The notes below the pieces were generated by a model that was not told where the DNA came from, searched no databases, and saw only the letters and a program-made list of their open reading frames with translations. From Ornithinimicrobium pekingense DSM 21552 (GTDB lineage Bacteria > Actinomycetota > Actinomycetes > Actinomycetales > Dermatophilaceae): a DNA stretch of 64,000 bases. Position numbers and translations under genes: made by a program. The stretch covers positions 62,001-126,000 of the forward strand of contig NZ_ATWJ01000013.1 in the NCBI RefSeq assembly GCF_000421185.1, read 5' to 3'. Each line of letters starts with the position of its first letter. Position 1 is the first letter of the stretch. This document shows positions 1 to 64,000 of this stretch, in pieces.

Positions 1-772
1 CCCAGGAGACGACCTCGCTGTAGTGGGCGGTCAGCGCGCCGGCCAGGCCGACGAAGCCGGAGGAGACCGCGAAGGCGGTCAGCTTGGCCCGGGTCAGGTT
101 GACGCCGATCGCCTCGGCGGCGATGTCCTGGTCGCGCACGGCCATGAACGAGCGGCCCAGGCCGGTGCGGAAGATGTTGCGGGCGGCGACCACCGAGAGC
201 ACGGCGAGCACCGCGAGGATGACGTACCACTGCCGCTCGAAGACGTCGCGCCCGCCGACCTGGAAGCCGAGGAAGCCGAGGCGCTCGACGTTGATGTAGC
301 CCAGGCCGCCGGTGAGGAAGTCGCCGTAGTCGCGGCGGATGAGGAACTCGATGATCTGCTGGCTGGCCAGCGTCGCGATCGCCAGGTAGAGGCCCTTGAG
401 CCGCAGGCCCGGCAGGCCGAAGAAGGTGCCCACGACCGCGGTCATGACGACGGCGAGGGCGATCGCCAGCGGTGTCGGCAGCCCCATACGGTCCGAGAGG
501 ATCACCGAGGTGTAGGCGCCGACGGCCAGGAAGCCGCCCTGGCCCAGGGAGATCTGGCCGGTGTAGCCGACGAGGATGTTCAGTCCCACCGCGCCGATGA
601 TCGCGATGAGGATCGTGTTGGCGATCGACATCCAGTAGTTGTCGAGCACGAACGGGACGACGACGAGCAGGACGCCCATCAGCGCCAGGCGGACGTACTC
701 CGCCCGGGTGGCCCGCAGCCGCAGCTCGGAGGTGTAGGAACGGTGGTGCACACCGGTCGCGGTCATCGCCAT
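1..772 (-). CDS. livM: Branched-chain amino acid/amide ABC transporter permease, LivM type (partial, 3' end outside window)
   Basis: Second inner-membrane permease of a Liv-type ABC importer. About 257 residues are visible before the left edge. After a short polar N-terminus there are repeated hydrophobic segments and the LivM signature NILVGYTGQISLGQGGF, later QDIAAEAIGVN of the cytoplasmic coupling loop. The start is ATG at 772, with an in-frame ATG at 766 as alternative; it lies 7 bases after the livH stop, so the two are one transcript. The missing ATPase (LivF) and substrate-binding protein would be expected further left. Substrate is unknown; the acyl-CoA ligase in the operon hints at an acid or acyl compound rather than a simple amino acid (inference). 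Confidence 0.9.
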   Translation of the reverse strand, partial: MAMTATGVHHRSYTSELRLRATRAEYVRLALMGVLLVVVPFVLDNYWMSIANTILIAIIGAVGLNILVGYTGQISLGQGGFLAVGAYTSVILSDRMGLPTPLAIALAVVMTAVVGTFFGLPGLRLKGLYLAIATLASQQIIEFLIRRDYGDFLTGGLGYINVERLGFLGFQVGGRDVFERQWYVILAVLAVLSVVAARNIFRTGLGRSFMAVRDQDIAAEAIGVNLTRAKLTAFAVSSGFVGLAGALTAHYSEVVSW

Positions 773-779
773 GTGCGTC

Positions 780-1652
780 TCACACCCTCTCGATGCGGGT
801 CTCGCCGAAGAGGCCGTAGGGCTTGACCAGCAGGATCAGCACCAGCACGACGTACGGGATGACGGTGGCCAGGCCCGGGTCCCAGTAGCTGGCCGTCGCC
901 TGCTTGAGCAGGCCGATGATGATGCCGCCGACGATCGTGCCGGGCACCGAGTCCAGGCCGCCGAGGATGACGACGGGGAAGACGAGCAGGCCGAAGGCGG
1001 CGAGGTTCTGGTCGACCGCGGAGATGTCGGCCAGCAGCACGCCGGCGATCAGCGCGCTGACGCCGGCCAGCGCCCAGGCCATCGCGAAGATGCGGCGCAC
1101 CGAGATGCCCATGGTCATCGCGGCCTGCTGGTCGTCGGCGACGGCGCGCATGGCGATGCCGTGCCGGGAGCGGCGGAAGAAGATCGTGAAGGCGGTCAGC
1201 ACGACCGCGGCCACGAGGATGACCAGCAGCCGGTTGAGCGGGACGGTCGCGCCGAGGATGTTGACCGAGCCGGTCGGCAGGATCTTGGGCATCGACTTGG
1301 GGCTGGTGCCGTAGAACATCTGCACCACCGCCCGCAGCAGGGAGGACAGCCCGATCGTGACCATGATGATGCTGATCGGGCTCTCGCCGATCATCGGCCG
1401 CAGGATGAGCCGCTCGACCAGCACGCCGATGATGGTGGCGACCACGACGCCGACCACGACGGCGGCCAGCAGCGGAAGCCCCATGACGACGAACGCGGTG
1501 TAGAACATGTAGGCGCCGACCAGCAGGAACTCGCCCTGGGCGAAGTTGATGACCGACGTGGCCTTGTAGATCAGCACGAAGCCCAGCGCGGCCAGCGCCA
1601 GGATCGCGCCGTCGGCCAGCCCGTAGGCCAGCACGGCAACCAGTGTGCTCAT
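780..1652 (-). CDS. livH: Branched-chain amino acid/amide ABC transporter permease, LivH type
   Basis: First inner-membrane permease of the Liv-type importer, 290 residues, the usual family length. It opens with a hydrophobic helix and has the LivH hallmark VINFAQGEFLLVGAY near residues 35-50, then a coupling-loop region RHGIAMRAVADDQQAAMTMGI. About eight membrane segments are visible. The start ATG at 1652 overlaps the stop of the upstream ligase gene by four bases (ATGA), indicating translational coupling. Works with LivM and the LivG ATPase. Confidence 0.93.
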   Translation of the reverse strand: MSTLVAVLAYGLADGAILALAALGFVLIYKATSVINFAQGEFLLVGAYMFYTAFVVMGLPLLAAVVVGVVVATIIGVLVERLILRPMIGESPISIIMVTIGLSSLLRAVVQMFYGTSPKSMPKILPTGSVNILGATVPLNRLLVILVAAVVLTAFTIFFRRSRHGIAMRAVADDQQAAMTMGISVRRIFAMAWALAGVSALIAGVLLADISAVDQNLAAFGLLVFPVVILGGLDSVPGTIVGGIIIGLLKQATASYWDPGLATVIPYVVLVLILLVKPYGLFGETRIERV

Positions 1653-3607
1653 CGGCGTCCGCTCCAGACGGGTCGGCGACCCCGGCCCTGCGGGATCTCG
1701 TAGGTGGTCAGGTCGAAGATGCGCAGCGCCAGCTCGCGGACGACCGAGCTGCCGTCCTGGTAGGTGACGCGGCTGGAGATCCGGGCCTCGTCCTGAGCCT
1801 CGCGCAGCGCGGAGATGATGTCCTTGTAGCGCTCGTCGATGACGTTGCGGCGCACCTTGCGGGTGCGGGTGATCTCGTCGTCGTCGGGGTCGAGCTGCTT
1901 GTGCAGCAGCACGAAGCGCTGCACCCGGATCGGCTCGGGCAGGTCCTCGTTGGCGCGGGTGATCTCCTCGGCGAGGAGGTCATAGACCTCCTCCTTGCCC
2001 GCCAGGTCGGTGTATGTCGTGTAGCTGAGGCGCTCGTGCTCGGCCCACGACCCGACGGTGCCGGGGTCGATGGTGATCATCGCGGTCATGCCCTGGCCGG
2101 CCCGCTCGGGGCCGAAGGTCACGGCCTCCTCGACGTAGGGGCTGAACTTCAGCTTGTTCTCGATGAACGCGCTGGAGTAGCGGCTGCCGTCGGGAGCGGT
2201 GAGCACGTCCTTGGCCCGGTCGATGACGACCAGGTGGCCGTTCTCGTCGAGGTAGCCGGCGTCGCCGGTGTGCAGCCAGCCCTCGGCGTCGACGGCCTCG
2301 GAGGTGGCCTCGGGGTTCTTGTGGTAGCCGCGGAAGACCGAGGCCGAGCGCAGCAGGATCTCCCCGTCGTCGCTGATCCGCAGGTCGGTGCCCGGGATCG
2401 GGGTGCCGACGGTGTTGAAGGCGATGTCGTCGTCGCGGTGCACGACCGCGATGCCGCAGATCTCGGTCTGGCCGTAGATCTGCTTGAGGTTGACCCCGAT
2501 GGCGTGGAAGAAGCGGAAGACGTCGGGGCCCAGCGGGGCGCCGCCGGTGTAGGCGCGCTTGACGCGGGTCAGCCCGAGCTGGTCGCGGACCGGGCGGGTG
2601 GAGACAAGGTCGGCGGCTCGGGCCATCAGCCCGCCGGAGGCCTTGCCCGAGACGCGCGCCTGCGCGGCGCGGTCGCCCACGTCATACCCCCACCCGAAGA
2701 CCTTGCGCTTGAGCCAGCCGGCCTCGTCGATGCGGACCTGGACCTCCGAGAGCATCGACTCCCAGATGCGCGGCGGGGAGAACATGACGTCCGGGCCGAT
2801 CTCGCGCAGGTCGGCGCGCTGGGTGGAGGCGTCCTCGGGGAAGGACAGCGTCAGGCCGCGCGAGAGGCCGCAGGCGACGGCGAGCATCTGCTCGCCGATC
2901 CAGGCGAAGGGCAGGAAGGAGACGTAGCGGAAGGACTTGTCGACCGGGTCGATGTCGGTGAGGTGGTCGGCCATCGCCAGCAGGTTGGCGTGCGAGAGCT
3001 CGCCGAGCTTGGGCTTGGAGGTGGTGCCCGAGGTGGTGCAGATGACCGCGATGTCCTCGGGGCTGCCGGCGGCGACCTGCTCGTCGAACCAGCCGGCGTG
3101 CTGCTCGCCCCAGGCCCGGCCCTGGCGCTCGACCTCGGTGAAGTCGACGAGCCAGGGGTCGGTGTACTCCTCCAGTCCGTGCGGGTCGTAGAAGACGACG
3201 CGCTCGATCTGCAGCCCGGCCCCGTGCTCCTCCTTGAGCCGCAGCAGCTTGTCGACCTGCTCCTGGTCCTCGGCGACGACCACGCGCGCGGCCGAGACCG
3301 AGAGGATGTGCTCGAGCTCCTCGCCGATGGAGGTGGGGTAGATGCCGACGACGGCCGAGCCGATGCTCTGCGCGGCCAGCTCGGCGATGAGCCACTCGGG
3401 GCGGTTGTCACCGAGGACCGCGACGATCTCGCCGCGGCCCACGCCGAAGGAGGCCAGGCCGTGCGCGAAGTCGCGCACGCGCTCGGCATACTCCGCCCAG
3501 GTGAGGGGCTGCCAGATGCCGTAGAGCTTCTCCTGCATCGCGACGTCGCCCGGGCGGGAGGTGGCGAGGTCCTGCAGGAGCCGGGGGAAGGTGGTCTGCT
3601 CAGACAT
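1649..3607 (-). CDS. fadD: Long-chain-fatty-acid--CoA ligase (AMP-forming, FadD15-like)
   Basis: Activates a carboxylic acid to acyl-AMP and then acyl-CoA; cytoplasmic. The 652 residues have the ATP-binding loop TTSGTTSKPKL near residue 195, the adenylate motif YGQTEICG, the GYHKNPEAT and HTGDAGYLDENGHLVVIDR hinge region, and a C-terminal Lys in TRTRKVRR fitting the catalytic lysine. It sits inside the Liv operon: it overlaps livG by 8 bases and livH by 4, so it is co-translated with the transporter. Such ligase-in-Liv operons are known in actinobacteria. The simplest reading is that the imported acid is trapped as its CoA thioester. Chain-length preference cannot be read from sequence. Confidence 0.92.
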   Translation of the reverse strand: MSEQTTFPRLLQDLATSRPGDVAMQEKLYGIWQPLTWAEYAERVRDFAHGLASFGVGRGEIVAVLGDNRPEWLIAELAAQSIGSAVVGIYPTSIGEELEHILSVSAARVVVAEDQEQVDKLLRLKEEHGAGLQIERVVFYDPHGLEEYTDPWLVDFTEVERQGRAWGEQHAGWFDEQVAAGSPEDIAVICTTSGTTSKPKLGELSHANLLAMADHLTDIDPVDKSFRYVSFLPFAWIGEQMLAVACGLSRGLTLSFPEDASTQRADLREIGPDVMFSPPRIWESMLSEVQVRIDEAGWLKRKVFGWGYDVGDRAAQARVSGKASGGLMARAADLVSTRPVRDQLGLTRVKRAYTGGAPLGPDVFRFFHAIGVNLKQIYGQTEICGIAVVHRDDDIAFNTVGTPIPGTDLRISDDGEILLRSASVFRGYHKNPEATSEAVDAEGWLHTGDAGYLDENGHLVVIDRAKDVLTAPDGSRYSSAFIENKLKFSPYVEEAVTFGPERAGQGMTAMITIDPGTVGSWAEHERLSYTTYTDLAGKEEVYDLLAEEITRANEDLPEPIRVQRFVLLHKQLDPDDDEITRTRKVRRNVIDERYKDIISALREAQDEARISSRVTYQDGSSVVRELALRIFDLTTYEIPQGRGRRPVWSGRR

Positions 3608-4517
3608 CGGTGCGCTCCTGCATCCGGCGCTCGGCGTCCTTGACCTCGTCGTCCTCGGTGTCGCTGCCCAGGTAGGCCTCGATGACGGCCGGGTCGGCCT
3701 TGACCTCGTCCGGCGTGCCGTCGGCGATGAGCTTGCCGAAGTCGAGCACGCTGACGCGGTCGGAGATGTCCATGACGACGTTCATGTCGTGCTCGATGAG
3801 GACGACGGAGACCCCCGCGAGCTCGTGCACGTCGAGGATGTAGCGGGCCATGTCCTCCTTCTCCTCGGCGTTCATGCCGGCCATCGGCTCGTCGAGGAGG
3901 AGCAGCGCGGGCTGGATGCACAGCGCGCGGCCGAGCTCGACGCGCTTCTGGATGCCGTAGGCCAGCGCCCCGACCGGCTTGTGCCGGTAGGACTGCAGCT
4001 GCAGCAGGTCGATGACCTCCTCGACCAGGTGGCGGTGCTCGATCTCCTGCTTCCGGGCGGGGCCGAACCACAGCATCGAGGCGAGCACCGAGTGCCGCAT
4101 GTGGATGTGCCGGCCGAGCATGAGGTTCTCCAGCACCGACAGGTGGGAGAAGAGCTCGATGTTCTGGAAGGAGCGGGCCACGCCGAGGCGGGCGACCTTG
4201 TAGGACGGCAGCTGGGTCAGCAGGTGCTGGCCCTCCTGGACGTCCTTGCCCCTGAAGTCCTGCCCCCCGCCGGTGTGCAGGCGGATCTGCCCCTCCTGCG
4301 GGTGGTAGATGCCGCTGATGCAGTTGAGCAGCGAGCTCTTGCCGGCGCCGTTGGGGCCGATGATCGCGTGGACGTGGCCCTGGGTGACGGTGAACGACAC
4401 GTTGGTCAGGGCCTTGACCCCGCCGAAGCGCAGGGAGATGTCGTCCACCTCGAGCAGCGGCAGCCCCTCGGGGCGGCTGCTGCCGTTCAGCGAATGCTGG
4501 TAGGCCCTCGTCAGCAC
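3600..4517 (-). CDS. livG: Branched-chain amino acid-type ABC transporter ATP-binding protein, LivG type
   Basis: Energising ATPase of the importer, 305 residues. Walker A GPNGAGKSS is at about residue 52, a degenerate signature region AYGIQKRVELGRAL precedes Walker B LLLLDEPMAGMN, and the H-loop is in VVLIEHDMNVVMDIS. A Q-loop lies in ARSFQNIELF. The final 60 residues contain the LivG-type tail (LDFGKLIADGTPDEV). It is the first gene of the minus-strand operon livG-fadD-livH-livM and is transcribed divergently from the IclR regulator, which is the likely controller of this promoter. Confidence 0.92.
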   Translation of the reverse strand: MLTRAYQHSLNGSSRPEGLPLLEVDDISLRFGGVKALTNVSFTVTQGHVHAIIGPNGAGKSSLLNCISGIYHPQEGQIRLHTGGGQDFRGKDVQEGQHLLTQLPSYKVARLGVARSFQNIELFSHLSVLENLMLGRHIHMRHSVLASMLWFGPARKQEIEHRHLVEEVIDLLQLQSYRHKPVGALAYGIQKRVELGRALCIQPALLLLDEPMAGMNAEEKEDMARYILDVHELAGVSVVLIEHDMNVVMDISDRVSVLDFGKLIADGTPDEVKADPAVIEAYLGSDTEDDEVKDAERRMQERTDV

Positions 4518-4569
4518 TGGGCTCTCCTCGCGGTCGACGGTGACGGGAAGATGTCGATGCTGACACTAC

Positions 4570-4589
4570 GTTTTCACTATCTGAAAAAC
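4570..4589. promoter_or_regulatory. Imperfect inverted repeat in the livG/iclR divergent promoter region
   Basis: The arms GTTTTCA (4570-4576) and TGAAAAAC (4582-4589) are complementary except for one extra A, with a five-base spacer. The site lies in an AT-rich patch that is rare in this genome, between divergently transcribed livG and the IclR-family gene. A second short inverted pair, CTTC/GAAG, follows at about 4595-4608. IclR regulators bind short palindromes in such shared promoters, so this is a candidate operator. It has not been matched to a known consensus. Confidence 0.4.
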
Positions 4590-4656
4590 AAGTGCTTCTG
4601 AGCGGAAGTTTTACCCGCATGTTGGTATCGACTGTGTCTTGGTGGAAGATGGCTCC

Positions 4657-5430
4657 ATGAAGCAGGCAGACGCGGCGGGGGATCCCGTGGAGGGCGCGGC
4701 GGCTCGGGGCGGGCTGGGCACGGTGCGCAACGCCGTCCAGCTGCTCGAGCTGCTCAGCGAGGGACCGGCCTACCAGCAGCTGACCGACCTGGCCGAGCGC
4801 AGCTCGTTCTCCATCCCCACGGTGCACCGGCTGCTGCGCTCGCTCGTGCTCGCCGACCTGGTCGTGCAGGACCCGCGCTCCTCGCGCTACGGGCTGGGGC
4901 CCGAGCTGACCCGCCTGTCCAACCACTACCTCGCGCGGCTGCCGCTGCTCGGCGCCCTCGCGCCCTACCTGTCGCAGCTGCGCGACCAGCTCGGCGCCAC
5001 CATCCACGTCCAGACGCTCGTGCGCGGCGAGGTCGTGTATGTCGACCGCGTGGACGGGCAGGACCGCGGCCCCTACCGCGACACCCACCGCGTGCACCGC
5101 GCGCTCGACTCCGCCGGCGGCCGGCTGCTCGTCTCGCGGGGCGACGAGGAGGAGTGGCAGCGGGCGCTGGAGGCGGCCGACGCCGACGTGACGGCGGTGG
5201 CCGAGCGGGAGCGGGCGGCCTGGGCGACGGCCGACCACCTGGCGCTGGCCCCCGCCGACCCGATGCTGCCGGCCGAGGTCGCGGTGCCGGTCGTCGACGG
5301 TGACGGCGCGACGGTCGCCGCGCTGGCCGCCAACGTGGAGGACGTCGAGGACACGAAGCGGGTGGAGCTGGTCGCCGCGCACCTCGGCCGCGCCGCCCGT
5401 GCCGCCGGAAGGACCCTGGGCCATGCGTGA
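4657..5430 (+). CDS. IclR-family transcriptional regulator
   Basis: DNA-binding regulator with the usual two-part layout: an N-terminal winged helix (residues about 18-80, with SFSIPTVHRLLRSLVLADLV as recognition region) and a C-terminal effector domain of about 170 residues containing DQLGATIHVQ and the RVHRALDSAGGRLL stretch. Length 257 residues matches the family. I chose ATG 4657 because GGTGGAAG lies just upstream; in-frame TTG 4639 and GTG 4642 are alternatives. Divergent from the Liv operon and overlapping the next gene by eight bases, so it probably controls both its own operon and the importer. Confidence 0.9.
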   Translation: MKQADAAGDPVEGAAARGGLGTVRNAVQLLELLSEGPAYQQLTDLAERSSFSIPTVHRLLRSLVLADLVVQDPRSSRYGLGPELTRLSNHYLARLPLLGALAPYLSQLRDQLGATIHVQTLVRGEVVYVDRVDGQDRGPYRDTHRVHRALDSAGGRLLVSRGDEEEWQRALEAADADVTAVAERERAAWATADHLALAPADPMLPAEVAVPVVDGDGATVAALAANVEDVEDTKRVELVAAHLGRAARAAGRTLGHA

Positions 5431-7270
5431 CGGTGACGGCACGGGGACCACCGGCCTGCGGACCCCTCCTCCCACCCGGCCGTGGACCGAGGTGAGCGAG
5501 CGGCTCGGCCTGCTCACGCCATACCGGAGCCTGTGGGAGGCCGGCGAGCGCTCGGGCACGTGGATGCCCGGTGCCGAGCTCAACCTGGCGGTGTCGTGCG
5601 TGGAGCGGCACCTGGCCGAGCGCGGCGGCCAGGTCGCGCTGCACTGGGAGGGTGAGCCGGGCGACCGGCGGAGCCTGACCTACGCCCAGCTGCACGAGCA
5701 GGTCGTGGCGCTGGCCCGGTCGCTGCGCGCGATGGGCGTCGGCGTCGGCGACCGCGTCGGGCTGCACCTGGGGTGGCTGCCGGAGACGGTCGTGGCGATG
5801 CTGGCGTGCGCGCGGATCGGGGCGGTGCACACGGTGCTGCCCGCGCCGCTGCCGGCCGAGCCGCTGGCCGACCGGCTGGCGCTGCTCGACCTCAAGGTGC
5901 TCTTCACCCAGGACGGCGCGTGGCGGCACGGGACGGTGCTGCCGCTCAAGGCGCGCGCCGACGAGGCGATGGCCGCGGTCGGCGGCATCGAGCACACGGT
6001 CGTGGTGCGGCGCACGGGCATGGACGTGCAGTGGTTCGAGGGCGACCGGTGGCTGCACGACCTGCTCGCGACCTCGCGGCCGGGCGTGGCCAGCGACGGC
6101 GGCGAGGCGGTGCCGCTGCCGGTCGACCACCCGATCGCGACGGTGCCGCTGGCCAACCGCGGCGGGCAGCCGGTCTCGATCGTGCACGGCACCGGGACGA
6201 TGCTGGCCGGGGCGATCGCCGTGCACGAGCACGTGTCGACGGGCGGGCCGTTCTGGTGCGCGGGCGACATCGCGTGGGCGGTGACGCAGTTCCACGGGAT
6301 CTACGGACCGCTGGCGTGCGGCGACACGACGGTGATGTACGAGGGGACGCTCGACGTGCCCAACCACCAGCGGGCCTGGGACATCATCGGCCGGTACGGC
6401 GTCGAGGTGCTGCTGACCTCGCCGTCGGTGGTGCGGACCGTGCGCGGGTGGGCGCGGGAGATGCCGCAGGTGTCGGCGGTGCCCTCGTTGCGGCGGGTGG
6501 TGACCGCGGGCGAGCCGGTCGAGGACGAGCTGGCGGCCTGGATGCGCGGAGCGTTCGGGCGGGAGGGGCTCGAGGTCGGCGACGCGTGGGGCCAGCTGGA
6601 GCTCGGCGGCATCGTGCGGGTCACCGGCCTGGCCGACGCGCCGCCGCTGCCCGACTGCGGGCTGGCGATGGTCGACCACGACGGTGCGGTCGTCCCGGAG
6701 GGCGAGGCCGGAGAGGTCGTGCTGACCACGCCCTGGGCCGGGACGATGGTCGGCGTCGAGGGTGACGTCGCCGAGGTGGCGGTGGCGCACTGGACGCGGC
6801 ACCCCGGTGTCTACTCGACCGGCGACCTGGCGCGGCGCGACCCCTCGGGGCACGTCGACTTCCTGGGGCGCACCGACGACGTCGTCTCGATCTCGGGGCA
6901 GCTGGTGTCCCTGCGTGAGGTCCGCGAGGTGCTGACCGACCACCCCTACGTCCGGCAGGCCGAGGTCACCTGGCGCAAGGACCCCGAGCTGGGGCGCTCG
7001 CTCGTGGCCGCGGTCACGCTGTCGGAGGAGGCAGGCCCGTCGCCGGACCTCGACGCGGTGGCCGTGGAGCTCATGGACGCGGTGCGTGAGCTGCTCGGCG
7101 GCCTGGCTCGGCCGCGCGCGCTGCTGGTCCTCGACCGGTTCGGCGACGAGCTGGGCCGCCGCGAGCGCGCCTCGGCGATCGCCACGCTGGCGACGCCCGA
7201 CCGGGCCGGGGCGCCGCGCTCGGTGGCCTGGGAGCAGGTTCTCGCCGCAGCCGGCCACCCGTTGCCCTGA
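5423..7270 (+). CDS. Acetyl-CoA synthetase-like AMP-binding protein with degenerate catalytic motifs
   Basis: A 615-residue homologue of acetyl/propionyl-CoA synthetases: the segments WCAGDIAWAVTQFHGIYGPL, VGDAWGQLELGG and YSTGDLARRDPSGHVDFLGR align with the ACS core. Two catalytic elements are changed. The phosphate-binding loop that normally reads S/T-G-S-T-G-x-P-K-G is VSIVHGTGTMLAGA, and the C-terminal lysine motif (normally P-K-T-R-S-G-K) is DRFGDELGRRER without lysine. It may be an inactive or repurposed adenylating enzyme. ATG 5423 overlaps the IclR stop by eight bases, so the two are coupled. The following 323 bases to 7593 hold no gene, only a 32-bp tandem repeat and an operator. Confidence 0.8.
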   Translation: MRDGDGTGTTGLRTPPPTRPWTEVSERLGLLTPYRSLWEAGERSGTWMPGAELNLAVSCVERHLAERGGQVALHWEGEPGDRRSLTYAQLHEQVVALARSLRAMGVGVGDRVGLHLGWLPETVVAMLACARIGAVHTVLPAPLPAEPLADRLALLDLKVLFTQDGAWRHGTVLPLKARADEAMAAVGGIEHTVVVRRTGMDVQWFEGDRWLHDLLATSRPGVASDGGEAVPLPVDHPIATVPLANRGGQPVSIVHGTGTMLAGAIAVHEHVSTGGPFWCAGDIAWAVTQFHGIYGPLACGDTTVMYEGTLDVPNHQRAWDIIGRYGVEVLLTSPSVVRTVRGWAREMPQVSAVPSLRRVVTAGEPVEDELAAWMRGAFGREGLEVGDAWGQLELGGIVRVTGLADAPPLPDCGLAMVDHDGAVVPEGEAGEVVLTTPWAGTMVGVEGDVAEVAVAHWTRHPGVYSTGDLARRDPSGHVDFLGRTDDVVSISGQLVSLREVREVLTDHPYVRQAEVTWRKDPELGRSLVAAVTLSEEAGPSPDLDAVAVELMDAVRELLGGLARPRALLVLDRFGDELGRRERASAIATLATPDRAGAPRSVAWEQVLAAAGHPLP

Positions 7271-7297
7271 CCCCCGACCGTCCCGTCCCGTCCCCAT

Positions 7298-7393
7298 CCC
7301 CACCGACGACGCCGTCTGCACGCCCGTCGCCCCACCGACGACGTCGTGCGCACGCCTCTCGCCCCACCGACGACGTCGCGTGCTCGCCCGTGT
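7298..7393. repeat. Three tandem 32-bp intergenic units sharing CCCCACCGACGACG
   Basis: Units start at 7298, 7330 and 7362, each beginning CCCCACCGACGACG and continuing to a GCACGCC-like end (the third has drifted to GCTCGCC). They lie between the ACS-like gene and the ArsR gene and code for nothing recognisable. The same core occurs, with GTGCACG at the other end, in the linker region of the bkd E2 gene at 34066-34131 and inverted at 34257-34388, so this is a dispersed repeat family. Confidence 0.8.
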
Positions 7394-7550
7394 CGACGAG
7401 ATGCCATCGCCTGCGTGCCGCCGACCCGCCCACCGGCGTCGACCTCCGGGGTTCACGTGAACCCGTGAGGTCGGCGGACCCGGGCATGTTGCGACCTGCG
7501 CGCTCCTCGGCACCTGCGCTGCACCCCCGATAGCCCACACCCGGGCCGCA

Positions 7551-7568
7551 TATAAGTCTTGACTTATA
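7551..7568. promoter_or_regulatory. Perfect palindromic operator upstream of the ArsR-family gene
   Basis: TATAAGTC (7551-7558) and GACTTATA (7561-7568) are exact reverse complements around TT. The site lies 25 bases before the ATG of the ArsR regulator, inside the only AT-rich stretch of the area. ArsR repressors bind such short AT-rich dyads overlapping their own promoter, so this is very probably the autoregulatory operator. Confidence 0.8.
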
Positions 7569-7593
7569 CGCGAGGCGTCGTCAGGATGAGGGC

Positions 7594-7986
7594 ATGGAGG
7601 CCTTCGACGTGCTCGGCGACCCGGTCCGCCGGCGGCTGCTCGAGCACCTGGCGTCCGCCGGCGAGCTGTCGGCCGGCGGCCTCGTCGCGCTGGCCCGCGA
7701 GGAGTTCGGGATCAGCCAGCCGGCCGTCTCCCAGCACCTCAGGGTGCTGCGCGAGGCCGGTTTCGTCACCGTCCGCGCCGACGGCCCGCGCCGGGTCTAC
7801 GCGCTGCGCGGCGAGCCGCTCGCCGAGGCCGAGCGCTGGCTGGCCGACCTGCGCGGCTTCTGGTCACAGCGGCTGGACTCCCTCGAGACCGAGCTCGCGC
7901 GCGGCCGGCGGGCGCGACGCCATACCCGATCGACCGACCCCGACCACGCGGCGCCCGCCGCGGACGAACCCAGGAGGATGGCATGA
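7594..7986 (+). CDS. ArsR-family winged-helix transcriptional repressor
   Basis: A 130-residue regulator. Residues 1-75 form an ArsR winged helix: LGDPVRRRLLEHL, then EFGISQPAVSQHLRVLREAGFV as recognition helix and RRVYALRG as wing. No CxC metal site of the ArsR/SmtB type is seen, so it is more like the non-metal ArsR repressors that accompany SRPBCC proteins. The C-terminal 40 residues are charged and low in complexity. It overlaps the next gene by four bases (ATGA), and the palindrome at 7551-7568 is a likely operator. Confidence 0.92.
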   Translation: MEAFDVLGDPVRRRLLEHLASAGELSAGGLVALAREEFGISQPAVSQHLRVLREAGFVTVRADGPRRVYALRGEPLAEAERWLADLRGFWSQRLDSLETELARGRRARRHTRSTDPDHAAPAADEPRRMA

Positions 7987-8621
7987 AGGACCTGATGCAG
8001 GAGCTGACGATGGTGCAGCGGAGCGTCGCCGACGGGCACGTGCCGGCGGGGCCGGCGCGGGTGGTCACGCTCTCGCGCAGGTATGACGCGCCCGTCGCGG
8101 AGGTCTGGGACGCGCTGACCGACCCCGAGCGGCTGTCGCGGTGGTTCCTGCCGGTGAGCGGTGACCTGCGGCTCGGCGGGCGCTACCAGTTCGAGGGCAA
8201 CGCCGGCGGGGTGGTGCACGAGTGCGAGGAGCCCGAGCGGTTGGTCGTGACGTGGGAGATGGGCGAGGCGGGGCCGGCCGACACGTCCGTGGTCGAGGTG
8301 CGGCTCGTCGAGAGCGACGGCGGCACGCGGCTGGACCTGGAGCACCGTGCGCAGATGCCGCCGGAGATGTGGGACCAGTTCGGGCCCGGCGCGGTGGGCG
8401 TCGGCTGGGACGGCGGGTTGCTCGGGCTGGCGCTGCACCTGGCCGGCGAGACTCCGACCGCGACGCCGGACGAGATCGCGGCTGACCCGGCGGTGATGGA
8501 GTTCAACATCGCGGCGGCCAGGCAGTGGGGCCTGGCGCACCAGGCAGCGGGAGCCGACGCGGCGACGGCCGACGCCAACGTGGAGGCGACGACGGCGTTC
8601 TACGTGCCGGCGCAGGGCTGA
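7983..8621 (+). CDS. SRPBCC (AHSA1-like) domain protein
   Basis: A 212-residue protein of the START/Bet v1-like fold. The AHSA1 pattern begins RRYDAPVAEVWDALTDPERLSRWFLPVSGDLRLGGRY and continues with VTWEM and LDLEHRAQMP. These proteins bind hydrophobic ligands in a deep cavity; ArsR-SRPBCC pairs are common and the SRPBCC member is usually the regulated gene. A strong AGGAGG precedes the ATG, which lies inside the end of the ArsR gene. Ligand and role are unknown. Confidence 0.88.
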   Translation: MKDLMQELTMVQRSVADGHVPAGPARVVTLSRRYDAPVAEVWDALTDPERLSRWFLPVSGDLRLGGRYQFEGNAGGVVHECEEPERLVVTWEMGEAGPADTSVVEVRLVESDGGTRLDLEHRAQMPPEMWDQFGPGAVGVGWDGGLLGLALHLAGETPTATPDEIAADPAVMEFNIAAARQWGLAHQAAGADAATADANVEATTAFYVPAQG

Positions 8622-8672
8622 CGGCGGGTCGGCGGCCGGCCTCGGGCGGGTCGCCGGGCCCGAGGCACGCAC

Positions 8673-8724
8673 GTGAGTGGGCTGTGCACGCCATACCTGC
8701 GAGGAGCGTGCACGGCCCACTCAC
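8673..8724. terminator. Long hairpin between convergent genes
   Basis: Arms 8673-8690 and 8707-8724 are 18 bases each with one mismatch (ends GTGAGTGGGC and GCCCACTCAC), loop 16 bases. It lies between the SRPBCC gene and the convergent esterase. There is no U-run on either strand, so it would be an I-shaped bidirectional terminator. Confidence 0.6.
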
Positions 8725-8750
8725 CTGAGCGGCTCGTGCACGCGCGCACC

Positions 8751-9494
8751 TCAGCAGAAGCGCGGCAGGTGGTGCGCCAGCTGCTTGCGCCACCACGGCC
8801 AGTCGTGGGCGCTGTCGTGGCCCCACAGGTCGAGCTCGTGCGGGATGCCCTTCTGCGCCAGCAGGTCGGCCAGCTGGTGGGCGCCGGGCAACGACTTCGT
8901 CGGGTGCACCTCGAAGGCGCCCTGGCCGACGACGAGCAGGATGTTGGCGTGGGCGCGGACCCACTGCAGGTGGTCGCCGCCCATCCCCGGCACGTAGGCG
9001 CAGGGGTTGGCGAAGTAGGTCGCCTCCCCCATCTCGCCCCAGCCGTGCCAGGACGTCGGGTCGTAGTTGCCGGACAGCCCGATCGCCACGGGGAAGAGGT
9101 CGGGCCGCTTGAGGCCCATGTTCACCGCGTGGAAGGCGCCCATGCTGCAGCCGGTCGTCACGACCCCGCCGTGCCCCGGGGAGTCCTCGGCGATCCGCGG
9201 CACGACCGTGTCGGTGATCCAGCGCTCGTAGACGCCGTGCCGCCGTGCCCGCTCCTCGGTCGGCAGGCTGTTGTCCGACCAGGTCAGGTGGTCCATCGAG
9301 TCCACGGCATAGACCTTGACGCGGCCACCCTCGACGAGGTGGGCGATCGCGTCGATCATCCCGTTGTTCTCGAAGTCCCACGCGCGCCCGGCCTCGGAGG
9401 GGAAGACCAGCACCGGCCGGCCCCAGTGCCCGTAGCGGATGACCGACCCCCGCCCCACGCCCTCGGTGTCGAGCTCGACCTGCACGCGCTCCAT
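8751..9494 (-). CDS. Alpha/beta-hydrolase esterase (esterase D/antigen-85-like family)
   Basis: A 247-residue putative serine esterase without signal peptide. The nucleophile elbow is GCSMGAF near residue 113, an acid is probably in the VVGQGAFEVHPTKSL region, and the base is the His of GHDSAHDWPWWRKQL near the C-terminus. The N-terminal sheet (GRPVLVFPSEAGRAWDFENNGM) and DSMDHLTWSDNSLP match the PF00756-type esterases that are close to carbohydrate-ester and S-formylglutathione esterases. Substrate unknown. It is transcribed alone, convergent with the SRPBCC gene. Confidence 0.85.
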   Translation of the reverse strand: MERVQVELDTEGVGRGSVIRYGHWGRPVLVFPSEAGRAWDFENNGMIDAIAHLVEGGRVKVYAVDSMDHLTWSDNSLPTEERARRHGVYERWITDTVVPRIAEDSPGHGGVVTTGCSMGAFHAVNMGLKRPDLFPVAIGLSGNYDPTSWHGWGEMGEATYFANPCAYVPGMGGDHLQWVRAHANILLVVGQGAFEVHPTKSLPGAHQLADLLAQKGIPHELDLWGHDSAHDWPWWRKQLAHHLPRFC

Positions 9495-9930
9495 GGCACT
9501 CCTCCGTCAGGGGTGGTCCGCGCCGGCACGCGGAACGGTGCGCCCAGCCTGCCACATACCCACGACCCCCGACCGGAGAAATCCACCCACAGGATGACGC
9601 GGGGTCGGTGTGAGGCACACAACACTGTCTCCTGTGCAGGTCAGAAGCCGAGGCCTGGTATTGGCAGACCGTGACAACGCGACGAGTAGGGCGTCGCACA
9701 GACACGGTCGACAAGCCAGGGGACAGGCCATGACGATGGTGGCGTACGGGGTGTTGCCACACCGCCGGCTCGACCGCACGATGTGCTCGTCCCTGTCGCA
9801 GCAGGGGGCGGCAGGGACGAGCACATCAACAGCTTCTTCCCTACGGCACGGCCGATCCCCTGCCGGTGAGGCCCGGTGTCTGCTAAAGATTGGTCACCCG
9901 TTGACGCCATAGGGAAGGAGCACGACGGCC
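9495..9930. other. 436-base divergent intergenic region
   Basis: No convincing gene: the short open frames here have no ribosome binding site or actinobacterial codon pattern. Base composition is lower in GC than the flanks. It contains one exceptional perfect inverted repeat (9780-9827) and the promoters for the esterase (leftward) and the two-component operon (rightward). AAGGAG at about 9915 is the binding site for the kinase start. Confidence 0.6.
9780..9827. repeat. Perfect 16-bp inverted repeat in a divergent promoter region
   Basis: Arm GATGTGCTCGTCCCTG (9780-9795) is exactly complementary to 9812-9827, with a 16-base loop rich in G. A terminator is not expected between divergent genes, so this may be the end of an unrecognised small transcript, an attenuator in the long kinase leader, or a repetitive extragenic palindrome. 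Confidence 0.75.
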
Positions 9931-11370
9931 ATGTCCCTCTGGATCACGTCCGGCGCCGCCCCGCTCCCGACCGGTCGACGCATCGGCTTCGTCCTCGTCA
10001 CCCTCGCGGCCTTCCTCCTCGACCTCCTCACGGTCATCCCTGGACCCGAGGGCCGCGACGGCTCCGAGTTCCTCCTCTGGGGGTCCCTCGAGACCTCCAT
10101 CCCGGTCTTCGTGCCGATCCTCGCGCTCGTGTATGCCGCGCTGCTCCTGCGGCGGCGCTCGCCCCTGCTCGCGTTGGTCGGGATCAGCGCGCTCTCCCTG
10201 GCCTTCACCCAGATGGCCGTCCCTGCCCTGCCGATGTCCGGGGTGCTGGTCGCCCTCTACACGGCGGCGGCCCTGCTGCGCCCCCGCGGACCGGCCGTTG
10301 CCGCGCTCCTGCTCACCGTCGCGGTGGCCGTGACCGGCCTCATCCTCTACACCGGCTTCGGGGACAACGACATCTGGCTCGGCTTCCTCCTGCTGACCGG
10401 CATCGCCTACTCCATCTGGGTCTTCGGGCGCCGCGACCTGCACGCCTCCCTGGCCGTCGCCGACCTGCCCGACCAGCTCGCCGAGCACGGTGCCCACGCG
10501 GCCGCGCAGGAGCGGCAGCGCATCGCCCGCGAGTTGCACGACATCGTCGCCCACTCGGTCAGCGCGATGATGATGCAGGCGGCCGGCGCCAAGGCCGTGA
10601 CCACCGGGCTGCGCCAGGACGCCACCGACCCCCGGCTGGAGACCGTCGAGCGGGCCCTGGCGACCATCGAGAACACCGGCTCGGAGAGCATGCGCGAGCT
10701 GCACCGCCTGCTCAGCGTCCTGCGCGGCGACGGCCAGGACGTCGACGCCGCGGAGGCCGAGCCCGGCTCGCAGCCGGGCCTGGCCGAGATCGCCCCGCTC
10801 GTGGAGGTCACCCGCCAGAGCGGCCTGGTCGTCGAGGTCCACACGGCCGGGACGCCCGTGCGCCTCGACCCCTCGGTCGGCCTGGCGGCATACCGTGTCG
10901 TGCAGGAGTCCCTCACCAACGCGATGAAGCACGGGGGCCGTGGCGCGATCGTCGACATCTTCCAGAACTGGCAGCCCGACAGCCTGCAGCTGCAGGTCCG
11001 CTGCCGCGGCGGGCACGAGGGCGAGCACCCGCACGGACCCGGCGGCCGCGGGCTGGCCGGCCTGCACGAACGGGTCGAGCTCATCGGCGGCTCGTTCGAG
11101 TCGGGCGATCTGGGCGCGGAGTATGTCGTCACCGCCGTCCTGCCGCTGACCCCCACGGTCCGGCCGGCCCTCGCCCCTGCACCCGCGCCCCCACCCGCTG
11201 GCGGCACGGGTGCCGGCGGCCCCGCCGACCTGCACACCGGCCACGGGGCACGCCTGGCCGGTCCGCGCGAGGGCCGTGGGCGCCCCGGCGAGGGGACCTC
11301 GACGACCACCGGACCGGTGGCCCGCGTCCGCCTCGCCCGTGACGGCATCGACAGCAGGCTCCTGCCGTGA
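9931..11370 (+). CDS. Sensor histidine kinase (HisKA_3/NarL-DesK type)
   Basis: A 479-residue membrane kinase. Residues about 17-165 hold five or six membrane helices, followed by the dimerisation helix with the phospho-accepting His in ERQRIARELHDIVAHS (about residue 206). The ATPase N-box VVQESLTNAMKH is intact and the G2 region reads GGRGLAGLHERV, but the G1 Asp normally in D-x-G-x-G is absent (VRCRGGHEG). A proline-rich tail of about 75 residues follows. It overlaps the response regulator by four bases (GTGA). Signal unknown. Confidence 0.9.
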   Translation: MSLWITSGAAPLPTGRRIGFVLVTLAAFLLDLLTVIPGPEGRDGSEFLLWGSLETSIPVFVPILALVYAALLLRRRSPLLALVGISALSLAFTQMAVPALPMSGVLVALYTAAALLRPRGPAVAALLLTVAVAVTGLILYTGFGDNDIWLGFLLLTGIAYSIWVFGRRDLHASLAVADLPDQLAEHGAHAAAQERQRIARELHDIVAHSVSAMMMQAAGAKAVTTGLRQDATDPRLETVERALATIENTGSESMRELHRLLSVLRGDGQDVDAAEAEPGSQPGLAEIAPLVEVTRQSGLVVEVHTAGTPVRLDPSVGLAAYRVVQESLTNAMKHGGRGAIVDIFQNWQPDSLQLQVRCRGGHEGEHPHGPGGRGLAGLHERVELIGGSFESGDLGAEYVVTAVLPLTPTVRPALAPAPAPPPAGGTGAGGPADLHTGHGARLAGPREGRGRPGEGTSTTTGPVARVRLARDGIDSRLLP

Positions 11371-12032
11371 TCCGCGTGGTGGTGGCCGACGACCAGCAGG
11401 AGGTGCGCGACGGCCTGGCGATGATGCTCTCCGCCGAGGCCGACATCGACCTGGTCGGGCTGGCGGCCGACGGCACCGAGGCGGTCGACCTGGCCCGGGC
11501 CGACCGGCCCGACGTCATCGTCATGGACATCCGCATGCCCGGCATCGACGGCATCGAGGCGACCCGGCGCATCACCGAGGAGCACCACGACGACCCCGAC
11601 GCGGTGACCGCCGTGCTGGTCATCACCACCTTCGACGCCGACGAGAACCTCTACGGCGCGCTGCAGGCGGGGGCCTCGGGCTTCATGCTCAAGCAGGCGG
11701 CGCCGGCGGGACTGGCCGAGGCGGTGCGCGCGGTCGCCGACGGCGGCGCCTGGATCGACCCCACGGTGACGCCCAAGGTCATCGACCGGCTACGCGACTC
11801 CACCCCCGTCGACGCCGCCGGACGGCCCACCCTGGAGAACCTGTCCAAACGCGAGATCGAGGTGCTGCGGCTCATGGCCGACGCCCCGACCAACACCGAC
11901 CTCGCCTCGATGCTCTACGTGTCGGAGTCGACGATCAAGACCCACATCTCCCGGCTGCTCATGAAGACGGGGTCCCATGACCGCGCCCAGCTCGTGGCGC
12001 TGGCCTACCGTTCAGGGCTCGTGCGGCCCTGA
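11367..12032 (+). CDS. NarL/LuxR-type response regulator
   Basis: Partner of the preceding kinase, 221 residues. Receiver: acidic pair DD at residues 8-9, phospho-acceptor Asp in VIVMDIRMPGID (about residue 53) and Lys in GFMLKQAA. The C-terminal LuxR helix-turn-helix is SKREIEVLRLMADAPTNTDLASMLYVSESTIKTHISRLLMK. GTG start overlapping the kinase stop. The target genes may include the antiporter 19 bases downstream, but no operator is evident. Confidence 0.93.
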   Translation: MIRVVVADDQQEVRDGLAMMLSAEADIDLVGLAADGTEAVDLARADRPDVIVMDIRMPGIDGIEATRRITEEHHDDPDAVTAVLVITTFDADENLYGALQAGASGFMLKQAAPAGLAEAVRAVADGGAWIDPTVTPKVIDRLRDSTPVDAAGRPTLENLSKREIEVLRLMADAPTNTDLASMLYVSESTIKTHISRLLMKTGSHDRAQLVALAYRSGLVRP

Positions 12033-12051
12033 CAGCCGCTAGGTTCGGCGC

Positions 12052-13176
12052 GTGGACCTCCTCGACGCCGGCCGCATCCTCCTCGGCCTCGTGCTGCTCG
12101 TCGGCGGCGGCGAGCTGCTCGTGCGCGGCGCCTCGTCGCTGGCCGCCCGTCTGGGCCTGAGCCCGCTCGTCATCGGCCTGACGGTCGTCTCGGTCGCGAC
12201 GTCGTCACCGGAGCTGGCGGTGACCGTCGGCGCCACCCTCGACGGGCAGCCCGACCTGGCCGTCGGCAACGTCGTCGGCTCCAACATCGCCAACGTGCTG
12301 CTGATCCTGGGCATCTCCGCGCTGGTGCTGCCGCTGAGCGTGCGCGAGCAGCTGGTGCGCTTCGACGTGCCCTTCCTCGTCGTCCTCTCCGGGCTGCTGC
12401 TGGTGCTGGCGTTCGACGGGGGCCTGTCCACCCTCGAGGGGGTCGTGCTGCTGACCGCCATGGTCGTGCACACCGCGCTGACCGTGGTCATCTCCCGGCG
12501 CAGGACGCGGGCGGCGAGGAGCGAGGGCGACAGCGGCGAGAGGACCGACGACGGGTCCGCCGGCAAGCCCCCGGCCCGCCTGCTCGTCTCCCTGCTGCTG
12601 GTGCTCGGCGGGGTGGGCCTGCTCGTCGTCGGCGCCGACCAGCTCGTCACCGGCGCCGTCTCGGTCGCCGAGGCCCTGGGGGTCAGCGGTCTGGTCGTCG
12701 GCCTGACCGTGGTCGCGGTCGGCACCTCCCTTCCCGAGCTGGCCGCCTCGGTCATCGCCGCCGTCAAGGGTGAGCGCGACCTGGCCGTCGGCAACGTCGT
12801 CGGCAGCTGCATCGCCAACATCGGCCTGGTCCTCGGCTTGCCCGCGGTCATCTCCTCCGGCGGCCTGCCGGTGCCGGGCGCCGCCCTGGCCCTGGACATC
12901 CCGCTGATGCTGGCCGCCAGCGTCGCGCTGCTGCCGGTCGTCCTGACCGACTTCTGCGTCGCCCGATGGGAGGGCGCACTCTTCATCGCCCTCTACGCCG
13001 CCTACGTCGGGTATGTCGTGCTCGACGCGATCAACCACGACGCCCTCGAGGGGTTCACGCTCGTCATGGTGGTCTTCGTGCTCCCGCTCGTGCTCGTGAC
13101 GCTGGTCAGCACGGTGGTCTTCGAGGCGGGGGTGCGCCGGGGCCGTCGGGAGGAGGCCGAGGCCCGGTCAGCGTGA
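12052..13176 (+). CDS. Calcium/sodium (CaCA superfamily, YrbG-like) antiporter
   Basis: A 374-residue inner-membrane exchanger made of two inverted five-helix repeats. Both alpha repeats are clear: SVATSSPELAVTV with GNVVGSNIANVLLILG in the first half and AVGTSLPELAASV with GNVVGSCIANIGLVLG in the second. The halves are joined by a charged cytoplasmic loop (about residues 150-180). The conserved Glu of each PEL motif is the ion ligand. GTG start, 19 bases after the response regulator, so probably co-transcribed with it. Ion specificity (Ca2+ against Na+ or H+) is family knowledge. Confidence 0.9.
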   Translation: MDLLDAGRILLGLVLLVGGGELLVRGASSLAARLGLSPLVIGLTVVSVATSSPELAVTVGATLDGQPDLAVGNVVGSNIANVLLILGISALVLPLSVREQLVRFDVPFLVVLSGLLLVLAFDGGLSTLEGVVLLTAMVVHTALTVVISRRRTRAARSEGDSGERTDDGSAGKPPARLLVSLLLVLGGVGLLVVGADQLVTGAVSVAEALGVSGLVVGLTVVAVGTSLPELAASVIAAVKGERDLAVGNVVGSCIANIGLVLGLPAVISSGGLPVPGAALALDIPLMLAASVALLPVVLTDFCVARWEGALFIALYAAYVGYVVLDAINHDALEGFTLVMVVFVLPLVLVTLVSTVVFEAGVRRGRREEAEARSA

Positions 13177-13210
13177 CCGATCGGTGTCGTCATGACGACA
13201 CTCATCGGTC
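13175..13210. terminator. Hairpin at the end of the antiporter gene
   Basis: The sequence from 13175 to 13210 folds around a central CATG: GACCGATCGGTGTCGTC pairs with GACGACACTCATCGGTC with two mismatches. It begins inside the antiporter stop codon, and no U-tract follows. Likely a terminator separating this operon from dapB. The rest of 13211-13388 shows nothing recognisable except presumably the dapB promoter. Confidence 0.6.
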
Positions 13211-13388
13211 CCGTTGCACGGTCACCGGCCCCCGCTCCTGACTTTTCCCCACTTCACCGGACGACCTGACGCGGCGTCGGCCCCCGCCTGCGCAGATCGT
13301 CCTGCCGCCGGCCTGATCCACCGCAAACCCTCTCTGACCTGCACAAACGGCGTCTCCCGGGAGCCGCGCGGGACCCCATACTTCAAGG

Positions 13389-14102
13389 GTGCCCCTCTCC
13401 CTCGGACTGCTCGGCACCGGACGCCTCGGCTCGGCGGTCCGGGCCGCCGCCGACGCCGCGGACGACGTGACCGTCGCCTGGGCGGTCGGCCGCGGGGAGG
13501 TCCCCGCGGCCCCGGTGGACGTCGCCGTCGACGTCAGCACCGGCGCCGCCGTCGGCGGGCACCTGGGCTGGGCGGCCCGCACCGGCACCCCGCTCGTCGT
13601 CGGCACCACCGGCTGGGACACCGGCCTGCTGGACACCCTGCCCGGCGACGCACGCGTGCTCGTCGCCCCCAACTTCTCCGTCGGCGTCGCCCTGGTGCGG
13701 CGGCTGGCGCGCGTCCTCGGGGGGTATGCCGCGCACGCGCCGGTGCCCGTCGACCTGGCCGTCACCGACGTGCACCACCGGCACAAGGTCGACGCCCCCA
13801 GCGGCACCGCGCTGACTCTGCGCGACGCCGTCGCCGAAGGAGCCGGACGGCCCGCCGACCAGGTGCAGACGACCAGCCTGCGGCTCGGCTCGGTCGTCGG
13901 CGACCACGAGGTCGTCGCCTCCTCCGGGCTGGAGACCATCACGCTGCGGCACACCGCCCACAGCCGCGACCTCTTCGCCGCCGGCGCGCTCACCGCCGCG
14001 CGCTGGCTGCACGCCCGGCCCGGCCCGGGCCTGTGGTCCCTGGACGACCTGGCCGAGGACCACCTCCGCTCCCTGCTCCTGCCCACCGACGCGGCCGCCT
14101 GA
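13389..14102 (+). CDS. dapB: 4-hydroxy-tetrahydrodipicolinate reductase (divergent, short form)
   Basis: Reduces the DapA product with NAD(P)H in the diaminopimelate route. The 237 residues start with the nucleotide-binding GLLGTGRLGSAV (canonical DapB has G-x-x-G-R-M-G). VVGTTGWD and NFSVGVAL are present, and the active-site block is VTDVHHRHKVDAPSGTALTL (H-H-x-x-K and D-A-P-S-G-T-A). This is shorter than most actinobacterial DapB. GTG start with only a weak TCAAGG upstream. First gene of the dap-like cluster, 71 bases before dapA. Confidence 0.88.
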   Translation: MPLSLGLLGTGRLGSAVRAAADAADDVTVAWAVGRGEVPAAPVDVAVDVSTGAAVGGHLGWAARTGTPLVVGTTGWDTGLLDTLPGDARVLVAPNFSVGVALVRRLARVLGGYAAHAPVPVDLAVTDVHHRHKVDAPSGTALTLRDAVAEGAGRPADQVQTTSLRLGSVVGDHEVVASSGLETITLRHTAHSRDLFAAGALTAARWLHARPGPGLWSLDDLAEDHLRSLLLPTDAAA

Positions 14103-14173
14103 GGCGCCGCGCACCCCAGACCCGCATCACCCGGCCCGGCACCCCGCCGGGCCACCGACCGAGAGGCGACCAG

Positions 14174-15163
14174 ATGTCCACCAGCCCGACCGCTACCCCG
14201 TTCACCGGTCTCGGTGTCGCCCTGGCGACCCCGTTCGTCTCCGGCACCGACGCGGTGGGCTCGGCGCGAAAGCCCGAGGTGGACCACGCGGCCTTCGGAC
14301 GGCTCCTCGAGCACGTGCTCGCCGGCGGCCGCGGCGTCGACCACCTCGTCGTCCTCGGCTCGACCGGCGAGGCCGCGACCGTCACCGACCTCGAGCGGCA
14401 CGCGCTGGTGCGCCAGGCCGTCGAGGCCGCCGCCGCGAGCGGACGCGACGTGCCGGTCGTCGTCGGGGTCGGCCACAACGACACCGAGCGCACCTGCGAG
14501 CTCGCGGCCCAGGCCGCCGCGGCCGGGGCAGACGGGCTGCTGGTGGTGACGCCCTACTACAACAAACCGCAGGTCAGCGGCCTGGTCGCGCACTACCGCG
14601 CCGTGGCCGCCGCCGCGCCCGGGCTCCCGATCATGGCCTACAACGTGCCCGGCCGCACCGGCCTCAACCTCACGCCCGCCGCCGTCGCCGCCCTGTGGCA
14701 GGTCGAGCAGGTGGTCGCGCTCAAGGAGTCCTCCGGCGACATCCGCCAGATCGCCCGGCTCTGCCAGGAGGCGCCCGCCGGCCGCGCCGTGCTCGCCGGC
14801 GACGACGACGTGGCGCTGGCCGCGATCGCCGTCGGCGCGCAGGGGCTGGTCTCCGTGGTCGCCAACGTCGCGCCGGTCGAGACCGCGCAGCTCGTGCACG
14901 CCGCGACGGCCGGCGACCTGGCCACCGCGCGCGAGACCTTCGCGCTGCTCGCCCCGCTGATGGCGGCGATGTTCGTCGAGACCAACCCGGTGCCGGCCAA
15001 GGCGGCGCTCGCCTGCCTCGGCATCGCGACCGCGCACGTGCGGCTGCCGCTGTCCCCGGCCGAGCCGGCGACGTGGACCGCGGTGCAGCGCGCCCTTGCC
15101 GGGCTGCAGGCCCACCGCCGCACGGTGCGCATCTCCGAGCGCCTCGTCGGGCTGGCGTCGTGA
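14174..15163 (+). CDS. dapA: 4-hydroxy-tetrahydrodipicolinate synthase
   Basis: Condenses pyruvate with aspartate semialdehyde. A TIM-barrel protein of 329 residues with GSTGEAATV, TPYYNKPQ, the Tyr in AYNVPGRTGLNL and the Schiff-base Lys in VVALKESSGD (about residue 182); the tail ETNPVPAKAAL is also diagnostic. GAGAGG lies seven bases before ATG 14174. Its stop overlaps the GTG of dapD (GTGA), so dapA, dapD, the aminotransferase and the decarboxylase are translationally chained. Confidence 0.93.
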   Translation: MSTSPTATPFTGLGVALATPFVSGTDAVGSARKPEVDHAAFGRLLEHVLAGGRGVDHLVVLGSTGEAATVTDLERHALVRQAVEAAAASGRDVPVVVGVGHNDTERTCELAAQAAAAGADGLLVVTPYYNKPQVSGLVAHYRAVAAAAPGLPIMAYNVPGRTGLNLTPAAVAALWQVEQVVALKESSGDIRQIARLCQEAPAGRAVLAGDDDVALAAIAVGAQGLVSVVANVAPVETAQLVHAATAGDLATARETFALLAPLMAAMFVETNPVPAKAALACLGIATAHVRLPLSPAEPATWTAVQRALAGLQAHRRTVRISERLVGLAS

Positions 15164-15990
15164 GCACCATGACGGGCACGGGTGTCGCGCTCGCGGACTT
15201 CTTCGCCGAGGACGGGCCCGGCGCGGCCGCCTCCGAGCGGGAGACCCTTGAACGGGTCGAGGAGCTGCTGGCCCGCCTCGAGGACGGCACGGTCCGTGCC
15301 GCGACCCGGGACGCCGACGGGACCTGGCACGCGCACCCGTGGGTCAAGCGCGGCATCCTGGCTGCCTTCCGGCACAGCGAGACCGTCGAGATGGACTGGC
15401 CCGGCGGCGCCGTCGACCGGTCGCTGGTGCCCGCCCGGCGCCTCGGCCTCGGTGACGGCGTGCGCGTCGTGCCCGGCGGGACGTCGGTGCGGCGCGGCGC
15501 CCACCTGGCGCCCGGCGTGGTCGTCATGCCCCCCAGCTACGTCAACGTCGGCGCCTCCGTCGGGGCCGGGTCGATGGTCGACAGCCACGTGCTCGTCGGC
15601 TCCTGCGCCCAGGTCGGCACCGGCGTCCACCTGTCCACCGCGGTCCAGCTCGGCGGCGTGCTCGAGCCGGTCGGCGCGCGGCCGGTGGTCGTCGAGGACG
15701 ACGTCTTCGTCGGCGCGCAGTGCGGCCTCTACGAGGGGGTCGTCGTGCGCTCCGGCGCGGTCCTGGCGCCGGGGGTCTCCCTCACCTCGTCCACCACGAT
15801 CTACGACCTGGTCGAGCAGCGGGAGGTGCGCGGCGAGGTACCCGCGGGCGCCGTCGTCGTGCCGGGCTCGCGGCCGGCCCGCGGCGACTACGCCGACGTG
15901 CTCGGCCTGTCGCTCTACGCACCCGTCATCGTCAAGTACCGCGACGCCTCCACCGACGCCGCCACCACGCTCGAGGACGCCCTGCGGTGA
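15160..15990 (+). CDS. dapD: Tetrahydrodipicolinate N-succinyltransferase, Gram-negative (E. coli) type
   Basis: Transfers a succinyl group from succinyl-CoA to tetrahydrodipicolinate. The 276 residues include a left-handed beta-helix of hexapeptide repeats (about 105-230). HAHPWVKRGILAAFR, VMPPSYVNVGASVGAGSMVDS, GSCAQVGTGVHLS and GGVLEPVGARPVVVEDDVFVGA match the E. coli-type DapD (274 residues) rather than the longer actinobacterial form. GTG 15160 overlaps the dapA stop; ATG 15169 is an alternative. The unusual type for this lineage suggests transfer or a specialised pathway; TabB of the tabtoxin pathway belongs to the same family (family knowledge). Confidence 0.9.
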   Translation: MSTMTGTGVALADFFAEDGPGAAASERETLERVEELLARLEDGTVRAATRDADGTWHAHPWVKRGILAAFRHSETVEMDWPGGAVDRSLVPARRLGLGDGVRVVPGGTSVRRGAHLAPGVVVMPPSYVNVGASVGAGSMVDSHVLVGSCAQVGTGVHLSTAVQLGGVLEPVGARPVVVEDDVFVGAQCGLYEGVVVRSGAVLAPGVSLTSSTTIYDLVEQREVRGEVPAGAVVVPGSRPARGDYADVLGLSLYAPVIVKYRDASTDAATTLEDALR

Positions 15991-17144
15991 GCCCCGTCGC
16001 CACGAGGGCGAGCGGCCTGGCCGTCTCGCCCATCCGACGCATGGCCGTCGGCGCCCCCGACGGGACGGTCAGCCTCGGGCTGGGCGAGCCCGGCTGGCCG
16101 GTGCCGCTGGTCGCCCGGCAGGCGCTCGCCGCCGCCGGTGCGGCCGAGGGCGCCCTGCCCTACGGCCCCAACACCTCCTCCCCCGAGCTCGTCGCCGCGG
16201 TGCGCGACCAGCACGCGGCGGCGCACGGCATACCGGGGCTGTCCACCGAGCAGGTGATGGTGACCTCGGGCAGCCAGGCGGCGCTCTTCGCGCTCTTCTG
16301 CGCCCACGTCGAGGCCGGCAGCACGGTGCTCGTGCCTGACCCCGGGTTCGTCTCCTACCGCTCGCTGGCGCACCTGTGCCAGGCGCGCGCGGTCGGCTAC
16401 CGGCTCGGCGAGGGCGGCGCGCTCGACGCCTGGCAGGTCGAGACGGCGCTCGAGGCGCACTCCGACGTCTCGCTCGTCGTGCTCAACCACCCGGCCAACC
16501 CCACGGGGGGTATGGCGTCCGCCGCCGCCCTCGCGCGCGTCGCCGAGGCGTGCGCCCGGCGCGGCGTGCTGCTGGTCTCCGACGAGGTCTACCGCGAGCT
16601 GTGGGTCGGCGAGCGCCCGCCCGGGCTGCACGACACCGCCGGCGTGGACGCGGGTGTCGTGCTGGGCTCGGTGAGCAAGGCGTTCGGCGCGCCCGGGCTG
16701 CGGGTGGGCTGGGCCGTCGGCGCGGCCGAGTTGCTGGCGCCGGCCCGGGTCGTGCACAACGCGATGACGACCGCCCCCGCCCGGCCCTCCCAGGAGGCCG
16801 CCACCGCACTGCTGCGCGCCGCCGACGAGGTGCTGGCGGAGGCGCGCGGGCACGTGCGGGCCCGGTGGGCGCTGCTCGCGCGCGTGGCGCCCCACCTCCT
16901 CCCACCGGACACCTCGGGGGGTGGCCGCGCAGGCTTCTACCTGTGGCTGCCCCTGCCCGACGGTGTCCCGCCGGAGGAGACGACCGACTTCGCGCTGCGC
17001 GTGCGCGACACCAGCCGGGTCACGACCGTGCCCGGCGACGCGTTCGGGCCGGCCGGCGCCGGCTGGCTGCGGGTCAGCCTCGGCGGCCCGCTGGAGGAGC
17101 TGGACGAAGGACTGGCGCGGCTCGCGCCCTGGTGGAAGGCATGA
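15987..17144 (+). CDS. Class I/II PLP aminotransferase (DapC-like)
   Basis: Fold-type I aminotransferase of 385 residues. It has SLGLGEPGWPVP at the N-terminus, LPYGPNTSSPEL, the NHPANPTGG loop, VSDEVYREL, the PLP Lys in GSVSKAFGAPGLRVGW (about residue 232) and a C-terminal Arg in GWLRVSLGG. In this context it would aminate N-succinyl-2-amino-6-ketopimelate (DapC role, inference from neighbours). The GTG start overlaps the dapD stop and the ATGA overlap at the end couples it to the decarboxylase. Confidence 0.85.
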   Translation: MSPVATRASGLAVSPIRRMAVGAPDGTVSLGLGEPGWPVPLVARQALAAAGAAEGALPYGPNTSSPELVAAVRDQHAAAHGIPGLSTEQVMVTSGSQAALFALFCAHVEAGSTVLVPDPGFVSYRSLAHLCQARAVGYRLGEGGALDAWQVETALEAHSDVSLVVLNHPANPTGGMASAAALARVAEACARRGVLLVSDEVYRELWVGERPPGLHDTAGVDAGVVLGSVSKAFGAPGLRVGWAVGAAELLAPARVVHNAMTTAPARPSQEAATALLRAADEVLAEARGHVRARWALLARVAPHLLPPDTSGGGRAGFYLWLPLPDGVPPEETTDFALRVRDTSRVTTVPGDAFGPAGAGWLRVSLGGPLEELDEGLARLAPWWKA

Positions 17145-18412
17145 TCTTGGCACCGTCGACGATCGACCTCTTCGCGTTCGGCGAGGACCGGCTGCTGGAG
17201 CTGACGGCCCAGCACCCGACGCCGTTCTTCGCCTACGACCTGCCGGCGGCCCGCGAGCGCTTCCGCCGGCTGCGGGCCGTCCTGCCCGCGCGGGTCCGCC
17301 TGGCCTATGCGGTGAAGTCCAACCCCGGCCTGCCGCTGCTGGAGACCTTCGCCGCCGAGGGTGCGTGGTTCGACTGCGCGTCGGCCGGTGAGGTCTCGGC
17401 GGTCCTGGCAGCCGGCGGCACCGGTTCCGGCATGGTCTTCGCCGGCCCGGCCAAGTCCGAGCGCGACCTGCAGGCCGCGCTCTTCGCCGGCGCCCGGGTC
17501 CAGGTGGACGGCATCGAGGACGTGCAGCGGCTGCATACCCTGCACGCCGGCCCCGAGCCGCTGCGGGTCAGCGTGCGGGTCAACCCCGCCTCGGGTGTGT
17601 CGGAGGCGGCGGCCATCATCGGGGGCGGCGGGCCGAGCGCGTTCGGGGTGGACGAGGAGGTGGTCGACGAGTTCCTCGCGCAGGCCGCGGCCTACGACCG
17701 CGTGCGCGTCAGCGGGCTGCAGGTGTTCGCGGCGAGCAACGAGCTCGACGCGGGCCGGCTCCTCGACAACCACCGCACGGCGCTGCGCATCGGGCGGCGC
17801 CTGCACGAGACGCACGGCATCGAGCTCGACCTCGTCGACGTCGGGGGCGGGCTCGGGGTCCGGTATGCCGCCGCGCAGCCCAGCCTCGACGTGCGGGCGC
17901 TCGGCGCGGGGCTGGGCCGGGTGCTCGAGGAGAACGAGTGGTTCACCGGCGAGCTGCTGCTCGAGCCGGGACGCTGGCTGTCGGCCCCGACCGGGGTCTA
18001 CTGCGCGCGCGTGGTGCGCACCAAGGTCTCGCGCGGGGAGCGCTTCGTCATGCTCGAGGGCGGCATCAACCACCTGCTGCGCCCGCTGCTCACCGGCCAG
18101 TCGTTCCCGACGCTGGCGGTCCGGCCGGGCGTCGGGGTCATCGGCGGGCGGTCCGCCAGCGGCGTGGGGGGCGACCTCGTGCCCACCACCCTCGCCGGGC
18201 CGCTGTGCACGTCCCTGGACCGGGTCGGCACCGGTGACCTGCCGGCGGACCTGCGCCCGGGCGACGTCGTCGTCCTCGGCCAGGCCGGGGCCTACGCCTC
18301 CACGCAGGCGATGACGCACTTCCTGTCGCACCAGCCGCCGGAGCAGGTGTGGGTGGACGGCGCGGGCGCGGCGACCGGTCGGGCGGTGCAGCTGTCCGGA
18401 AGTCCTGCCTGA
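17141..18412 (+). CDS. Fold-type III PLP-dependent amino acid decarboxylase (BtrK/MccE-like rather than canonical LysA)
   Basis: A 423-residue protein of alanine-racemase-barrel plus beta-domain layout. PLP Lys is in LAYAVKSNPGLPLL (about residue 50), followed by FDCASAGEVSAVL, VDVGGGLGVRY and EPGRWLSAPTGVY. Canonical diaminopimelate decarboxylase has C-E-S-x-D and a Y-N-x-R-P motif; here they are LCTSLDRVG and GAYASTQAMTHFLSHQPP, as in decarboxylases of secondary-metabolite and exosortase-linked clusters. It may therefore act on a modified DAP or another amino acid. Last gene of the coupled dap cluster. Confidence 0.85.
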   Translation: MILAPSTIDLFAFGEDRLLELTAQHPTPFFAYDLPAARERFRRLRAVLPARVRLAYAVKSNPGLPLLETFAAEGAWFDCASAGEVSAVLAAGGTGSGMVFAGPAKSERDLQAALFAGARVQVDGIEDVQRLHTLHAGPEPLRVSVRVNPASGVSEAAAIIGGGGPSAFGVDEEVVDEFLAQAAAYDRVRVSGLQVFAASNELDAGRLLDNHRTALRIGRRLHETHGIELDLVDVGGGLGVRYAAAQPSLDVRALGAGLGRVLEENEWFTGELLLEPGRWLSAPTGVYCARVVRTKVSRGERFVMLEGGINHLLRPLLTGQSFPTLAVRPGVGVIGGRSASGVGGDLVPTTLAGPLCTSLDRVGTGDLPADLRPGDVVVLGQAGAYASTQAMTHFLSHQPPEQVWVDGAGAATGRAVQLSGSPA

Positions 18413-18416
18413 CCCT

Positions 18417-18480
18417 CGTGCACCGCTGTCGTGTCACGACGGTCGCTCCAGCGACGGGCGTGTCACGACAGCGGTGCACG
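18417..18480. terminator. Nested hairpin ending the dap cluster
   Basis: CGTGCACCGCTGTCGTG (18417-18433) pairs exactly with 18464-18480. Inside the loop GTCGCT and AGCGAC form a second small stem. It starts four bases after the decarboxylase stop and precedes the SDR gene, so it isolates the dap cluster from the downstream genes. No U-tract. Confidence 0.7.
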
Positions 18481-18558
18481 GCGGTCGTCTCGCCGCGCCA
18501 CGGGGGCGCCCCCCGGCCACGATGGAGAGACACCACCGCACGTGAGGAGGGCACCACC

Positions 18559-19401
18559 ATGACCCGCCCGACCCCCGCCAGCCCGACCCCCGACAGCCCG
18601 ACCCAGTCCACCCCGGACCCCGCCACCCCGCTCGCCGTCGTCACCGGCGCGTCGACCGGCATCGGCCGCGAGATCGCACGCGAGCTGGCCTCCCGCGGCT
18701 ACGACCTGGTCGTCTGCGCCGACGAGCCGCAGATCGAGCACGCGGCCGCGGCGGTGATGAGCGGCACCACCACCGCCACGGCGGTGCAGGCCGACCTGGC
18801 CACCGAGGACGGCGTGCGGCTGCTCGTCGACCGGGTCCGTGACCTGGGTCGCCCCGTCGACGCGCTGGTGCTCAACGCCGGCGTCGCGGCGGGCGGACCG
18901 TTCCTGGAGACGTCATGGGCCGAGGACGCCCGGCTGGTGGCGCTCAACGTCAACCACGTGCTGGCCGTGGCCAAGGAGCTGCTGCCCGACATGGTGCGGC
19001 GCGGCCGGGGCCAGGTGCTGGTCACCTCCTCGATCGCGGCGACCATGCCCGGGCCCTGGTACGCCACCTACGCCGCGTCCAAGGCGTTCCTGCACTCCTT
19101 CGCCCAGGCGCTGCGCTTCGAGCTCAAGGACACCGGGGTCACCGTGACCTCGCTGCTGCCCGGCCCCACCGACACCATGTTCTTCGAGCGCGCCGGCATG
19201 CAGGACACCGAGGTCTACGACACCACGAAGGACGACCCCGCCGAGGTGGCGCGGGACGGGGTCGAGGCCATGCTCGAGGGTGCGGACGCCGTCGTCGCCG
19301 GGTCGCTGAGAAACAAGGTGCAGGCCCTGGCCACCAACCTGCTGCCCGAGCAGGTCAAGGCCCGGCTGCACGCGAGCCTGACCAAGGAGAAGGACGACTA
19401 G
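18559..19401 (+). CDS. Short-chain dehydrogenase/reductase
   Basis: Classical SDR of 280 residues after a Pro/Thr-rich N-terminal stretch of about 25. NAD(P) motif [11 protein letters not shown] motif in VLNAGVA, catalytic Ser in VTSSIAAT and the YxxxK pair in YATYAASK. An Asp/Glu-type acceptor position follows strand 2 (VVCADEPQ), more like an NAD(H) preference. GAGGAGGG lies about eight bases before the chosen ATG. Substrate unknown. It stands behind the hairpin that closes the dap cluster, so it is probably a separate unit. Confidence 0.88.
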
Positions 19402-19453
19402 CACCCGGAGGGTCGCCATCGCCCGGGCCGAGCCCGGGCGGCACACTGGGCCG

Positions 19454-20149
19454 ATGGGCGAGGACCAGACCCGCCGGGCCTACGACACGGTCGCCGACGA
19501 CTACGCGCGCCTGCTCCCGGACACCCGGGCCGAGACCCGGCTGGACCTGGCGATGGTCGAGGCCCTCGTCGACCACGTCCGGGACGCCGGAGAGGTGCTG
19601 GACGCCGGGTGCGGCGCCGGGCGGCTGACGCGCTACCTCGCCGACCGCGGCTGCACCGTGCGCGGCGTCGACCTGTCCCCAGGCATGGTCGCGGCCGGAC
19701 GTCGCGCCCACCCCGACCTCGATCTCCAGGTCGCCTCTCTGCTCGACCTGCCGTTCGCCGACGGCCGCTTCGCCGGCGCCCTTCTCTGGTACTCCACCAT
19801 CCACACCCCCGGACCCGGCCTGCCACCGCTGCTGGCCGAGGTCGTGCGCGTCGTCCGGCCCGGCGGCGTGCTGCTCGTCGGCTTCCAGGCCGGGCACGGC
19901 ACGGTCGACCTGGCCGCGTCCTACGGCCGGCACGGGCACGACGTCGAGCTGACCCGCTGGCGGCGCACCCCCGACGAGATGGCCGCCCTGCTCACCGCGG
20001 CCGGCACCACCGAGGTCGCCCGGCTCGTGCGTGCCCCTGACCCCCAGCAGCCGTGGGAGGACGACGACCAGGCGTTCCTCCTCGTCCGCCGCACCGACGA
20101 CCCGACCCCTCCCACCCCCGGACCCGCGACCGAAGGAGACCCCGCGTGA
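19454..20149 (+). CDS. Class I SAM-dependent methyltransferase
   Basis: A 231-residue Methyltransf_11/25-type protein. Motif I is [16 protein letters not shown], the acidic end of strand 2 is GVDLSPGMV, motif II is [12 protein letters not shown] and motif III is [13 protein letters not shown]. The methyl acceptor cannot be inferred. It overlaps the following SHMT-like gene by four bases (GTGA) and is preceded by the SDR gene, so methylation and PLP chemistry may serve one pathway. Confidence 0.88.
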
Positions 20150-21486
20150 CCGCATACCTCGCCCCCCGCCCCTGGGTGCCGGAGCCGAGCGAGACCCTCG
20201 TGCAGGAGGTCGCGGCGCGCACCGCCGGCCTGACGCCGCAGGACGTGCTCGGCGAGCTCGACCGCCTCGTCGCCGACAACCGCCGCATCCACGACGCCGA
20301 CTGCGTCAACCTCAACCCCGCGACCAACGTGATGAACCCGCGCGCCGAGGCGATGCTCTCCACCGGCCTCGGCTCACGCCCGTCGCTGGGCTACCCGGGC
20401 GCGAAGTACGAGATGGGCCTGGAGGCGATCGAGCGCATCGAGGTCGTCGCGGCCGAGCTCGTCGCCGAGGTGTTCCGGGCTCGGTATGCCGAGGTCCGCG
20501 TGCCCTCGGGCGCGGTCGCCAACCTCTACGCGTTCCTGGCCCTGACCGAGCCGGGCGACACCATCGTCGCGCCGCCGCCGTCGATCGGCGGGCACGTGAC
20601 CCACCACGCGGGCGGCTCGGCGGGGATGTACCGCCTGCGCACCGTCCCCGCCCCGGTCGCGCCCGGCGGCTACACCGTCGACATCGACGAGCTTCGCCGG
20701 GTGGCCCACGAGGTGCGGCCACGGATGATCACGGTCGGTGCGAGCCTCAACCTCGAGCCGCACCCGGTGCCCGCGATCCGCGAGATCGCGGACGAGGTCG
20801 GTGCCACGGTGCTCTTCGACGCCGCGCACCTGTGCGGGCTCATCGCCGGTCGCGCCTGGCCGCACCCGCTCGAGCAGGGCGCGCACCTGATGACGTTCAG
20901 CACCTACAAGAGCCTCGGCGGCCCCGCCGGCGGCGTCGTGGTCACCGACGACGCGGAGATCGCGCAGCGCCTCGACGCGATCGCCTACCCCGGGCTGACC
21001 GCCAACTTCGACGCCGGCAAGACCGCCGCGCTCGCCGTCACCATGGTCGACTGGCTGGTCGCGGGGCAGGGGTATGCCGCCGCGATGGTCGCCACCGCCG
21101 CGCGCCTCGCCGAGGAGCTGAGGGCCGCGGGCGTGCCCCTCTTCGAGCTCGCCGACGGCGCACCGACGCGATCGCACCAGCTGGCCGTGCGCGCCGCCGC
21201 CTGGGGCGGCGGCCAGGCCGCGGCCCGCCGGCTGCGCCGCGCCAACATCCTCAGCTGCGGCATCGGGCTGCCCGAGGAGCCGGTCGACGGCGACGTCAAC
21301 GGGCTGCGGCTCGGGACGCCGGAGGTGGTGCGGCTGGGGATGGGCCCGGAGGACATGCCGGAGCTGGCCGGGCTCGTCGCGCGCGGGCTCGACCCCGACA
21401 GCGACCCGGAGACGGTGGCCCCGGAGGTGACCGCCTGGCGCCGACGGTTCGGCGGCGTGCACTTCACCGCGCAGCAGCCGGGCTGA
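20146..21486 (+). CDS. Serine hydroxymethyltransferase-like PLP enzyme
   Basis: A 446-residue fold-type I PLP protein in the SHMT family but divergent. SLGYPGAKYEMGLEAIERIE replaces the usual Y-A-E-G-Y-P-G-x-R-Y-Y-G-G block, followed by VPSGAVANLYAFLAL, LFDAAHLCGLIAG and the PLP Lys in TFSTYKSLGGPAGG (near residue 255). Many SHMT folate-site residues look altered, so it may be an aldolase or another glycine/serine-type enzyme rather than GlyA. AAGGAG seven bases before GTG 20146 supports the start. A housekeeping glyA would be expected elsewhere. Confidence 0.8.
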   Translation: MTAYLAPRPWVPEPSETLVQEVAARTAGLTPQDVLGELDRLVADNRRIHDADCVNLNPATNVMNPRAEAMLSTGLGSRPSLGYPGAKYEMGLEAIERIEVVAAELVAEVFRARYAEVRVPSGAVANLYAFLALTEPGDTIVAPPPSIGGHVTHHAGGSAGMYRLRTVPAPVAPGGYTVDIDELRRVAHEVRPRMITVGASLNLEPHPVPAIREIADEVGATVLFDAAHLCGLIAGRAWPHPLEQGAHLMTFSTYKSLGGPAGGVVVTDDAEIAQRLDAIAYPGLTANFDAGKTAALAVTMVDWLVAGQGYAAAMVATAARLAEELRAAGVPLFELADGAPTRSHQLAVRAAAWGGGQAAARRLRRANILSCGIGLPEEPVDGDVNGLRLGTPEVVRLGMGPEDMPELAGLVARGLDPDSDPETVAPEVTAWRRRFGGVHFTAQQPG

Positions 21487-21527
21487 GGGCGCCCGGGGCA
21501 GGTGCGACCGGCGGTATCGTCACGCTC

Positions 21528-23132
21528 ATGGCCCACCCGCCCAGGGGTCGACCGGCTGTCGCCGGGACGGTCGGGGCGCTCGCCCTCGTGGCGCTCGCCG
21601 CGGTCGGCGCCTGGGCGGAGGTGACCGCCGGGACCGCCCCGCGCATGGTCGCCCTCGACGTCTGCGTCGGCCTGGCGCTGGGCGCGGCCGCGCTGCTCTC
21701 CCCCGTGCCGGTGCGCCAGCGCGTCCTCGTGGGCGGCGCGGGTGCCGCGTGGCTGCTCGCCTCGTCGCTGCCCGTCCCGACGCTGCACCAGGCGGTGCTG
21801 GTGCTGGCGGTCGGCTGGTTCCCCGACGGCACCCCGCAGCGCCGACTGAGGGCCGTGCTGGTGGCCGGTGGTGCGCTGGCGGTCGCCGGGTGGGCCGTGC
21901 TCGTCACCGTGACGCCGGCAGGGCTCACGCTGCCGGCGCCGGTGATGCGCGGCGGCGGCCAGGTGCTCGCGGGCACGGCGCTGGTGACCGCGGGGCTGTG
22001 CGCGGTGCACCGGCGGGCCCGGCCGGTCGCGAGGAGCGTCTTCCCGCTCGCCACCGGACTCGTGCTCGGCGGCTTCCTCCTGCTTGTCGGGGTCTCCGCC
22101 CTCGCCGCGCTCCGGCCCCCGCACCCCGCGACGGTCCTCGTCGGCTGGAAGGTGGCCCTGCTGCTGGCCGCCGCCGGCCACGTCGTGGCCGCCCACGCAC
22201 TGACCCGGGCGCCCGGCCGGCTGGTGCGGGACGCCATCACCCAGCACCGCGACCGGCCGGCGACCGCACGGGCCACGGCTCTGCAGGCGGTGCTGGCCGA
22301 CGCCCTGCGCGACCCGGGCCTGCGCGTCGTGGTCGCCGACGCCCGGACCGGGCGCCTCGAGGCGCCCCACGGGTCGCACGTGGTCAGCGTGGACGGCCGG
22401 CCGGTGGTCGCGGTCACCACGACCTCGCCGCTGCTGCGCGACCCGGCGGTGGCCGGGCCGCTGGACGAGGCGCTGGGGCAGGCGGCGCGGTCGTTCGAGC
22501 TCGCCGCCTCCCGGGAGGACCACGTCGCGGCGCTGCGGCGGGCGCGCAGCCGGCTCGTGGCCACCGACCAGCGGGAGCGCCGGCGCCTGACCCAGCGGCT
22601 GCAGTCCGACGTGCTGCCCGACCTCGCCGGGGCCACCGCGCGGCTGACCGGGCTCTCCGCGGAGCCGCAGGGCGACGCCCTGGCCATCGCCCTGGCCGAG
22701 CTGCGGCACGCCCAGGAGGACATCGCCGCGCTGCTGCACGGCTCCCTGCCCTACGAGGTGGGCGGCGGACGGCTGGTGGAGGCGGTCAGCCAGCTGGTCG
22801 GCAGCCTGCCCGTGCCGGGGTCGGTCGAGGTGGCGGGCACCGTCGACGGCCCGGTCGAGGTGGAGGGCGCCGCCTACTTCCTCGTGGCCGAGGCGCTGGC
22901 CAACGCGGTCAAGCACGCGCAGGCCGACCGGGTGGTGGTCCGGCTCACCGGGGGCCGCGCCAGCCTGGGAGTCCGCGTCACCGACGACGGACGAGGGGGC
23001 GCCGACCCCTCCGGCTCCGGCCTGCTCGGCATGCGCGAGCGGGTGGCGGCGCTGGGCGGGACCTGGCGGGTCGACAGCGTCCCCGGCGGGGGCACGGTCG
23101 TCGAGGCGGTGCTGCCGCTGGGCCCGGGCTGA
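21528..23132 (+). CDS. Histidine-kinase-like membrane protein lacking the phospho-accepting His (kinase A)
   Basis: A 534-residue protein with about seven N-terminal membrane helices (residues 10-225), a linker, a dimerisation helix and a complete HATPase_c domain: N-box VAEALANAVKHAQADRV, G1 VTDDGRGGAD, G2 GSGLLGMRERVAALGG. In the dimerisation helix the block that should read E-R-R-R-I-x-x-D-L-H-D-G is RERRRLTQRLQSDVLPD, with Gln at the His position. It may phosphorylate another protein's His or be a pseudokinase. No response regulator is adjacent; the next kinase-like protein (24102-25757) has the opposite defect. Confidence 0.85.
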   Translation: MAHPPRGRPAVAGTVGALALVALAAVGAWAEVTAGTAPRMVALDVCVGLALGAAALLSPVPVRQRVLVGGAGAAWLLASSLPVPTLHQAVLVLAVGWFPDGTPQRRLRAVLVAGGALAVAGWAVLVTVTPAGLTLPAPVMRGGGQVLAGTALVTAGLCAVHRRARPVARSVFPLATGLVLGGFLLLVGVSALAALRPPHPATVLVGWKVALLLAAAGHVVAAHALTRAPGRLVRDAITQHRDRPATARATALQAVLADALRDPGLRVVVADARTGRLEAPHGSHVVSVDGRPVVAVTTTSPLLRDPAVAGPLDEALGQAARSFELAASREDHVAALRRARSRLVATDQRERRRLTQRLQSDVLPDLAGATARLTGLSAEPQGDALAIALAELRHAQEDIAALLHGSLPYEVGGGRLVEAVSQLVGSLPVPGSVEVAGTVDGPVEVEGAAYFLVAEALANAVKHAQADRVVVRLTGGRASLGVRVTDDGRGGADPSGSGLLGMRERVAALGGTWRVDSVPGGGTVVEAVLPLGPG

Positions 23133-23166
23133 CCGGAGCTCGAGGCCCGGGCTGACCGGCCACGGA

Positions 23167-23201
23167 AGAGGCCGTCGACGCTGGTCGCGTCGACGGCCTC
23201 T
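23167..23201. terminator. Perfect 15-bp stem hairpin after kinase A
   Basis: AGAGGCCGTCGACGC (23167-23181) pairs perfectly with 23187-23201 around a TGGTC loop. It lies between convergent genes (kinase A and the 64-residue gene). A strong bidirectional stem without U-run. Confidence 0.8.
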
Positions 23202-23237
23202 CGGGGTCCTCGTCCCTGCCCTGCGGGCCCCGCCCCG

Positions 23238-23432
23238 TCAGTGCGTCGGCGCGTGGGCCAGGTGGACCCGGACGAGCTGTTCGTGCACCCACGACCACCA
23301 CTGGTGGGCGGCCGCCGGGGCGGGCCCGGCCTCCTGCGCCGGGGTGCGGCGCTGACGCAGCTGCTGCTGCAGGTCCCTCTCCCGCTCGTGCGCCATGCTG
23401 CGCGCGGCGAGCATGTCCAGGTGCTGGTTCAC
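23238..23432 (-). CDS. Small hypothetical protein, 64 residues
   Basis: Not a recognised family. GTG start with a perfect AGGAGG five bases upstream supports translation. The protein is Gln/His/Arg-rich in the first half (ERERDLQQQLRQRR, possibly a short helix), then Ala-rich, ending with HQWWSWVHEQLVRVHLAHAP, an amphipathic aromatic segment. No signal peptide. It lies downstream of the lipoprotein on the same strand (36-base gap) and may be co-transcribed with it. Confidence 0.6.
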   Translation of the reverse strand: MNQHLDMLAARSMAHERERDLQQQLRQRRTPAQEAGPAPAAAHQWWSWVHEQLVRVHLAHAPTH

Positions 23433-23468
23433 GATGTCCTCCTCGCGGGTATGCCGTGGCCGGCCGGG

Positions 23469-23921
23469 TCACCGGCCGTCGCCCGGCCAGCCGATGTCGG
23501 CACCGTCGACGCGGGTGCCCGTGCCGCCCGTGCCGGAGCTGTCCTCGTCGGCCATCTCGGCGCGGGGGATGCCGGTGTGCGGCGCCGTGACCTTGCCCTC
23601 GTCGGCCATCTCGGCACGCGGGATGCCGGTGTGGGCAGCCCCACCCTTGCGGGGGGTCAGCCCGGCCGGGGGCACCTCCATGCCGGCGGTCTCCGGGAAG
23701 GCCTGCAGGCGTGCCTTGCGGACGTCTTCGGAGAGGTCGGCCGCGGTGAGGGTGGAGGGACGCGCGGCCAGGCGGGCCTTGCGCGCGTCCTCGGCGACGT
23801 CGGCCTGCGAGACGGTGCGGTCGGTGTCGTCGACGGTCTGGGTCCCGCAGGCGGCGAGCGCCAGGGTCCCTGCCAGCAGTGCTGCCACGGAGGTGCCTGC
23901 GTGGCGTCGGGTCATGCTCAT
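23469..23921 (-). CDS. Putative lipoprotein with two duplicated motifs
   Basis: A 150-residue protein with a lipoprotein signal: MSMTRR, hydrophobic stretch, lipobox LAAC at about residue 23-26. The mature part is built of two duplications: ADVAEDARKARLAA / ADLSEDVRKARLQA, and then HTGIPRAEMADE twice with a seven-residue spacer. No known domain. GGGGTAGGA precedes ATG 23921. It sits between two half-complete kinases on the opposite strand, so it could be an extracytoplasmic accessory of that signalling locus (inference). Confidence 0.7.
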   Translation of the reverse strand: MSMTRRHAGTSVAALLAGTLALAACGTQTVDDTDRTVSQADVAEDARKARLAARPSTLTAADLSEDVRKARLQAFPETAGMEVPPAGLTPRKGGAAHTGIPRAEMADEGKVTAPHTGIPRAEMADEDSSGTGGTGTRVDGADIGWPGDGR

Positions 23922-24101
23922 GGGTCCTACCCCTTCGATGTCGGTGGTGCGTCGTCCTGACCCCTCCACGGTCCTGCCGGGGGGCCGGTGCCCACCAGCG
24001 CGTCACCACCGGACCTGGTGCGGGAAACACGGTGCCCGGCGGCCCCGAACCCGGCGGGAATCACGGGTGCGGCGGGTCGCTCCCGGCGGGACACTGAAGA
24101 C

Positions 24102-25757
24102 ATGCACCGCCAGGGCGCGCGTCTGGCCGCCGGGACCGTTCTGCTGCTGCTGGTCACCCTGGCCGCGGCGGACGACCTGCTGGGCATCGGCAGCCTCACC
24201 TCGGGCCCGGCCCTGGCCACCGTCCTCGCCTGGCTCGTGTGCGCCGCCGCCGTCGCGGTCGCGGTGCGGTGCGCCGGCAGCGGCGGGTCGACCGCGGCCT
24301 GGATGCTGCTGCTCCTCGCGGCGGCCGCCTGGGCTCCGGCCCTGAGCGGGCGCAGCTGGGTGCCGGCCGTCCTCGACGGTCCGCTCCTCGCGGCCGCCGC
24401 CCTCGTCCCGCTCCTGCTGGCGCTGCACGGCACGGCGTGGGCCGGGCGACCGGGGCCGCGCGCGCTCGTCGTGGTCGCCGGCCTCCCGGCGCTCGCGGCC
24501 GCCGTCACGGTCCTGGCCTACTCCCCCCTCGGCGACCCCCTGTGCACCACCGGCTGCGGCTCGGCCGGCGCGCCGTGGGCCGACCCCGCGCACGCCCGGG
24601 AGGTGACCGTCCTGGTCGCCCTCCTCACCGGCGCCTCGGCCGCGGCGGGCCTGGTCCTGGTCTGGCGACGGCGACGCCATACCCCCGGCTGGGTGGTGCG
24701 CGGCGTCGTGGCCGGCCTGCTGGTCGTGCCCGTCCTGGGGTGGCTGCGCGCGACCGCGTGGGGGCTGACCGCGGGGCCGCCCGACCGGCCGGTGTGGTCG
24801 CTGCTGCCGGTGGCGCTGGCGACCGCCGGGACCGGGGCCTACCTGTGGACCCTCGCCTCCGTGCGCCGCCGGCTGCGCGCGGTCGTCACCCGGCTCGGCG
24901 ACGTCACCGCGGACCCGTCGCTCGGGCAGGTGCACTTCGCCCTGCCCGAGGAGGGGCGGTGGATCGACCTGCACGGGTCGGCGGCGCAGGAGGGGCCCGA
25001 CCCCGGGCAGGCGCTGGTCGTCACCGACGACGCGGGCCGCCCCTGGGCCCGGCTGAGCATGCCCGGCGGGCAGCCGGTGGACGACCTGGCGTGCGACGCG
25101 TCGGTGTGGCTGCTGCTCGAGAACGCCCGGCAGACCGCGATGCTGCGCGCCGACCAGCGGGCCGTCGAGTCCTCGCGCCGGCAGGTGGTCGCCCGTTCTG
25201 ACGGGGAGCGCCGCCGCATCGAGCACGACCTGCACGACGGCGTGCAGCAGCGCCTGGTCTCGGCCAAGCTGCACCTGGCCATCGCCAGGTCCGCGGCGCC
25301 GGCGGAGGTCTCGGGCGACCTGCTGGAGGTCGACGACCGGCTGCAGCACGCGCTCACCTCCCTGCGCGACGTCTCCCACGGGCTCTTCCCGCGGTCGCTG
25401 GAGGCCGAGGGCCTGACCCCCGCCCTCCAGGAGCTGGCCGGCACGCGGCCGATGACCCTGCACCTGGCCGGTCCCGTCGACGACGTGCCGCTGCCCGTGC
25501 GCACCACCGTGTATGCCGTCGCCCACCGTCTCGTCGGCGAGGCCGTGGGCGAGGGCCATCCCGTGCCCGAGCTGACCGTCCGGCGCTCCGGGGGGACCGT
25601 CACGGTCGACGCCCGCCTGGCCGGCCTCGCCCGGACCGACGTCGCCGAGGCGCTGCTGGAGGTCGAGGACCGGGTGGGGGCGCTCGGCGGCCGGGTGCGG
25701 GCCGCCGCGAGCCACGGCGTCCTGCACGTGCGGGCGGAGCTGCCGTGCGGGTCGTGA
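24102..25757 (+). CDS. Histidine-kinase-like membrane protein with degenerate ATPase domain (kinase B)
   Basis: A 551-residue protein with about eight membrane helices (residues 5-265), then a HisKA_3 dimerisation helix with intact H-box DGERRRIEHDLHDGVQQRL. The expected HATPase_c boxes are lost: the N-box region reads HRLVGEAVGEGHPVP with no Asn, G1 reads DARLAGLART and G2 EALLEVEDRVGALGG. It probably cannot bind ATP but can accept a phosphoryl group. It overlaps its response regulator by 13 bases. The nearby kinase A has an intact ATPase and no His, so the two may work as one split kinase. Confidence 0.85.
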   Translation: MHRQGARLAAGTVLLLLVTLAAADDLLGIGSLTSGPALATVLAWLVCAAAVAVAVRCAGSGGSTAAWMLLLLAAAAWAPALSGRSWVPAVLDGPLLAAAALVPLLLALHGTAWAGRPGPRALVVVAGLPALAAAVTVLAYSPLGDPLCTTGCGSAGAPWADPAHAREVTVLVALLTGASAAAGLVLVWRRRRHTPGWVVRGVVAGLLVVPVLGWLRATAWGLTAGPPDRPVWSLLPVALATAGTGAYLWTLASVRRRLRAVVTRLGDVTADPSLGQVHFALPEEGRWIDLHGSAAQEGPDPGQALVVTDDAGRPWARLSMPGGQPVDDLACDASVWLLLENARQTAMLRADQRAVESSRRQVVARSDGERRRIEHDLHDGVQQRLVSAKLHLAIARSAAPAEVSGDLLEVDDRLQHALTSLRDVSHGLFPRSLEAEGLTPALQELAGTRPMTLHLAGPVDDVPLPVRTTVYAVAHRLVGEAVGEGHPVPELTVRRSGGTVTVDARLAGLARTDVAEALLEVEDRVGALGGRVRAAASHGVLHVRAELPCGS

Positions 25758-26392
25758 TCGCCGACGACGTCATGCTGGTCCGCTCCGGGATCGCCCGGCT
25801 GCTGGGCGACCACGGGGTCGACGTCGTCGGTGAGGCCGGTGACGCCGCGGAGCTTCTGCGGCTGGTCGCCGTCGAGCGGCCCGACGTGGCGGTCGTGGAC
25901 ATCCGCATGCCGCCGACCCACACCGACGAGGGCCTGGTCGCCGCCCAGCGGATCCGCCGCGACTACCCCGGGACGGCCGTCGTCGTGCTCAGCCAGTACG
26001 TCGAGCCGGTCTACGCCCAGCGGCTGCTGGCCGACCACCCCGGAGGTGTCGGTTACCTGCTCAAGGAGCGGGTCTCCGACGTGGCGGTGCTGGTCGACGC
26101 GCTGCACCGGGTGCACGAGCAGGAGAGCGTCATCGACCCCACGATCGTCGCCCAGGTCCTGCGCGGCCACCCCGCGGGCTCGCCCGTCGGCCGGCTCACC
26201 GAGCGCGAGCGCAGCGTCCTGGCGCTCATGGCCGAGGGCCGCTCCAACGGCGGGATCGCGCGGGAGCTGGTCCTCAGCGAGCGCACGGTCGAGGCGGCGA
26301 GCGCCAGCATCTTCCGCAAGCTGGGGCTCAGTGCCGCGCCCGACCTCAACCGCCGGGTGCTGGCCGTGCTCACGCTGCTGCGCGGCGGCTAG
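25745..26392 (+). CDS. LuxR-type response regulator
   Basis: A 215-residue regulator starting with GTG inside the end of kinase B. Receiver: IADD at residues 5-8, phospho-acceptor Asp in VAVVDIRMPP (about 53), Lys in GYLLKERV. LuxR-type HTH: LTERERSVLALMAEGRSNGGIARELVLSERTVEAASASIFRKLGL; the usual E-x-H in the recognition helix is changed to EAA. The stop shares its bases with the stop of the convergent solute-binding gene (CTAG, 26389-26392). Likely output of the kinase A/B pair. Confidence 0.9.
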   Translation: MRVVIADDVMLVRSGIARLLGDHGVDVVGEAGDAAELLRLVAVERPDVAVVDIRMPPTHTDEGLVAAQRIRRDYPGTAVVVLSQYVEPVYAQRLLADHPGGVGYLLKERVSDVAVLVDALHRVHEQESVIDPTIVAQVLRGHPAGSPVGRLTERERSVLALMAEGRSNGGIARELVLSERTVEAASASIFRKLGLSAAPDLNRRVLAVLTLLRGG

Positions 26393-27951
26393 CCGATCCG
26401 CCGCCAGGGCTTGACGACCAGGTAGAACGACGGGTCCTCCGAGACGAGGTCCGACAGTGTCAGCACGTCACCGTCGAGGGACCAGCGCACCCGGTGCGTG
26501 CTGGGCGGCAGGCAGCTCGTCGGACCCTGGTCCAGGTCGCGGTCGCAGTCGGTCAGCCGCGCCTCCTCTGCGGTGTCGTGGGTCAGGTATGCCGTGTCAC
26601 CGGTCCCGGTGACCCAGCCCACCTCCCGGGGGTTGGCGTCGTGGTCGGCCGGCAGCTCCCCGGCGTAGTCGCAGTCGGTGCCGGTGGAGGAGCGCAGCGG
26701 CGTGCAGTCGAGCTGGAAGGTCCCGTCGGCCAGCCTGAGGGTCCACACCCCGGTGGCGCCCTCGGCCGTCCGCGCCAGCCCGGAGGCCTCGACGTCGTCC
26801 GGGCCGATCTCGACGCGGTAGACCCCGTCCGGCAGCGCCGCCGGGGTGTCCGGCACGTCCAGCTCACCGGGCCCGACCCGGGTGACGAGGGGGACGTCGC
26901 GGCACTGCCGGGCGTCGAGGGCGTCGACCGGGTGCCCTGACCCGATGGCCCGCACCTCGGCGAGGACCGGGTCGTCCTGCAGGTCGTGGAGCACGGGGGC
27001 CACCGCCCGGTGCAGCTCGGCGAGCTCGGTCTCGGTGGCCAGGTGCACCTGGGCGCCCGACTCGCACAGCTCGCGGACCAGCGTGTCCTCGTCGTGCTCG
27101 CCCTCGACGCTGGCCCGCACGGCCCGGTCCGCCGCCTGCCGGACCCACCCCCGCTGCTCCTCGGTGAGGGCGTCCCAGGTCTGCTCCGAGAGGCTGAGCA
27201 CGAAGACCTTGGGCCACAGCACGACGTTGCCGGTGATGTGCCCGGCCTCCGTCGTCATCCCGTTGTGGTGGTACTGCGCCACGTCGAGCTCGACGCCGTC
27301 GAGGCGCCCGGCCCGGACCTCCTCGGGCCACTCGTAGGTCACGTGCACCGGCTCGCCGCCGAGCGCGCGCACCGTCGCGTCCTGCACCGGGGAGGCGTAG
27401 GAACGGAACCGCACGTCTCCCCAGTCCCCGACGCCGACCAGCGGGCGGTCGGCCGCCATCGGCCGGCGCAGCGGCCCCACCGCCAGCCCGAGCCCGACGA
27501 CGCCGGAGCCCTCGAGACGCTCGAGCAGGGTGCCGGCGGTGGCCGAGGTGACCAGCTCACCGACCGCGGCGTAGGAGGTGAGCGTCAGCGGGGCCTCCAC
27601 GACCTCCAGGCCCTCGATCCCCGCCGCGGCGAAGGCGCGCGTGGACGGCCACCCGCCGTCGACCCGCCCCTGGGCGATCGCCTCGACCAGGCGGGTCTCC
27701 GTGTCGGGCTCGGTCCCGCCGAAGGTCTCCAGGTCCACCTCGACCCGCAGGGCGCCCTCGGACACCTCGCCGAGGGCGTCGACGAACGCGGGCGGCCCGT
27801 ACGACATACCGTTGTTGTCCACCGCGTCGACCGAGGCGAGCGTGATCACCCGCACCGCGCTGCCCGCCTTGTCGGGCCCCGCCTCGGCCCGGCACCCGGC
27901 CAGGGCGAGCATCAGCGCGCAGGGGACGGCTACGACCGCGGCGAGTTTCAC
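26389..27951 (-). CDS. TRAP-type (DctP-like) solute-binding lipoprotein with an extra C-terminal domain
   Basis: A 520-residue extracytoplasmic lipoprotein: GTG start after AGGAGG, signal MKLAAVVAVPCALMLALAGC. Residues about 35-345 match DctP-type binding proteins (GRVDGGWPSTRAFAAAGIEGLEV, GDVRFRSYASPVQDATVRALGGEPV, DGVELDVAQYHHNGMTTEAGHITG). DctP normally ends near residue 330; here about 170 further residues (from about 365) form a beta-rich domain starting PDGVYRVEIGPDDVEA with a possible disulphide-forming Cys set. No DctQ/DctM membrane genes are in the window, so it may be a sensor or binding protein rather than a transport subunit. Confidence 0.8.
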   Translation of the reverse strand: MKLAAVVAVPCALMLALAGCRAEAGPDKAGSAVRVITLASVDAVDNNGMSYGPPAFVDALGEVSEGALRVEVDLETFGGTEPDTETRLVEAIAQGRVDGGWPSTRAFAAAGIEGLEVVEAPLTLTSYAAVGELVTSATAGTLLERLEGSGVVGLGLAVGPLRRPMAADRPLVGVGDWGDVRFRSYASPVQDATVRALGGEPVHVTYEWPEEVRAGRLDGVELDVAQYHHNGMTTEAGHITGNVVLWPKVFVLSLSEQTWDALTEEQRGWVRQAADRAVRASVEGEHDEDTLVRELCESGAQVHLATETELAELHRAVAPVLHDLQDDPVLAEVRAIGSGHPVDALDARQCRDVPLVTRVGPGELDVPDTPAALPDGVYRVEIGPDDVEASGLARTAEGATGVWTLRLADGTFQLDCTPLRSSTGTDCDYAGELPADHDANPREVGWVTGTGDTAYLTHDTAEEARLTDCDRDLDQGPTSCLPPSTHRVRWSLDGDVLTLSDLVSEDPSFYLVVKPWRRIG

Positions 27952-28047
27952 ATCCGGCTCCTCCTGCGTCCAGTGTGGCCCTGCCGGCCCGCCGCCGCCA
28001 CGCCTGGCCGCCGTGCCGGCCACCGGCGTCGGTGGCACGCTGGGCAG

Positions 28048-29673
28048 GTGGCGCGCGAGCGGCATACCCCGGAGGAGCCCCGGCCCGAGCAGCCGCTGGC
28101 GCGGTACCAGCGGATGCGCGACTTCTCGCGCACGCCCGAGCCCAGCGGCGCGGTCGCGGCCGGCGGCGGGGATGAGCGCGTCTTCGTCGTGCAGCGCCAC
28201 CGCGCGACGCGCCTGCACTACGACTTTCGGCTCGAGGTCGACGGCGTCCTCGCCAGCTGGGCAGTGCCGAAGGGCCCGACGCTCGACCCGGAGGTGCGGC
28301 GGCTGGCGATCCACGTCGAGGACCACCCGATGGAGTACCTCCACTTCGAGGGCGTCATCCCCTCCGGGGAGTACGGCGGCGGCGACGTCATCGTCTGGGA
28401 CACCGGCACGTGGGAGCCGCACTCCGACGAGGACCCGGCGACGGCGATCCGCGACGGCACGCTGCACGTGGTCCTGCACGGGGAGCGGCTGCGCGGCGTC
28501 TTCATGCTCGTGCGGACCGGCCGCGACGGGGGCGACAAGGAGCAGTGGCTGCTCTTCCACAAGCACGACGAGCACGCGGTCGAGGGCTGGGACGCCGAGG
28601 ACCACCCGACCTCGGTGCTCAGCGGCCGCACCAACGACGAGGTCAAGGCCGACCCCGACCGGGAGTGGCACAGCGACCTGCCCGCCGCCGAGGCGTCGGT
28701 CGCGCTCAAGGTAGAGCCGCCGGAGCCGGTGGGCGAAGACGAGCTGGCGGCCCTCGACGCGCTCGGGGGGTCGGGCAGCTGGGAGGTCTTCGGACGCTTG
28801 CTCAAGGTCACCAACCTCGACAAGGTCCTCTTCCCCGCGCGCGAGGGCGAGGAGCCGGTCACCAAGCGCGACCTGCTCCGGTATGCCGCGCAGGTCGCGC
28901 CGGTCTCGCTGCCGTACCTGGCGGGGAGGGCGCTCAACCTGCACCGCTACCCCGGCGGCGCCACCACGAAGGGCTTCTGGCACAAGGAGCTGCCCGGTCA
29001 CGCGCCGTCGTGGGTGCCCCGCTGGGACAACCCCGGCGCCGGCCCCGGGGAGACGAAGACCTACCTCGTCGTCGACGAGGCGGCGGCGCTGGTGTGGGCG
29101 GCCAACTTCGGCGCGCTGGAGTGGCACCCGTGGACGTCCCGCACGGACGCCCCGGACCTGCCGACCTACGTGATGTTCGACATCGACCCGGGCGAGCGGA
29201 CGGGCTGGGAGGAGACGCTCGTGCTCGCCCGGCTGCACCGGACCGCCTTCGAGCACATGGGGGTGCGCGCCTACCCGAAGGTGACGGGCCGGCGCGGCAT
29301 CCAGGTGTGGGTGCCGATCCGGCGCGGGCCGAGCTTCGCCGACACCCGGGCGTGGGCGGAGAAGGTCTCCCGCAGCATCGGCGCGGTCGTGCCCGAGCTG
29401 GTCAGCTGGACGTGGGAGGTCAAGGGGCGCAAGGGCCTGGCGCGGCTGGACTACACCCAGAACGCCGTCAACAAGACCCTCGTCGCGCCCTGGAGCCCCC
29501 GCCCGGCAGCGGGTGCGCCGGTGTCGGTGCCGATCGCGTGGGACGAGCTGGACGACCCTGACCTGCGGCCCGACCGGTGGACGGTCCGGACCGTGATCGA
29601 GCGGATCGCGGAGACCGGCGACCTCTTCGCCGGCGCGCTGCACCACGACCAGGTGCTGCCGCGGGTGCGGTGA
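28048..29673 (+). CDS. ligD: LigD-like protein: 3'-phosphoesterase plus polymerase domains, no ligase domain
   Basis: Non-homologous end-joining processing enzyme, 541 residues. Residues about 17-180: PE domain with YQRMRDFSRTPEP, FVVQRHRATRLHYDFRLE, VEDHPMEYLHFEG (metal-binding His and Asp conserved). Residues about 250-541: primase-like polymerase domain with TNLDKVLFP, GGATTKGFWHKELP, MFDIDPGE and ARLDYTQNAVNKT. The ATP-dependent ligase domain of full LigD is missing, so a separate ligase must seal the break. The GTG start is chosen because it leaves the full PE start; the ribosome site is weak. Ku is not in the window. Confidence 0.9.
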   Translation: MARERHTPEEPRPEQPLARYQRMRDFSRTPEPSGAVAAGGGDERVFVVQRHRATRLHYDFRLEVDGVLASWAVPKGPTLDPEVRRLAIHVEDHPMEYLHFEGVIPSGEYGGGDVIVWDTGTWEPHSDEDPATAIRDGTLHVVLHGERLRGVFMLVRTGRDGGDKEQWLLFHKHDEHAVEGWDAEDHPTSVLSGRTNDEVKADPDREWHSDLPAAEASVALKVEPPEPVGEDELAALDALGGSGSWEVFGRLLKVTNLDKVLFPAREGEEPVTKRDLLRYAAQVAPVSLPYLAGRALNLHRYPGGATTKGFWHKELPGHAPSWVPRWDNPGAGPGETKTYLVVDEAAALVWAANFGALEWHPWTSRTDAPDLPTYVMFDIDPGERTGWEETLVLARLHRTAFEHMGVRAYPKVTGRRGIQVWVPIRRGPSFADTRAWAEKVSRSIGAVVPELVSWTWEVKGRKGLARLDYTQNAVNKTLVAPWSPRPAAGAPVSVPIAWDELDDPDLRPDRWTVRTVIERIAETGDLFAGALHHDQVLPRVR

Positions 29674-29692
29674 GGGCCACGGACAACACTCA

Positions 29693-29752
29693 CCGACTGT
29701 CCCAGTTACGTCGTCAGACCGCGCTCGACGGCGACGAAACCGGGACACTCGG
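29693..29752. terminator. Imperfect 21-bp stem between convergent genes
   Basis: Arms 29693-29713 and 29732-29752 match at 18 of 21 positions, loop 18 bases. It lies between the ligD-like gene and the convergent zinc-binding protein. No U-run. Confidence 0.65.
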
Positions 29753-29763
29753 CGGGACCTGCC

Positions 29764-30006
29764 TCAGCCGACCCGGTCGTCGACCTTCACGTCACCGCCC
29801 TCGGCGTGCTTGGCGCAGTGGGCGCAGCAGTACCAGCGCTCCTGCACCTCCACGCCGTGGCCGATCACCTTGCACCCGCAGTGCTCGCACACCGGCGCCA
29901 GCAGGTGGATCGCGCACTCGAAGCTGTCGAAGGTGTGGGTGTTGCCGGCCGTGACGACCTCGAAGCTCTTGTCGTAGTCGTTGCCGCAGACCTCGCAGGT
30001 GGCCAT
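29764..30006 (-). CDS. Small cysteine-rich (zinc-ribbon/metallothionein-like) protein
   Basis: An 80-residue protein with CEVCGNDYDKSFEV at the N-terminus, CAIHLLAPVCEHCGCKVIGHG in the middle and WYCCAHCAKH at the end: nine Cys and several His arranged in C-x-x-C pairs, clearly metal-binding. Similar small proteins in actinobacteria are annotated as prokaryotic metallothionein or as hypothetical. GAGAGGA precedes the ATG. Alone on the minus strand, divergent from the GNAT gene. Confidence 0.8.
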   Translation of the reverse strand: MATCEVCGNDYDKSFEVVTAGNTHTFDSFECAIHLLAPVCEHCGCKVIGHGVEVQERWYCCAHCAKHAEGGDVKVDDRVG

Positions 30007-30139
30007 GGCTGCCGTCCTCTCCCGGTGGGGTTCGGGCCGGGCGTCGACCCGATGCCTCCGACCGTAGGGGCGCCCCGTCCCCCGTGCCACCGGGAATGCC
30101 GGTGCGGCACGGCATACCCGGTCGGTAGGGTGCGCGGCC

Positions 30140-30694
30140 ATGACCACCTCCCCGATCACGCTGACCCGCCTCGACCCGACGGGCGCCGACCGCGGCGCGC
30201 TGGTGGAGTTCATGACGGGCAGCGTCTTCCCCTTCCACATGGTCCCGCGGCCGACGCCCGCGCAGGTGGAGGGGTGGATCGGCGAGGGCGCCTACCGCGA
30301 CGAGGACAACGACTCCTTCTGGGTCGAGCACGCGGAGCTGGGGCGGGTCGGGTTCTTCCGCCTGGAGGACCTGACCGACGACGCGCCGGTGTTCGACCTG
30401 CGGCTGGGCGAGGGCTTCCGCGGCCGGGGGCTGGCGGCCGAGGTGCTGCGCGCGGCCACCGAGCTCGTCTTCACCACGATGCCGCAGGTCAACCGGTTCG
30501 AGGGGCAGACGCGGGAGGACAACCTGGCGATGCGGCGCACCTTCCTGCGGTGCGGCTTCCTCAAGGAGGCGCACTACCGCGAGGGCTGGCCGGTCGAGGG
30601 CGGTGAGCCGGTCGCGTCCGTGGCCTACGGGATCCTGCGCCGCGACTGGCAGAGCGGCACGGTCACGCCGTTCGTGTGGGAGGACCTGGCCTGA
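30140..30694 (+). CDS. GNAT-family N-acetyltransferase (RimJ/RimL-like)
   Basis: A 184-residue Acetyltransf_3-type protein. The acetyl-CoA pyrophosphate loop is GEGFRGRGLAAEVL (about residues 93-106), with VNRFEGQTREDNLAMRRTFLRCGFLKEAHYREGW as the C-terminal catalytic and substrate half. Length and order match RimJ/RimL relatives acting on protein N-termini or small amines. Substrate unknown. Single gene. Confidence 0.87.
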   Translation: MTTSPITLTRLDPTGADRGALVEFMTGSVFPFHMVPRPTPAQVEGWIGEGAYRDEDNDSFWVEHAELGRVGFFRLEDLTDDAPVFDLRLGEGFRGRGLAAEVLRAATELVFTTMPQVNRFEGQTREDNLAMRRTFLRCGFLKEAHYREGWPVEGGEPVASVAYGILRRDWQSGTVTPFVWEDLA

Positions 30695-30729
30695 GCCTCA
30701 CGCGTCACCGCGACATCGTCGTTCGGCGG

Positions 30730-30757
30730 TCGACATCGCCCAGCTGGGCGATGTCGA
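30730..30757. terminator. Perfect 28-bp palindrome without spacer
   Basis: TCGACATCGCCCAG (30730-30743) is followed at once by its exact reverse complement (30744-30757). It lies between the convergent GNAT and Lrp genes. As RNA it would form a tight 12-13 bp stem on either strand; no U-run. A shorter related word CGACATCG occurs 19 bases upstream. Confidence 0.75.
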
Positions 30758-30821
30758 GTGACTGAGGGCGAGCACGCCTTCGGGGTATGCCGTGGAGCCG
30801 GCGCGGTGCGTGCCGTGCCGG

Positions 30822-31316
30822 TCACGCCGTCTCCCACTCGTCGAAGATCAGCCAGGTCCGGGTGGCGCGGACGCCGGGGACGGCCTGGATCTGGCCGAGG
30901 ACGACGTCGCGCAGCTCGTGGTTGTCGTGGGCGCGCACCTGCACGAGGATGTCGAACTCGGCGCCCACCAGCGCCACCCGCTGGACGCCGGGGATCTCCG
31001 AGAGTCCCTGGGCGACCCGCCGCCAGCTGTCCTGCTCGATGCTCACGGACACGAAGGCCGACGTCGCCAGCCCCATCCGGTCGGGGTCGACCGTCACCGT
31101 GAAGCCGGTGATCACGCCGTCGCGCTGCAACCGCTCCAGCCGGGCGTAGGCGTTGGCGCGGGAGATGTGCGTCTGCTCGGCCAGCGCCCGCACCGAGAGG
31201 CGTCCGTCGGCCCGCAGCGCGTCCACCATCGCCAGGTCGGTCTCGTCGAGCTGCGCCACCCGTCTTCCCGGTGGTGCCACTCGTCGCTGGGGCGTGGACG
31301 TTGTGTCGTCGTTCAT
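30822..31316 (-). CDS. Lrp/AsnC-family transcriptional regulator (BkdR-like)
   Basis: A 164-residue regulator with N-terminal HTH (LDETDLAMVDALRADGRLSVRALAEQTHISRANAYARLERLQRDGVI) and C-terminal ligand-binding RAM domain (SVSIEQDSW, VQRVALVGAEFDILVQVRAHDN, VPGVRATRTWLIF). It is divergent from the branched-chain keto-acid dehydrogenase operon, the standard position of BkdR-type activators, which respond to branched-chain amino acids in characterised cases. Binding in the 101-base shared promoter is likely. Confidence 0.92.
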   Translation of the reverse strand: MNDDTTSTPQRRVAPPGRRVAQLDETDLAMVDALRADGRLSVRALAEQTHISRANAYARLERLQRDGVITGFTVTVDPDRMGLATSAFVSVSIEQDSWRRVAQGLSEIPGVQRVALVGAEFDILVQVRAHDNHELRDVVLGQIQAVPGVRATRTWLIFDEWETA

Positions 31317-31356
31317 CGCCTCATCGTGCCAGATGTCTTGACCTCACGGCTCAGTT

Positions 31357-31381
31357 TCACCCGTGTGTCCGGCCTGGGTGA
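31357..31381. promoter_or_regulatory. Candidate Lrp-type operator in the bkd promoter
   Basis: TCACCC (31357-31362) and GGGTGA (31376-31381) are exact inverted half-sites with 13 bases between, placed between the divergent Lrp gene and bkd E1 alpha. Spacing fits binding by a dimer to one face. Short arms, so only suggestive. Confidence 0.4.
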
Positions 31382-31417
31382 CGATAGGGACAACGAACGT
31401 CTGTGAGGATCTCAACG

Positions 31418-32572
31418 ATGAGCGACATCGCCCACCTGCTGCCGTGCGCGGAGCCGGTCCGCTTCCTGGCGCCCGACGGCACCCCCGCCGAGCCGACCGC
31501 CGAGACTGCGGCCACGATGGAGGCCCGCGGCTACGTCATACCCGACGACGAGGACCTGCTCGCGGTGTGGCGCGGCATGGTCGTCGGCCGCCGCTTCGAC
31601 GCGCAGGCCACCGCGCTGACCAAACAGGGCCGCCTCGCGGTCTACCCCAGCTCGCGCGGGCAGGACGCCTGCCAGGTCGCGCCGGTGCTCGGCCTCGGCG
31701 CAGACGACTGGATGTTCCCGACCTACCGCGACTCGATGGCCCTGGTCACCCGCGGCATCGACCCCGTCGAGGTGCTGACGCTGCTGCGCGGCGACTGGCA
31801 CTGCGGCTACGACCCCGTGTCGACCCGCACGGCCCCGCAGTGCACCCCGCTGGCGACCCAGGCCGTGCACGCGGCCGGCGCCGCCGACGGCCTGCGCCGC
31901 AAGGGTGTCGAGGGGGTCGCGCTGTGCCTCATCGGCGACGGCGCCACCTCCGAGGGCGACTTCCACGAGGGCCTCAACTTCGCGGCCGTCTTCAACGCCC
32001 CGGTCGTCTACCTCGTGCAGAACAACAAGTACGCCATCTCCGTCCCGCTGGCCAGGCAGACCAAGGCGCCCGCGCTGGCCTACAAGGGCGTCGGCTACGG
32101 CGTGCGCAGCGAGCAGGTCGACGGCAACGACCCCGCGGCCGTGCTCGCGGTGATGCGCGCCGCATACCGGCACGCCCGCGAGGGCAAGGGGCCCGTGCTG
32201 GTGGAGGCGCACACCTACCGCATGGAGGCGCACACCAACGCCGACGACGCGACCCGCTACCGCACGCCGGACGAGGTCGACGGGTGGACCGGGCAGGACC
32301 CGCTCGTGCGGCTGCAGGCCTACCTGGTCGGGCGCGGGGTGCTCGACGACGCGCGGATCGAGGAGGTCAGGGCCGAGGCCGAGGCCTTCGCCGCCGACCT
32401 GCGCACGCGGATGAACGCCGAGCCGCAGGTCGACCCGATGCACCTGTTCGACCACGTCTACGCCGAGCCGACGCCCCAGCTGCGCGAGCAGCGCGAGATG
32501 GTGCGCGCCGAGATCGCCGGGTCCGCGCACGCCGCGCACGGCCCGGCCGAGGAGAAGGAGGGGGCGCGATGA
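31418..32572 (+). CDS. bkdA: Branched-chain 2-oxoacid dehydrogenase E1 component, alpha subunit
   Basis: Thiamine-diphosphate-dependent decarboxylase subunit, 384 residues. TPP motif IGDGATSEGDFHEGLNFAAVFNAPVVYLVQNN (GDG to NN) near residue 180, the YPSSRGQDACQVAP and MFPTYRDS blocks, and the phosphorylation-loop-like region MEAHTNADDATRYR. Start ATG 31418 has GAGGAT eight bases upstream; an in-frame GTG at 31403 is less likely. Coupled by ATGA to the beta subunit. Acts on the keto acids of Val, Leu and Ile. Confidence 0.94.
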   Translation: MSDIAHLLPCAEPVRFLAPDGTPAEPTAETAATMEARGYVIPDDEDLLAVWRGMVVGRRFDAQATALTKQGRLAVYPSSRGQDACQVAPVLGLGADDWMFPTYRDSMALVTRGIDPVEVLTLLRGDWHCGYDPVSTRTAPQCTPLATQAVHAAGAADGLRRKGVEGVALCLIGDGATSEGDFHEGLNFAAVFNAPVVYLVQNNKYAISVPLARQTKAPALAYKGVGYGVRSEQVDGNDPAAVLAVMRAAYRHAREGKGPVLVEAHTYRMEAHTNADDATRYRTPDEVDGWTGQDPLVRLQAYLVGRGVLDDARIEEVRAEAEAFAADLRTRMNAEPQVDPMHLFDHVYAEPTPQLREQREMVRAEIAGSAHAAHGPAEEKEGAR

Positions 32573-33603
32573 GCCGGCCCACCACATACGCCCAGGCCCT
32601 CAACGCCGCGCTCCGGGACGCCCTGACCGAGGACGAGTCCGTCCTGGTCTTCGGCGAGGACGTCGGCGCGCTCGGCGGCGTCTTCCGCATCACCGACGGC
32701 CTGACCCGCGACTTCGGCGAGGAGCGCTGCTTCGACACACCGCTGGCCGAGGCGGGGATCGCCGGGTATGCCGTGGGGCTGTGCACGCAGGGCTTCCGGC
32801 CGGTGATCGAGATGCAGTTCGACGCGTTCGGCTACCCGGCGTTCGAGCAGGTCGTCTCGCACGTGGCCAAGATGCGCAACCGCACCCAGGGTCGGCTGAC
32901 GCTGCCGATGGTGATCCGCTACCCCTACGCCGGCGGCATCGGCGGGGTCGAGCACCACTGCGACTCATCCGAGGGCTACTACGTCCACACGCCGGGGCTG
33001 CACGTGGTGACGCCGTCCACGCCGGCCGACGCCTACAGCCTGCTGCGCGAGGCGATCGCCTCCGACGACCCTGTCGTGTTCATGGAGCCCAAGTCGCTCT
33101 ACTGGTCCAAGGCCGAGCTCGAGCTGCCGACGCGGACCGAGCCGTTCGGCACGGCGGTCGTGCGGCGCGAGGGCGCCGACGTCACGCTCATCACCTACGG
33201 GCCGCAGGTACCCAACGCGCTCAAGGCCGCCGAGATCGCCGCGGTCGAGGAGGACTGGGACATCGAGGTCGTCGACCTGCGCACGCTGGTGCCCTTCGAC
33301 GACGAGACGGTGATGGCATCCGTGCGCAAGACCGGCCGGGCCGTGGTGCTCGCCGAGGCCCAGGGCTTCGCCGGGATGGGCGCGGAGGTCGCGGCGCGGG
33401 TCAGCGAGCGCTGCTTCCACTCCCTCGCCGCGCCGGTGCTGCGCGTCACGGGGCTGGACATCCCCTACCCGCCGCCGATCCTGGAGCACTCCCACCTGCC
33501 CGGCGTCGACCGCATCCTCGACACGGTCGCGCGGCTGCAGTGGGACGACGAGCCCGACCTGACCTTCGCCGACCGGCCCGGCACGACGGGGGTGCCCGCG
33601 TGA
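32569..33603 (+). CDS. bkdB: Branched-chain 2-oxoacid dehydrogenase E1 component, beta subunit
   Basis: A 344-residue partner forming the alpha2beta2 E1 enzyme. Conserved FGEDVGALGGVFRITDGL, FDTPLAEAGIAGYAVGL, IEMQFDAFGYPAFEQVVSHVAKMRNRT and the C-terminal transketolase block DIEVVDLRTLVPFD. ATG overlaps the alpha stop, and its stop overlaps the GTG of the E2 gene. Together with E2, and an E3 encoded elsewhere, it makes branched acyl-CoA for degradation and for iso/anteiso fatty-acid starters. Confidence 0.94.
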   Translation: MSRPTTYAQALNAALRDALTEDESVLVFGEDVGALGGVFRITDGLTRDFGEERCFDTPLAEAGIAGYAVGLCTQGFRPVIEMQFDAFGYPAFEQVVSHVAKMRNRTQGRLTLPMVIRYPYAGGIGGVEHHCDSSEGYYVHTPGLHVVTPSTPADAYSLLREAIASDDPVVFMEPKSLYWSKAELELPTRTEPFGTAVVRREGADVTLITYGPQVPNALKAAEIAAVEEDWDIEVVDLRTLVPFDDETVMASVRKTGRAVVLAEAQGFAGMGAEVAARVSERCFHSLAAPVLRVTGLDIPYPPPILEHSHLPGVDRILDTVARLQWDDEPDLTFADRPGTTGVPA

Positions 33604-35084
33604 GCGCGACCGACCAGGTCTTCCGCCTGCCCGACCTCGGGGAGGGGCTCACGGAGGCCGAGATCGTCAGCTGGCACGTCGCGGTCGGGGACGAGGTCGG
33701 CGTCGACCAGGAGGTGGTCACGGTCGAGACGGCCAAGGCCGCGGTCGACGTGCCCTGCCCCTTCGCCGGCGCCGTCGCCGAGCTGCACGCCGAGCCCGGC
33801 ACCGTCCTGGAGGTCGGCGCCCCCCTCATCACCATCGCGGGCGGCGACGGGGCGGGTATGCCGGTCAACGGCGCCTCGTCCGCGGGTGCGGGTGCTGCGG
33901 GCGAGCAGTACCGCGAGGAGGAGCGCGCCGGTGCCAAGGCGGCCGACGACTCCCCCGAGCGGCCGCTGATCGGCTACGGCGCGGGCGACGGCCCCGCGCG
34001 GCGCAGCGGCGGCCGACGCCGCCGCACCGCTACCACCACCCCCACCAACCCCACCGCCCCCCTCTCCCCACCGACGACGTCGGGTGCACGCGAAACCACC
34101 CCACCGACGACGTCGGGTGCACGCACGGGCCGCGCGGTCCGCGTCATTTCCCCGCTCGTCCGCCGGCTGGCGCAGGAGTGGGGCATCGACCTGACGACGG
34201 TGACGCCAGGCCCGACCGGGGTGATCCGCCGCAAGGACCTCGAGGCGGCCCGGGACCGTGCACCCGACGTCGTCGGTCGGGGTGAGAAGCGTGCACCCGA
34301 CGTCCCCGGTCGGGGTGAGAAGCGTGCACCCGACGTCCCCGGTCGGGGTGAGAAGCGTGCACACGACGTCCCCGGTCAAGCGAAGGGTCTGCGCGAGGAG
34401 CGGGTCCCGATCCAGGGCGTGCAGCGCCTCATGGTCGAGCGGCTCTCCACCTCGCGCCGCGAGATCCCCGACGCGACGACCTGGGTCGACGTCGACGCCA
34501 CGCGCCTGATGAAGGCCAAGGACCGCCTCAAGGCGGCCCGTCCCGACGCGGGGATCGGCGTCCTGCCCCTCCTGGCGCGCATCGCGGTCGCGGGGCTCAC
34601 CGCATACCCGGCCCTGAACTCCTCGGTGGACCTCGACGCCGGCGAGATCGTGCGCCACGGCGCGGTCAACCTCGGCTTCGCCGCGCAGAGCCCGCGCGGG
34701 CTGGTCGTGCCCGTCGTGCACGGCGCGCAGGCGATGACGACCGCCGAGCTGGCGGCCGCCCTGCGCGAGTTGACCGAGAGGGCGCGCGAGGGAAGGCTGT
34801 CCCCGGCCGAGCTGACGGGCGGGACGTTCACGCTCAACAACTACGGCGTGTTCGGGGTGGACGGCTCGACGCCGATCATCAACCACCCCGAGGCGGCGAT
34901 GCTCGGCGTCGGGCGGATCGTCGACAAGCCCTGGGTGCACAAGGGCCGCCTCAAGGTCCGCAAGGTCACCCAGCTGTCCTTCACCTTCGACCACCGGGTG
35001 TGCGACGGCGGGACGGCGGGCGGCTTCCTGCGGTTCGTGGCCGACTGCGTCGAGGACCCGGGCGTGCTCCTGGCCGACCTCTGA
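33600..35084 (+). CDS. bkdC: Branched-chain 2-oxoacid dehydrogenase E2 (dihydrolipoamide acyltransferase) with repeat-expanded linkers
   Basis: A 494-residue E2. Single lipoyl domain (residues about 5-80; lipoyl Lys in VETAKAAVDVP), E3/E1-binding domain ISPLVRRLAQEWGIDLTTVTPGPTGVIRRKDL (about 183-217), and the acyltransferase core ending with SFTFDHRVCDGG (catalytic His and Asp). The two flexible linkers are unusual: the first holds PPTTSGAR twice and the second holds four copies of an 11-residue unit (RAPDVPGRGEK). At DNA level both are the same 33-bp repeat in opposite directions. GTG start overlapping bkdB. Confidence 0.93.
   Translation: MSATDQVFRLPDLGEGLTEAEIVSWHVAVGDEVGVDQEVVTVETAKAAVDVPCPFAGAVAELHAEPGTVLEVGAPLITIAGGDGAGMPVNGASSAGAGAAGEQYREEERAGAKAADDSPERPLIGYGAGDGPARRSGGRRRRTATTTPTNPTAPLSPPTTSGARETTPPTTSGARTGRAVRVISPLVRRLAQEWGIDLTTVTPGPTGVIRRKDLEAARDRAPDVVGRGEKRAPDVPGRGEKRAPDVPGRGEKRAHDVPGQAKGLREERVPIQGVQRLMVERLSTSRREIPDATTWVDVDATRLMKAKDRLKAARPDAGIGVLPLLARIAVAGLTAYPALNSSVDLDAGEIVRHGAVNLGFAAQSPRGLVVPVVHGAQAMTTAELAAALRELTERAREGRLSPAELTGGTFTLNNYGVFGVDGSTPIINHPEAAMLGVGRIVDKPWVHKGRLKVRKVTQLSFTFDHRVCDGGTAGGFLRFVADCVEDPGVLLADL
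34066..34131 (+). repeat. Two tandem 33-bp repeats (forward) in the first E2 linker
   Basis: Units start at 34066 and 34099. Each carries CCCCACCGACGACGTCG followed by GGTGCACGC. They read as P-P-T-T-S-G-A-R in the protein. The same core occurs between genes at 7298-7393. Confidence 0.85.
34257..34388 (-). repeat. Four tandem 33-bp repeats (inverse orientation) in the second E2 linker
   Basis: Units at 34257, 34290, 34323 and 34356. Each begins CGTGCACCCGACGT (fourth CGTGCACACGACGT) and the first ends in GTCGTCGGTCGGGG, the reverse complement of the forward unit. They encode RAPDVVGRGEK, RAPDVPGRGEK twice and a decayed fourth copy. The 33-base period preserves frame. Confidence 0.88.
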
Positions 35085-35094
35085 GGGCTCGCGC

Positions 35095-35514
35095 GTGCGC
35101 CCGGCGACCCCCGACGACCTGCACGAGATCTGCCGGTCGCTGCCCGAGACCGAGCTCGGGGTCACGTGGGGCGACGTGCCGACCTACGTCGTGCCGCGCG
35201 GGCCGAAGGGGCGGGGCTTCTGCCTCTTCCGCCCGGCGCGCCGCGACGCCGTCGACCCCGCCACGGGTGAGCCCTACGACGACCTCGTCGTGCTCCGCTG
35301 CGGCAGCCGCGAGGACCGTGACGCGCTGCTCGAGGACGAGAGCCTGCCCTTCTTCACGATCGACCACTTCCGCAGCCACGACACGGTGGCGGTGCTGGTG
35401 CGGCTCTCACGGCTGGGCGAGATCGACGTCGACGAGCTGCGGGAGGTCGTGACCGAGGCGTGGCTGGCGGTCGCGCCGCGACGGCCGGCCAAGGAGCACT
35501 TCCCGGGCCTCTAG
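35095..35514 (+). CDS. MmcQ/YjbR-family protein
   Basis: A 139-residue protein of the YjbR fold (double-wing, CyaY-like): ICRSLPETELGVTWGDVPTYVVPRGPKGRGFCLFRP, then DDLVVLRCGSREDRDALLEDESLPFFTIDHFRSHDTVAVLV and a C-terminal helix VVTEAWLAVAPRR. The function of the family is not established. GTG start 10 bases after the E2 stop, so it may be co-transcribed with bkd. Its stop codon shares CTAG (35511-35514) with the convergent membrane protein. Confidence 0.85.
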   Translation: MRPATPDDLHEICRSLPETELGVTWGDVPTYVVPRGPKGRGFCLFRPARRDAVDPATGEPYDDLVVLRCGSREDRDALLEDESLPFFTIDHFRSHDTVAVLVRLSRLGEIDVDELREVVTEAWLAVAPRRPAKEHFPGL

Positions 35515-36539
35515 GCGACCGTGCCCCGTGCTCGACCTCGCAGGGGCACGCCGACCAGCGCCAGACCGACCAGCGCCCACCCGGCCAGCACGAGCAGCGC
35601 CATACCCGCGCCCGCGCCGTCGAAGAAGGCGACCGACCGCAGCGCCGTCGCGCCCGCACCCGGCGGGAGCCACTGGCCCAGCGCGCCCCACCCTCCGGGG
35701 AGCATCTCGGGGGCGCTCGTGACGCCGGAGAGCGGGTTGCCCAGGACGACCATCACCAGCGCGCCCAGCGCCAGTCCGCCGCCGCCGAGGAGCCGGACGA
35801 GCCCGGCCACGACTGCGCCGACGGCCAGGACGAGCAGGGCAGCCGCCGCCGCGTTGGCCCAGAAGGAGCCCTCGAGCGCCCCGAGCCAGCCCTGGAGCAG
35901 GCCGACGACGACCAGGCCGCCGAGCGCCGCGCCGGCCAGCAGCACGCCACCGCGCACCACCGCACCCCCGCGCACGCGCAGCGCGGTCGCCGCACCGAGC
36001 GCCAGACCACCGATGACCAGCGGAAGCAGCCCGGCCGCCAGCCCCACCCCCCGCGGGTCGTCGGCCGGGAGCGGCACGACGTCGGTGACAGGAAGCGGAC
36101 CTCCGGCCTGCGGGGGTATGCCGTCCGCCAGCTGCGTCAGCACCTGGGCGACTGCGGGGCTCGCGGCGGAGGCGAACAGCGCCTCGCCACCCTGCGGCCC
36201 GAGGACGAGCGCACCGTAGACCTCACGGTCCCGGACGGCCTGCTCGGCCTCCGCGCGGTCCGCGAGCACCCTCACGTCGAAGGCGTCCGCGCCTGCGCCG
36301 GAGGCGAGCTGGGCCTCCACCTGCTGCACCACCGCTGGTGGTGCGACGACCGCGAGGGCGACACCCCGCGGCGCGGTGCTGACCGCCGGCCAGGCGAAGG
36401 CCGCCACGAGCAGGGCGAGCAGGGTTGCGACCCCGAGGGGGACGCCCACGGCGTGCGTCCGGCCGCTGCCGTCGTGGCCCGGGGAGGAGCCGGGTGTGCC
36501 GACCCGCGTCGTCGTGGGCCCGTGCTGGGTCATGGTCAT
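35511..36539 (-). CDS. ABC-2/YhgE-like membrane protein
   Basis: A 342-residue protein: a polar N-terminus, one membrane helix (GVPLGVATLLALLVAAFAWPAVS), an extracytoplasmic domain of about 110 residues, and five to six C-terminal helices with GNPLSGVTSAPEMLPGGWGALGQWLPPGAGATALRS, the typical ABC-2-type permease end. It resembles the YhgE/ABC-2 permeases often controlled by a TetR repressor for drug or lipid export. No ATPase partner is adjacent. Divergent from the TetR gene, with two operator-like sites between them. Confidence 0.8.
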   Translation of the reverse strand: MTMTQHGPTTTRVGTPGSSPGHDGSGRTHAVGVPLGVATLLALLVAAFAWPAVSTAPRGVALAVVAPPAVVQQVEAQLASGAGADAFDVRVLADRAEAEQAVRDREVYGALVLGPQGGEALFASAASPAVAQVLTQLADGIPPQAGGPLPVTDVVPLPADDPRGVGLAAGLLPLVIGGLALGAATALRVRGGAVVRGGVLLAGAALGGLVVVGLLQGWLGALEGSFWANAAAAALLVLAVGAVVAGLVRLLGGGGLALGALVMVVLGNPLSGVTSAPEMLPGGWGALGQWLPPGAGATALRSVAFFDGAGAGMALLVLAGWALVGLALVGVPLRGRARGTVA

Positions 36540-36553
36540 GATGCCTCCAAACC

Positions 36554-36618
36554 GAATGCTCGTTCTTTGACGTCTCCAGCGTGGACCCGCCGGTCGCTCC
36601 TGTCAAGAACGATCGTTC
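36554..36618. promoter_or_regulatory. Paired TetR operators between divergent genes
   Basis: GAACGATCGTTC at 36607-36618 is a perfect 12-bp palindrome; a second, imperfect copy GAATGCTCGTTC is at 36554-36565. The flanks are conserved too, in opposite orientations: A-A-A-C-C precedes one copy and G-G-T-T-T follows the other, with T-T-G-A-C / G-T-C-A-A on the inner sides. One site overlaps the start region of each divergent gene, the expected layout for a TetR repressor controlling both promoters. Confidence 0.82.
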
Positions 36619-36634
36619 GGTTTAGAGTGGGACC

Positions 36635-37264
36635 ATGCCCCGGGTCACCGACGAGCACCGTGCCGCACGCCGCGAGCAGATCCTGTCCGCGGCCGTCGTC
36701 TGCGTCGCCGAGGAGGGCTTCCACAAGACGACGATGGCGCACGTCATCCAGCGGTCCGGGCTGTCGGCCGGCGCGGTCTACGGCTACTTCCGCGGCAAGG
36801 ACGAGATCATCGCCGCGATCGCCGAGCAGGCGCTGACCCTGGTCACGCACGCGGTGGACGAGCTGGTCGCAGCAGGGCAGGTCCCGTCGGTGTGGGAGCT
36901 CGTCGGCCACATCGCCGGCACGGCCGAGGCACGGGCGGCCGCGACCGGGGTCGACCTGACCCGGGTCATGGTCGCGGCCTGGGCGGAGGCGGTCAGGGAC
37001 GAGCGGGTGCGCGCGGTGGCTGCTCCGTTGGTGGCGCGGCTGCGCGACCGCGTCGCCGACGTCGTCGCCGCCCTCCAGGGCGAGGGCCGCTGGGACCCCG
37101 GCGCCGACCCGCACCTCGTCGCCCAGGCGGTGGTCGGGCTGGTCCCCGGCTTCGTGCTGCAGCGCCTCATCGTCCAGGACGTGGACGCGGCCGGGTATGC
37201 CGTCGCCGTCAGGGGCCTGCTCGAGGGCCAGCGGGAGCCGGCTGGTCGACCGGCACCAGCCTGA
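36635..37264 (+). CDS. TetR/AcrR-family transcriptional regulator
   Basis: A 209-residue repressor. N-terminal HTH: RREQILSAAVVCVAEEGFHKTTMAHVIQRSGLSAGAVYGYFRGKDEIIAAIAEQAL (residues about 9-65). The C-terminal ligand-binding helices are variable. Divergent from the ABC-2-like gene with the paired palindromes between. Its 3' end overlaps the broken CWB2 gene on the other strand by 56 bases. Confidence 0.93.
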   Translation: MPRVTDEHRAARREQILSAAVVCVAEEGFHKTTMAHVIQRSGLSAGAVYGYFRGKDEIIAAIAEQALTLVTHAVDELVAAGQVPSVWELVGHIAGTAEARAAATGVDLTRVMVAAWAEAVRDERVRAVAAPLVARLRDRVADVVAALQGEGRWDPGADPHLVAQAVVGLVPGFVLQRLIVQDVDAAGYAVAVRGLLEGQREPAGRPAPA

Positions 37265-37913
37265 GCATCTCCCGCTCGGTCTCGCGCGAGAGCGCCCCGG
37301 GCCCACCGGTGAGGACGAGGCGTTCCGGGCGCAGGTCGCCGACGGCCTGCCGGGTCGCGGCGGGCACCCGGTCCGGGGCGACGAGGAGGACCGCACCCCC
37401 CTCGGCGGCAGCCACCGGGGCCGCCGCGAGCGCGTCGGCGAAGTCGGTGGCGACGCTGACGTGCAGCACCCGGCCCGGCTCGGTGTCCTGGGCGAGCAGC
37501 ACGGCCGTCTCGTAGCGGTTGGTGCCGCCGCGGCGCTCTACCTCGCCGGCGAACGTCCCCAGCTCGGCCAGCACCTCCTCCGAGACCGAGCCCGGCCCGC
37601 CGGCGACCACGATCCGCGTCGGCGCCAGGTCACGCAGGGCGTCCGCGGTGGCGTCCGGGACGTTGCCGGGGCGCACGAGCAGGATCGGGCTGTCGCGCTG
37701 CCCGGCCTGGGCGGCGGCGGCGAGCGCGTCGGGGAACCCGCCGCCGGTGGCGACGTAGACCGTCCCGCCGCGCGTCACCGGCTCCAGCCCGGAGATCCGT
37801 GCCGCCGTCTCGTAGCGGTTGGTGCCGGCGACCCGCGCCACCGACGGGGCGTAGGCCAGCAGCTCCTCCAGCACGCCCTCCCCGACGGCGGTGCCGCCCC
37901 CGACCACGACCAC
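37209..37913 (-). pseudogene. Out-of-frame C-terminal fragment with cell-wall-binding type 2 repeats
   Basis: Encodes about two CWB2 repeats (VARVAGTNRYETAARISG, GTVYVATGGGFPDALAAAAQAGQRDSPILLVRPGNVPDATADALRDLAPTRIVVAGGPGSV and so on). It has no signal peptide or good start. It continues, in another frame, the SGNH gene at 37966-38985. Comparison with the intact neighbour (39021-40889) shows that about 50 codons of the first repeat are missing at the junction near 37965-37990 and the frame is shifted. Long stretches are almost identical to the intact copy, so the duplication is recent or maintained by gene conversion. Confidence 0.75.
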
Positions 37914-37965
37914 CTCCTCGGGCGCGCGCCGGACCAGCGCCTCACGGGTGGCCGCGGGCAGCGAG

Positions 37966-38985
37966 TCAGGGTTGGCGGTGCGGCCCGCTCACGCGGTCCA
38001 CGGAGGGGCGGTATGCGGCCACGCCGGCCTCGTGCAGGCGCTGGTGGATCGGGTCGGTGAGGGTCTGACCGTAGAGGGGCGACAGGTGCGAGCCGGACCC
38101 GTAGAGCTGGACCCGGCCGATCACCGGGGCGCACAGCGGGTTGAGCTCGGAGGGAGGACAGACCCAGTCGCGCAGGTCGACGAAGGAGGCACCCTCCACC
38201 TCCCGCGCCCCGGCCCGCATCGAGGGGTTGCCGCTCGCGGCCTCCGGCAGCGGCACGGCGCAGGTCGTCAGGTCGGCCCCCTCCTCGAGGGCCTCGGCGA
38301 CGCAGCCGGCGGGGGAGCCGCCGGTGGGGGCCGGCGAGTCCCACAGGCCCACGACGTGCGCGACCCCGAGGCCGCGCAGCCACTGCCAGGTCCGGGCGTA
38401 GCCGTCCCCGACGTCGCGGCGCATGGCGCCGGTGAGCACGATCTGCGGCGGGTCGGCGGCCAGGTGCTCGGCGAGCGCTGCGTTGTAGTCGTCGCAGGCC
38501 TCGTAACCGGGGGTCGGCTCGTCGACGAAGGCGCAGGCGCTCTTGGTGTAGGCCCGCAGCGCCCAGCCCTCCCGCAGCGCGATCTCCTCCAGCGCCGGGA
38601 AGAGCCGCCCGATCTTGGAGTCGCCCACCATCGCGACCTCGGTGGCGCTGGTCGGGTCGCCGTAGACGCAACCCTCCCGCAGCGTCGTGCGCGCACGCCC
38701 GACATGGCAGCCGTCGTCGTAGTAGGAGGGCTGCAGGGCGTAGAGGTCGGACAGCGGCGGCGTCATGGGCAGCACCGGCCCGACCCGTGTCTGGTCCGCA
38801 GGCTCCAGGACCGGCGTCCACCACGACTCCCCGCGCAGCGACCGGGCCCCGAGGTCGTCGTCGGTGGCGTCCAGCGCGGTCGCCGGCGGAGCCCCGAGCA
38901 GGAGGGCGGCAGCGAGCAGCGAGGTGAGCCACCGACCGACCCTTCCTCGCGATCCCGGCGGACGACGTTGCAGGTCAGGGGGCAC
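37966..38985 (-). CDS. Secreted SGNH-hydrolase-like protein, truncated paralogue
   Basis: A 339-residue protein: signal peptide (LLAAALLLGAPPATA), SGNH domain with VAMVGDSKIGRLFPALEEIAL, the TGAMRRDVGD block and the C-terminal SGSHLSPLYGQTLTDPIHQRLHEAGVAAYRPSVDRVSG. Translation stops four residues after the shared linker (PHRQP), where the paralogue continues into CWB2 repeats. The catalytic D-x-x-H of SGNH enzymes is S-G-S-H here (D-G-S-H in the paralogue), so activity is doubtful. Starts with GTG 35 bases after the paralogue on the same strand. Probably released rather than wall-bound, or a decaying gene. Confidence 0.72.
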   Translation of the reverse strand: MPPDLQRRPPGSRGRVGRWLTSLLAAALLLGAPPATALDATDDDLGARSLRGESWWTPVLEPADQTRVGPVLPMTPPLSDLYALQPSYYDDGCHVGRARTTLREGCVYGDPTSATEVAMVGDSKIGRLFPALEEIALREGWALRAYTKSACAFVDEPTPGYEACDDYNAALAEHLAADPPQIVLTGAMRRDVGDGYARTWQWLRGLGVAHVVGLWDSPAPTGGSPAGCVAEALEEGADLTTCAVPLPEAASGNPSMRAGAREVEGASFVDLRDWVCPPSELNPLCAPVIGRVQLYGSGSHLSPLYGQTLTDPIHQRLHEAGVAAYRPSVDRVSGPHRQP

Positions 38986-39020
38986 CGCGCGAGTCTACGA
39001 AACCGGTGCGCGCCGCCTGG

Positions 39021-40889
39021 TCACCCCACCAGTCTGATCAGCTCGCGCCGGGTCTCCGTCGCGACCACCCCGGGACCACCGGTCAGCACCACCCGATCGG
39101 GGCGCAGCGCCCTGACGGCGTCTCCCGTGGCGGACGGCACCTTCTCGGAGGCGACGAGGAGGACGGCGCCGCCGGACGCTGCGGCCAGGGGTGCCGCCGC
39201 GAGCGCGTCGGCGAAGTCGGTGGCGACGCTGACGTGCAGCACCCGGCCCGGTGGGGTGTCCCGGGCGAGGAGGGCGGCGGTCTCGTAGCGGTTGGTGCCG
39301 CCGCGTCGCTCCACCTCGCCGGCGAAGGTGTCGAGCTCGGCCAGCACCTCCTCCGAGACCGAGCCGGGCCCGCCGGCGACCACGATCCGCGTCGGCGCCA
39401 GCTCGCCGAGGACCTCGGCTGTCGCGTCCGGGACGTTGCCGGGCTGCACGAGCAGGATCGGGCTGTCCTGCTGCCCCGCCTGGGCGGCCGCGGCCAGCGC
39501 GTCCGGGAAGCCCGTCCCCGTCGCCACGTAGACCGTGCCAGCCACCTTCACCCGACCGAGCCGCGCCAGCTGCGCGGCCGTCGCGTAGCGGTCCGGGCCC
39601 GCGACCCGGTCGACCCGTGCGGCATACGCCGCGAGCTGGTCGAGCACCCCGTCCTCCACCTTGGTCGGGCCCCCGACCACGACGACCTGCGCCGGCGCGA
39701 GCCGGACCAGCGCCTCGCGGGTCGCCGTCGGCAGCGAGCCGGGGGTCGTGAGCAGGACCGCGCCGCCGTCGGCGCCCGCCGTGGCGGCGGCAGCCAGGGC
39801 GTCGGGGTAGTCACGCCCGCTCGCCACGAACACCCGCCCGCCGGGCTGCACGGACCGGGACAGCTCGGCCGCCGTGGCGTAGCGGTCCCGACCGCTCACG
39901 CGGTCCACGGAGGGACGGTATGCGGCCACGCCCGCCTCGTGGAGGCGCTGGTGGATCGGGTCCGTCAGGGTGGCGCTGTAGCCCTGGGCCAGGTGCGAGC
40001 CGTCGGAGTAGATGTGGGACCGGCCGACGACCGGGGCGCACAGCGGGCTGAGCTCGCTCTCCGGGCAGACCCAGTCGCGCAGGTCGATGAACTCGGCGAA
40101 CGGAAGCACCTCGGCCGCGGCACGCAGCGACGGGGTGCCGCTGACCGCCTCCGGCATCTCGATCGCGCACCCCGTCAGGTCGGTGCCGTCCTGCAGGGCG
40201 TCCACGACGCACTCCGTCGGGTTCGGCTTCGGGACGGGCGTGTCCCAGAAGGCGACGACGCGCTGCACACCGATCGAACGCAGCCAGGACCAGGTCCGCA
40301 CGTAGTCGTCGCCGACGTCGCGCCGCATGCCACCGATGAAGGCCATGTCGGGCGGATCCTGGCGCAGGTGCTTCCGCAGCGCGGCGTTGTAGTCGTCGCA
40401 CTCCTCGTAGCCGGGGGTGGGCCGGTCGACGAACGAGCACGAGCTCTTGGTGTAGGTCCGCAGCACCCAGCCCTCCCGCAGGGCGATCTCCTCCAGCGCC
40501 GGGAAGAGCTGGCCCACCTTGGAGTCGCCGATCATCGCGACCGTCACGTCGCTGGAGGTGTCGCCGTAGAGGCAGCCGTCCGCCACCACCGTCGAGCGCC
40601 GCGGGGCGTGGCAGCCGTCGGCGTAGTAGGCCGGGTGCCACCGGTGCAGGTTGTCGACCGGAGGGATCTGCGGGAACACCGGTCCGCTGCGGGTGAGGTC
40701 CCCGGGCCCCAGCTCCGGCACGCTCCAGCCCTCGCCGCGCAGGGACCGCGCGCCGAGGTCGTTCTCGTCCCCGACGACCGCGGTGGCGGGCGAGGCGCCC
40801 AGCGCGAGGGCGGCCACGAGCAGCAGGGCCAGCCAGGCGCCGACCCTCCCCCGTGAGCCCGACGGACGACGTTGCAGGTCAGCGCGCAC
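39021..40889 (-). CDS. Secreted SGNH-hydrolase-like protein with three cell-wall-binding type 2 repeats
   Basis: A 622-residue exported protein. Signal peptide LLLVAALALGASPATA; SGNH_Acyl-like domain (about 50-330) with VAMIGDSKVGQLFPALEEIAL, IGGMRRDVGDDYVRTW, FIDLRDWVCPESELSPLCAPV and the D-G-S-H of the C-terminal catalytic pair; then three CWB2 repeats (RYATAAELSR, RYATAAQLAR, RYETAALLAR) to the end. SGNH domains of this type are usually fused to acyltransferase-3 membrane proteins and move acetyl groups on sugars; here the domain is tethered to the wall by the repeats. GTG start. Confidence 0.85.
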   Translation of the reverse strand: MRADLQRRPSGSRGRVGAWLALLLVAALALGASPATAVVGDENDLGARSLRGEGWSVPELGPGDLTRSGPVFPQIPPVDNLHRWHPAYYADGCHAPRRSTVVADGCLYGDTSSDVTVAMIGDSKVGQLFPALEEIALREGWVLRTYTKSSCSFVDRPTPGYEECDDYNAALRKHLRQDPPDMAFIGGMRRDVGDDYVRTWSWLRSIGVQRVVAFWDTPVPKPNPTECVVDALQDGTDLTGCAIEMPEAVSGTPSLRAAAEVLPFAEFIDLRDWVCPESELSPLCAPVVGRSHIYSDGSHLAQGYSATLTDPIHQRLHEAGVAAYRPSVDRVSGRDRYATAAELSRSVQPGGRVFVASGRDYPDALAAAATAGADGGAVLLTTPGSLPTATREALVRLAPAQVVVVGGPTKVEDGVLDQLAAYAARVDRVAGPDRYATAAQLARLGRVKVAGTVYVATGTGFPDALAAAAQAGQQDSPILLVQPGNVPDATAEVLGELAPTRIVVAGGPGSVSEEVLAELDTFAGEVERRGGTNRYETAALLARDTPPGRVLHVSVATDFADALAAAPLAAASGGAVLLVASEKVPSATGDAVRALRPDRVVLTGGPGVVATETRRELIRLVG

Positions 40890-40931
40890 CGGGGAAGTCT
40901 ATGCAACCGCTCCTACGGCATACTCCCCGAC

Positions 40932-41396
40932 ATGCGCCCCCGCAACCGTGAGGTCCAGGACGCCCTCGACCGGGCCGGCATCGGCTCCCGGATCGTCGTG
41001 CTCGACGCCCACGCCCGCACGGCGGTGCTCGCGGCCGAGCAGCTGGGCTGCCCCGTCGGGGCGATCGCCAACAGCCTCGTCTTCCTGGCCGACGGCGAGC
41101 CGCTGCTGGTCATGGCCAGCGGCGGCGCGCGCGTGGACACCGACGTGATCGCCAGGGCGGTCGGCGCCGCCACGGTGGGCAAGGCCGACGCGGAGCAGGT
41201 GCGCGCGGCGACGGGCCAGGCCATCGGCGGCGTCGCGCCCACCGGCCACCCCCGCCCGCTGCGCACCCTCGTCGACGAGGACCTGCGCGCCCACGAGGAG
41301 GTCTGGGCGGCCGGCGGCACCCCGGACACGGTCTTCCCGCTGAGCTTCGAGGAGCTCGTGGCCCTGACCGGCGGGACGGTCGCGACCGTCCGGTGA
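40932..41396 (+). CDS. YbaK/aminoacyl-tRNA deacylase-domain protein
   Basis: A 154-residue single-domain protein of the YbaK/ProX superfamily, which hydrolyses mis-acylated tRNA (Cys-tRNAPro or Ala-tRNAPro). Hallmarks: GCPVGAIANSLVFLADGEPLLVMASGG, the Lys of ATVGKADAEQVRAATGQAIGGVAPTGHP and a closing strand FPLSFEELVALTGG. ATG 40932 keeps the normal domain start. Divergent from the SGNH/CWB2 gene. Confidence 0.9.
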   Translation: MRPRNREVQDALDRAGIGSRIVVLDAHARTAVLAAEQLGCPVGAIANSLVFLADGEPLLVMASGGARVDTDVIARAVGAATVGKADAEQVRAATGQAIGGVAPTGHPRPLRTLVDEDLRAHEEVWAAGGTPDTVFPLSFEELVALTGGTVATVR

Positions 41397-41451
41397 CGGC
41401 ACGCCCCCCGGTGGCCGGAGGCCTGTCGGCGGTCGCGGATAGGGTCACCGC

Positions 41452-44400
41452 GTGACCTTGTTCGTGCACCGCGCGGCGAGCACCGACGTGCTCGCCGACG
41501 GCCTGGCCGAGCTCCTCGCGACGCCGCTGGAGGACCCGTTCGCCGAGGAGGTCGTCGCCGTGCCCGCCAAGGGTGTGGAGCGCTGGCTCGCCCAGCGGCT
41601 GTCGCACCGGCTCGGCGCCGCCCCGGGCGGAGCCGACGGGGTCTGCGCCGGCGTGCGCTTCCTCAACCCGCACTCCCTCGTCGCGCTGGTGCTCGGCGTC
41701 GAGCGCGACGACCCGTGGCACCCCGAGCACCTGGCCTGGCCCGTCCTGCGCGCGGTCGACGCGAGCCTGGGCGAGCCGTGGGCGAGCACGCTGGCCACCC
41801 ATCTGGGGTATGGCGAGACCGGCACCGAGGGCGAGCTGCGTCGCGGCCGCCGGTATGCCGTCGCGCGTCGCCTCGCGGGGCTGTTCGCCGACTACGCGGC
41901 GCAGCGGCCGGCCATGCTCGCGGACTGGCGCGAGGGCGGGTCGGGCGACGGGCTGGGGTCCGGCGACGGCCCGGGGACGGGCGGTGCGGTGGCCGACGAC
42001 CTGGCGTGGCAGCCCGAGCTGTGGCGCCGCGTCCTGGAGGAGGTCGGGGGCGAGCCGCCGGACGTGCGGCAGGCCCGGGTCGTCGCGGCCCTGCGCGAGC
42101 GGGGGGCCGCGGGGCTGCGGCTGGGCTCCGACCTGGTGCTCCCGGGTCGGCTCTCGCTCTTCGGCCACACCCGGATCGCCCGCAGCGAGGTCGAGGTCCT
42201 CGGTGCCCTGGGCGAGCACCTCGACGTGCACCTGTGGCTACCGCAGGCCTCCCCCGCCGCCTGGGACGCGCTCGCCCCCGCCGCTGCCGGCGGGCCGGTG
42301 CCGCGGTCGCAGGACACCTCCGCCGCCGCGGTCCACCACCCGCTGCTGGCCAGCCTGGGGCGCGACGCCCGCGAGCTGCAGCGCACGCTCGCGCTGGCCG
42401 GCGGGCTCGACCGGCCGCTGGGCGCCCGGTGGGTGGGCACGTCCCCCGCGGAGGGCCCGCCCACCCTCCTGCGCCTGCTGCAGCACGACCTCGCGCGCGA
42501 CCACGTCCCGTCGGAGGACGAGCGGCAGGAGCGCGCCCTCGCCCTGGACACGGGTGCTGACGGCCTCGACCGCAGCGTCCAGGTGCACGCCTGCCACGGC
42601 CAGACCCGCCAGGTCGAGGTGCTGCGCGACGTCCTGGCCGGGCTGCTGGAGCGCGACCCGACGCTCGAGCCGCGCGACATCCTCGTCATGTGCCCCGACA
42701 TCGACGCCTACGCACCGCTCGTCCACGCCGGCTTCGGCCTGGGCGAGGTGGTCCGCGGCGACGACACGGGCGGGCCTCGCGCGGACAGCACCGGCGCACG
42801 GCGCAGCCACCCGGCGCACGGCCTGCGGGTGCGGCTCGCCGACCGGGCCCCACGTCATACCAACCCGTTGCTGGCCCTCGCCGACCGCCTCGTCGAGCTC
42901 GCCGGCGGCCGGGTGACCGCCGGCGAGGTGCTCGACCTGGCCCGCAGCGCTCCGGTACGCCAGCGGTTCGGCCTCGACGACGACGCCCTCGAGCGGCTCG
43001 GCGACTGGGTCGAGGCGGTCGTCGTGCGGTGGGGGCTGGACGCCGAGCACCGCGCCGACTACCAGCTCAGCAGCCTGCGGCAGAACACCTGGCGCGCGGG
43101 CCTCGACCGCGTGCTCGTCGGTGCCGTGGTCGACGGCCGCGAGACCGACCACGTCGGCCAGACCCTGGCCCTGGACGACCTCGACAGCGGCGACCTCGAC
43201 CTGGCCGGGCGGCTGGCCGAGCTCGTCGACCGGCTCGGCACCACGCTGCGGGCGCTGCGGGCCGCGGACACCGCCGAGCAGTGGCTGACGGTCATCGGCG
43301 ACGGCGTGCTCGGCCTGGCCGACGTGCCGCACCGCGACGCCTGGCAGGTCGCCCAGCTCGAGCGCGAGCTGGCGCGCGTGGGCGCGGCCGCCCGCTCCCG
43401 CGGCGGGTCCTCCCCGTCGCTGTCGCTGTCCGACGTGCACGCCCTGCTGCGCGAGCAGTCGGCCGGGCGCGCGACCCGCTCCAACTTCCGCACCGGCACG
43501 CTGACCGTGTGCACGATGGTGCCGATGCGCTCGGTGCCGCACCGCGTCGTCTGCCTCGTCGGCATGGACGACGGCGTCTTCCCGCGGTCGAGCACCGCCG
43601 ACGGTGACGACGCCCTCGCCCGGCGTCCCGTCACAGGGGAGCGCGACCTGCGCAGCGAGGACCGCCAGCTGCTGCTCGACGCCGTGATGTCGGCGCGCGA
43701 CACCCTGGTCGTGACCTACACCGGCGCCGACGAGCACTCGGGCCAGGAGCGCCCACCCGCCGTGCCGCTGGGTGAGCTGCTCGACGCGGTGCGCGCCACC
43801 GCCGCCGGCCCCGCGGTCGAGCGCGTCCTCACCCGCCACCCGCTGCAGCCCTTCGACCGCCGCAACCTCGGCGCCCCCCTCACCGACGACGACGCGCTGC
43901 TGCCGGGGGGTATGCCGTTCAGCTTCGACCCCTCCGCCCTCGCCGGTGCCCTGGCCCAGGCCCGCGAGCGCGCCGAGCCGGTGCCGATCGCCGCCCACCG
44001 GCTGCCCGCGCCGGCCGCCGAGGAGCTGGCCCTGGAGGACCTGCTGCGCTTCTTCGACAACCCGGCCCGGGCCTTCCTGCGGTCCCGGCTCGGGATGCTG
44101 CTGCCGGAGGTCCCGGAGCTGCGGGGCGAGGGCATTCCGATCGAGCTCGACGGGCTGCAGAAGTGGGACATCGGCGAACGCATGCTGCAGGCCGTCCTCG
44201 CCGGGCAGGACCCGGTGCAGACGGTCGACGCCGAGCGCTGGCGCGGGTCGCTGCCGCCCGACGAGCTGGGCCGGGCGACGATGGAGCAGGTGACCCAGGA
44301 CGTCCAGCGTCTGTGCGAGGCGGTGTGGCGGGCCGTCCGCACGGGCACCTGGGGCCAGGGGCTGCCGCGCGACAGCGTCGACGTCGACATCGCCCTGCCC

Positions 44401-44991
44401 GGTGGCCGGCACCTCGTCGGGACCGTCCCCGGCCTCGTCGACGGCCACGCGCTGACCGCCACCTACTCCACCGTGCGGGCCAAGCAGCGGCTGCGCGCCT
44501 GGGTCGTCTCGCTGGTGCTCGCCGCGGCCGGGCACGGCGGAACGAGCCGGCTGGTGGGCAGGTACAGCTGGGGCAAGGGCGACAAGAGCCCGGTCCTGGT
44601 CACCTCCGGCCCGCACGACCCGGCGCGGGCGGTCGAGCTGCTCGATGCGCTGGTGCGGCTGCGCGACCGCGGCGTCTGCGAGGTCCTCCCGCTCCCGGTC
44701 GCGACCGCCGCGACGTGGGCCGAGACCTTCGCCCGCACCGGGAAGGAGACCCTGGCCGACAACCTCGCGGCCAAGGAGTGGGTCACCTCCGACGCCGGCT
44801 TCGTCCCCGGTGAGCAGGACGACCCGTCGTGGCGCCGCGTGCTGGGCGGCAGCGCGCCATACCCGGTGCTGACCGGCCCCCCGCAGCCCGACGAGACCTG
44901 GCACCCCGGCGTGACCTCACGCCTGGGGCAGCTGGCGCTGCGGGTCTGGGGCCCGGTGCTCGACGGCGCCCAGACGATCGGGAGGCCGTGA
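41452..44991 (+). CDS. recC: Exodeoxyribonuclease V gamma subunit
   Basis: The 1179-residue RecC subunit of the RecBCD helicase-nuclease, which holds the complex together and scans for Chi. N-terminal helicase-like fold (VAVPAKGVERWLAQRLSHRLG, DIDAYAPLVHAGF), SNFRTGTLTVCTMVPMRSVPHRVVCLVGMDDGVFPR (typical of RecC), and a C-terminal dead nuclease-like domain. An acidic Gly/Asp spacer occurs near residue 165. GTG start. Only one base separates it from recB. Chi sequence of this organism is unknown. Confidence 0.93.
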   Translation: MTLFVHRAASTDVLADGLAELLATPLEDPFAEEVVAVPAKGVERWLAQRLSHRLGAAPGGADGVCAGVRFLNPHSLVALVLGVERDDPWHPEHLAWPVLRAVDASLGEPWASTLATHLGYGETGTEGELRRGRRYAVARRLAGLFADYAAQRPAMLADWREGGSGDGLGSGDGPGTGGAVADDLAWQPELWRRVLEEVGGEPPDVRQARVVAALRERGAAGLRLGSDLVLPGRLSLFGHTRIARSEVEVLGALGEHLDVHLWLPQASPAAWDALAPAAAGGPVPRSQDTSAAAVHHPLLASLGRDARELQRTLALAGGLDRPLGARWVGTSPAEGPPTLLRLLQHDLARDHVPSEDERQERALALDTGADGLDRSVQVHACHGQTRQVEVLRDVLAGLLERDPTLEPRDILVMCPDIDAYAPLVHAGFGLGEVVRGDDTGGPRADSTGARRSHPAHGLRVRLADRAPRHTNPLLALADRLVELAGGRVTAGEVLDLARSAPVRQRFGLDDDALERLGDWVEAVVVRWGLDAEHRADYQLSSLRQNTWRAGLDRVLVGAVVDGRETDHVGQTLALDDLDSGDLDLAGRLAELVDRLGTTLRALRAADTAEQWLTVIGDGVLGLADVPHRDAWQVAQLERELARVGAAARSRGGSSPSLSLSDVHALLREQSAGRATRSNFRTGTLTVCTMVPMRSVPHRVVCLVGMDDGVFPRSSTADGDDALARRPVTGERDLRSEDRQLLLDAVMSARDTLVVTYTGADEHSGQERPPAVPLGELLDAVRATAAGPAVERVLTRHPLQPFDRRNLGAPLTDDDALLPGGMPFSFDPSALAGALAQARERAEPVPIAAHRLPAPAAEELALEDLLRFFDNPARAFLRSRLGMLLPEVPELRGEGIPIELDGLQKWDIGERMLQAVLAGQDPVQTVDAERWRGSLPPDELGRATMEQVTQDVQRLCEAVWRAVRTGTWGQGLPRDSVDVDIALPGGRHLVGTVPGLVDGHALTATYSTVRAKQRLRAWVVSLVLAAAGHGGTSRLVGRYSWGKGDKSPVLVTSGPHDPARAVELLDALVRLRDRGVCEVLPLPVATAATWAETFARTGKETLADNLAAKEWVTSDAGFVPGEQDDPSWRRVLGGSAPYPVLTGPPQPDETWHPGVTSRLGQLALRVWGPVLDGAQTIGRP

Positions 44992-44992
44992 G

Positions 44993-47900
44993 ATGACGGG
45001 CGCGACGACGAGCACCGGCGCGGCCGCGCCGCCGGTCACGACCATGGCCGGCTTCGACATCTGCGACCCGCTGCCCACGGGGACGATGCTGCTGGAGGCC
45101 AGCGCCGGGACGGGCAAGACCTGGACGATCGCCGCGCTGGTCACCCGCTACGTCGCCGAGGGGGTGGTGCCGCTGGAGGAGATGCTCGTGGTCACCTTCA
45201 GCCGGGCCGCGAGCCAGGAGCTGCGGGCACGGGTGCGCGAGCAGCTCTCCGAGGCCGAGGCGGTGCTGGCCGGGCGGCGCCCGGCCGACCCCTCCAACGA
45301 GCTGCTGACGCTGCTGCTCGACGTCGACGACGAGGAGCGCGCCCGGCGGCACGCCCGCGTGCGCACGGCGCTGACGAGCTTCGACGCCGCGACGATCGCG
45401 ACGGTCCACCAGTTCTGCCACGAGGTGCTGCGCAGCCTGGGCGTGGCCGGTACCTCCGACGCCTCCGCCGAGCTGGTGGAGGACCTCGACGACCTCCTCG
45501 TCGAGGTCGTCGACGACATCTACCTGCGCGGCTTCCGCTCCGACGCCAAGCCGGTCTTCAGCAGGCGCGAGGCGCTGGAGCTGGCCCGGGCCGCGGTGGA
45601 CGACGTCTACGCCGACCTGCGCCCGACCACCGCCGAGAAGGGCAGCCCGGTGGCGCGGCGGGTCGGCTTCGCCCGGGCGGTGCGCGCCGAGCTGGCCGTC
45701 CGCAAGCGCCGGCTGCAGGTCCTGCACTACAACGACCTGCTCACCCAGCTCGCCGACGCCCTCGAGCAGCCCGGCTCCCCCGCCCGCGACCGGATGCGGC
45801 AGCGGTGGAGCGTCGTGCTGGTCGACGAGTTCCAGGACACCGACCCCGTGCAGTGGCAGGTGCTCGACCGCGCCTTCTCCGGCCACGCCCGCGCCATGGT
45901 GCTCATCGGCGACCCCAAGCAGGCCATCTACGCCTTCCGCGGCGGCGACATCGTCACCTACCTCGCGGCCGCGGCCGGCGCCACCGACCGGCGCACCCTG
46001 CCCCGCAACTTCCGCTCCGACCCCGCCGTCGTCGACGCGCTGACCGTGATGCTCGAGGGCGCCGAGCTGGGTCACCCGCAGATCGCGGTGCGTCGTGTCA
46101 CCGCCGCCCGCGACTCCTCCCGGCTGCGCGGCGCGCCCAGCGACGCCCCCGTACGGCTGCGCCAGGTCCTCCTCGGCGACCACCTCGGCGACGACGACCG
46201 GATCGGCCCGACCCGCGCCCACATCGCGCGCGACCTCGCGCTCGACGTCGCCGCGTTGCTCTCCTCCGGGGCCACCTTCGACGGCCGCCCGGTCCAGGCG
46301 CACGACGTCGCCGTCCTCGCCCACCGCGGCAAGGACCTCCTCACGGCCCAGGTCGCGCTGCGGGAGGTCGGCATCCACGCGGTCAGCGCCGGCGGCTCCA
46401 GCGTCCTCGACAGCGGGGCGGCGCACGACTGGCTCGCGCTGCTGGAGGCCATGGCCGCACCGCACCGCGCGCTCCTCACGCGCGGCGCCGCCCTCACCGA
46501 CCTCCTCGGGTATGCCGTGCCCGACCTCGACGCCGGCGGCGAGGAGCTCGACGACCGTCTGGCCCAGCTGGCGCGCGACCTGGCCGGCGTCTACGCCCGG
46601 CAGGGGATCGCCGCCGTCCTGGAGCGCCTGGTCGCGGCCGGCCTGCCCGAGCGGGTGCTGGGCCAGGTCGGCGGCGAGCGGACGCTGACCGACATCAAGC
46701 ACGTCGCCGAGCTGCTCCACCACGCCGGGCGCGAGGACCAGCTCGGGCTGGTCGCGCTGCTGGAGTGGCTGCGGGCGCAGATGGCCGAGGACGGGCCGAG
46801 CACCACCGGCGCCCGGACCCGGCGGCTCGACAGCGACGCCGCCGCGGTGCAGCTGCTGACCATCCACGGCAGCAAGGGCCTGCAGTTCCCCGTCGTCTAC
46901 CTGCCCACCCTCACCGACCGCAACGTCCCCGACGTGCCGCGCATCCCGCTGTGCCACGACGAGCCGCCCGAGCGCACCCGCTACCTCGACGTCGGCGGCA
47001 GGGGCGGACCCGAGTGGGCCGACTCGGTGCGGCGGCACAAGGAGGAGGACGCCGGGGAGTCCCTGCGGCTGCTCTACGTCGCCCTCACCCGCGCCCAGTC
47101 CCAGGTGGTCACCTGGTGGTCGCCGACCACCCGCAACGGCGGCCCCTCCCCGCTTCACCGCGTGCTCTTCGGCCGCGAGCCCGGCGCGGGTCCCGTGCCG
47201 CCGACGGCCCGGGTGCCCAAGGACGACGGCCAGGCGCACAGCCGGCTGCGGGCCTGGGCCGACCTGGGCGCCTTCTCGCTCGAGCGGGCCGACCACGCCG
47301 CGCCCAGGACGGTCGAGGCGGGCGGCGCCCCCGCCGACCTGCGGGTGGGCCGGTGGACCCGGCGCATCGACCAGGGGTGGCGGCGCACGTCATACACCGC
47401 GCTGTCCACGCCCCGCGACCCCTCCGGGCTCGAGCTGACCGGGGGCGTCGGCAGCGAGCCCGAGGTGACCCCGCGCGAGGACGAGCCCGACACCCCCGAC
47501 CCCGTGGTCGCCGGCTCCCCGGCCCTGCCCGGGCTGGAGATCCCCGTGCCGGGGGCCGACGTGCCCTCGCCGATGGCCGACCTGCCGGTGGGCGCGACCT
47601 TCGGCTCGCTGGTGCACGGGGTGCTCGAGCACGCCGACCCGCAGGCGGCCGGCGGGCTGCGCGCCGAGCTGCTGACCCACATCGCCGAGCAGCGCGTCCA
47701 GTGGCCCGTGACGCTCGACCCCGACGAGCTCGCCGACGCGCTCGTCGCCGTCTGCGACACCCCGCTCGGGCCGCTCGCCGGCAACGCGACGCTGCGCGAG
47801 ATCCCGATGTCCGACCGGTTGCGCGAGCTCGACTTCGAGCTGCCGCTGGGTGGCGGCGACCTGCGACGACAGACCCCGTCGGCCGCCCGCGAACCCTCCG

Positions 47901-48427
47901 CGCGCGTGCTCGGCGACCTCGTCCCGCTGCTGCGGGCGCACCTGCCCGCCGGTGACCCCGTGCGCGGGTGGTCCGACGTGCTCGAGCACAACCCCGAGCT
48001 CGCCGGGCAGGAGCTGCGCGGCTACCTCACGGGCTCGGTCGACGTCGTGCTGCGCACCGGCGGCCGCTACCTCGTGGTCGACTACAAGACCAACTGGCTT
48101 GGCCGGCCCGAGCAGCCGCTGACCGCCGCCGACTACCGCCCCGAGATGCTCGACGAGGCGATGGGGCACTCCTCCTACCCCCTCCAGGCGCTGCTGTATG
48201 CCGTCGTCGCCCACCGCTTCCTGCGCTGGCGGCTGCCCGGCTACGACCCCGCGAAGCACCTCGGCGGGGTGCTCTACCTCTACGTGCGGGGCATGTGCGG
48301 GCCGCGGACCCCGGTCGTCGACGGCCACCCGTGCGGGGTGTTCTCGTGGCGGCCGCCGGTGGCGCTGGTCACCGGCGTCTCAGACCTGCTGGACGGGCGG
48401 CTCGACGCAAGGAATGACCAGCGATGA
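44993..48427 (+). CDS. recB: Exodeoxyribonuclease V beta subunit (helicase-nuclease)
   Basis: The 1144-residue 3'-to-5' helicase plus nuclease. UvrD-like motifs: Walker A LEASAGTGKTWTIAAL (residues about 32-47), Walker B VLVDEFQDTDPVQWQVLDRAF, the AIYAFRGGD motif, QLLTIHGSKGLQFPVVYLP and LYVALTRAQ. C-terminal RecB-type nuclease with VVDYKTNW as catalytic core and the preceding Glu/Asp ligands. It overlaps recD by four bases (ATGA). Confidence 0.94.
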   Translation: MTGATTSTGAAAPPVTTMAGFDICDPLPTGTMLLEASAGTGKTWTIAALVTRYVAEGVVPLEEMLVVTFSRAASQELRARVREQLSEAEAVLAGRRPADPSNELLTLLLDVDDEERARRHARVRTALTSFDAATIATVHQFCHEVLRSLGVAGTSDASAELVEDLDDLLVEVVDDIYLRGFRSDAKPVFSRREALELARAAVDDVYADLRPTTAEKGSPVARRVGFARAVRAELAVRKRRLQVLHYNDLLTQLADALEQPGSPARDRMRQRWSVVLVDEFQDTDPVQWQVLDRAFSGHARAMVLIGDPKQAIYAFRGGDIVTYLAAAAGATDRRTLPRNFRSDPAVVDALTVMLEGAELGHPQIAVRRVTAARDSSRLRGAPSDAPVRLRQVLLGDHLGDDDRIGPTRAHIARDLALDVAALLSSGATFDGRPVQAHDVAVLAHRGKDLLTAQVALREVGIHAVSAGGSSVLDSGAAHDWLALLEAMAAPHRALLTRGAALTDLLGYAVPDLDAGGEELDDRLAQLARDLAGVYARQGIAAVLERLVAAGLPERVLGQVGGERTLTDIKHVAELLHHAGREDQLGLVALLEWLRAQMAEDGPSTTGARTRRLDSDAAAVQLLTIHGSKGLQFPVVYLPTLTDRNVPDVPRIPLCHDEPPERTRYLDVGGRGGPEWADSVRRHKEEDAGESLRLLYVALTRAQSQVVTWWSPTTRNGGPSPLHRVLFGREPGAGPVPPTARVPKDDGQAHSRLRAWADLGAFSLERADHAAPRTVEAGGAPADLRVGRWTRRIDQGWRRTSYTALSTPRDPSGLELTGGVGSEPEVTPREDEPDTPDPVVAGSPALPGLEIPVPGADVPSPMADLPVGATFGSLVHGVLEHADPQAAGGLRAELLTHIAEQRVQWPVTLDPDELADALVAVCDTPLGPLAGNATLREIPMSDRLRELDFELPLGGGDLRRQTPSAAREPSARVLGDLVPLLRAHLPAGDPVRGWSDVLEHNPELAGQELRGYLTGSVDVVLRTGGRYLVVDYKTNWLGRPEQPLTAADYRPEMLDEAMGHSSYPLQALLYAVVAHRFLRWRLPGYDPAKHLGGVLYLYVRGMCGPRTPVVDGHPCGVFSWRPPVALVTGVSDLLDGRLDARNDQR

Positions 48428-50235
48428 CATCGATCGAGACCTTCGAGCCGGTCGGCGAGCACGACCGGCGGCTCGCGCTGAGCGCCAGGGGCGCGCTCGG
48501 CGCCTTCAACCGTGCCGGGGTGCTCACGGCCGCCGACGTGCACATCGCCCGGACGCTGGCCCGGGTCACCCGCGAGCAGGAGGAGGACGCGGTGATCGCC
48601 GTCGCCCTCGCCTCGCGCGCGGTGCGGTCGGGGTCGGTCGCGGTCGACCTGTCCACGGTCGCCCCCGACGAGGGCGACCTTGCCGAGCTGCCCTGGCCCG
48701 ACCCCGACGGCTGGACCGACCGGGTGGCCTCCAGCAAGCTCGCCACCCAGGGCGCGCTCGTCGTCGACCAGGGCCTGGTCTACCTGCAGCGCTACCACCA
48801 CCAGGAGGTCCAGGTCGTCGACGACCTGCGCGCCCGGGCCGACCTGGGCCCGCTGCCCGTCGACGAGGCCGTGCTCGCCACCGGCCTCGAGCGGGTCTTC
48901 CCCGGTGAGGGGTATGCCGAGCAGCGCGCGGCGGCGGACGCCCTGGCCCGCGCGCGCACCGGCGTGCTGACCGGCGGGCCGGGCACCGGCAAGACCACGA
49001 CGGTCGCCGGGGTGCTGGCGCTGCTGGCCGAGCAGGCGGCCGCCGCCGGCGAGCGCCCGCTGCGGGTCGGGCTGGCGGCGCCGACCGGCAAGGCCGCGGC
49101 CCGGGTCAAGGCGGCGGTGTCGGGCGCGCTGGAGGAGATCCTCGGTCGCACCCCCGACCCCGCCGTGCGCGCCGTCATCGAGCCGCTGGGACGCGTCGAG
49201 GCGATGACGCTGCACCGGCTGCTCGGCTGGCGGCCCGACAGCCGCACCCGCTTCCGGCACGACCGCACCAACCGGCTCTCCCACGACGTCGTGCTCGTCG
49301 ACGAGGCCTCGATGGTGTCGCTGACGCAGATGGCCCGGCTGCTGGAGGCGCTGCGCCCCGGCGCCCGGCTCATCCTCGTCGGCGACGCCGACCAGCTGGT
49401 GTCGGTGGACGCCGGGGCGGTGCTGGCCGACATCGTCGCCGGGGCGGCCCTGGACCCCGAGAGCTCGCCGGTCGCTCTCGCCCGGCTCCGCACGGTCCAC
49501 CGGTTCGGCGAGACGATCGGTGCGCTCGCCGAGGCCCTGCGCGTCGGTGACGCCGACGCGGTGGTCGCCGCGCTCTCGGCGGGCAGCGCGGAGGTGGAGT
49601 GGGTGCGCGAGGAGGACCCCACGGCATACCTGCGCCCGCTGCTGACCCGTCACGCCCGGGCCGTTCTCGACGCCGCCCGCCGGGGTGACGCCGACCGGGC
49701 CATGCAGGCGCTGGGGCGGCACCGGCTGCTGTGCGCCCACCGCGAGGGGCCGCAGGGCGTGCGCACCTGGAACCATCTGACCGAGACCTGGCTCGGGGAG
49801 GACACCGGCCTGACGTTCTACGACCCGATGTACCTCGGGCGACCCCTCCTGGTCACCGCCAACGACTACGCCACGGGGGTGCTCAACGGCGACACGGGCG
49901 TCGTCGTGGCCTCGCAGACGCCCGACGGCACGCCGGTGCGGATGGCGGTCATCGAGGGGGCCGCGGGGCCGCAGCGGTTCGCGCCGAGCAGGCTGGGTGA
50001 CGTCGAGACGATGCACGCGATGACGATCCACAAGGCCCAGGGCAGCCAGGCCGAGGAGATCACCGCCCTGCTGCCCGAGGCCGACTCGCCGCTGCTGACC
50101 CGCGAGCTGTTCTACACGGCCGTGACGCGGGCCGAGCGCACGGTGCGGGTGGTCGGCTCCGAGGAGGTCGTGCGGGCCGCCGTCGCCCGCCGGGTGGTCC
50201 GGGCCAGCGGGCTGCGGCAGCGCCTCATACCCTGA
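48424..50235 (+). CDS. recD: Exodeoxyribonuclease V alpha subunit (5'-3' helicase)
   Basis: The 603-residue fast helicase subunit. Walker A LTGGPGTGKTTTVAGVL (about residue 180), GLAAPTGKAAARVKAAV, Walker B VVLVDEASMVSLTQMARLL, GDADQLVSVDAG, and C-terminal AMTIHKAQGSQAEEI with YTAVTRAERTV. The N-terminal region binds RecC. The 3' end overlaps the convergent metal ATPase by 11 bases. recC-recB-recD is a complete operon. Confidence 0.94.
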   Translation: MTSIETFEPVGEHDRRLALSARGALGAFNRAGVLTAADVHIARTLARVTREQEEDAVIAVALASRAVRSGSVAVDLSTVAPDEGDLAELPWPDPDGWTDRVASSKLATQGALVVDQGLVYLQRYHHQEVQVVDDLRARADLGPLPVDEAVLATGLERVFPGEGYAEQRAAADALARARTGVLTGGPGTGKTTTVAGVLALLAEQAAAAGERPLRVGLAAPTGKAAARVKAAVSGALEEILGRTPDPAVRAVIEPLGRVEAMTLHRLLGWRPDSRTRFRHDRTNRLSHDVVLVDEASMVSLTQMARLLEALRPGARLILVGDADQLVSVDAGAVLADIVAGAALDPESSPVALARLRTVHRFGETIGALAEALRVGDADAVVAALSAGSAEVEWVREEDPTAYLRPLLTRHARAVLDAARRGDADRAMQALGRHRLLCAHREGPQGVRTWNHLTETWLGEDTGLTFYDPMYLGRPLLVTANDYATGVLNGDTGVVVASQTPDGTPVRMAVIEGAAGPQRFAPSRLGDVETMHAMTIHKAQGSQAEEITALLPEADSPLLTRELFYTAVTRAERTVRVVGSEEVVRAAVARRVVRASGLRQRLIP

Positions 50236-52171
50236 CGGGCTCGCGCTCGGCGGCCGGCGCGACGACCTCCTGGTGTCCGCGGCCGGGGCGCAGGGCCATC
50301 AGCGCGTAGAGGATCGCGGCCAGGTCGACCAGCTCCTGGGTCAGCGCGCCCGCGACCGCCGGGATGTGGCCGAAGGCGGCCACGACCATCAGGCCGAGAC
50401 TGAGCACGACGCCGATCCAGATGGCGGTGAGCGCCACCCGGTAGGTGTGCCGCCCGACCTCCACCGCCTGCACGACCTTGCCGATGTCGTCGCGGGTGAT
50501 GACCACGTCGGCGGCCTCGCTGGCGGCCGTGGCGCCGCGCGCCCCCATCGCGATGCCGACGTCGGCGGCGGCCAGGACCGGTGCGTCGTTGATGCCGTCG
50601 CCGACCATGACCACGGGGCGGTGCGGCATCGCGGTGACGATCCGCACCTTGTCCTGCGGCAGGAGCTCGGCGTGCACGCCGGAGGGTTCGACGCCGGCGT
50701 CGGCGGCGAGCGAGACGGCGGTGGTCCGGTTGTCCCCGGTGAGGACCACGACGTCGCGGATCCCCAGGTCGCGCAGCACCTGCACGGTGGCGGCCGCGTT
50801 GGGGCGCAGCGGGTCGGCCAGCACGAGGTTGCCGGCGAACCGTCCCCCCACCGCCACCGAGACGGCGGTCTGGCCGGCGCCCAGCTCGGCGGGGTATGCG
50901 GTGGGGTCGGTCTCGCGCACCAGCTGCAGCTTGCCGACGACGATCTGCCGCCCCTCGACGGTTGCGGTCACGCCGTGGGTGGCCAGCTCCTCGCCGTCGA
51001 CGGCCTCCGCCAGCGCGAGGCCGCGGCGACGGGCGGCACGGATGACCCCCTCGGCCAGGACGTGGGAGGAGTGCTGCTCCGCGGAGGCTGCCAGGCGCAG
51101 GAGCTCGTCGGGGTCCGTGCCGGGCGCGGCGTCGACCCGGACGAGCTCGGGCTCGCCCCGGCTCAGCGTCCCCGTCTTGTCGAACGCCACCGACCGGGCC
51201 CGGGCGAGCGCCTCCAGGGTCCCGCCGCCCTTGACGACGATGCCCAGGTGAGCGGCCCTGCTGGTCCCGCCGAGGAAGGCCACGGGTGCGGCGATCAGCA
51301 GCGGGCAGGGGGTGGCCAGCACGAGCACCTCGGCGAAGCGCACCGGGTCGCCGGAGAGCCACCACGCCAGGCCGGCGACCAGCAGCGACACCGCGGTGAA
51401 GGGCACCGCGAACCGGTCCGCGACCCGCACCGTCGGCGCCTTGTTCTCCTCGGCGCGGGCCACCAGGCGCAGGATGCCCTGGTACTGCGAGTCCGCCGCC
51501 CGGGCCGTCGCCCGCATGCGGACCGCGCGGGTGCCGTTGAGCGCGCCGCTGAGCACGGTGTCCCCGCGGCCGCGGACGACCGGCAAGCTCTCGCCCGTGA
51601 GCGAGGACTCGTCGAAGGTCGCCTCCTCGTCGAGCAGCACCCCGTCCACGGGCACGACCTCGGCGGGCCGCACGAGGAGCACGTCCTGGGGCTCCACCGC
51701 GTCCACCGGGAGGTCCTCGACGAGCGGGTCGCCGGTGCCGGTGCCGGTGGTGCCGGTTGTGCCGTCGGCGCCTGTGCCGTCGGCACGGGCCCCGGGTATG
51801 CGGTGCGCCACCTGCGGGGCCCGCGCCAGGAGCGTGGTGAGCTCGGCACGGGCGCGCGCCGCCGCATACTCCTCGAGCGCCTCTCCACCGGAGAGCATGA
51901 GCACGATGATGACCGCGGCGACGTACTCCTCCACCGCGACGGTCGCGATCATCGCCACGACCGCGAGGATGTCCAGCCCGTAGTGCCCGCGCAGGACGTC
52001 ACGGACCATGCCGGCGCCGGTGCGCGCGATGACCAGGACGACGTAGAGGCTGGCCACCCACCGGGCCACGGGCTCCTGGTCCGCGACGAGCAGGCCCAGC
52101 ACGAGGGCGAGCAGGATGAGCGTCAGCCCGACCACGGGGTGACGTCGGACCGCTGCGGCGACCGCGCCCAT
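50225..52171 (-). CDS. P1B-type heavy-metal-translocating ATPase with TPC motif
   Basis: A 648-residue metal exporter or importer. No N-terminal HMA metal-binding domain; helices at about 13-35, 40-60, 68-92, then actuator motif SSLTGES, metal helix VLATPCPLLIAAP (residues 283-296), phosphorylation site FDKTGT (Asp331), the nucleotide-domain His in SSHVLAEG (canonical S-E-H-P-L-A altered), MVGDGINDAP hinge and two last helices. The TPC intramembrane motif differs from the CPC of Cu/Zn/Cd pumps; TPC is described for P1B-5 (Ni/Fe-type) proteins, but the metal is not certain. A Gly/Thr-rich insertion lies near residue 130-147. Confidence 0.88.
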   Translation of the reverse strand: MGAVAAAVRRHPVVGLTLILLALVLGLLVADQEPVARWVASLYVVLVIARTGAGMVRDVLRGHYGLDILAVVAMIATVAVEEYVAAVIIVLMLSGGEALEEYAAARARAELTTLLARAPQVAHRIPGARADGTGADGTTGTTGTGTGDPLVEDLPVDAVEPQDVLLVRPAEVVPVDGVLLDEEATFDESSLTGESLPVVRGRGDTVLSGALNGTRAVRMRATARAADSQYQGILRLVARAEENKAPTVRVADRFAVPFTAVSLLVAGLAWWLSGDPVRFAEVLVLATPCPLLIAAPVAFLGGTSRAAHLGIVVKGGGTLEALARARSVAFDKTGTLSRGEPELVRVDAAPGTDPDELLRLAASAEQHSSHVLAEGVIRAARRRGLALAEAVDGEELATHGVTATVEGRQIVVGKLQLVRETDPTAYPAELGAGQTAVSVAVGGRFAGNLVLADPLRPNAAATVQVLRDLGIRDVVVLTGDNRTTAVSLAADAGVEPSGVHAELLPQDKVRIVTAMPHRPVVMVGDGINDAPVLAAADVGIAMGARGATAASEAADVVITRDDIGKVVQAVEVGRHTYRVALTAIWIGVVLSLGLMVVAAFGHIPAVAGALTQELVDLAAILYALMALRPGRGHQEVVAPAAEREPVRV

Positions 52172-52260
52172 GACCTAGGGATACCGCAGTGCGGTGGCGC
52201 CCACCAGCAAGGACAGGCTGTGCTTGCCCCGCGTGCCACGCCCGCGTCCGGCGCCCGGCG

Positions 52261-52290
52261 CCCCGCGCCCCGCGGCCCCGCGCCCCGCGG
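52261..52290. repeat. Exact 15-bp tandem duplication in an intergenic region
   Basis: CCCCGCGCCCCGCGG occurs at 52261-52275 and again at 52276-52290. It lies in the 253-base gap between divergent metal ATPase and HNH genes. The rest of the gap shows no gene. GAGGGAGG near 52411 is the ribosome site of the HNH gene. Confidence 0.8.
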
Positions 52291-52424
52291 AGGATCGCGC
52301 GCACTGTCGTCCGTCCACATCCTCGGGACGCCTGTCCGGTCTGTCCACAGACCGCTGCGCGGGCCTTGTCCGGGCCGCGGAAGGTCGATGGGATGGAGGC
52401 AGCAGCGCAGGAGGGAGGTGCACG

Positions 52425-54401
52425 ATGACCGTCGAACCGCAGGACCACGAGGACGAGGCCCCGGTGGTCGATCTTGCCGCCCGCCGCGCCCTCCGGGACG
52501 AGCGCCGGGCCGGGGAGGGTGAGGTGCACCCGTCGGTGCTGCGCATGCGTGCCGCCGGTGCGAAGCGGTCGGTGCAGGACGCCGACCTCCTGCGGGCCAC
52601 GGCCGACGTGGTCGACGCGGTCCGTGACTCCGTGCTCGACCGCCGTGGTCTCGTCGGTGTCGAGCTGGGCCGGACGCAGTCCGCCTCCGTCGCCCAGGAG
52701 GCGCGCAATCTGGCCGTCGGCGAGCTCCAGCTGGCGATCGGGCTCGGGGTGACCGAGGCCAGGGTCATGGTCAACGCCGCGACCGCCCCGGGGGACGTGC
52801 GGCGCGTCGTCGACCGCGCGCTGCGCTCCGGAGAGGCGTCCTGGGCGCTGGTGCGGGCGTTCTTCGAGAGGACGACCGGGCTGAGCGACGAGCAGCGCCT
52901 GCTGGTCGCCCTGGCCCTCTTCGGCGACGACCCCGCCCTGGCGCACGAGGACCGGCTCGACCCCGACGGAGGCCTGCACCACCTGCCCTGGGGCCATGCC
53001 CGGTTCGGCGCGGCCCTCGACGGCGAGGTCACGGCGTGCCGGTCGACCGATCCCGACGACGAACGCGACCGCCGCGCCAAGGCCTACGCCCGCCGCCGCC
53101 TGACCCTCAAGGTGCACGACGACGGCACCGCCACCCTGCGGGTGACCGGGCCCGCGGCCACGATGGTCGCGGTCAACCAGCGCATGGACCGGGCGGCCCG
53201 GACGCTGCGCAAGGCCGGTGACCCCCGCACCCTCGACCAGCTCCGGGTCGACGTCGCCGGCGCCACCCTGCTCTACGGCACGGTCACCCTGCCCGGGGTC
53301 GGCGATGGCGCTGGCGAAGGCGCGGGCGATGGCGAAGGAGACGACGCTGAGCACGACGCTGCCCCGACGCCGGGTGACGACGTCCATGACACTGGTAGCT
53401 CCACCACGACCTCGACAGAGCATGAGGGCCTGGTCGACGAGATCCTCGCTCCCGAGGAGCTGGCGCACATCGCCCGGGTGGTCAACGCCCTGCCCCTGGT
53501 CCAGCTGCAGGTCGTCGTCCCCTACAGCACTCTCGCCGGTGGCTTTCCCCTCTGCGGCAGCTGCGGACGAGGAACAGCGGAGGATCCACCGCTCCCAGAC
53601 CCCTCGTCAGCCCCACCACACCCGGAACCACCGCACCTGAGACCGCCAGGTCCCCGACCATCGCCGGAGCCTGCCCAGCCGCCACAACCCCACCGGCGCG
53701 GCCGGGGCCGCGTCGCCGAGGTGCTGGGTCCGCACCCCTTCTTCATCACCGACGGGCACGCCCGTGAGCTGGCGCTCTTCCCGGGCACGACGCTGCACCG
53801 GCTCGTGGTCGACCCCCTCGACGGCCGTCTCGTCGAACGCACCATCTCGACCTACCGCCCGGACACCGACATGCGACGGCAGGTCGTCGCGGCCGACGTC
53901 TTCAGCCGGGCTCCCGGGTCCCGGCTCGGCGCGCACGCCGGCGAGCTCGACCACGTCACCCCCTACGGCTGGGCCGGCGGGCCGACGAGCGAGACCAACC
54001 TGGCGCTGCTGGCCAAGCGTCCGCACCAGTTCAAGACGGACGGGGCGTGGCACGCCGCGATCAACGACCGGCGCGACGTGACGTTCACCTCCGTGCTCGG
54101 CCAGGTGACGACGACGCGGGTGCACGACTACCGGACCTACCTGCGGCAGCGCCACCCCGACGACCTCGAGGCCCGCCGGGACCTGGCCGGCCGGCTGGTC
54201 TACGCCGCCCTCGCCGCTCGCCCGGCAGCACGTCGGGGAGGCCGGCCCGACGACGGGATCCGGCTGGACTGGACCGGGCGGAGCGGCACCACCTACGACG
54301 GCCCCTCCCCCAGCCACCCCACGCTGGACGACCTGCTCGACGAGGAGCCGCAGGACGGTCATGGTGCCGACGGCGGCGCGGACGACGGTGGTCCGGCGTG
54401 A
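52425..54401 (+). CDS. DUF222 / HNH endonuclease-domain protein
   Basis: A 658-residue protein of the large actinobacterial DUF222-HNH group. Residues about 30-290 are the helical DUF222 domain (SVAQEARNLAVGELQLAIGLGVTEARVMVNAA, ALRSGEASWALVRAFFERTTGLSDEQ). A Gly/Asp-rich linker (about 305-345) and a Pro-rich stretch follow, then the HNH nuclease AGELDHVTPYGWAGGPTSETNLALLAKRPHQFKT (about 520-555). The family is multicopy in many Micrococcales; its role is not settled. GAGGGAGG supports ATG 52425. Confidence 0.88.
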   Translation: MTVEPQDHEDEAPVVDLAARRALRDERRAGEGEVHPSVLRMRAAGAKRSVQDADLLRATADVVDAVRDSVLDRRGLVGVELGRTQSASVAQEARNLAVGELQLAIGLGVTEARVMVNAATAPGDVRRVVDRALRSGEASWALVRAFFERTTGLSDEQRLLVALALFGDDPALAHEDRLDPDGGLHHLPWGHARFGAALDGEVTACRSTDPDDERDRRAKAYARRRLTLKVHDDGTATLRVTGPAATMVAVNQRMDRAARTLRKAGDPRTLDQLRVDVAGATLLYGTVTLPGVGDGAGEGAGDGEGDDAEHDAAPTPGDDVHDTGSSTTTSTEHEGLVDEILAPEELAHIARVVNALPLVQLQVVVPYSTLAGGFPLCGSCGRGTAEDPPLPDPSSAPPHPEPPHLRPPGPRPSPEPAQPPQPHRRGRGRVAEVLGPHPFFITDGHARELALFPGTTLHRLVVDPLDGRLVERTISTYRPDTDMRRQVVAADVFSRAPGSRLGAHAGELDHVTPYGWAGGPTSETNLALLAKRPHQFKTDGAWHAAINDRRDVTFTSVLGQVTTTRVHDYRTYLRQRHPDDLEARRDLAGRLVYAALAARPAARRGGRPDDGIRLDWTGRSGTTYDGPSPSHPTLDDLLDEEPQDGHGADGGADDGGPA

Positions 54402-54556
54402 GCGTCCCCGCCCACGACGCGCGCCCCAAGGCCTCACCGGACGCGCACCGCCCGGCCACCCCTCTCGAGGTGACCGGGCGGCGGGGCCGACCTGGTGTCC
54501 CGTCCAGGCCGGCAGGGGCACTTCCGCCGCGTGTCCCGCGCGGCGGCGCCCGAGGC

Positions 54557-54586
54557 GGGCGGCCGGGTGTCCCTCCCCGGCCGCCC
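54557..54586. terminator. Hairpin between convergent HNH and FtsX genes
   Basis: GGGCGGCCGGG (54557-54567) pairs with CCCGGCCGCCC (54576-54586), loop eight bases. It lies just before the FtsX stop on the other strand and after the HNH gene. The remaining 54402-54556 is GC-rich with no gene. Confidence 0.7.
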
Positions 54587-54594
54587 GAGCTCTG

Positions 54595-57231
54595 TCAGGC
54601 GGCGGCCAGTCCCTCGGCCGGGCTGACCCGGGTCGCGCGCCGGGCCGGCAGCACGCTGGCCAGCACCCCGGCGACGAGCGCGAGACCGACGATGATCCCG
54701 ACCCTGGCCCACGGCACGGCCAGCTGCACCGTCGTGTCGGCGGGCAGCAGCGTCTGGATGCCGAGCACCGCGTACCCGAGACCGAGCAGCAGCCCCAGTA
54801 CGGCACTGACCAGCGCGAGGAGCACCCCCTCGGTCAGCAGCATCCCGCGCATCTGGCCGCGGGTGAGGCCCAGCCCGCGCAGCAGCGCGTGCTCGCGGTG
54901 CCTCTCGACGACCGACAGCGACAGCGTGTTGGCGATCCCGACCACCGCGATGACGACCGCCGCGCCCAGCAGGGCCGTGGTGACCATCACCAGGATGTCG
55001 AGGACCTGCACGACGACCGCCCGCTCGACCGCTGCGCCCTCGGCGAGGAGCCCGTGGTCGTCGGCGACGTCGTTCACGTCGGACATGACCGCAGCCACTT
55101 CGGCGTCGTCGGCCAGGCGCAGCAGGGCGCCTCCGGTTCGGACGTCGTCGCCGGCGAGGTCGGCCAGCGTGTCCTCGTGCAGCACCACGCTCGAGCCCAG
55201 ACCCAGCTCGATGACCGTCAGGTCCCGCGCACCCGCGGCACCGGTGACGGGCAGGGTGTCGCCCGGCTCCACCTCGAGCATCACCATGCCCAAGTTGCTC
55301 AGCCCGACCGTGTCCGGTCCGACGCTGGCGACGAGGGTCTCGCTGCGCATCGTGTCGCCGGCGGTCGCCGGGTCCAGGCCGACCGCGCGGGTGCCTCCCC
55401 AGCTCTCACCGAGCACCACGTATGCGGTGTCCACGGGCGTCACCGCCGCGATCCCGTCGACCGCGGCGAGGGTGTCGGGCACGGACGGCTCCAGGGCGAC
55501 GGGCAGCGGGCCCGACTCGGCCAGGGCAGCCGTGTCCAGGTCATCCCCGTCCGCCGCGGCACCCGAGCCCGCTCCGTCGCCCGAGTCCGCCCCGGCACCG
55601 GCGTCAGCCCCTGGGCGGCTCTCACCGTCGGTGGTCAGCAGGAAGTCCACGGCGTAGGCGCGGTCGATCTCGCCCAGGGCGGTTCGCTGCCCGGTCGCCG
55701 CGCCGACCGAGGTCATCGTGATGAGGGTGACGCCGACGAGAAGGGCGGCACTGGTGGCGGCGGCGCGTCCGGGGTTGCGGACCGCGTTGTCGACGGCCAG
55801 CCGTCCCGGCACCCCGGCGACACGGGCCGCCAGGCCCAGGCCATGGACCGCCGCGGGCACGATGACCACGGCCGCGACCAGGACACCGGCGAAGGACACG
55901 ACACCGCCGGCGATCCCGGCCAGGATCTCCCGCTCGGTCGCGGCGTAGACCATGGCCGCCGCACCGGCGCCGACGAGCAGCACCGCGACGCCCAGCCGGA
56001 CCCAGCCCACCCGGCGCCGGTCGGCCGCCGGCCCGGCCGGACGGAGCGCGGCCAGCGGCGAGACGCGGGTGGCGCGCACGGCCGGCCACAGGCTGGCCAG
56101 CACGGTGACCAGCGTCCCCACCACGACGGGCACCGCCAGGCTGAGCGCCCCGACCTGCAGACCCACCTCGAGCGGGATGCCCAGGTCGACCCGCCGCCCG
56201 AGGGCCAGCAGACCGGCACCCACACCGGTCCCGACGCCGACCCCGACGACCGAGGCCACGACCCCGAGCACGACCGCCTCGAGGACGACCTGGCACCGGA
56301 CCTGGCCGCGGGTCGCGCCGACGCAGCGCAGCAGGGCCAGCTCCGCGGTGCGCTGGGCCAGCGTGATCGTGAAGGTGTTGGCGATGACGATGGCGGCGGT
56401 GAGCAGCGCCACGGCGCCGAAACCCAGGAGGATCGCCGCGAACACCGCAGTGTCGCCGGTCAGGGAGGCGACCCGCTCCTCGGCCGCCTCGGCCCCGGTC
56501 TGCACGAGCACCAGCGGCTCCGCCGCGTCCTCACGGCCTCCCGTCGCGGCCTCGCGCACCGCCGCCGTGAGCGCCTCGCGGGCAGCGGCGTCGTCCGCGC
56601 CCGAGAGCTCCACCGCCAGCAGCTGGTAGGTCAGGTCGGGGTCGATCTCGCGCAGCGTCGCGTCGGAGGCCGCGAAGGTCGGGCCGTAGCTGAGCATTAT
56701 GTCGGCCCCGCCGAAGTCGGCCACGCCGCTGACCGTCAGCGACGTCGACCGTGCCTCCTCGGCACCGGTCGGCACCGCGAGCTCGAGCTCCTCGCCCGGC
56801 GCCAGCCCCTCGTCGGCGAGGGCGGTCGAGATCAGCACCTCCCCGTCGGCGGCGGGCATCTGCCCGCTCAGCAGCGTCACGCCGCTCACCGGCAGCGGTC
56901 CCCCGTAGACCCAGTCGCGCGGGCCGCGCTCGCCGCTGACGTAACCCTCGCCGCGCACGGACCCCACCCCGTCCAGGGCCGCGACCGCGTCGTAGGCCGC
57001 CGCGGGGACAGAGTCCCCCTCCAGGGAGACCACGAGGTCAGCGTCCTGGATCCCGGCGGCGACGGACTGCTCGACCCCCGCCTTGGCGGTGGCCAGCACC
57101 ACCAGGCTGGCGGTCAGGAAGGCCACCCCGATGACGATCGCCACGGCCGCCGACAGCAGGCGCCGCCCGCGGGAGGCCAGGCCGGCCGTCATCCACCCGT
57201 TCGTCGTCCACCTGCTCGTCACGCGCGCCAT
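54595..57231 (-). CDS. ABC transporter permease with two FtsX domains
   Basis: An 878-residue MacB/LolC-like membrane protein. One N-terminal helix (LLSAAVAIVIGVAFLTASLVV), an extracytoplasmic domain, first FtsX domain (about 265-395: AILLGFGAVALLTAAIVIANTF ... LRCVGATRGQVRCQVVLEAVVLG), two connecting helices, then a second extracytoplasmic part with an Asp/Gly/Ala low-complexity loop (about 585-605) and a second FtsX domain ending RATRVSPAEGLAAA. The coupling helix RCVGATRGQ and its twin RGLGLTRGQ contact the ATPase. The start ATG overlaps the ATPase stop by one base (TGATG). Confidence 0.9.
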   Translation of the reverse strand: MARVTSRWTTNGWMTAGLASRGRRLLSAAVAIVIGVAFLTASLVVLATAKAGVEQSVAAGIQDADLVVSLEGDSVPAAAYDAVAALDGVGSVRGEGYVSGERGPRDWVYGGPLPVSGVTLLSGQMPAADGEVLISTALADEGLAPGEELELAVPTGAEEARSTSLTVSGVADFGGADIMLSYGPTFAASDATLREIDPDLTYQLLAVELSGADDAAAREALTAAVREAATGGREDAAEPLVLVQTGAEAAEERVASLTGDTAVFAAILLGFGAVALLTAAIVIANTFTITLAQRTAELALLRCVGATRGQVRCQVVLEAVVLGVVASVVGVGVGTGVGAGLLALGRRVDLGIPLEVGLQVGALSLAVPVVVGTLVTVLASLWPAVRATRVSPLAALRPAGPAADRRRVGWVRLGVAVLLVGAGAAAMVYAATEREILAGIAGGVVSFAGVLVAAVVIVPAAVHGLGLAARVAGVPGRLAVDNAVRNPGRAAATSAALLVGVTLITMTSVGAATGQRTALGEIDRAYAVDFLLTTDGESRPGADAGAGADSGDGAGSGAAADGDDLDTAALAESGPLPVALEPSVPDTLAAVDGIAAVTPVDTAYVVLGESWGGTRAVGLDPATAGDTMRSETLVASVGPDTVGLSNLGMVMLEVEPGDTLPVTGAAGARDLTVIELGLGSSVVLHEDTLADLAGDDVRTGGALLRLADDAEVAAVMSDVNDVADDHGLLAEGAAVERAVVVQVLDILVMVTTALLGAAVVIAVVGIANTLSLSVVERHREHALLRGLGLTRGQMRGMLLTEGVLLALVSAVLGLLLGLGYAVLGIQTLLPADTTVQLAVPWARVGIIVGLALVAGVLASVLPARRATRVSPAEGLAAA

Positions 57232-57992
57232 CACGCCCTCCCGAGGGTGCGCACGGCCTCGAGCACGTCGTCGGCGTCCGGCTCGACGATGTCGCCGGCG
57301 ACCTGCCCGTCCGCGAGCAGCACCACCCGGTCGGCCACGGCCGCCGCGGTGGCGTCGTGCGTCACCATGACCACCGTCTGGCCCCACTCGTCGACCGAGC
57401 GGCGCAGCAGCGCCAGCACCTCGGCACCGGTCGTGGAGTCCAGCGCCCCGGTCGGCTCGTCGGCGAAGATCACCTCCGGGCGGGTCACCAGCGCCCGCGC
57501 CAGTGCGACCCGCTGCTGCTGCCCGCCGGACAGCTCACCCGGGCGGTGCCCGAGCCGCTCGGCCAGGCCGAGGCCCTCCACGACCGACCGCTCCCACCCC
57601 GGGTCGACCCCGCGGCCGGCCAGGTCGAGCGGCAGCCGGATGTTCTGCCGCGCCGTCAGCGTCGGCAGCAGGTTGAACGCCTGGAAGACGAACCCGACCG
57701 CCCGCCGCCGCAGCGTCGTCAGCTGCCGGTCCGACAGGGAGGTCAGCTCGGTGTCGCCGAGGAAGACCCTTCCCGAGGTGGGGGTGTCGAGGCCGGCCAG
57801 CAGGTGCATCAGCGTGGACTTGCCGGACCCGCTGGGGCCCATGATCGCGGTGAACCGCTGCGCCTCGACGCCCACGGAGACCCCGTCGAGCGCACGGACG
57901 GCGGTCTCCCCCGCACCGTAGGTCTTGGTCAGGTCGATGGCGCTGGCGGCCAGGGCGGTCGCAGCAGCTCGTTGCACGTCGGTCGTCGTCAT
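57231..57992 (-). CDS. ABC transporter ATP-binding protein, LolD/MacB type
   Basis: A 253-residue ATPase. Walker A MGPSGSGKSTLMHLLAG (about residues 51-67), Q-loop VFQAFNLLPTLTARQNI, signature ELSGGQQQRVALARAL, Walker B VIFADEPTGALDS and H-loop VVMVTHD. GALDS is typical of the LolD/MacB/FtsE-like class that drives mechanotransmission-type exporters. ATG 57992 is preferred to the upstream GTG/ATG codons because it gives the standard N-terminus. First gene of the ABC pair; a palindrome shared with the two-component promoter lies about 70 bases upstream. Confidence 0.9.
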   Translation of the reverse strand: MTTTDVQRAAATALAASAIDLTKTYGAGETAVRALDGVSVGVEAQRFTAIMGPSGSGKSTLMHLLAGLDTPTSGRVFLGDTELTSLSDRQLTTLRRRAVGFVFQAFNLLPTLTARQNIRLPLDLAGRGVDPGWERSVVEGLGLAERLGHRPGELSGGQQQRVALARALVTRPEVIFADEPTGALDSTTGAEVLALLRRSVDEWGQTVVMVTHDATAAAVADRVVLLADGQVAGDIVEPDADDVLEAVRTLGRA

Positions 57993-58061
57993 GGTGGCGA
58001 CGCTAGGTGCGGGCGGCCGCACGCCTCGTCAGCCGCCGGTCCCGACCCCGGGACCGTCACC

Positions 58062-58081
58062 TCATACCGGGGTATGACGTG
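58062..58081. promoter_or_regulatory. Palindrome and 16-mer upstream of the ABC operon, shared with the kinase promoter
   Basis: TCATACC-GG-GGTATGA (58062-58077) is a perfect dyad. ACCGGGGTATGACGTG (58066-58081) is identical to 60900-60915 in the promoter region of the histidine kinase. The two lie 60-80 bases upstream of the ABC ATPase and of the kinase respectively. Candidate operator for the response regulator at 58873-59574. It overlaps the stop codon of the second SMR gene. Confidence 0.55.
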
Positions 58082-58424
58082 CCGGCTCGGCGCGCCCGGG
58101 CGCCTCGTCCGGAGTGCTGAGCTTGAGCCCGACGACGCAGCCGATGATCCCGACGAGGAAGAGCGCCTTGAGCGGCGTGAGCGGCTCGGTGCCCGTGACC
58201 GCCGCCCACAGCACGGTGAGGAGGGCACCCGCACCGGTCCACACCGCATACGCCGTGCCGGTGGGGATGGTGCGCATCGCCCGGCCGAGCCCGACCAGGG
58301 ACAGCACGGAGAAGACGACGAACACCGCGGTCGGGACCGGCCGCGTCAGCCCCTCCGACTGCCCCAGCGCGGTGGCCCAGACCGCCTCGAGCACCGCGCT
58401 GACCAGCAGGATCACCCACGCCAT
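58062..58424 (-). CDS. SMR-family guanidinium exporter subunit (second of a pair)
   Basis: A 120-residue four-helix small multidrug resistance protein. Conserved Glu in helix 1 (VSAVLEAVWATALGQSEGL), the TIPTGTAYAVWTGAGALLTVLWA helix 3 motif and GIIGCVVGLKL in helix 4, then an 18-residue polar tail. It begins two bases after the stop of the first SMR gene, as expected for a heterodimer. The upstream guanidine-III riboswitch implies that the physiological cargo is guanidinium (Gdx/SugE subtype). Confidence 0.9.
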   Translation of the reverse strand: MAWVILLVSAVLEAVWATALGQSEGLTRPVPTAVFVVFSVLSLVGLGRAMRTIPTGTAYAVWTGAGALLTVLWAAVTGTEPLTPLKALFLVGIIGCVVGLKLSTPDEAPGRAEPARHTPV

Positions 58425-58426
58425 CG

Positions 58427-58741
58427 TCAGGACACCACCTTCAGGCCGACGACGCAGCTGACGATGCCGAGCAGCAGCAGCACCCGCACGAGCGAGGCGG
58501 GCTCGGTGCCGCGCGCCATCGCCCAGACGACGGTGAGGCTGGCGCCGGTGGCGGTCCACACGGCGTAGGCCGTACCGGTCGGGATGGTCTGCATCGCCAC
58601 GGCCAGGCCCCACACCGACAGCACGGTGGCGACGAGGAAGACGACGGTGGGACGCCGGCGGCGCAGGCCGTCGGAGGCGCCGAGCGCGGTGGCCCAGACG
58701 GCCTCCAGCACGCCGGAGCCGATGAGCAGGACCCAGTCCAT
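58427..58741 (-). CDS. SMR-family guanidinium exporter subunit (first of a pair)
   Basis: A 104-residue four-helix SMR protein: MDWVLLIGSGVLEAVWATALGASDGL with the proton/substrate Glu in helix 1, TIPTGTAYAVWTATGASLTVVWA in helix 3 and GIVSCVVGLKV in helix 4. It lacks the tail of its partner. AAGGAGTA lies nine bases before the ATG. It is the first gene after the guanidine-III riboswitch, so its expression should rise with guanidine. Confidence 0.92.
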   Translation of the reverse strand: MDWVLLIGSGVLEAVWATALGASDGLRRRRPTVVFLVATVLSVWGLAVAMQTIPTGTAYAVWTATGASLTVVWAMARGTEPASLVRVLLLLGIVSCVVGLKVVS

Positions 58742-58783
58742 GAGGGGTACTCCTTGACGAGGTGGTCAACGATCGAGATGGTC

Positions 58784-58823
58784 GGCCAGTCTTGTCGTCA
58801 CCGGGTACTGAACCCTCGTCCGG
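58784..58823 (-). promoter_or_regulatory. Guanidine-III (ykkC-III) riboswitch
   Basis: On the minus strand the leader of the SMR pair reads CCGGACGAGG (58823-58814), then GUACCCGGU and GACAAGAC near the 3' side. These are the invariant blocks of the guanidine-III pseudoknot aptamer (CCGGACGAGG ... GUACCCGGU-A--GACAAGAC). The variable stem between them (GGUUCAGU with ACUGGCC) pairs with a bulge. It lies 43 bases before the SMR start; the following bases to the AAGGAG could act as the expression platform. A second stem GACGGGCG/CGCCCGUC sits just upstream (about 58827-58850). Confidence 0.87.
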
Positions 58824-58872
58824 GACGGGCGTGGCAACTCGCGCCCGTCACCTGAAAGCCTAGCAACGCCCC

Positions 58873-59574
58873 TCAGCCGGGTCGACCGGCCAGCCCGGTC
58901 TCGTAGGCCGTGATCACCATCTGCACGCGGTCGCGCAGGTCGAGCTTGTGCAGGACGCGGCCGATGTGGGTCTTGACCGTGGCCTCGGCCAGGTAGAGCT
59001 CGGCGGCGATCTCGGCGTTGGTCAGCCCGCGACCGACCGCCTCGAGCACCTCGCGCTCGCGCTCGGTCAGCGGCGCGAGACGGGCGGTGGCGGCGCGGCG
59101 CTCCGCGGCCCGGGCCAGCTCCAGGTCGGCGTCGGGCAGCTGCGGCACGAAGCGCTCCAGCATCCGCCGGGTGGTCGACGGCGCCATCGCCGCGTCCCCG
59201 GCGTGCACGGCGTGGATGGCGGCGAGCAGCTCGGCCGGACCGGCGTCCTTGAGCAGGAAGCCCGCCGCGCCGGCGCGCAGGGCGGCGAAGACGTACTCGT
59301 CGAGGTCGAAGGTGGTCAGCACCAGCACCTTCGGCGGGTCCGGCGTCTCCGAGATGCGCCGGGTGGCCTCGACGCCGTCGAGCCGTGGCATCCGGATGTC
59401 CATGAGCACGACGTCGGGCCGGGTCGCGGCCACGCCCTCGACGCCGGCGAGCCCGTCGCCGGCCTCCCCCACGACCGTCATGTCCGGCTGGGCGTCCAGC
59501 ACCATCCGGAAGCCGGCGCGCACCAGCTCCTGGTCGTCGACGAGGAACAGCCGCACGGGCGCGTCGCCGGTCAC
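58873..59574 (-). CDS. NarL/LuxR-type response regulator
   Basis: A 233-residue regulator. Receiver: VDDQ at residues 12-15, phospho-acceptor Asp in VVLMDIRMPRLDG (about 59), Lys in GFLLKDAG. HTH: LTEREREVLEAVGRGLTNAEIAAELYLAEATVKTHIGRVLHKL. GTG start overlapping the kinase stop (GTGA). Downstream on the same strand are the SMR pair and the FtsX-type ABC exporter; the shared palindromic word suggests that the ABC pair is a target. Confidence 0.93.
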   Translation of the reverse strand: MTGDAPVRLFLVDDQELVRAGFRMVLDAQPDMTVVGEAGDGLAGVEGVAATRPDVVLMDIRMPRLDGVEATRRISETPDPPKVLVLTTFDLDEYVFAALRAGAAGFLLKDAGPAELLAAIHAVHAGDAAMAPSTTRRMLERFVPQLPDADLELARAAERRAATARLAPLTEREREVLEAVGRGLTNAEIAAELYLAEATVKTHIGRVLHKLDLRDRVQMVITAYETGLAGRPG

Positions 59575-60836
59575 GCGGACTCCTTCTGCTCGGATGAGGA
59601 CGAGGGTATGCCGTCGTGCCGCCCGGTCGGGATCGTGGCCACGACCTCCCAGCCGCCGCGCGAGCGCGGGCCGGCGTGGACGGTGCCGTCGAGGACCTCC
59701 ACGCGCTCGGTCATGCCGACCAGGCCGTTGCCGGCGCCGTCGCCGCGGTGGGGCGGCCGGTGGTCGTCGCGGCCCCCGTCGTCGCTCACCCGCACCAGCA
59801 GCACCGCCGGGGTGCGCAGCAGGTCGACGTCGGCGGACGCGTGCGGCCCGGCGTGCTTCATCACGTTGGTCAGCGCCTCCTGCACGACACGGTAGGCGGC
59901 GAGGTCAACCTCCTTGGCCAGGTCATCGAGCCGTCCGCGCACGGCCAGGTGCACCGGCACCCCGGAGTCGCGGACCCGCTGGACCAGGTCCTCGAGGTGG
60001 GCCAGGCCCTGCAGCGGCGCGAGCTCGACGTCGGAGTCCTCGTCGCGGAGCACACCGACGAGCCGGCGCGTGTCAGCCAGCGAGGTGCGCGCCGTGTCGG
60101 CCAGCGTCTCCAGGGTCTGGGCCGCCCGCTCCAGCGCCGCCCGGTCCGCCCCGATCGCCGGCGGCTCCGACAGCGCCCGGCGAGCGGCATACAGGGCCCC
60201 GTCCGCCTGCACGACGACGACCGCGAGCGAGTGCGCGACGACGTCGTGCATCTCCCGCGCGATCGAGGCGCGCTCGGACTGGGCGGTGAGGCGTGCCCGC
60301 TGGGCCTGGTCACGGGCGAGCGCGGCGTTCTGCTGCTCGAGGCGGGCCACGACGGCCTTGCGCCGGCGCACCACGTCGCCGAGGACCCAGGCGACGAGGA
60401 CGAACATCCCCAGGAAGAAGGCCTGGAAGGCGATGACGACCAGCTGCTGGCTCACCGGCTGGAACCGCAGCCGCCAGTCGAACGCCGCGACCAGCGCACC
60501 CGCCAGCCCGAGGAACATGACCGTGAACGACTGGCGGCGCGTGCCGAACGCCGCGGCGCTGTAGACCGCGATCGGCACGGCGACGTTGGCCGGGTGCGGC
60601 TCGTCGGTGACCGCCACCTGCACCAGGCAGACCAGCGCGACGGCCGCCGCGGCGACCAGGGGCTCGCGGCGTCGCCACAGCAGCGGCAGCACCTGGACGA
60701 CCCCGAGCACGAAGTGGCCGGCACCCGCGCCCGTCCAGGTGATGACCACCCACAGCAGCAGCGCACCGACGAGCAGGACGTCGGGCGCCCACGGGTGGCG
60801 GCGGACGTCACGGGCCAGGTCGCGCAGCTCTCTCAT
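59571..60836 (-). CDS. Sensor histidine kinase (HisKA_3/DesK type)
   Basis: A 421-residue kinase with about five membrane helices (residues 15-150), coiled coil RRRKAVVARLEQQNAALARDQAQRARL, H-box ERASIAREMHDVVAHSLAVVV (His about residue 204), N-box VVQEALTNVMKH, G1 SDDGGRDD and G2 GNGLVGMTERV. All catalytic elements are present. Such kinases next to FtsX-type ABC exporters commonly sense membrane or antimicrobial stress (inference). ATG 60836; the promoter faces the glycosyltransferase operon and carries two GGTATGACG boxes. Confidence 0.92.
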   Translation of the reverse strand: MRELRDLARDVRRHPWAPDVLLVGALLLWVVITWTGAGAGHFVLGVVQVLPLLWRRREPLVAAAAVALVCLVQVAVTDEPHPANVAVPIAVYSAAAFGTRRQSFTVMFLGLAGALVAAFDWRLRFQPVSQQLVVIAFQAFFLGMFVLVAWVLGDVVRRRKAVVARLEQQNAALARDQAQRARLTAQSERASIAREMHDVVAHSLAVVVVQADGALYAARRALSEPPAIGADRAALERAAQTLETLADTARTSLADTRRLVGVLRDEDSDVELAPLQGLAHLEDLVQRVRDSGVPVHLAVRGRLDDLAKEVDLAAYRVVQEALTNVMKHAGPHASADVDLLRTPAVLLVRVSDDGGRDDHRPPHRGDGAGNGLVGMTERVEVLDGTVHAGPRSRGGWEVVATIPTGRHDGIPSSSSEQKESA

Positions 60837-60899
60837 CGCCGTCGAGCCTACGGGCGGGTCGGGCGCCCGGCGTCGGACCGTGGTCTCGTGCCGGGTGCG

Positions 60900-60927
60900 A
60901 CCGGGGTATGACGTGACCGGTATGACG
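60900..60927. promoter_or_regulatory. Repeated GGTATGACG boxes in the kinase/glycosyltransferase divergent promoter
   Basis: GGTATGACG occurs at 60905-60913 and 60919-60927 (14-base step). The first is part of the 16-mer ACCGGGGTATGACGTG identical to 58066-58081 before the ABC exporter. Candidate autoregulatory site of the adjacent response regulator; the second box could also affect the divergent glycosyltransferase operon. Confidence 0.5.
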
Positions 60928-60961
60928 CGACCGCATTGGCGCGCGCAGGTAGCGTCACGCC

Positions 60962-62857
60962 ATGACCGCCGCGAGCCCGCAGACGGCCACCGCCCTGGGC
61001 CGGGTCCGCGGCGCCCCCACCGTCCTCGACGCGCTCGACGCCTTCGACGAGGTCGCGTCGGCGGCCCGCACCGAGGGAACGGACGCCCGGGCCGCCCTGG
61101 CGGCCGGCATCGCGGACCCGGACGACCCGCTCGTGGTGCTCGCCGCCGTGCACGCGGCCGGGGCCGTCGGCGGCGCGGTCGCCTCGGCCCTCCTGCTCGA
61201 CCTGCTGGAGGGCTCCGACGACCAGGCGGAGCCACGACGTGCGCACCTGCGCGAGCACGCTGCCTGGGCCCTGGCCGCCGGTCCCCGCCTGCCGGCCGCG
61301 GTCGACCCGCTGCGGCGCGTCGTGGCCGGGGGCGGCTTTGCCGGCGTCCTGGCCGAGGCGACGCTGGACGGCTGGGACGCGGCCCGCCCGCCCCGTCGGC
61401 GCTCGACCACCCGGGACGGGCTGACCGTCGCCCAGCTCTTCCTGCACGGTGAGATCGACGGCTCCCTGAGCCACGCCGGCCAGGGCGACACCGGGGGCAT
61501 CGCCACGCTGCTGGTGCGGCTGGGCGACGCGCTGCTGCACGAGCCGGGGGTCGAGCGGGTCCTGACGCTCTCGCGCGCCGCGCAGCCGTCCGGGGAGCAC
61601 GAGGCCGGGCAGCACGAGCCCGGGGAGCAGGAGCCGTGCAGCGCCGAGGCCCTGCGCGCGCCGGGGCACCACTACCCCGGCATCCCGGTCCCGCACCCGG
61701 CCCCGCCGGCCAGCCGCAGCTGGGGCCTGCGGGCCGCGGCGCTGTCCGGCGTCCGGGCGGCACTGGCGGCCGGCGCACCCGTCGACGTGCTGCACGTCCG
61801 CATGGCCGACGTCGGCTCCTGGGCCGCGGCGCAGGTCGCGCGGGAGCAGGGCATCCCCCTCGTGCTGACGCTGGCCCCCGACCCGCACGCGCTGCTCGCC
61901 TCCCGGGAGGCCGCGGGCACGCTGAGCCGGGCGAGCCTCGTGGACGCCGACCTGCGCGAGCACCTCGTCTTCCGGGTGCGGCTGCTGCGGGCGCTGCGGC
62001 AGCAGGCCGACGCGCTCGTCGTCTTCCCGCGCCCGGACCTGCAGCGCGACCTGCGGGCCCTGCTGCACCTGCGTGAGGACGAGCCCGTCCACGTCGTCCC
62101 CGAGGGGATCGACGTCCACGCCCTCGAGCACGCCGACCGGCAGGTGGGGCTGGCGATGACGGGCGCGGCCCCGACCGCTCCGGTCGCCGCCGCGCTTGGC
62201 GAGCTCGACGAGCTCCTGGCCACGCTGCCGCAGCAGCGCCGCGACCTGCCCCTGGTGCTCAGCGTCGGCCGCCTGCACCCGGTCAAGGGCATGGTCACCC
62301 TGGCGCGGGCCTGGGCCGACCACCCGCACCTGGCCGACCGCTGCACGCTCGTCGTGGTCGGCGGCGACCTGGCGCGCCCGACCGCCGACGAGGCCGAGCA
62401 GCTGGCCCTGCTCGACGCCGTGGTCCCCCGCCAGGACGGTCCCGCCCGTGGCTTCCTCCTCGCCGGGCACCGCAGCAACCCCACGGTGGCGGTGTGGCTG
62501 TCGGCGGCGCGGCGCGGACGGCCCGGCCTGAGCGCGCCCGGCGGCGTCTACGTCTGCGCGAGCGTCAAGGAGGAGTTCGGCATCGCGCTGTGCGAGGCGC
62601 TCGGCTCCGGGCTCGTGGTCGTCGCCCCCGACCACGGCGGGCCGCCCACCTACGTCGAGCACGGGCGGACCGGCGTCCTCGTGGAGACCACCGACCCGGT
62701 CGCGCTCGCCGGAGCCGTCGCCGACGCCCTCGACCTGGCGGCCGCCCCCGACGCCCCGGCTCGCGAGGCTCACGCCCGGCAGGTGGTCGCCGACCGGTTC
62801 AGCATCGAGACGATGGCCGGCGCGCTGGCGCGGGTCTACCGGGAGGTCGCGCGATGA
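60962..62857 (+). CDS. Glycosyltransferase family 4 protein with helical N-terminal domain
   Basis: A 631-residue cytoplasmic GT-B enzyme. Residues 1-155 are an Ala-rich helical region resembling HEAT-like repeats. The GT4 part starts VAQLFLHGEIDGSLSHAGQGDTGGIATLLVRLGDAL, similar to sucrose-phosphate-synthase-like enzymes, and the C-terminal donor domain has LVLSVGRLHPVKGMVTLARAW and the E-x7-E region SVKEEFGIALCEALGSGLVVVAPDHGGPPTYVEHGRTG. Donor and acceptor are unknown. It overlaps the next glycosyltransferase by four bases. Confidence 0.88.
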   Translation: MTAASPQTATALGRVRGAPTVLDALDAFDEVASAARTEGTDARAALAAGIADPDDPLVVLAAVHAAGAVGGAVASALLLDLLEGSDDQAEPRRAHLREHAAWALAAGPRLPAAVDPLRRVVAGGGFAGVLAEATLDGWDAARPPRRRSTTRDGLTVAQLFLHGEIDGSLSHAGQGDTGGIATLLVRLGDALLHEPGVERVLTLSRAAQPSGEHEAGQHEPGEQEPCSAEALRAPGHHYPGIPVPHPAPPASRSWGLRAAALSGVRAALAAGAPVDVLHVRMADVGSWAAAQVAREQGIPLVLTLAPDPHALLASREAAGTLSRASLVDADLREHLVFRVRLLRALRQQADALVVFPRPDLQRDLRALLHLREDEPVHVVPEGIDVHALEHADRQVGLAMTGAAPTAPVAAALGELDELLATLPQQRRDLPLVLSVGRLHPVKGMVTLARAWADHPHLADRCTLVVVGGDLARPTADEAEQLALLDAVVPRQDGPARGFLLAGHRSNPTVAVWLSAARRGRPGLSAPGGVYVCASVKEEFGIALCEALGSGLVVVAPDHGGPPTYVEHGRTGVLVETTDPVALAGAVADALDLAAAPDAPAREAHARQVVADRFSIETMAGALARVYREVAR

Positions 62858-64000
62858 CCCTGCTCGTCGTCTCCCCCGACTACGCCTCCCACCTCTTCCC
62901 GCTGGCCACCCTGGCCACGGCCTGGCGCGACGCAGGCGAGCGGGTGGTGGTGGCGACGGGCCCGGCGACCGACGCGCTGGTCCGCGGCTTTGGGATGGAG
63001 CGGGTCGACCTGCGGCTGGGGCGAGGGTCCAACCCCGGGGTCATCCGCGCCGAGGAGCAGCCCCGCGGCGAGGACGACGCGCTGCGCGGCTTCTTCGCCG
63101 CCACCCGCCGGGGCCCCGTGGCCACCCTGGCGTTCCAGGCCCGGGCGCGCCGGGACGACCTGCTGTGGGACCCCATCGACACCGCGCGGCGGGTGGAGGA
63201 GGTCGTCAGCCGGGTCCACCCCGACCACGTGCTTGTCGACCACCTGGCCTTCAGCGCGCGGCTGGCGCTGCGGGCCGCCGGCGTCCGGCACGCCGACGTG
63301 GTGCTGGGCCACCCCTCCGCGCTCGTGGTCGGGCACGACGAGGTCTACGGGCTGCCGCCCTCCTGGCCGGCCGCGATGCGACCGCCGGAGGAGGACCTGG
63401 CCGGGCTGCGGACGCTCTGCGAGGAGGTGCGCGACCGCTTCACCGCCGACTGGAACACCGCGCTCACCACCCTCGACCCCGGGGCCCCCGCCAGCCCGGA
63501 CGCCTTCGCCGAGACCGGTGACGTGCTGCTGCTCAACTACCCCGGTGAGCTGCACGAGCCGGGGCGGACCGGCCGGCTCGGGCCGCACGCCTTCCTCGGC
63601 TCGGCCGTCCGCGAGGAGCCGCCGGACAGCGAGGTCGAGCGCTGGCTCGCCTCCTCGGAGGCACCGGTCGTCTACGTCAGCCTGGGCAGCTTCCTGTCGG
63701 TCCGCTCCGACGTCCTCGCCCGCGTCGCCGCGGCGCTGCGCGACCTGGACGTGCGGGTGGCCCTGGCGACCGGCTCGACCGCACCCGCCGACCTCGGACC
63801 GCTCCCGCCGCACTGGCTCGTCCGCCCCGTCCTGCCCCAGGTCACGCTGCTGCGCGCCGCCCGGCTGGCCGTCACCCACGGCGGCAACAACAGCGTGACC
63901 GAGGCGCTGACCGCCGGGGTCCCCCTGCTCGTCCTGCCGCTGTCGACCGACCAGTTCGCGGGCGCCGCCGCCCTCGAGCGCACCGGTCTCGGGCTCGTCC
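62854..64000 (+). CDS. UGT/MGT-like glycosyltransferase (family 1), partial at right edge
   Basis: About 382 residues are visible. N-terminal acceptor domain begins MTLLVVSPDYASHLFPLATLATAWRDAGERVVVATGP; the C-terminal donor domain has VVYVSLGSFLSVRSDVLARVAAAL and the nucleotide-sugar block VTHGGNNSVTEALTAGVPLLVLPLSTDQFAGAAALE. The end of the protein lies outside the window. ATGA overlap with the preceding GT4 gene means a coupled two-enzyme unit, probably making a glycosylated lipid or small molecule (inference). Confidence 0.9.
   Translation, partial: MTLLVVSPDYASHLFPLATLATAWRDAGERVVVATGPATDALVRGFGMERVDLRLGRGSNPGVIRAEEQPRGEDDALRGFFAATRRGPVATLAFQARARRDDLLWDPIDTARRVEEVVSRVHPDHVLVDHLAFSARLALRAAGVRHADVVLGHPSALVVGHDEVYGLPPSWPAAMRPPEEDLAGLRTLCEEVRDRFTADWNTALTTLDPGAPASPDAFAETGDVLLLNYPGELHEPGRTGRLGPHAFLGSAVREEPPDSEVERWLASSEAPVVYVSLGSFLSVRSDVLARVAAALRDLDVRVALATGSTAPADLGPLPPHWLVRPVLPQVTLLRAARLAVTHGGNNSVTEALTAGVPLLVLPLSTDQFAGAAALERTGLGLV

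Follow-up and report, generated by a model that had tools for sequence, protein, structure and literature searches.

Four neighboring genes of the window (the whole 64,000-nucleotide stretch of DNA that was analysed) probably encode one sensing unit composed of two membrane kinases, A and B, a NarL-type response regulator, and a DctP-type lipoprotein, in which A and B would constitute a split HisKA_3 kinase, with A phosphorylating B (table below). We place the probability of this reading, which is built on sequence comparison, at roughly 0.75. An earlier note on this DNA had proposed that each kinase lacks what the other has and that the two form a split kinase; the coordinates and reading frames that it gave for both kinases are correct, and the same complementary pair is found in 20 loci of 16 genomes (the window counted), distant relatives among them, both in and beyond the class to which the window belongs. 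The lipoprotein gene, which is convergent with the regulator gene, is a fourth member of the module that the note did not include.

Features of the four-gene module and the two diagnostic codons
Feature	Position	Strand	Description
Kinase A	21528..23132	+	membrane sensor; DHp with Q359, no phospho-His; HATPase_c intact
Gln359 codon of kinase A, phospho-His position	22602..22604	+	
Kinase B	24102..25757	+	membrane sensor; HisKA_3 H-box intact; ATP site degenerate
His378 codon of kinase B, likely phospho-acceptor of the pair	25233..25235	+	
NarL-type response regulator	25745..26392	+	receiver and LuxR/GerE
DctP-family (PF03480) solute-binding lipoprotein	about 26389..27951 (coding 26392-27951 plus stop)	-	C-terminal extension

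Set against a complete HisKA_3 kinase, A possesses the ATP boxes and lacks the phospho-His of the H-box. All six scored ATP-site residues are kept in the N, G1, and G2 boxes of its HATPase_c domain (N459, D487-G488-x-G490, and G496-x-G498), and Q359 occupies the alignment column that holds the phospho-His in relatives; a Pfam scan of A matches HATPase_c (1.8e-10) and does not match HisKA_3 at E<=1, which is the composition that the earlier note had read from the sequence. Its reading of B also stands: measured in the same way, B possesses the phospho-His and lacks the N, G1, and G2 boxes. The H-box residues H378, D379, and Q383 are all present and HisKA_3 is matched (7.9e-11), Glu replaces the N-box Asn, there is no working G1 or G2, one of the six scored ATP-site residues is left, and HATPase_c is not matched at E<=1 in the Pfam scan. 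The reported overlap of the kinase B and regulator genes amounts to 13 bases. AlphaFold models place about eight helices in A and about seven in B ahead of the cytosolic part, in keeping with the seven or eight membrane helices claimed for each. A normal ATP pocket in a model of B, which the note had named as evidence against its proposal, is found in part: B retains the predicted Bergerat/ATPase fold, toward which the model may be biased by the intact kinases in the input alignments, but the catalytic residues within this fold are gone and the predicted ATP lid has 3 residues, compared with 10 in A. Fold searches, which covered the kinase domains and barely the membrane parts, are topped by VraS and DesK, and DesK is the best solved-structure match to the profiles of both A (5.7e-21) and B (5e-6).

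The division of motifs is maintained across the recurrent loci. In the window and 19 other loci, the ATP domain and the phospho-His are encoded by two genes with complementary loss; the ATP motifs of A are conserved in all 20 loci (five or six of six scored residues), the phospho-His of B is conserved in all 20, and the residue at the His site of A is variously Q, A, R, G, D, or T. A NarL-type regulator adjoins the pair at every one of these loci (one is interrupted by a contig end), and the module genes remain together in spite of six different gene orders. In a Pfam scan of five pairs, matches above the cut-off were to HATPase_c only in A and to HisKA_3 only in B, one B falling just below the HisKA_3 cut-off. 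The outcomes that the earlier note had named as refuting its proposal turned out mostly in its favor. Within a chosen set of 145 loci, fetched on a match to the A, B, or lipoprotein profile (L185, which lies at the same place as L171, is omitted), 24 of 27 A-type proteins have a strict B-type protein no more than 6 kb away. In one of the other three (L162), the B partner was scored as "other" by the classifier, with three of six ATP-site residues; the remaining two (L166 and L168) come from contigs that are 9.1 and 5.7 kb long. B-type proteins adjoin A in 24 of 33 cases in the same set. Six of the others are orphan paralogues from a single genus, and the complete pair is found elsewhere in five of those six genomes; one (L163) is adjoined by an A that bears the His, and for two (L167 and L170, whose contigs span 10.8 and 12.3 kb) there is no A in the part read. 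These calls are based on stop-to-stop frames and a custom residue classifier, with the diagnostic column missing in 4 of the 186 kinase ORFs, and the genome searches scored the best first-look candidates alone (mostly 3 to 12 per genome).

The loss of motifs from two neighbors is beyond what chance would produce, given that His loss is rare and that half-defective kinases were always paired in our control. A survey reports the His to be absent from 56 of 16,025 HisKA_3 domains, or 0.3% (PMC12632262). The control was a scan of genome contigs with the A profile, the listed matches of which were mostly ordinary kinases; among the best 80 of 525 matches, 86 of 91 kinases were intact, one was "other", and the only half-defective kinases were two A-type and two B-type proteins that together make up two complementary pairs. 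The parts of the module are also under purifying selection, with dN/dS below 0.5 for every part, including the dead ATPase-like domain of B, which at 0.47 is the least constrained kinase part yet is not free to drift; these values (NG86; 15 pairs from six close loci of five genomes) are rough for GC-rich genes. Degenerate single motifs are also what one would see in unrelated, decaying kinases that had become neighbors by accident, but we regard that explanation as exceedingly improbable and reject chance neighbors and pseudogenes because the pair recurs at 20 loci, both inside and outside the class of the window, and because of the dN/dS values. The correlation of A and B divergence is the highest among six pairs of parts (r=0.916; 19 of the 22 module loci, with L163 and L282 dropped for a regulator truncated at a contig end and L164 also set aside), and shared descent alone can explain it.

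The DctP (TRAP-type) lipoprotein gene is as constant a member of the module as the kinases. It adjoins the complementary pair in 20 of 20 loci, and the PF03480 protein is found in all 22 module loci, by Pfam in five and by profile in the others. Conversely, a lipoprotein profile search of 186 genomes of the family returned 14 strong matches, and the pair and regulator are present at all 14 of these loci, nine of which lie outside the profile. Membership of the TRAP DctP family, together with DctM permeases in 3 of 14 genomes (the window's genome and two others), might suggest that the lipoprotein works in transport elsewhere and lies beside the kinases by chance. We consider this quite improbable, given that DctM is absent from the other 11 genomes and on other contigs in all three that have it, and that the lipoprotein recurs at the 20 pair loci and at two loci with a His-bearing A. 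Membership of a local TRAP transporter was likewise rejected, with no partner DctM nearby in any of the 14 genomes (of 17 with the module) that this check covered. The lipoprotein gene is linked to kinase and regulator genes and has no partner permease, as in three-component systems with a solute-binding protein, and the lack of a TRAP permease in 11 of 14 genomes argues that the lipoprotein is probably a dedicated receptor.

We posit that the lipoprotein binds a solute outside the membrane and passes a signal to the membrane portion of A, of B, or of both. A and B would complement each other as the two halves of one HisKA_3 (DesK/NarX-type) kinase; since a functional ATP site is missing from B and the phospho-His from A, the ATP domain of A would phosphorylate His378 of B, from which the phosphate would pass to the regulator encoded by the adjoining gene. 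HisKA_3 kinases dephosphorylate their regulator by means of an H-box Gln (PMC5231405), and B retains the Gln predicted to serve this function. What the sequences themselves show is the complementary loss, its recurrence, the linkage of the genes, and purifying selection; we infer that A passes phosphate to B, that the two make an A:B heterodimer and not homodimers in contact, and that the lipoprotein is the receptor. Both proteins still have a complete DHp and membrane part, which is also compatible with A homodimers that phosphorylate separate B homodimers as parts of a bigger membrane assembly, much as CheA4 phosphorylates CheA3 across proteins (PMC3591291); we judge this arrangement somewhat unlikely, as A and B are of the DHp-dimer class, where the CA domain targets a His within its own dimer. 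It is less likely still that A is an ATP-binding pseudokinase that tunes B allosterically, with B phosphorylated by another kinase or serving only as a regulator phosphatase. Pseudo-histidine kinases such as DivL are known (PMC4211667, PMC9430884), B retains the phosphatase Gln, and the six orphan B-type genes of one genus do count against a split kinase as the best explanation; however, the phospho-His that B retains in all 20 loci would be dispensable for a pure phosphatase (PMC5231405), and the constancy of the A ATP motifs likewise counts against this explanation.

The earlier note had also named a set of A orthologues with the His present as refuting a split kinase, and here the outcome is partly against it. 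Two of the 22 module loci, L163 and L164, both in genome G588, have such an A, which need not depend on B there. In both, the ATP site of B is nevertheless lost, which suggests that B lost its ATP site before A lost its His; L164, with broken frames in B and in the lipoprotein, may be decaying or badly assembled. Sampling covered 3 genomes in the order of G588 and 27 from the class of G650. On the A tree, the distribution of the His requires a minimum of two changes, which unordered parsimony reads as a regain; we assume repeated loss instead, given that regain of a phospho-His within an otherwise normal H-box is unlikely. A second type of pair, without the lipoprotein, occurs in genus g81, with genomes of about 8 Mb, and its A and B proteins group with neither the A nor the B proteins that are linked to the lipoprotein in a kinase tree in which long branches meet and support is weak for 41 of 105 inner branches (L282, L284, and the B of L164, which is too short, were excluded). 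A single origin of all pairs is unlikely on this basis, and the g81 pair probably arose separately. A more far-reaching scenario, for and against which we see the case as evenly balanced, is a four-part sensor that occurs both inside and outside the class of the window and whose HisKA_3 kinase turned into an obligate A:B complex in one direction only, with ATP binding by B lost first and the His of A then lost repeatedly with varied replacements, and a second split without the lipoprotein in g81.

A and B share the DHp-CA class of DesK, NarX, and VraS, which, unlike the pair, hold the His and the ATP site in a single chain. The Mycobacterium tuberculosis proteins Rv0600c and Rv0601c (HK1 and HK2) divide ATP site and His between them; they differ from A and B as soluble parts of the HisKA/OmpR class. 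As in the module, their kinase genes are adjacent and share one regulator, TcrA (PMC9274095). The experimentally described split kinases cited here are of the CheA type. CheA3 and CheA4 of Rhodobacter sphaeroides are both needed for kinase activity, one supplying the ATP domain and the other the phospho-His, and the His protein doubles as a phosphatase (PMC3591291); unlike the HisKA_3 pair, both halves of which are membrane-bound with DHp and CA-like domains, they are CheA-type proteins with a separate P1 domain in a soluble chemotaxis cluster. Hik36 and Hik43 of Synechocystis likewise divide a kinase over two genes and interact in two-hybrid assays (PMC7656254), but they form a CheA homolog, their genes are far apart, and the portion of that account cited here describes no solute-binding protein. 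Dedicated solute-binding lipoproteins that signal through a kinase and regulator are known from CuaD-CuaS-CuaR and XylFII-LytS (PMC10384115), which differ in their single intact kinase, ABC-type binding-protein families, and other regulators. For HisKA proteins, a 2013 paper (PMC3591291) does no more than remark that 3.66% are without a HATPase domain and might be split. Full-text searches of an open-access library, which covers few subscription papers, turned up no report of a HisKA_3 split kinase of this design.

If our reading is correct, the module would represent a split within the DesK/NarX class that is natural and conserved, with membrane and dimer parts on both halves. It would allow direct tests of whether phosphorylation runs in cis or in trans, of how kinase and phosphatase activities are balanced, and of how obligate heterodimers evolve, with the His-bearing A proteins as a possible evolutionary intermediate. 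The DctP lipoprotein would then be a transporter component turned receptor, with a ligand that can be searched for.

Kinases A and B of the window have complementary defects, on which the translated genes and the Pfam scans agree. Kinase A retains all of its ATP-site motifs (Asn459, D487-G488-x-G490, and G496-x-G498) and matches HATPase_c with no match to HisKA_3; kinase B has an intact H-box, a glutamate in place of the N-box asparagine, and degenerate G1 and G2 boxes, and matches HisKA_3 with no match to HATPase_c. The earlier note had described these complementary defects, as well as the overlap of B with a response regulator, and was correct on each. Between the two kinase genes, a small lipoprotein-like ORF contains two internal repeats (TGIPRAEMADE and a DxxxDxRKARL motif, each present twice), and its Pfam scan returned zero families over the cut-off. 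Upstream of A is the gene for a serine hydroxymethyltransferase-like protein (PF00464, 2.8e-41), itself preceded by a methyltransferase gene, and both seem to lie outside the module.

Window features in and around the A/B module
Feature	Position	Strand	Remarks
Serine hydroxymethyltransferase-like enzyme	20122-21486	+	
Kinase A	21528-23132	+	Gln359 at the phospho-His position of relatives
Small lipoprotein-like ORF	23469-23969	-	
Kinase B	24102-25757	+	H-box with H378, D379, Q383
Regulator	25745-26392	+	receiver and LuxR domains; 13-base overlap with B
DctP lipoprotein	26392-27951	-	PF03480; convergent with regulator

A search of 117 genomes with A and B as queries recovered syntenic pairs in G050, G047, and G069 (twice). 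In the window and these four pairs, A keeps its ATP motifs and has Q, A, R, A, and R at the His position; the His is retained in B, whose ATP motifs are gone. Pfam supports this pattern of missing domains apart from two borderline B scores: one just below the HisKA_3 cut-off (23.0 bits vs. 24) and one with a subthreshold C-terminal HATPase_c match (13 bits). All five loci encode a DctP-domain lipoprotein (PF03480, E values 1.3e-14 to 2.1e-22). A profile of this protein gave 14 matches of at least 195 bits in 186 genomes of the window's family (next best 111), and all 14, nine of them outside the profile's building set, are accompanied by an A-type kinase (ATP site intact, phospho-His absent), a B-type kinase (His kept, ATP site degenerate), and a regulator. 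Among 340 genomes sampled from the class, the best four matches came from the window, G1020, G1002, and G1071. The pair is present in G1020 and G1071, and the G1002 match lies on a 7.8 kb contig that otherwise carries a regulator only; fifth in rank, at 141 bits, is an ordinary binding protein of 344 residues with no kinases in its vicinity. Profiles of both kinases, run across the order and the phylum (396 genomes each), and an A-profile scan of genome contigs (best 80 of 525 matches fetched as loci) added G226, Acrocarpospora corrugata (L218), and two genomes from outside the window's class, G650 and G588, with two loci each.

In total, including the best 80 of 525 contig-scan matches, 20 loci in 16 genomes combine a His-less A with B and the lipoprotein. 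Every B among them has the His and an incomplete ATP site (0 to 3 of the 6 residues left), and a regulator is encoded at all 20 (the copy in L282 is cut by a contig end). In two further loci, both in G588, A retains the His beside an ATP-dead B, which brings the module loci to 22. Among 91 kinases in the best 80 of 525 contig-scan loci, 86 are intact, one is of another kind, and the two A-type and two B-type proteins form two complete modules. Across 145 fetched loci, which were picked by similarity so that the figures are valid for these families only, a complementary partner lies within 6 kb of 24 of the 27 A-type kinases and of 24 of the 33 B-type kinases. In the same set, a module-type lipoprotein is lacking near 117 of 119 intact kinases, the other two being the G588 A proteins. 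A published survey (PMC12632262) reports the His missing in 0.3% of HisKA_3 domains, a figure that would miss A-type domains no longer matching HisKA_3.

A second pair type occurs in five genomes of one genus (g81, ~8 Mb), in which B, A, and regulator are consecutive (loci L082-L086 and L087-L092 cover pairs and orphans). The His position of A is Asp or Glu, the lipoprotein is absent from the stretch read, and both kinases are placed outside the lipoprotein-linked groups in our tree. Six additional orphan B-type paralogues in this genus, one cut by a contig end, have neither A nor a paired regulator nearby.

The lipoprotein profile matched TRAP DctP proteins among solved structures. The DctP domain is followed, from about residue 340, by an extension of ~180 residues that is also present in relatives and had no match in a Pfam scan. 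A DctM permease, looked for in 14 of the 17 module genomes, is absent from 11; the remaining three (G047, G541, and the genome of the window) encode it on contigs other than the module's. Based on gene linkage and the precedents of CuaD and XylFII, described as receptors of the solute-binding type (PMC10384115), the lipoprotein is likely a dedicated receptor. Module-type lipoproteins also form tandem arrays adjoining the regulator or B, with L286 carrying five in succession and L287 (both G837) and L170 (G808) at least three each.

Gene order and orientation fall into six arrangements (L174 being scored from true gene bounds), and the regulator mostly follows B; it follows A in L081 and L282. 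A gene for a single-domain receiver immediately precedes A in seven of the 22 module loci (L062, L063, L163, L171, L172, L173, and L282) and in a fragment (L166); the window lacks this gene. Both of the receivers scanned match PF00072, and they could serve as a phosphate sink or second output.

A quick tree built from 109 kinase domains places the A proteins linked to the lipoprotein in a single group (SH-aLRT 99) and their B counterparts in another (95). Pairwise divergence correlates most strongly between A and B (r=0.916; 0.728 to 0.865 for the remaining part pairs; 0 of 2000 permutations as high for every pair), a correlation for which shared descent can suffice by itself. On a 23-row A tree, the His site needs 14 residue changes, no one replacement being favored, and the two A proteins that retain the His occupy separate places; if the His was never regained, the ATP site of B was lost before the His of A, more than once. 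The His-bearing G588 loci (L163 and L164) are possible intermediates; L164 has broken frames. Median dN/dS is 0.27 and 0.36 for the dimerization (DHp) and ATP-binding (CA) parts of A, 0.20 and 0.47 for those of B, 0.48 for the lipoprotein, and 0.14 for the regulator.

In the HisKA_3 class, PMC5231405 assigns phosphotransfer to the H-box His and regulator dephosphorylation, for which the His is nonessential, to a Gln one turn on. Both residues are present in B of the window and gone from A. We propose that the putative lipoprotein receptor would feed into an A/B sensor in which ATP bound at A likely provides phosphate to His378 of B, which likely passes it to the Asp of the regulator. The earlier note suggested a heterodimer; either an A:B heterodimer or contact between A and B homodimers may be the arrangement. 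Split kinases are on record for CheA (PMC3591291, PMC7656254). They are divided likewise but belong to the CheA class, whereas the putative split kinase of the window is of the HisKA_3 class with a likely solute-binding receptor. Rv0600c/Rv0601c/TcrA provides a further split-kinase comparison. The open-access literature searched yielded no HisKA_3 split kinase with such a receptor.
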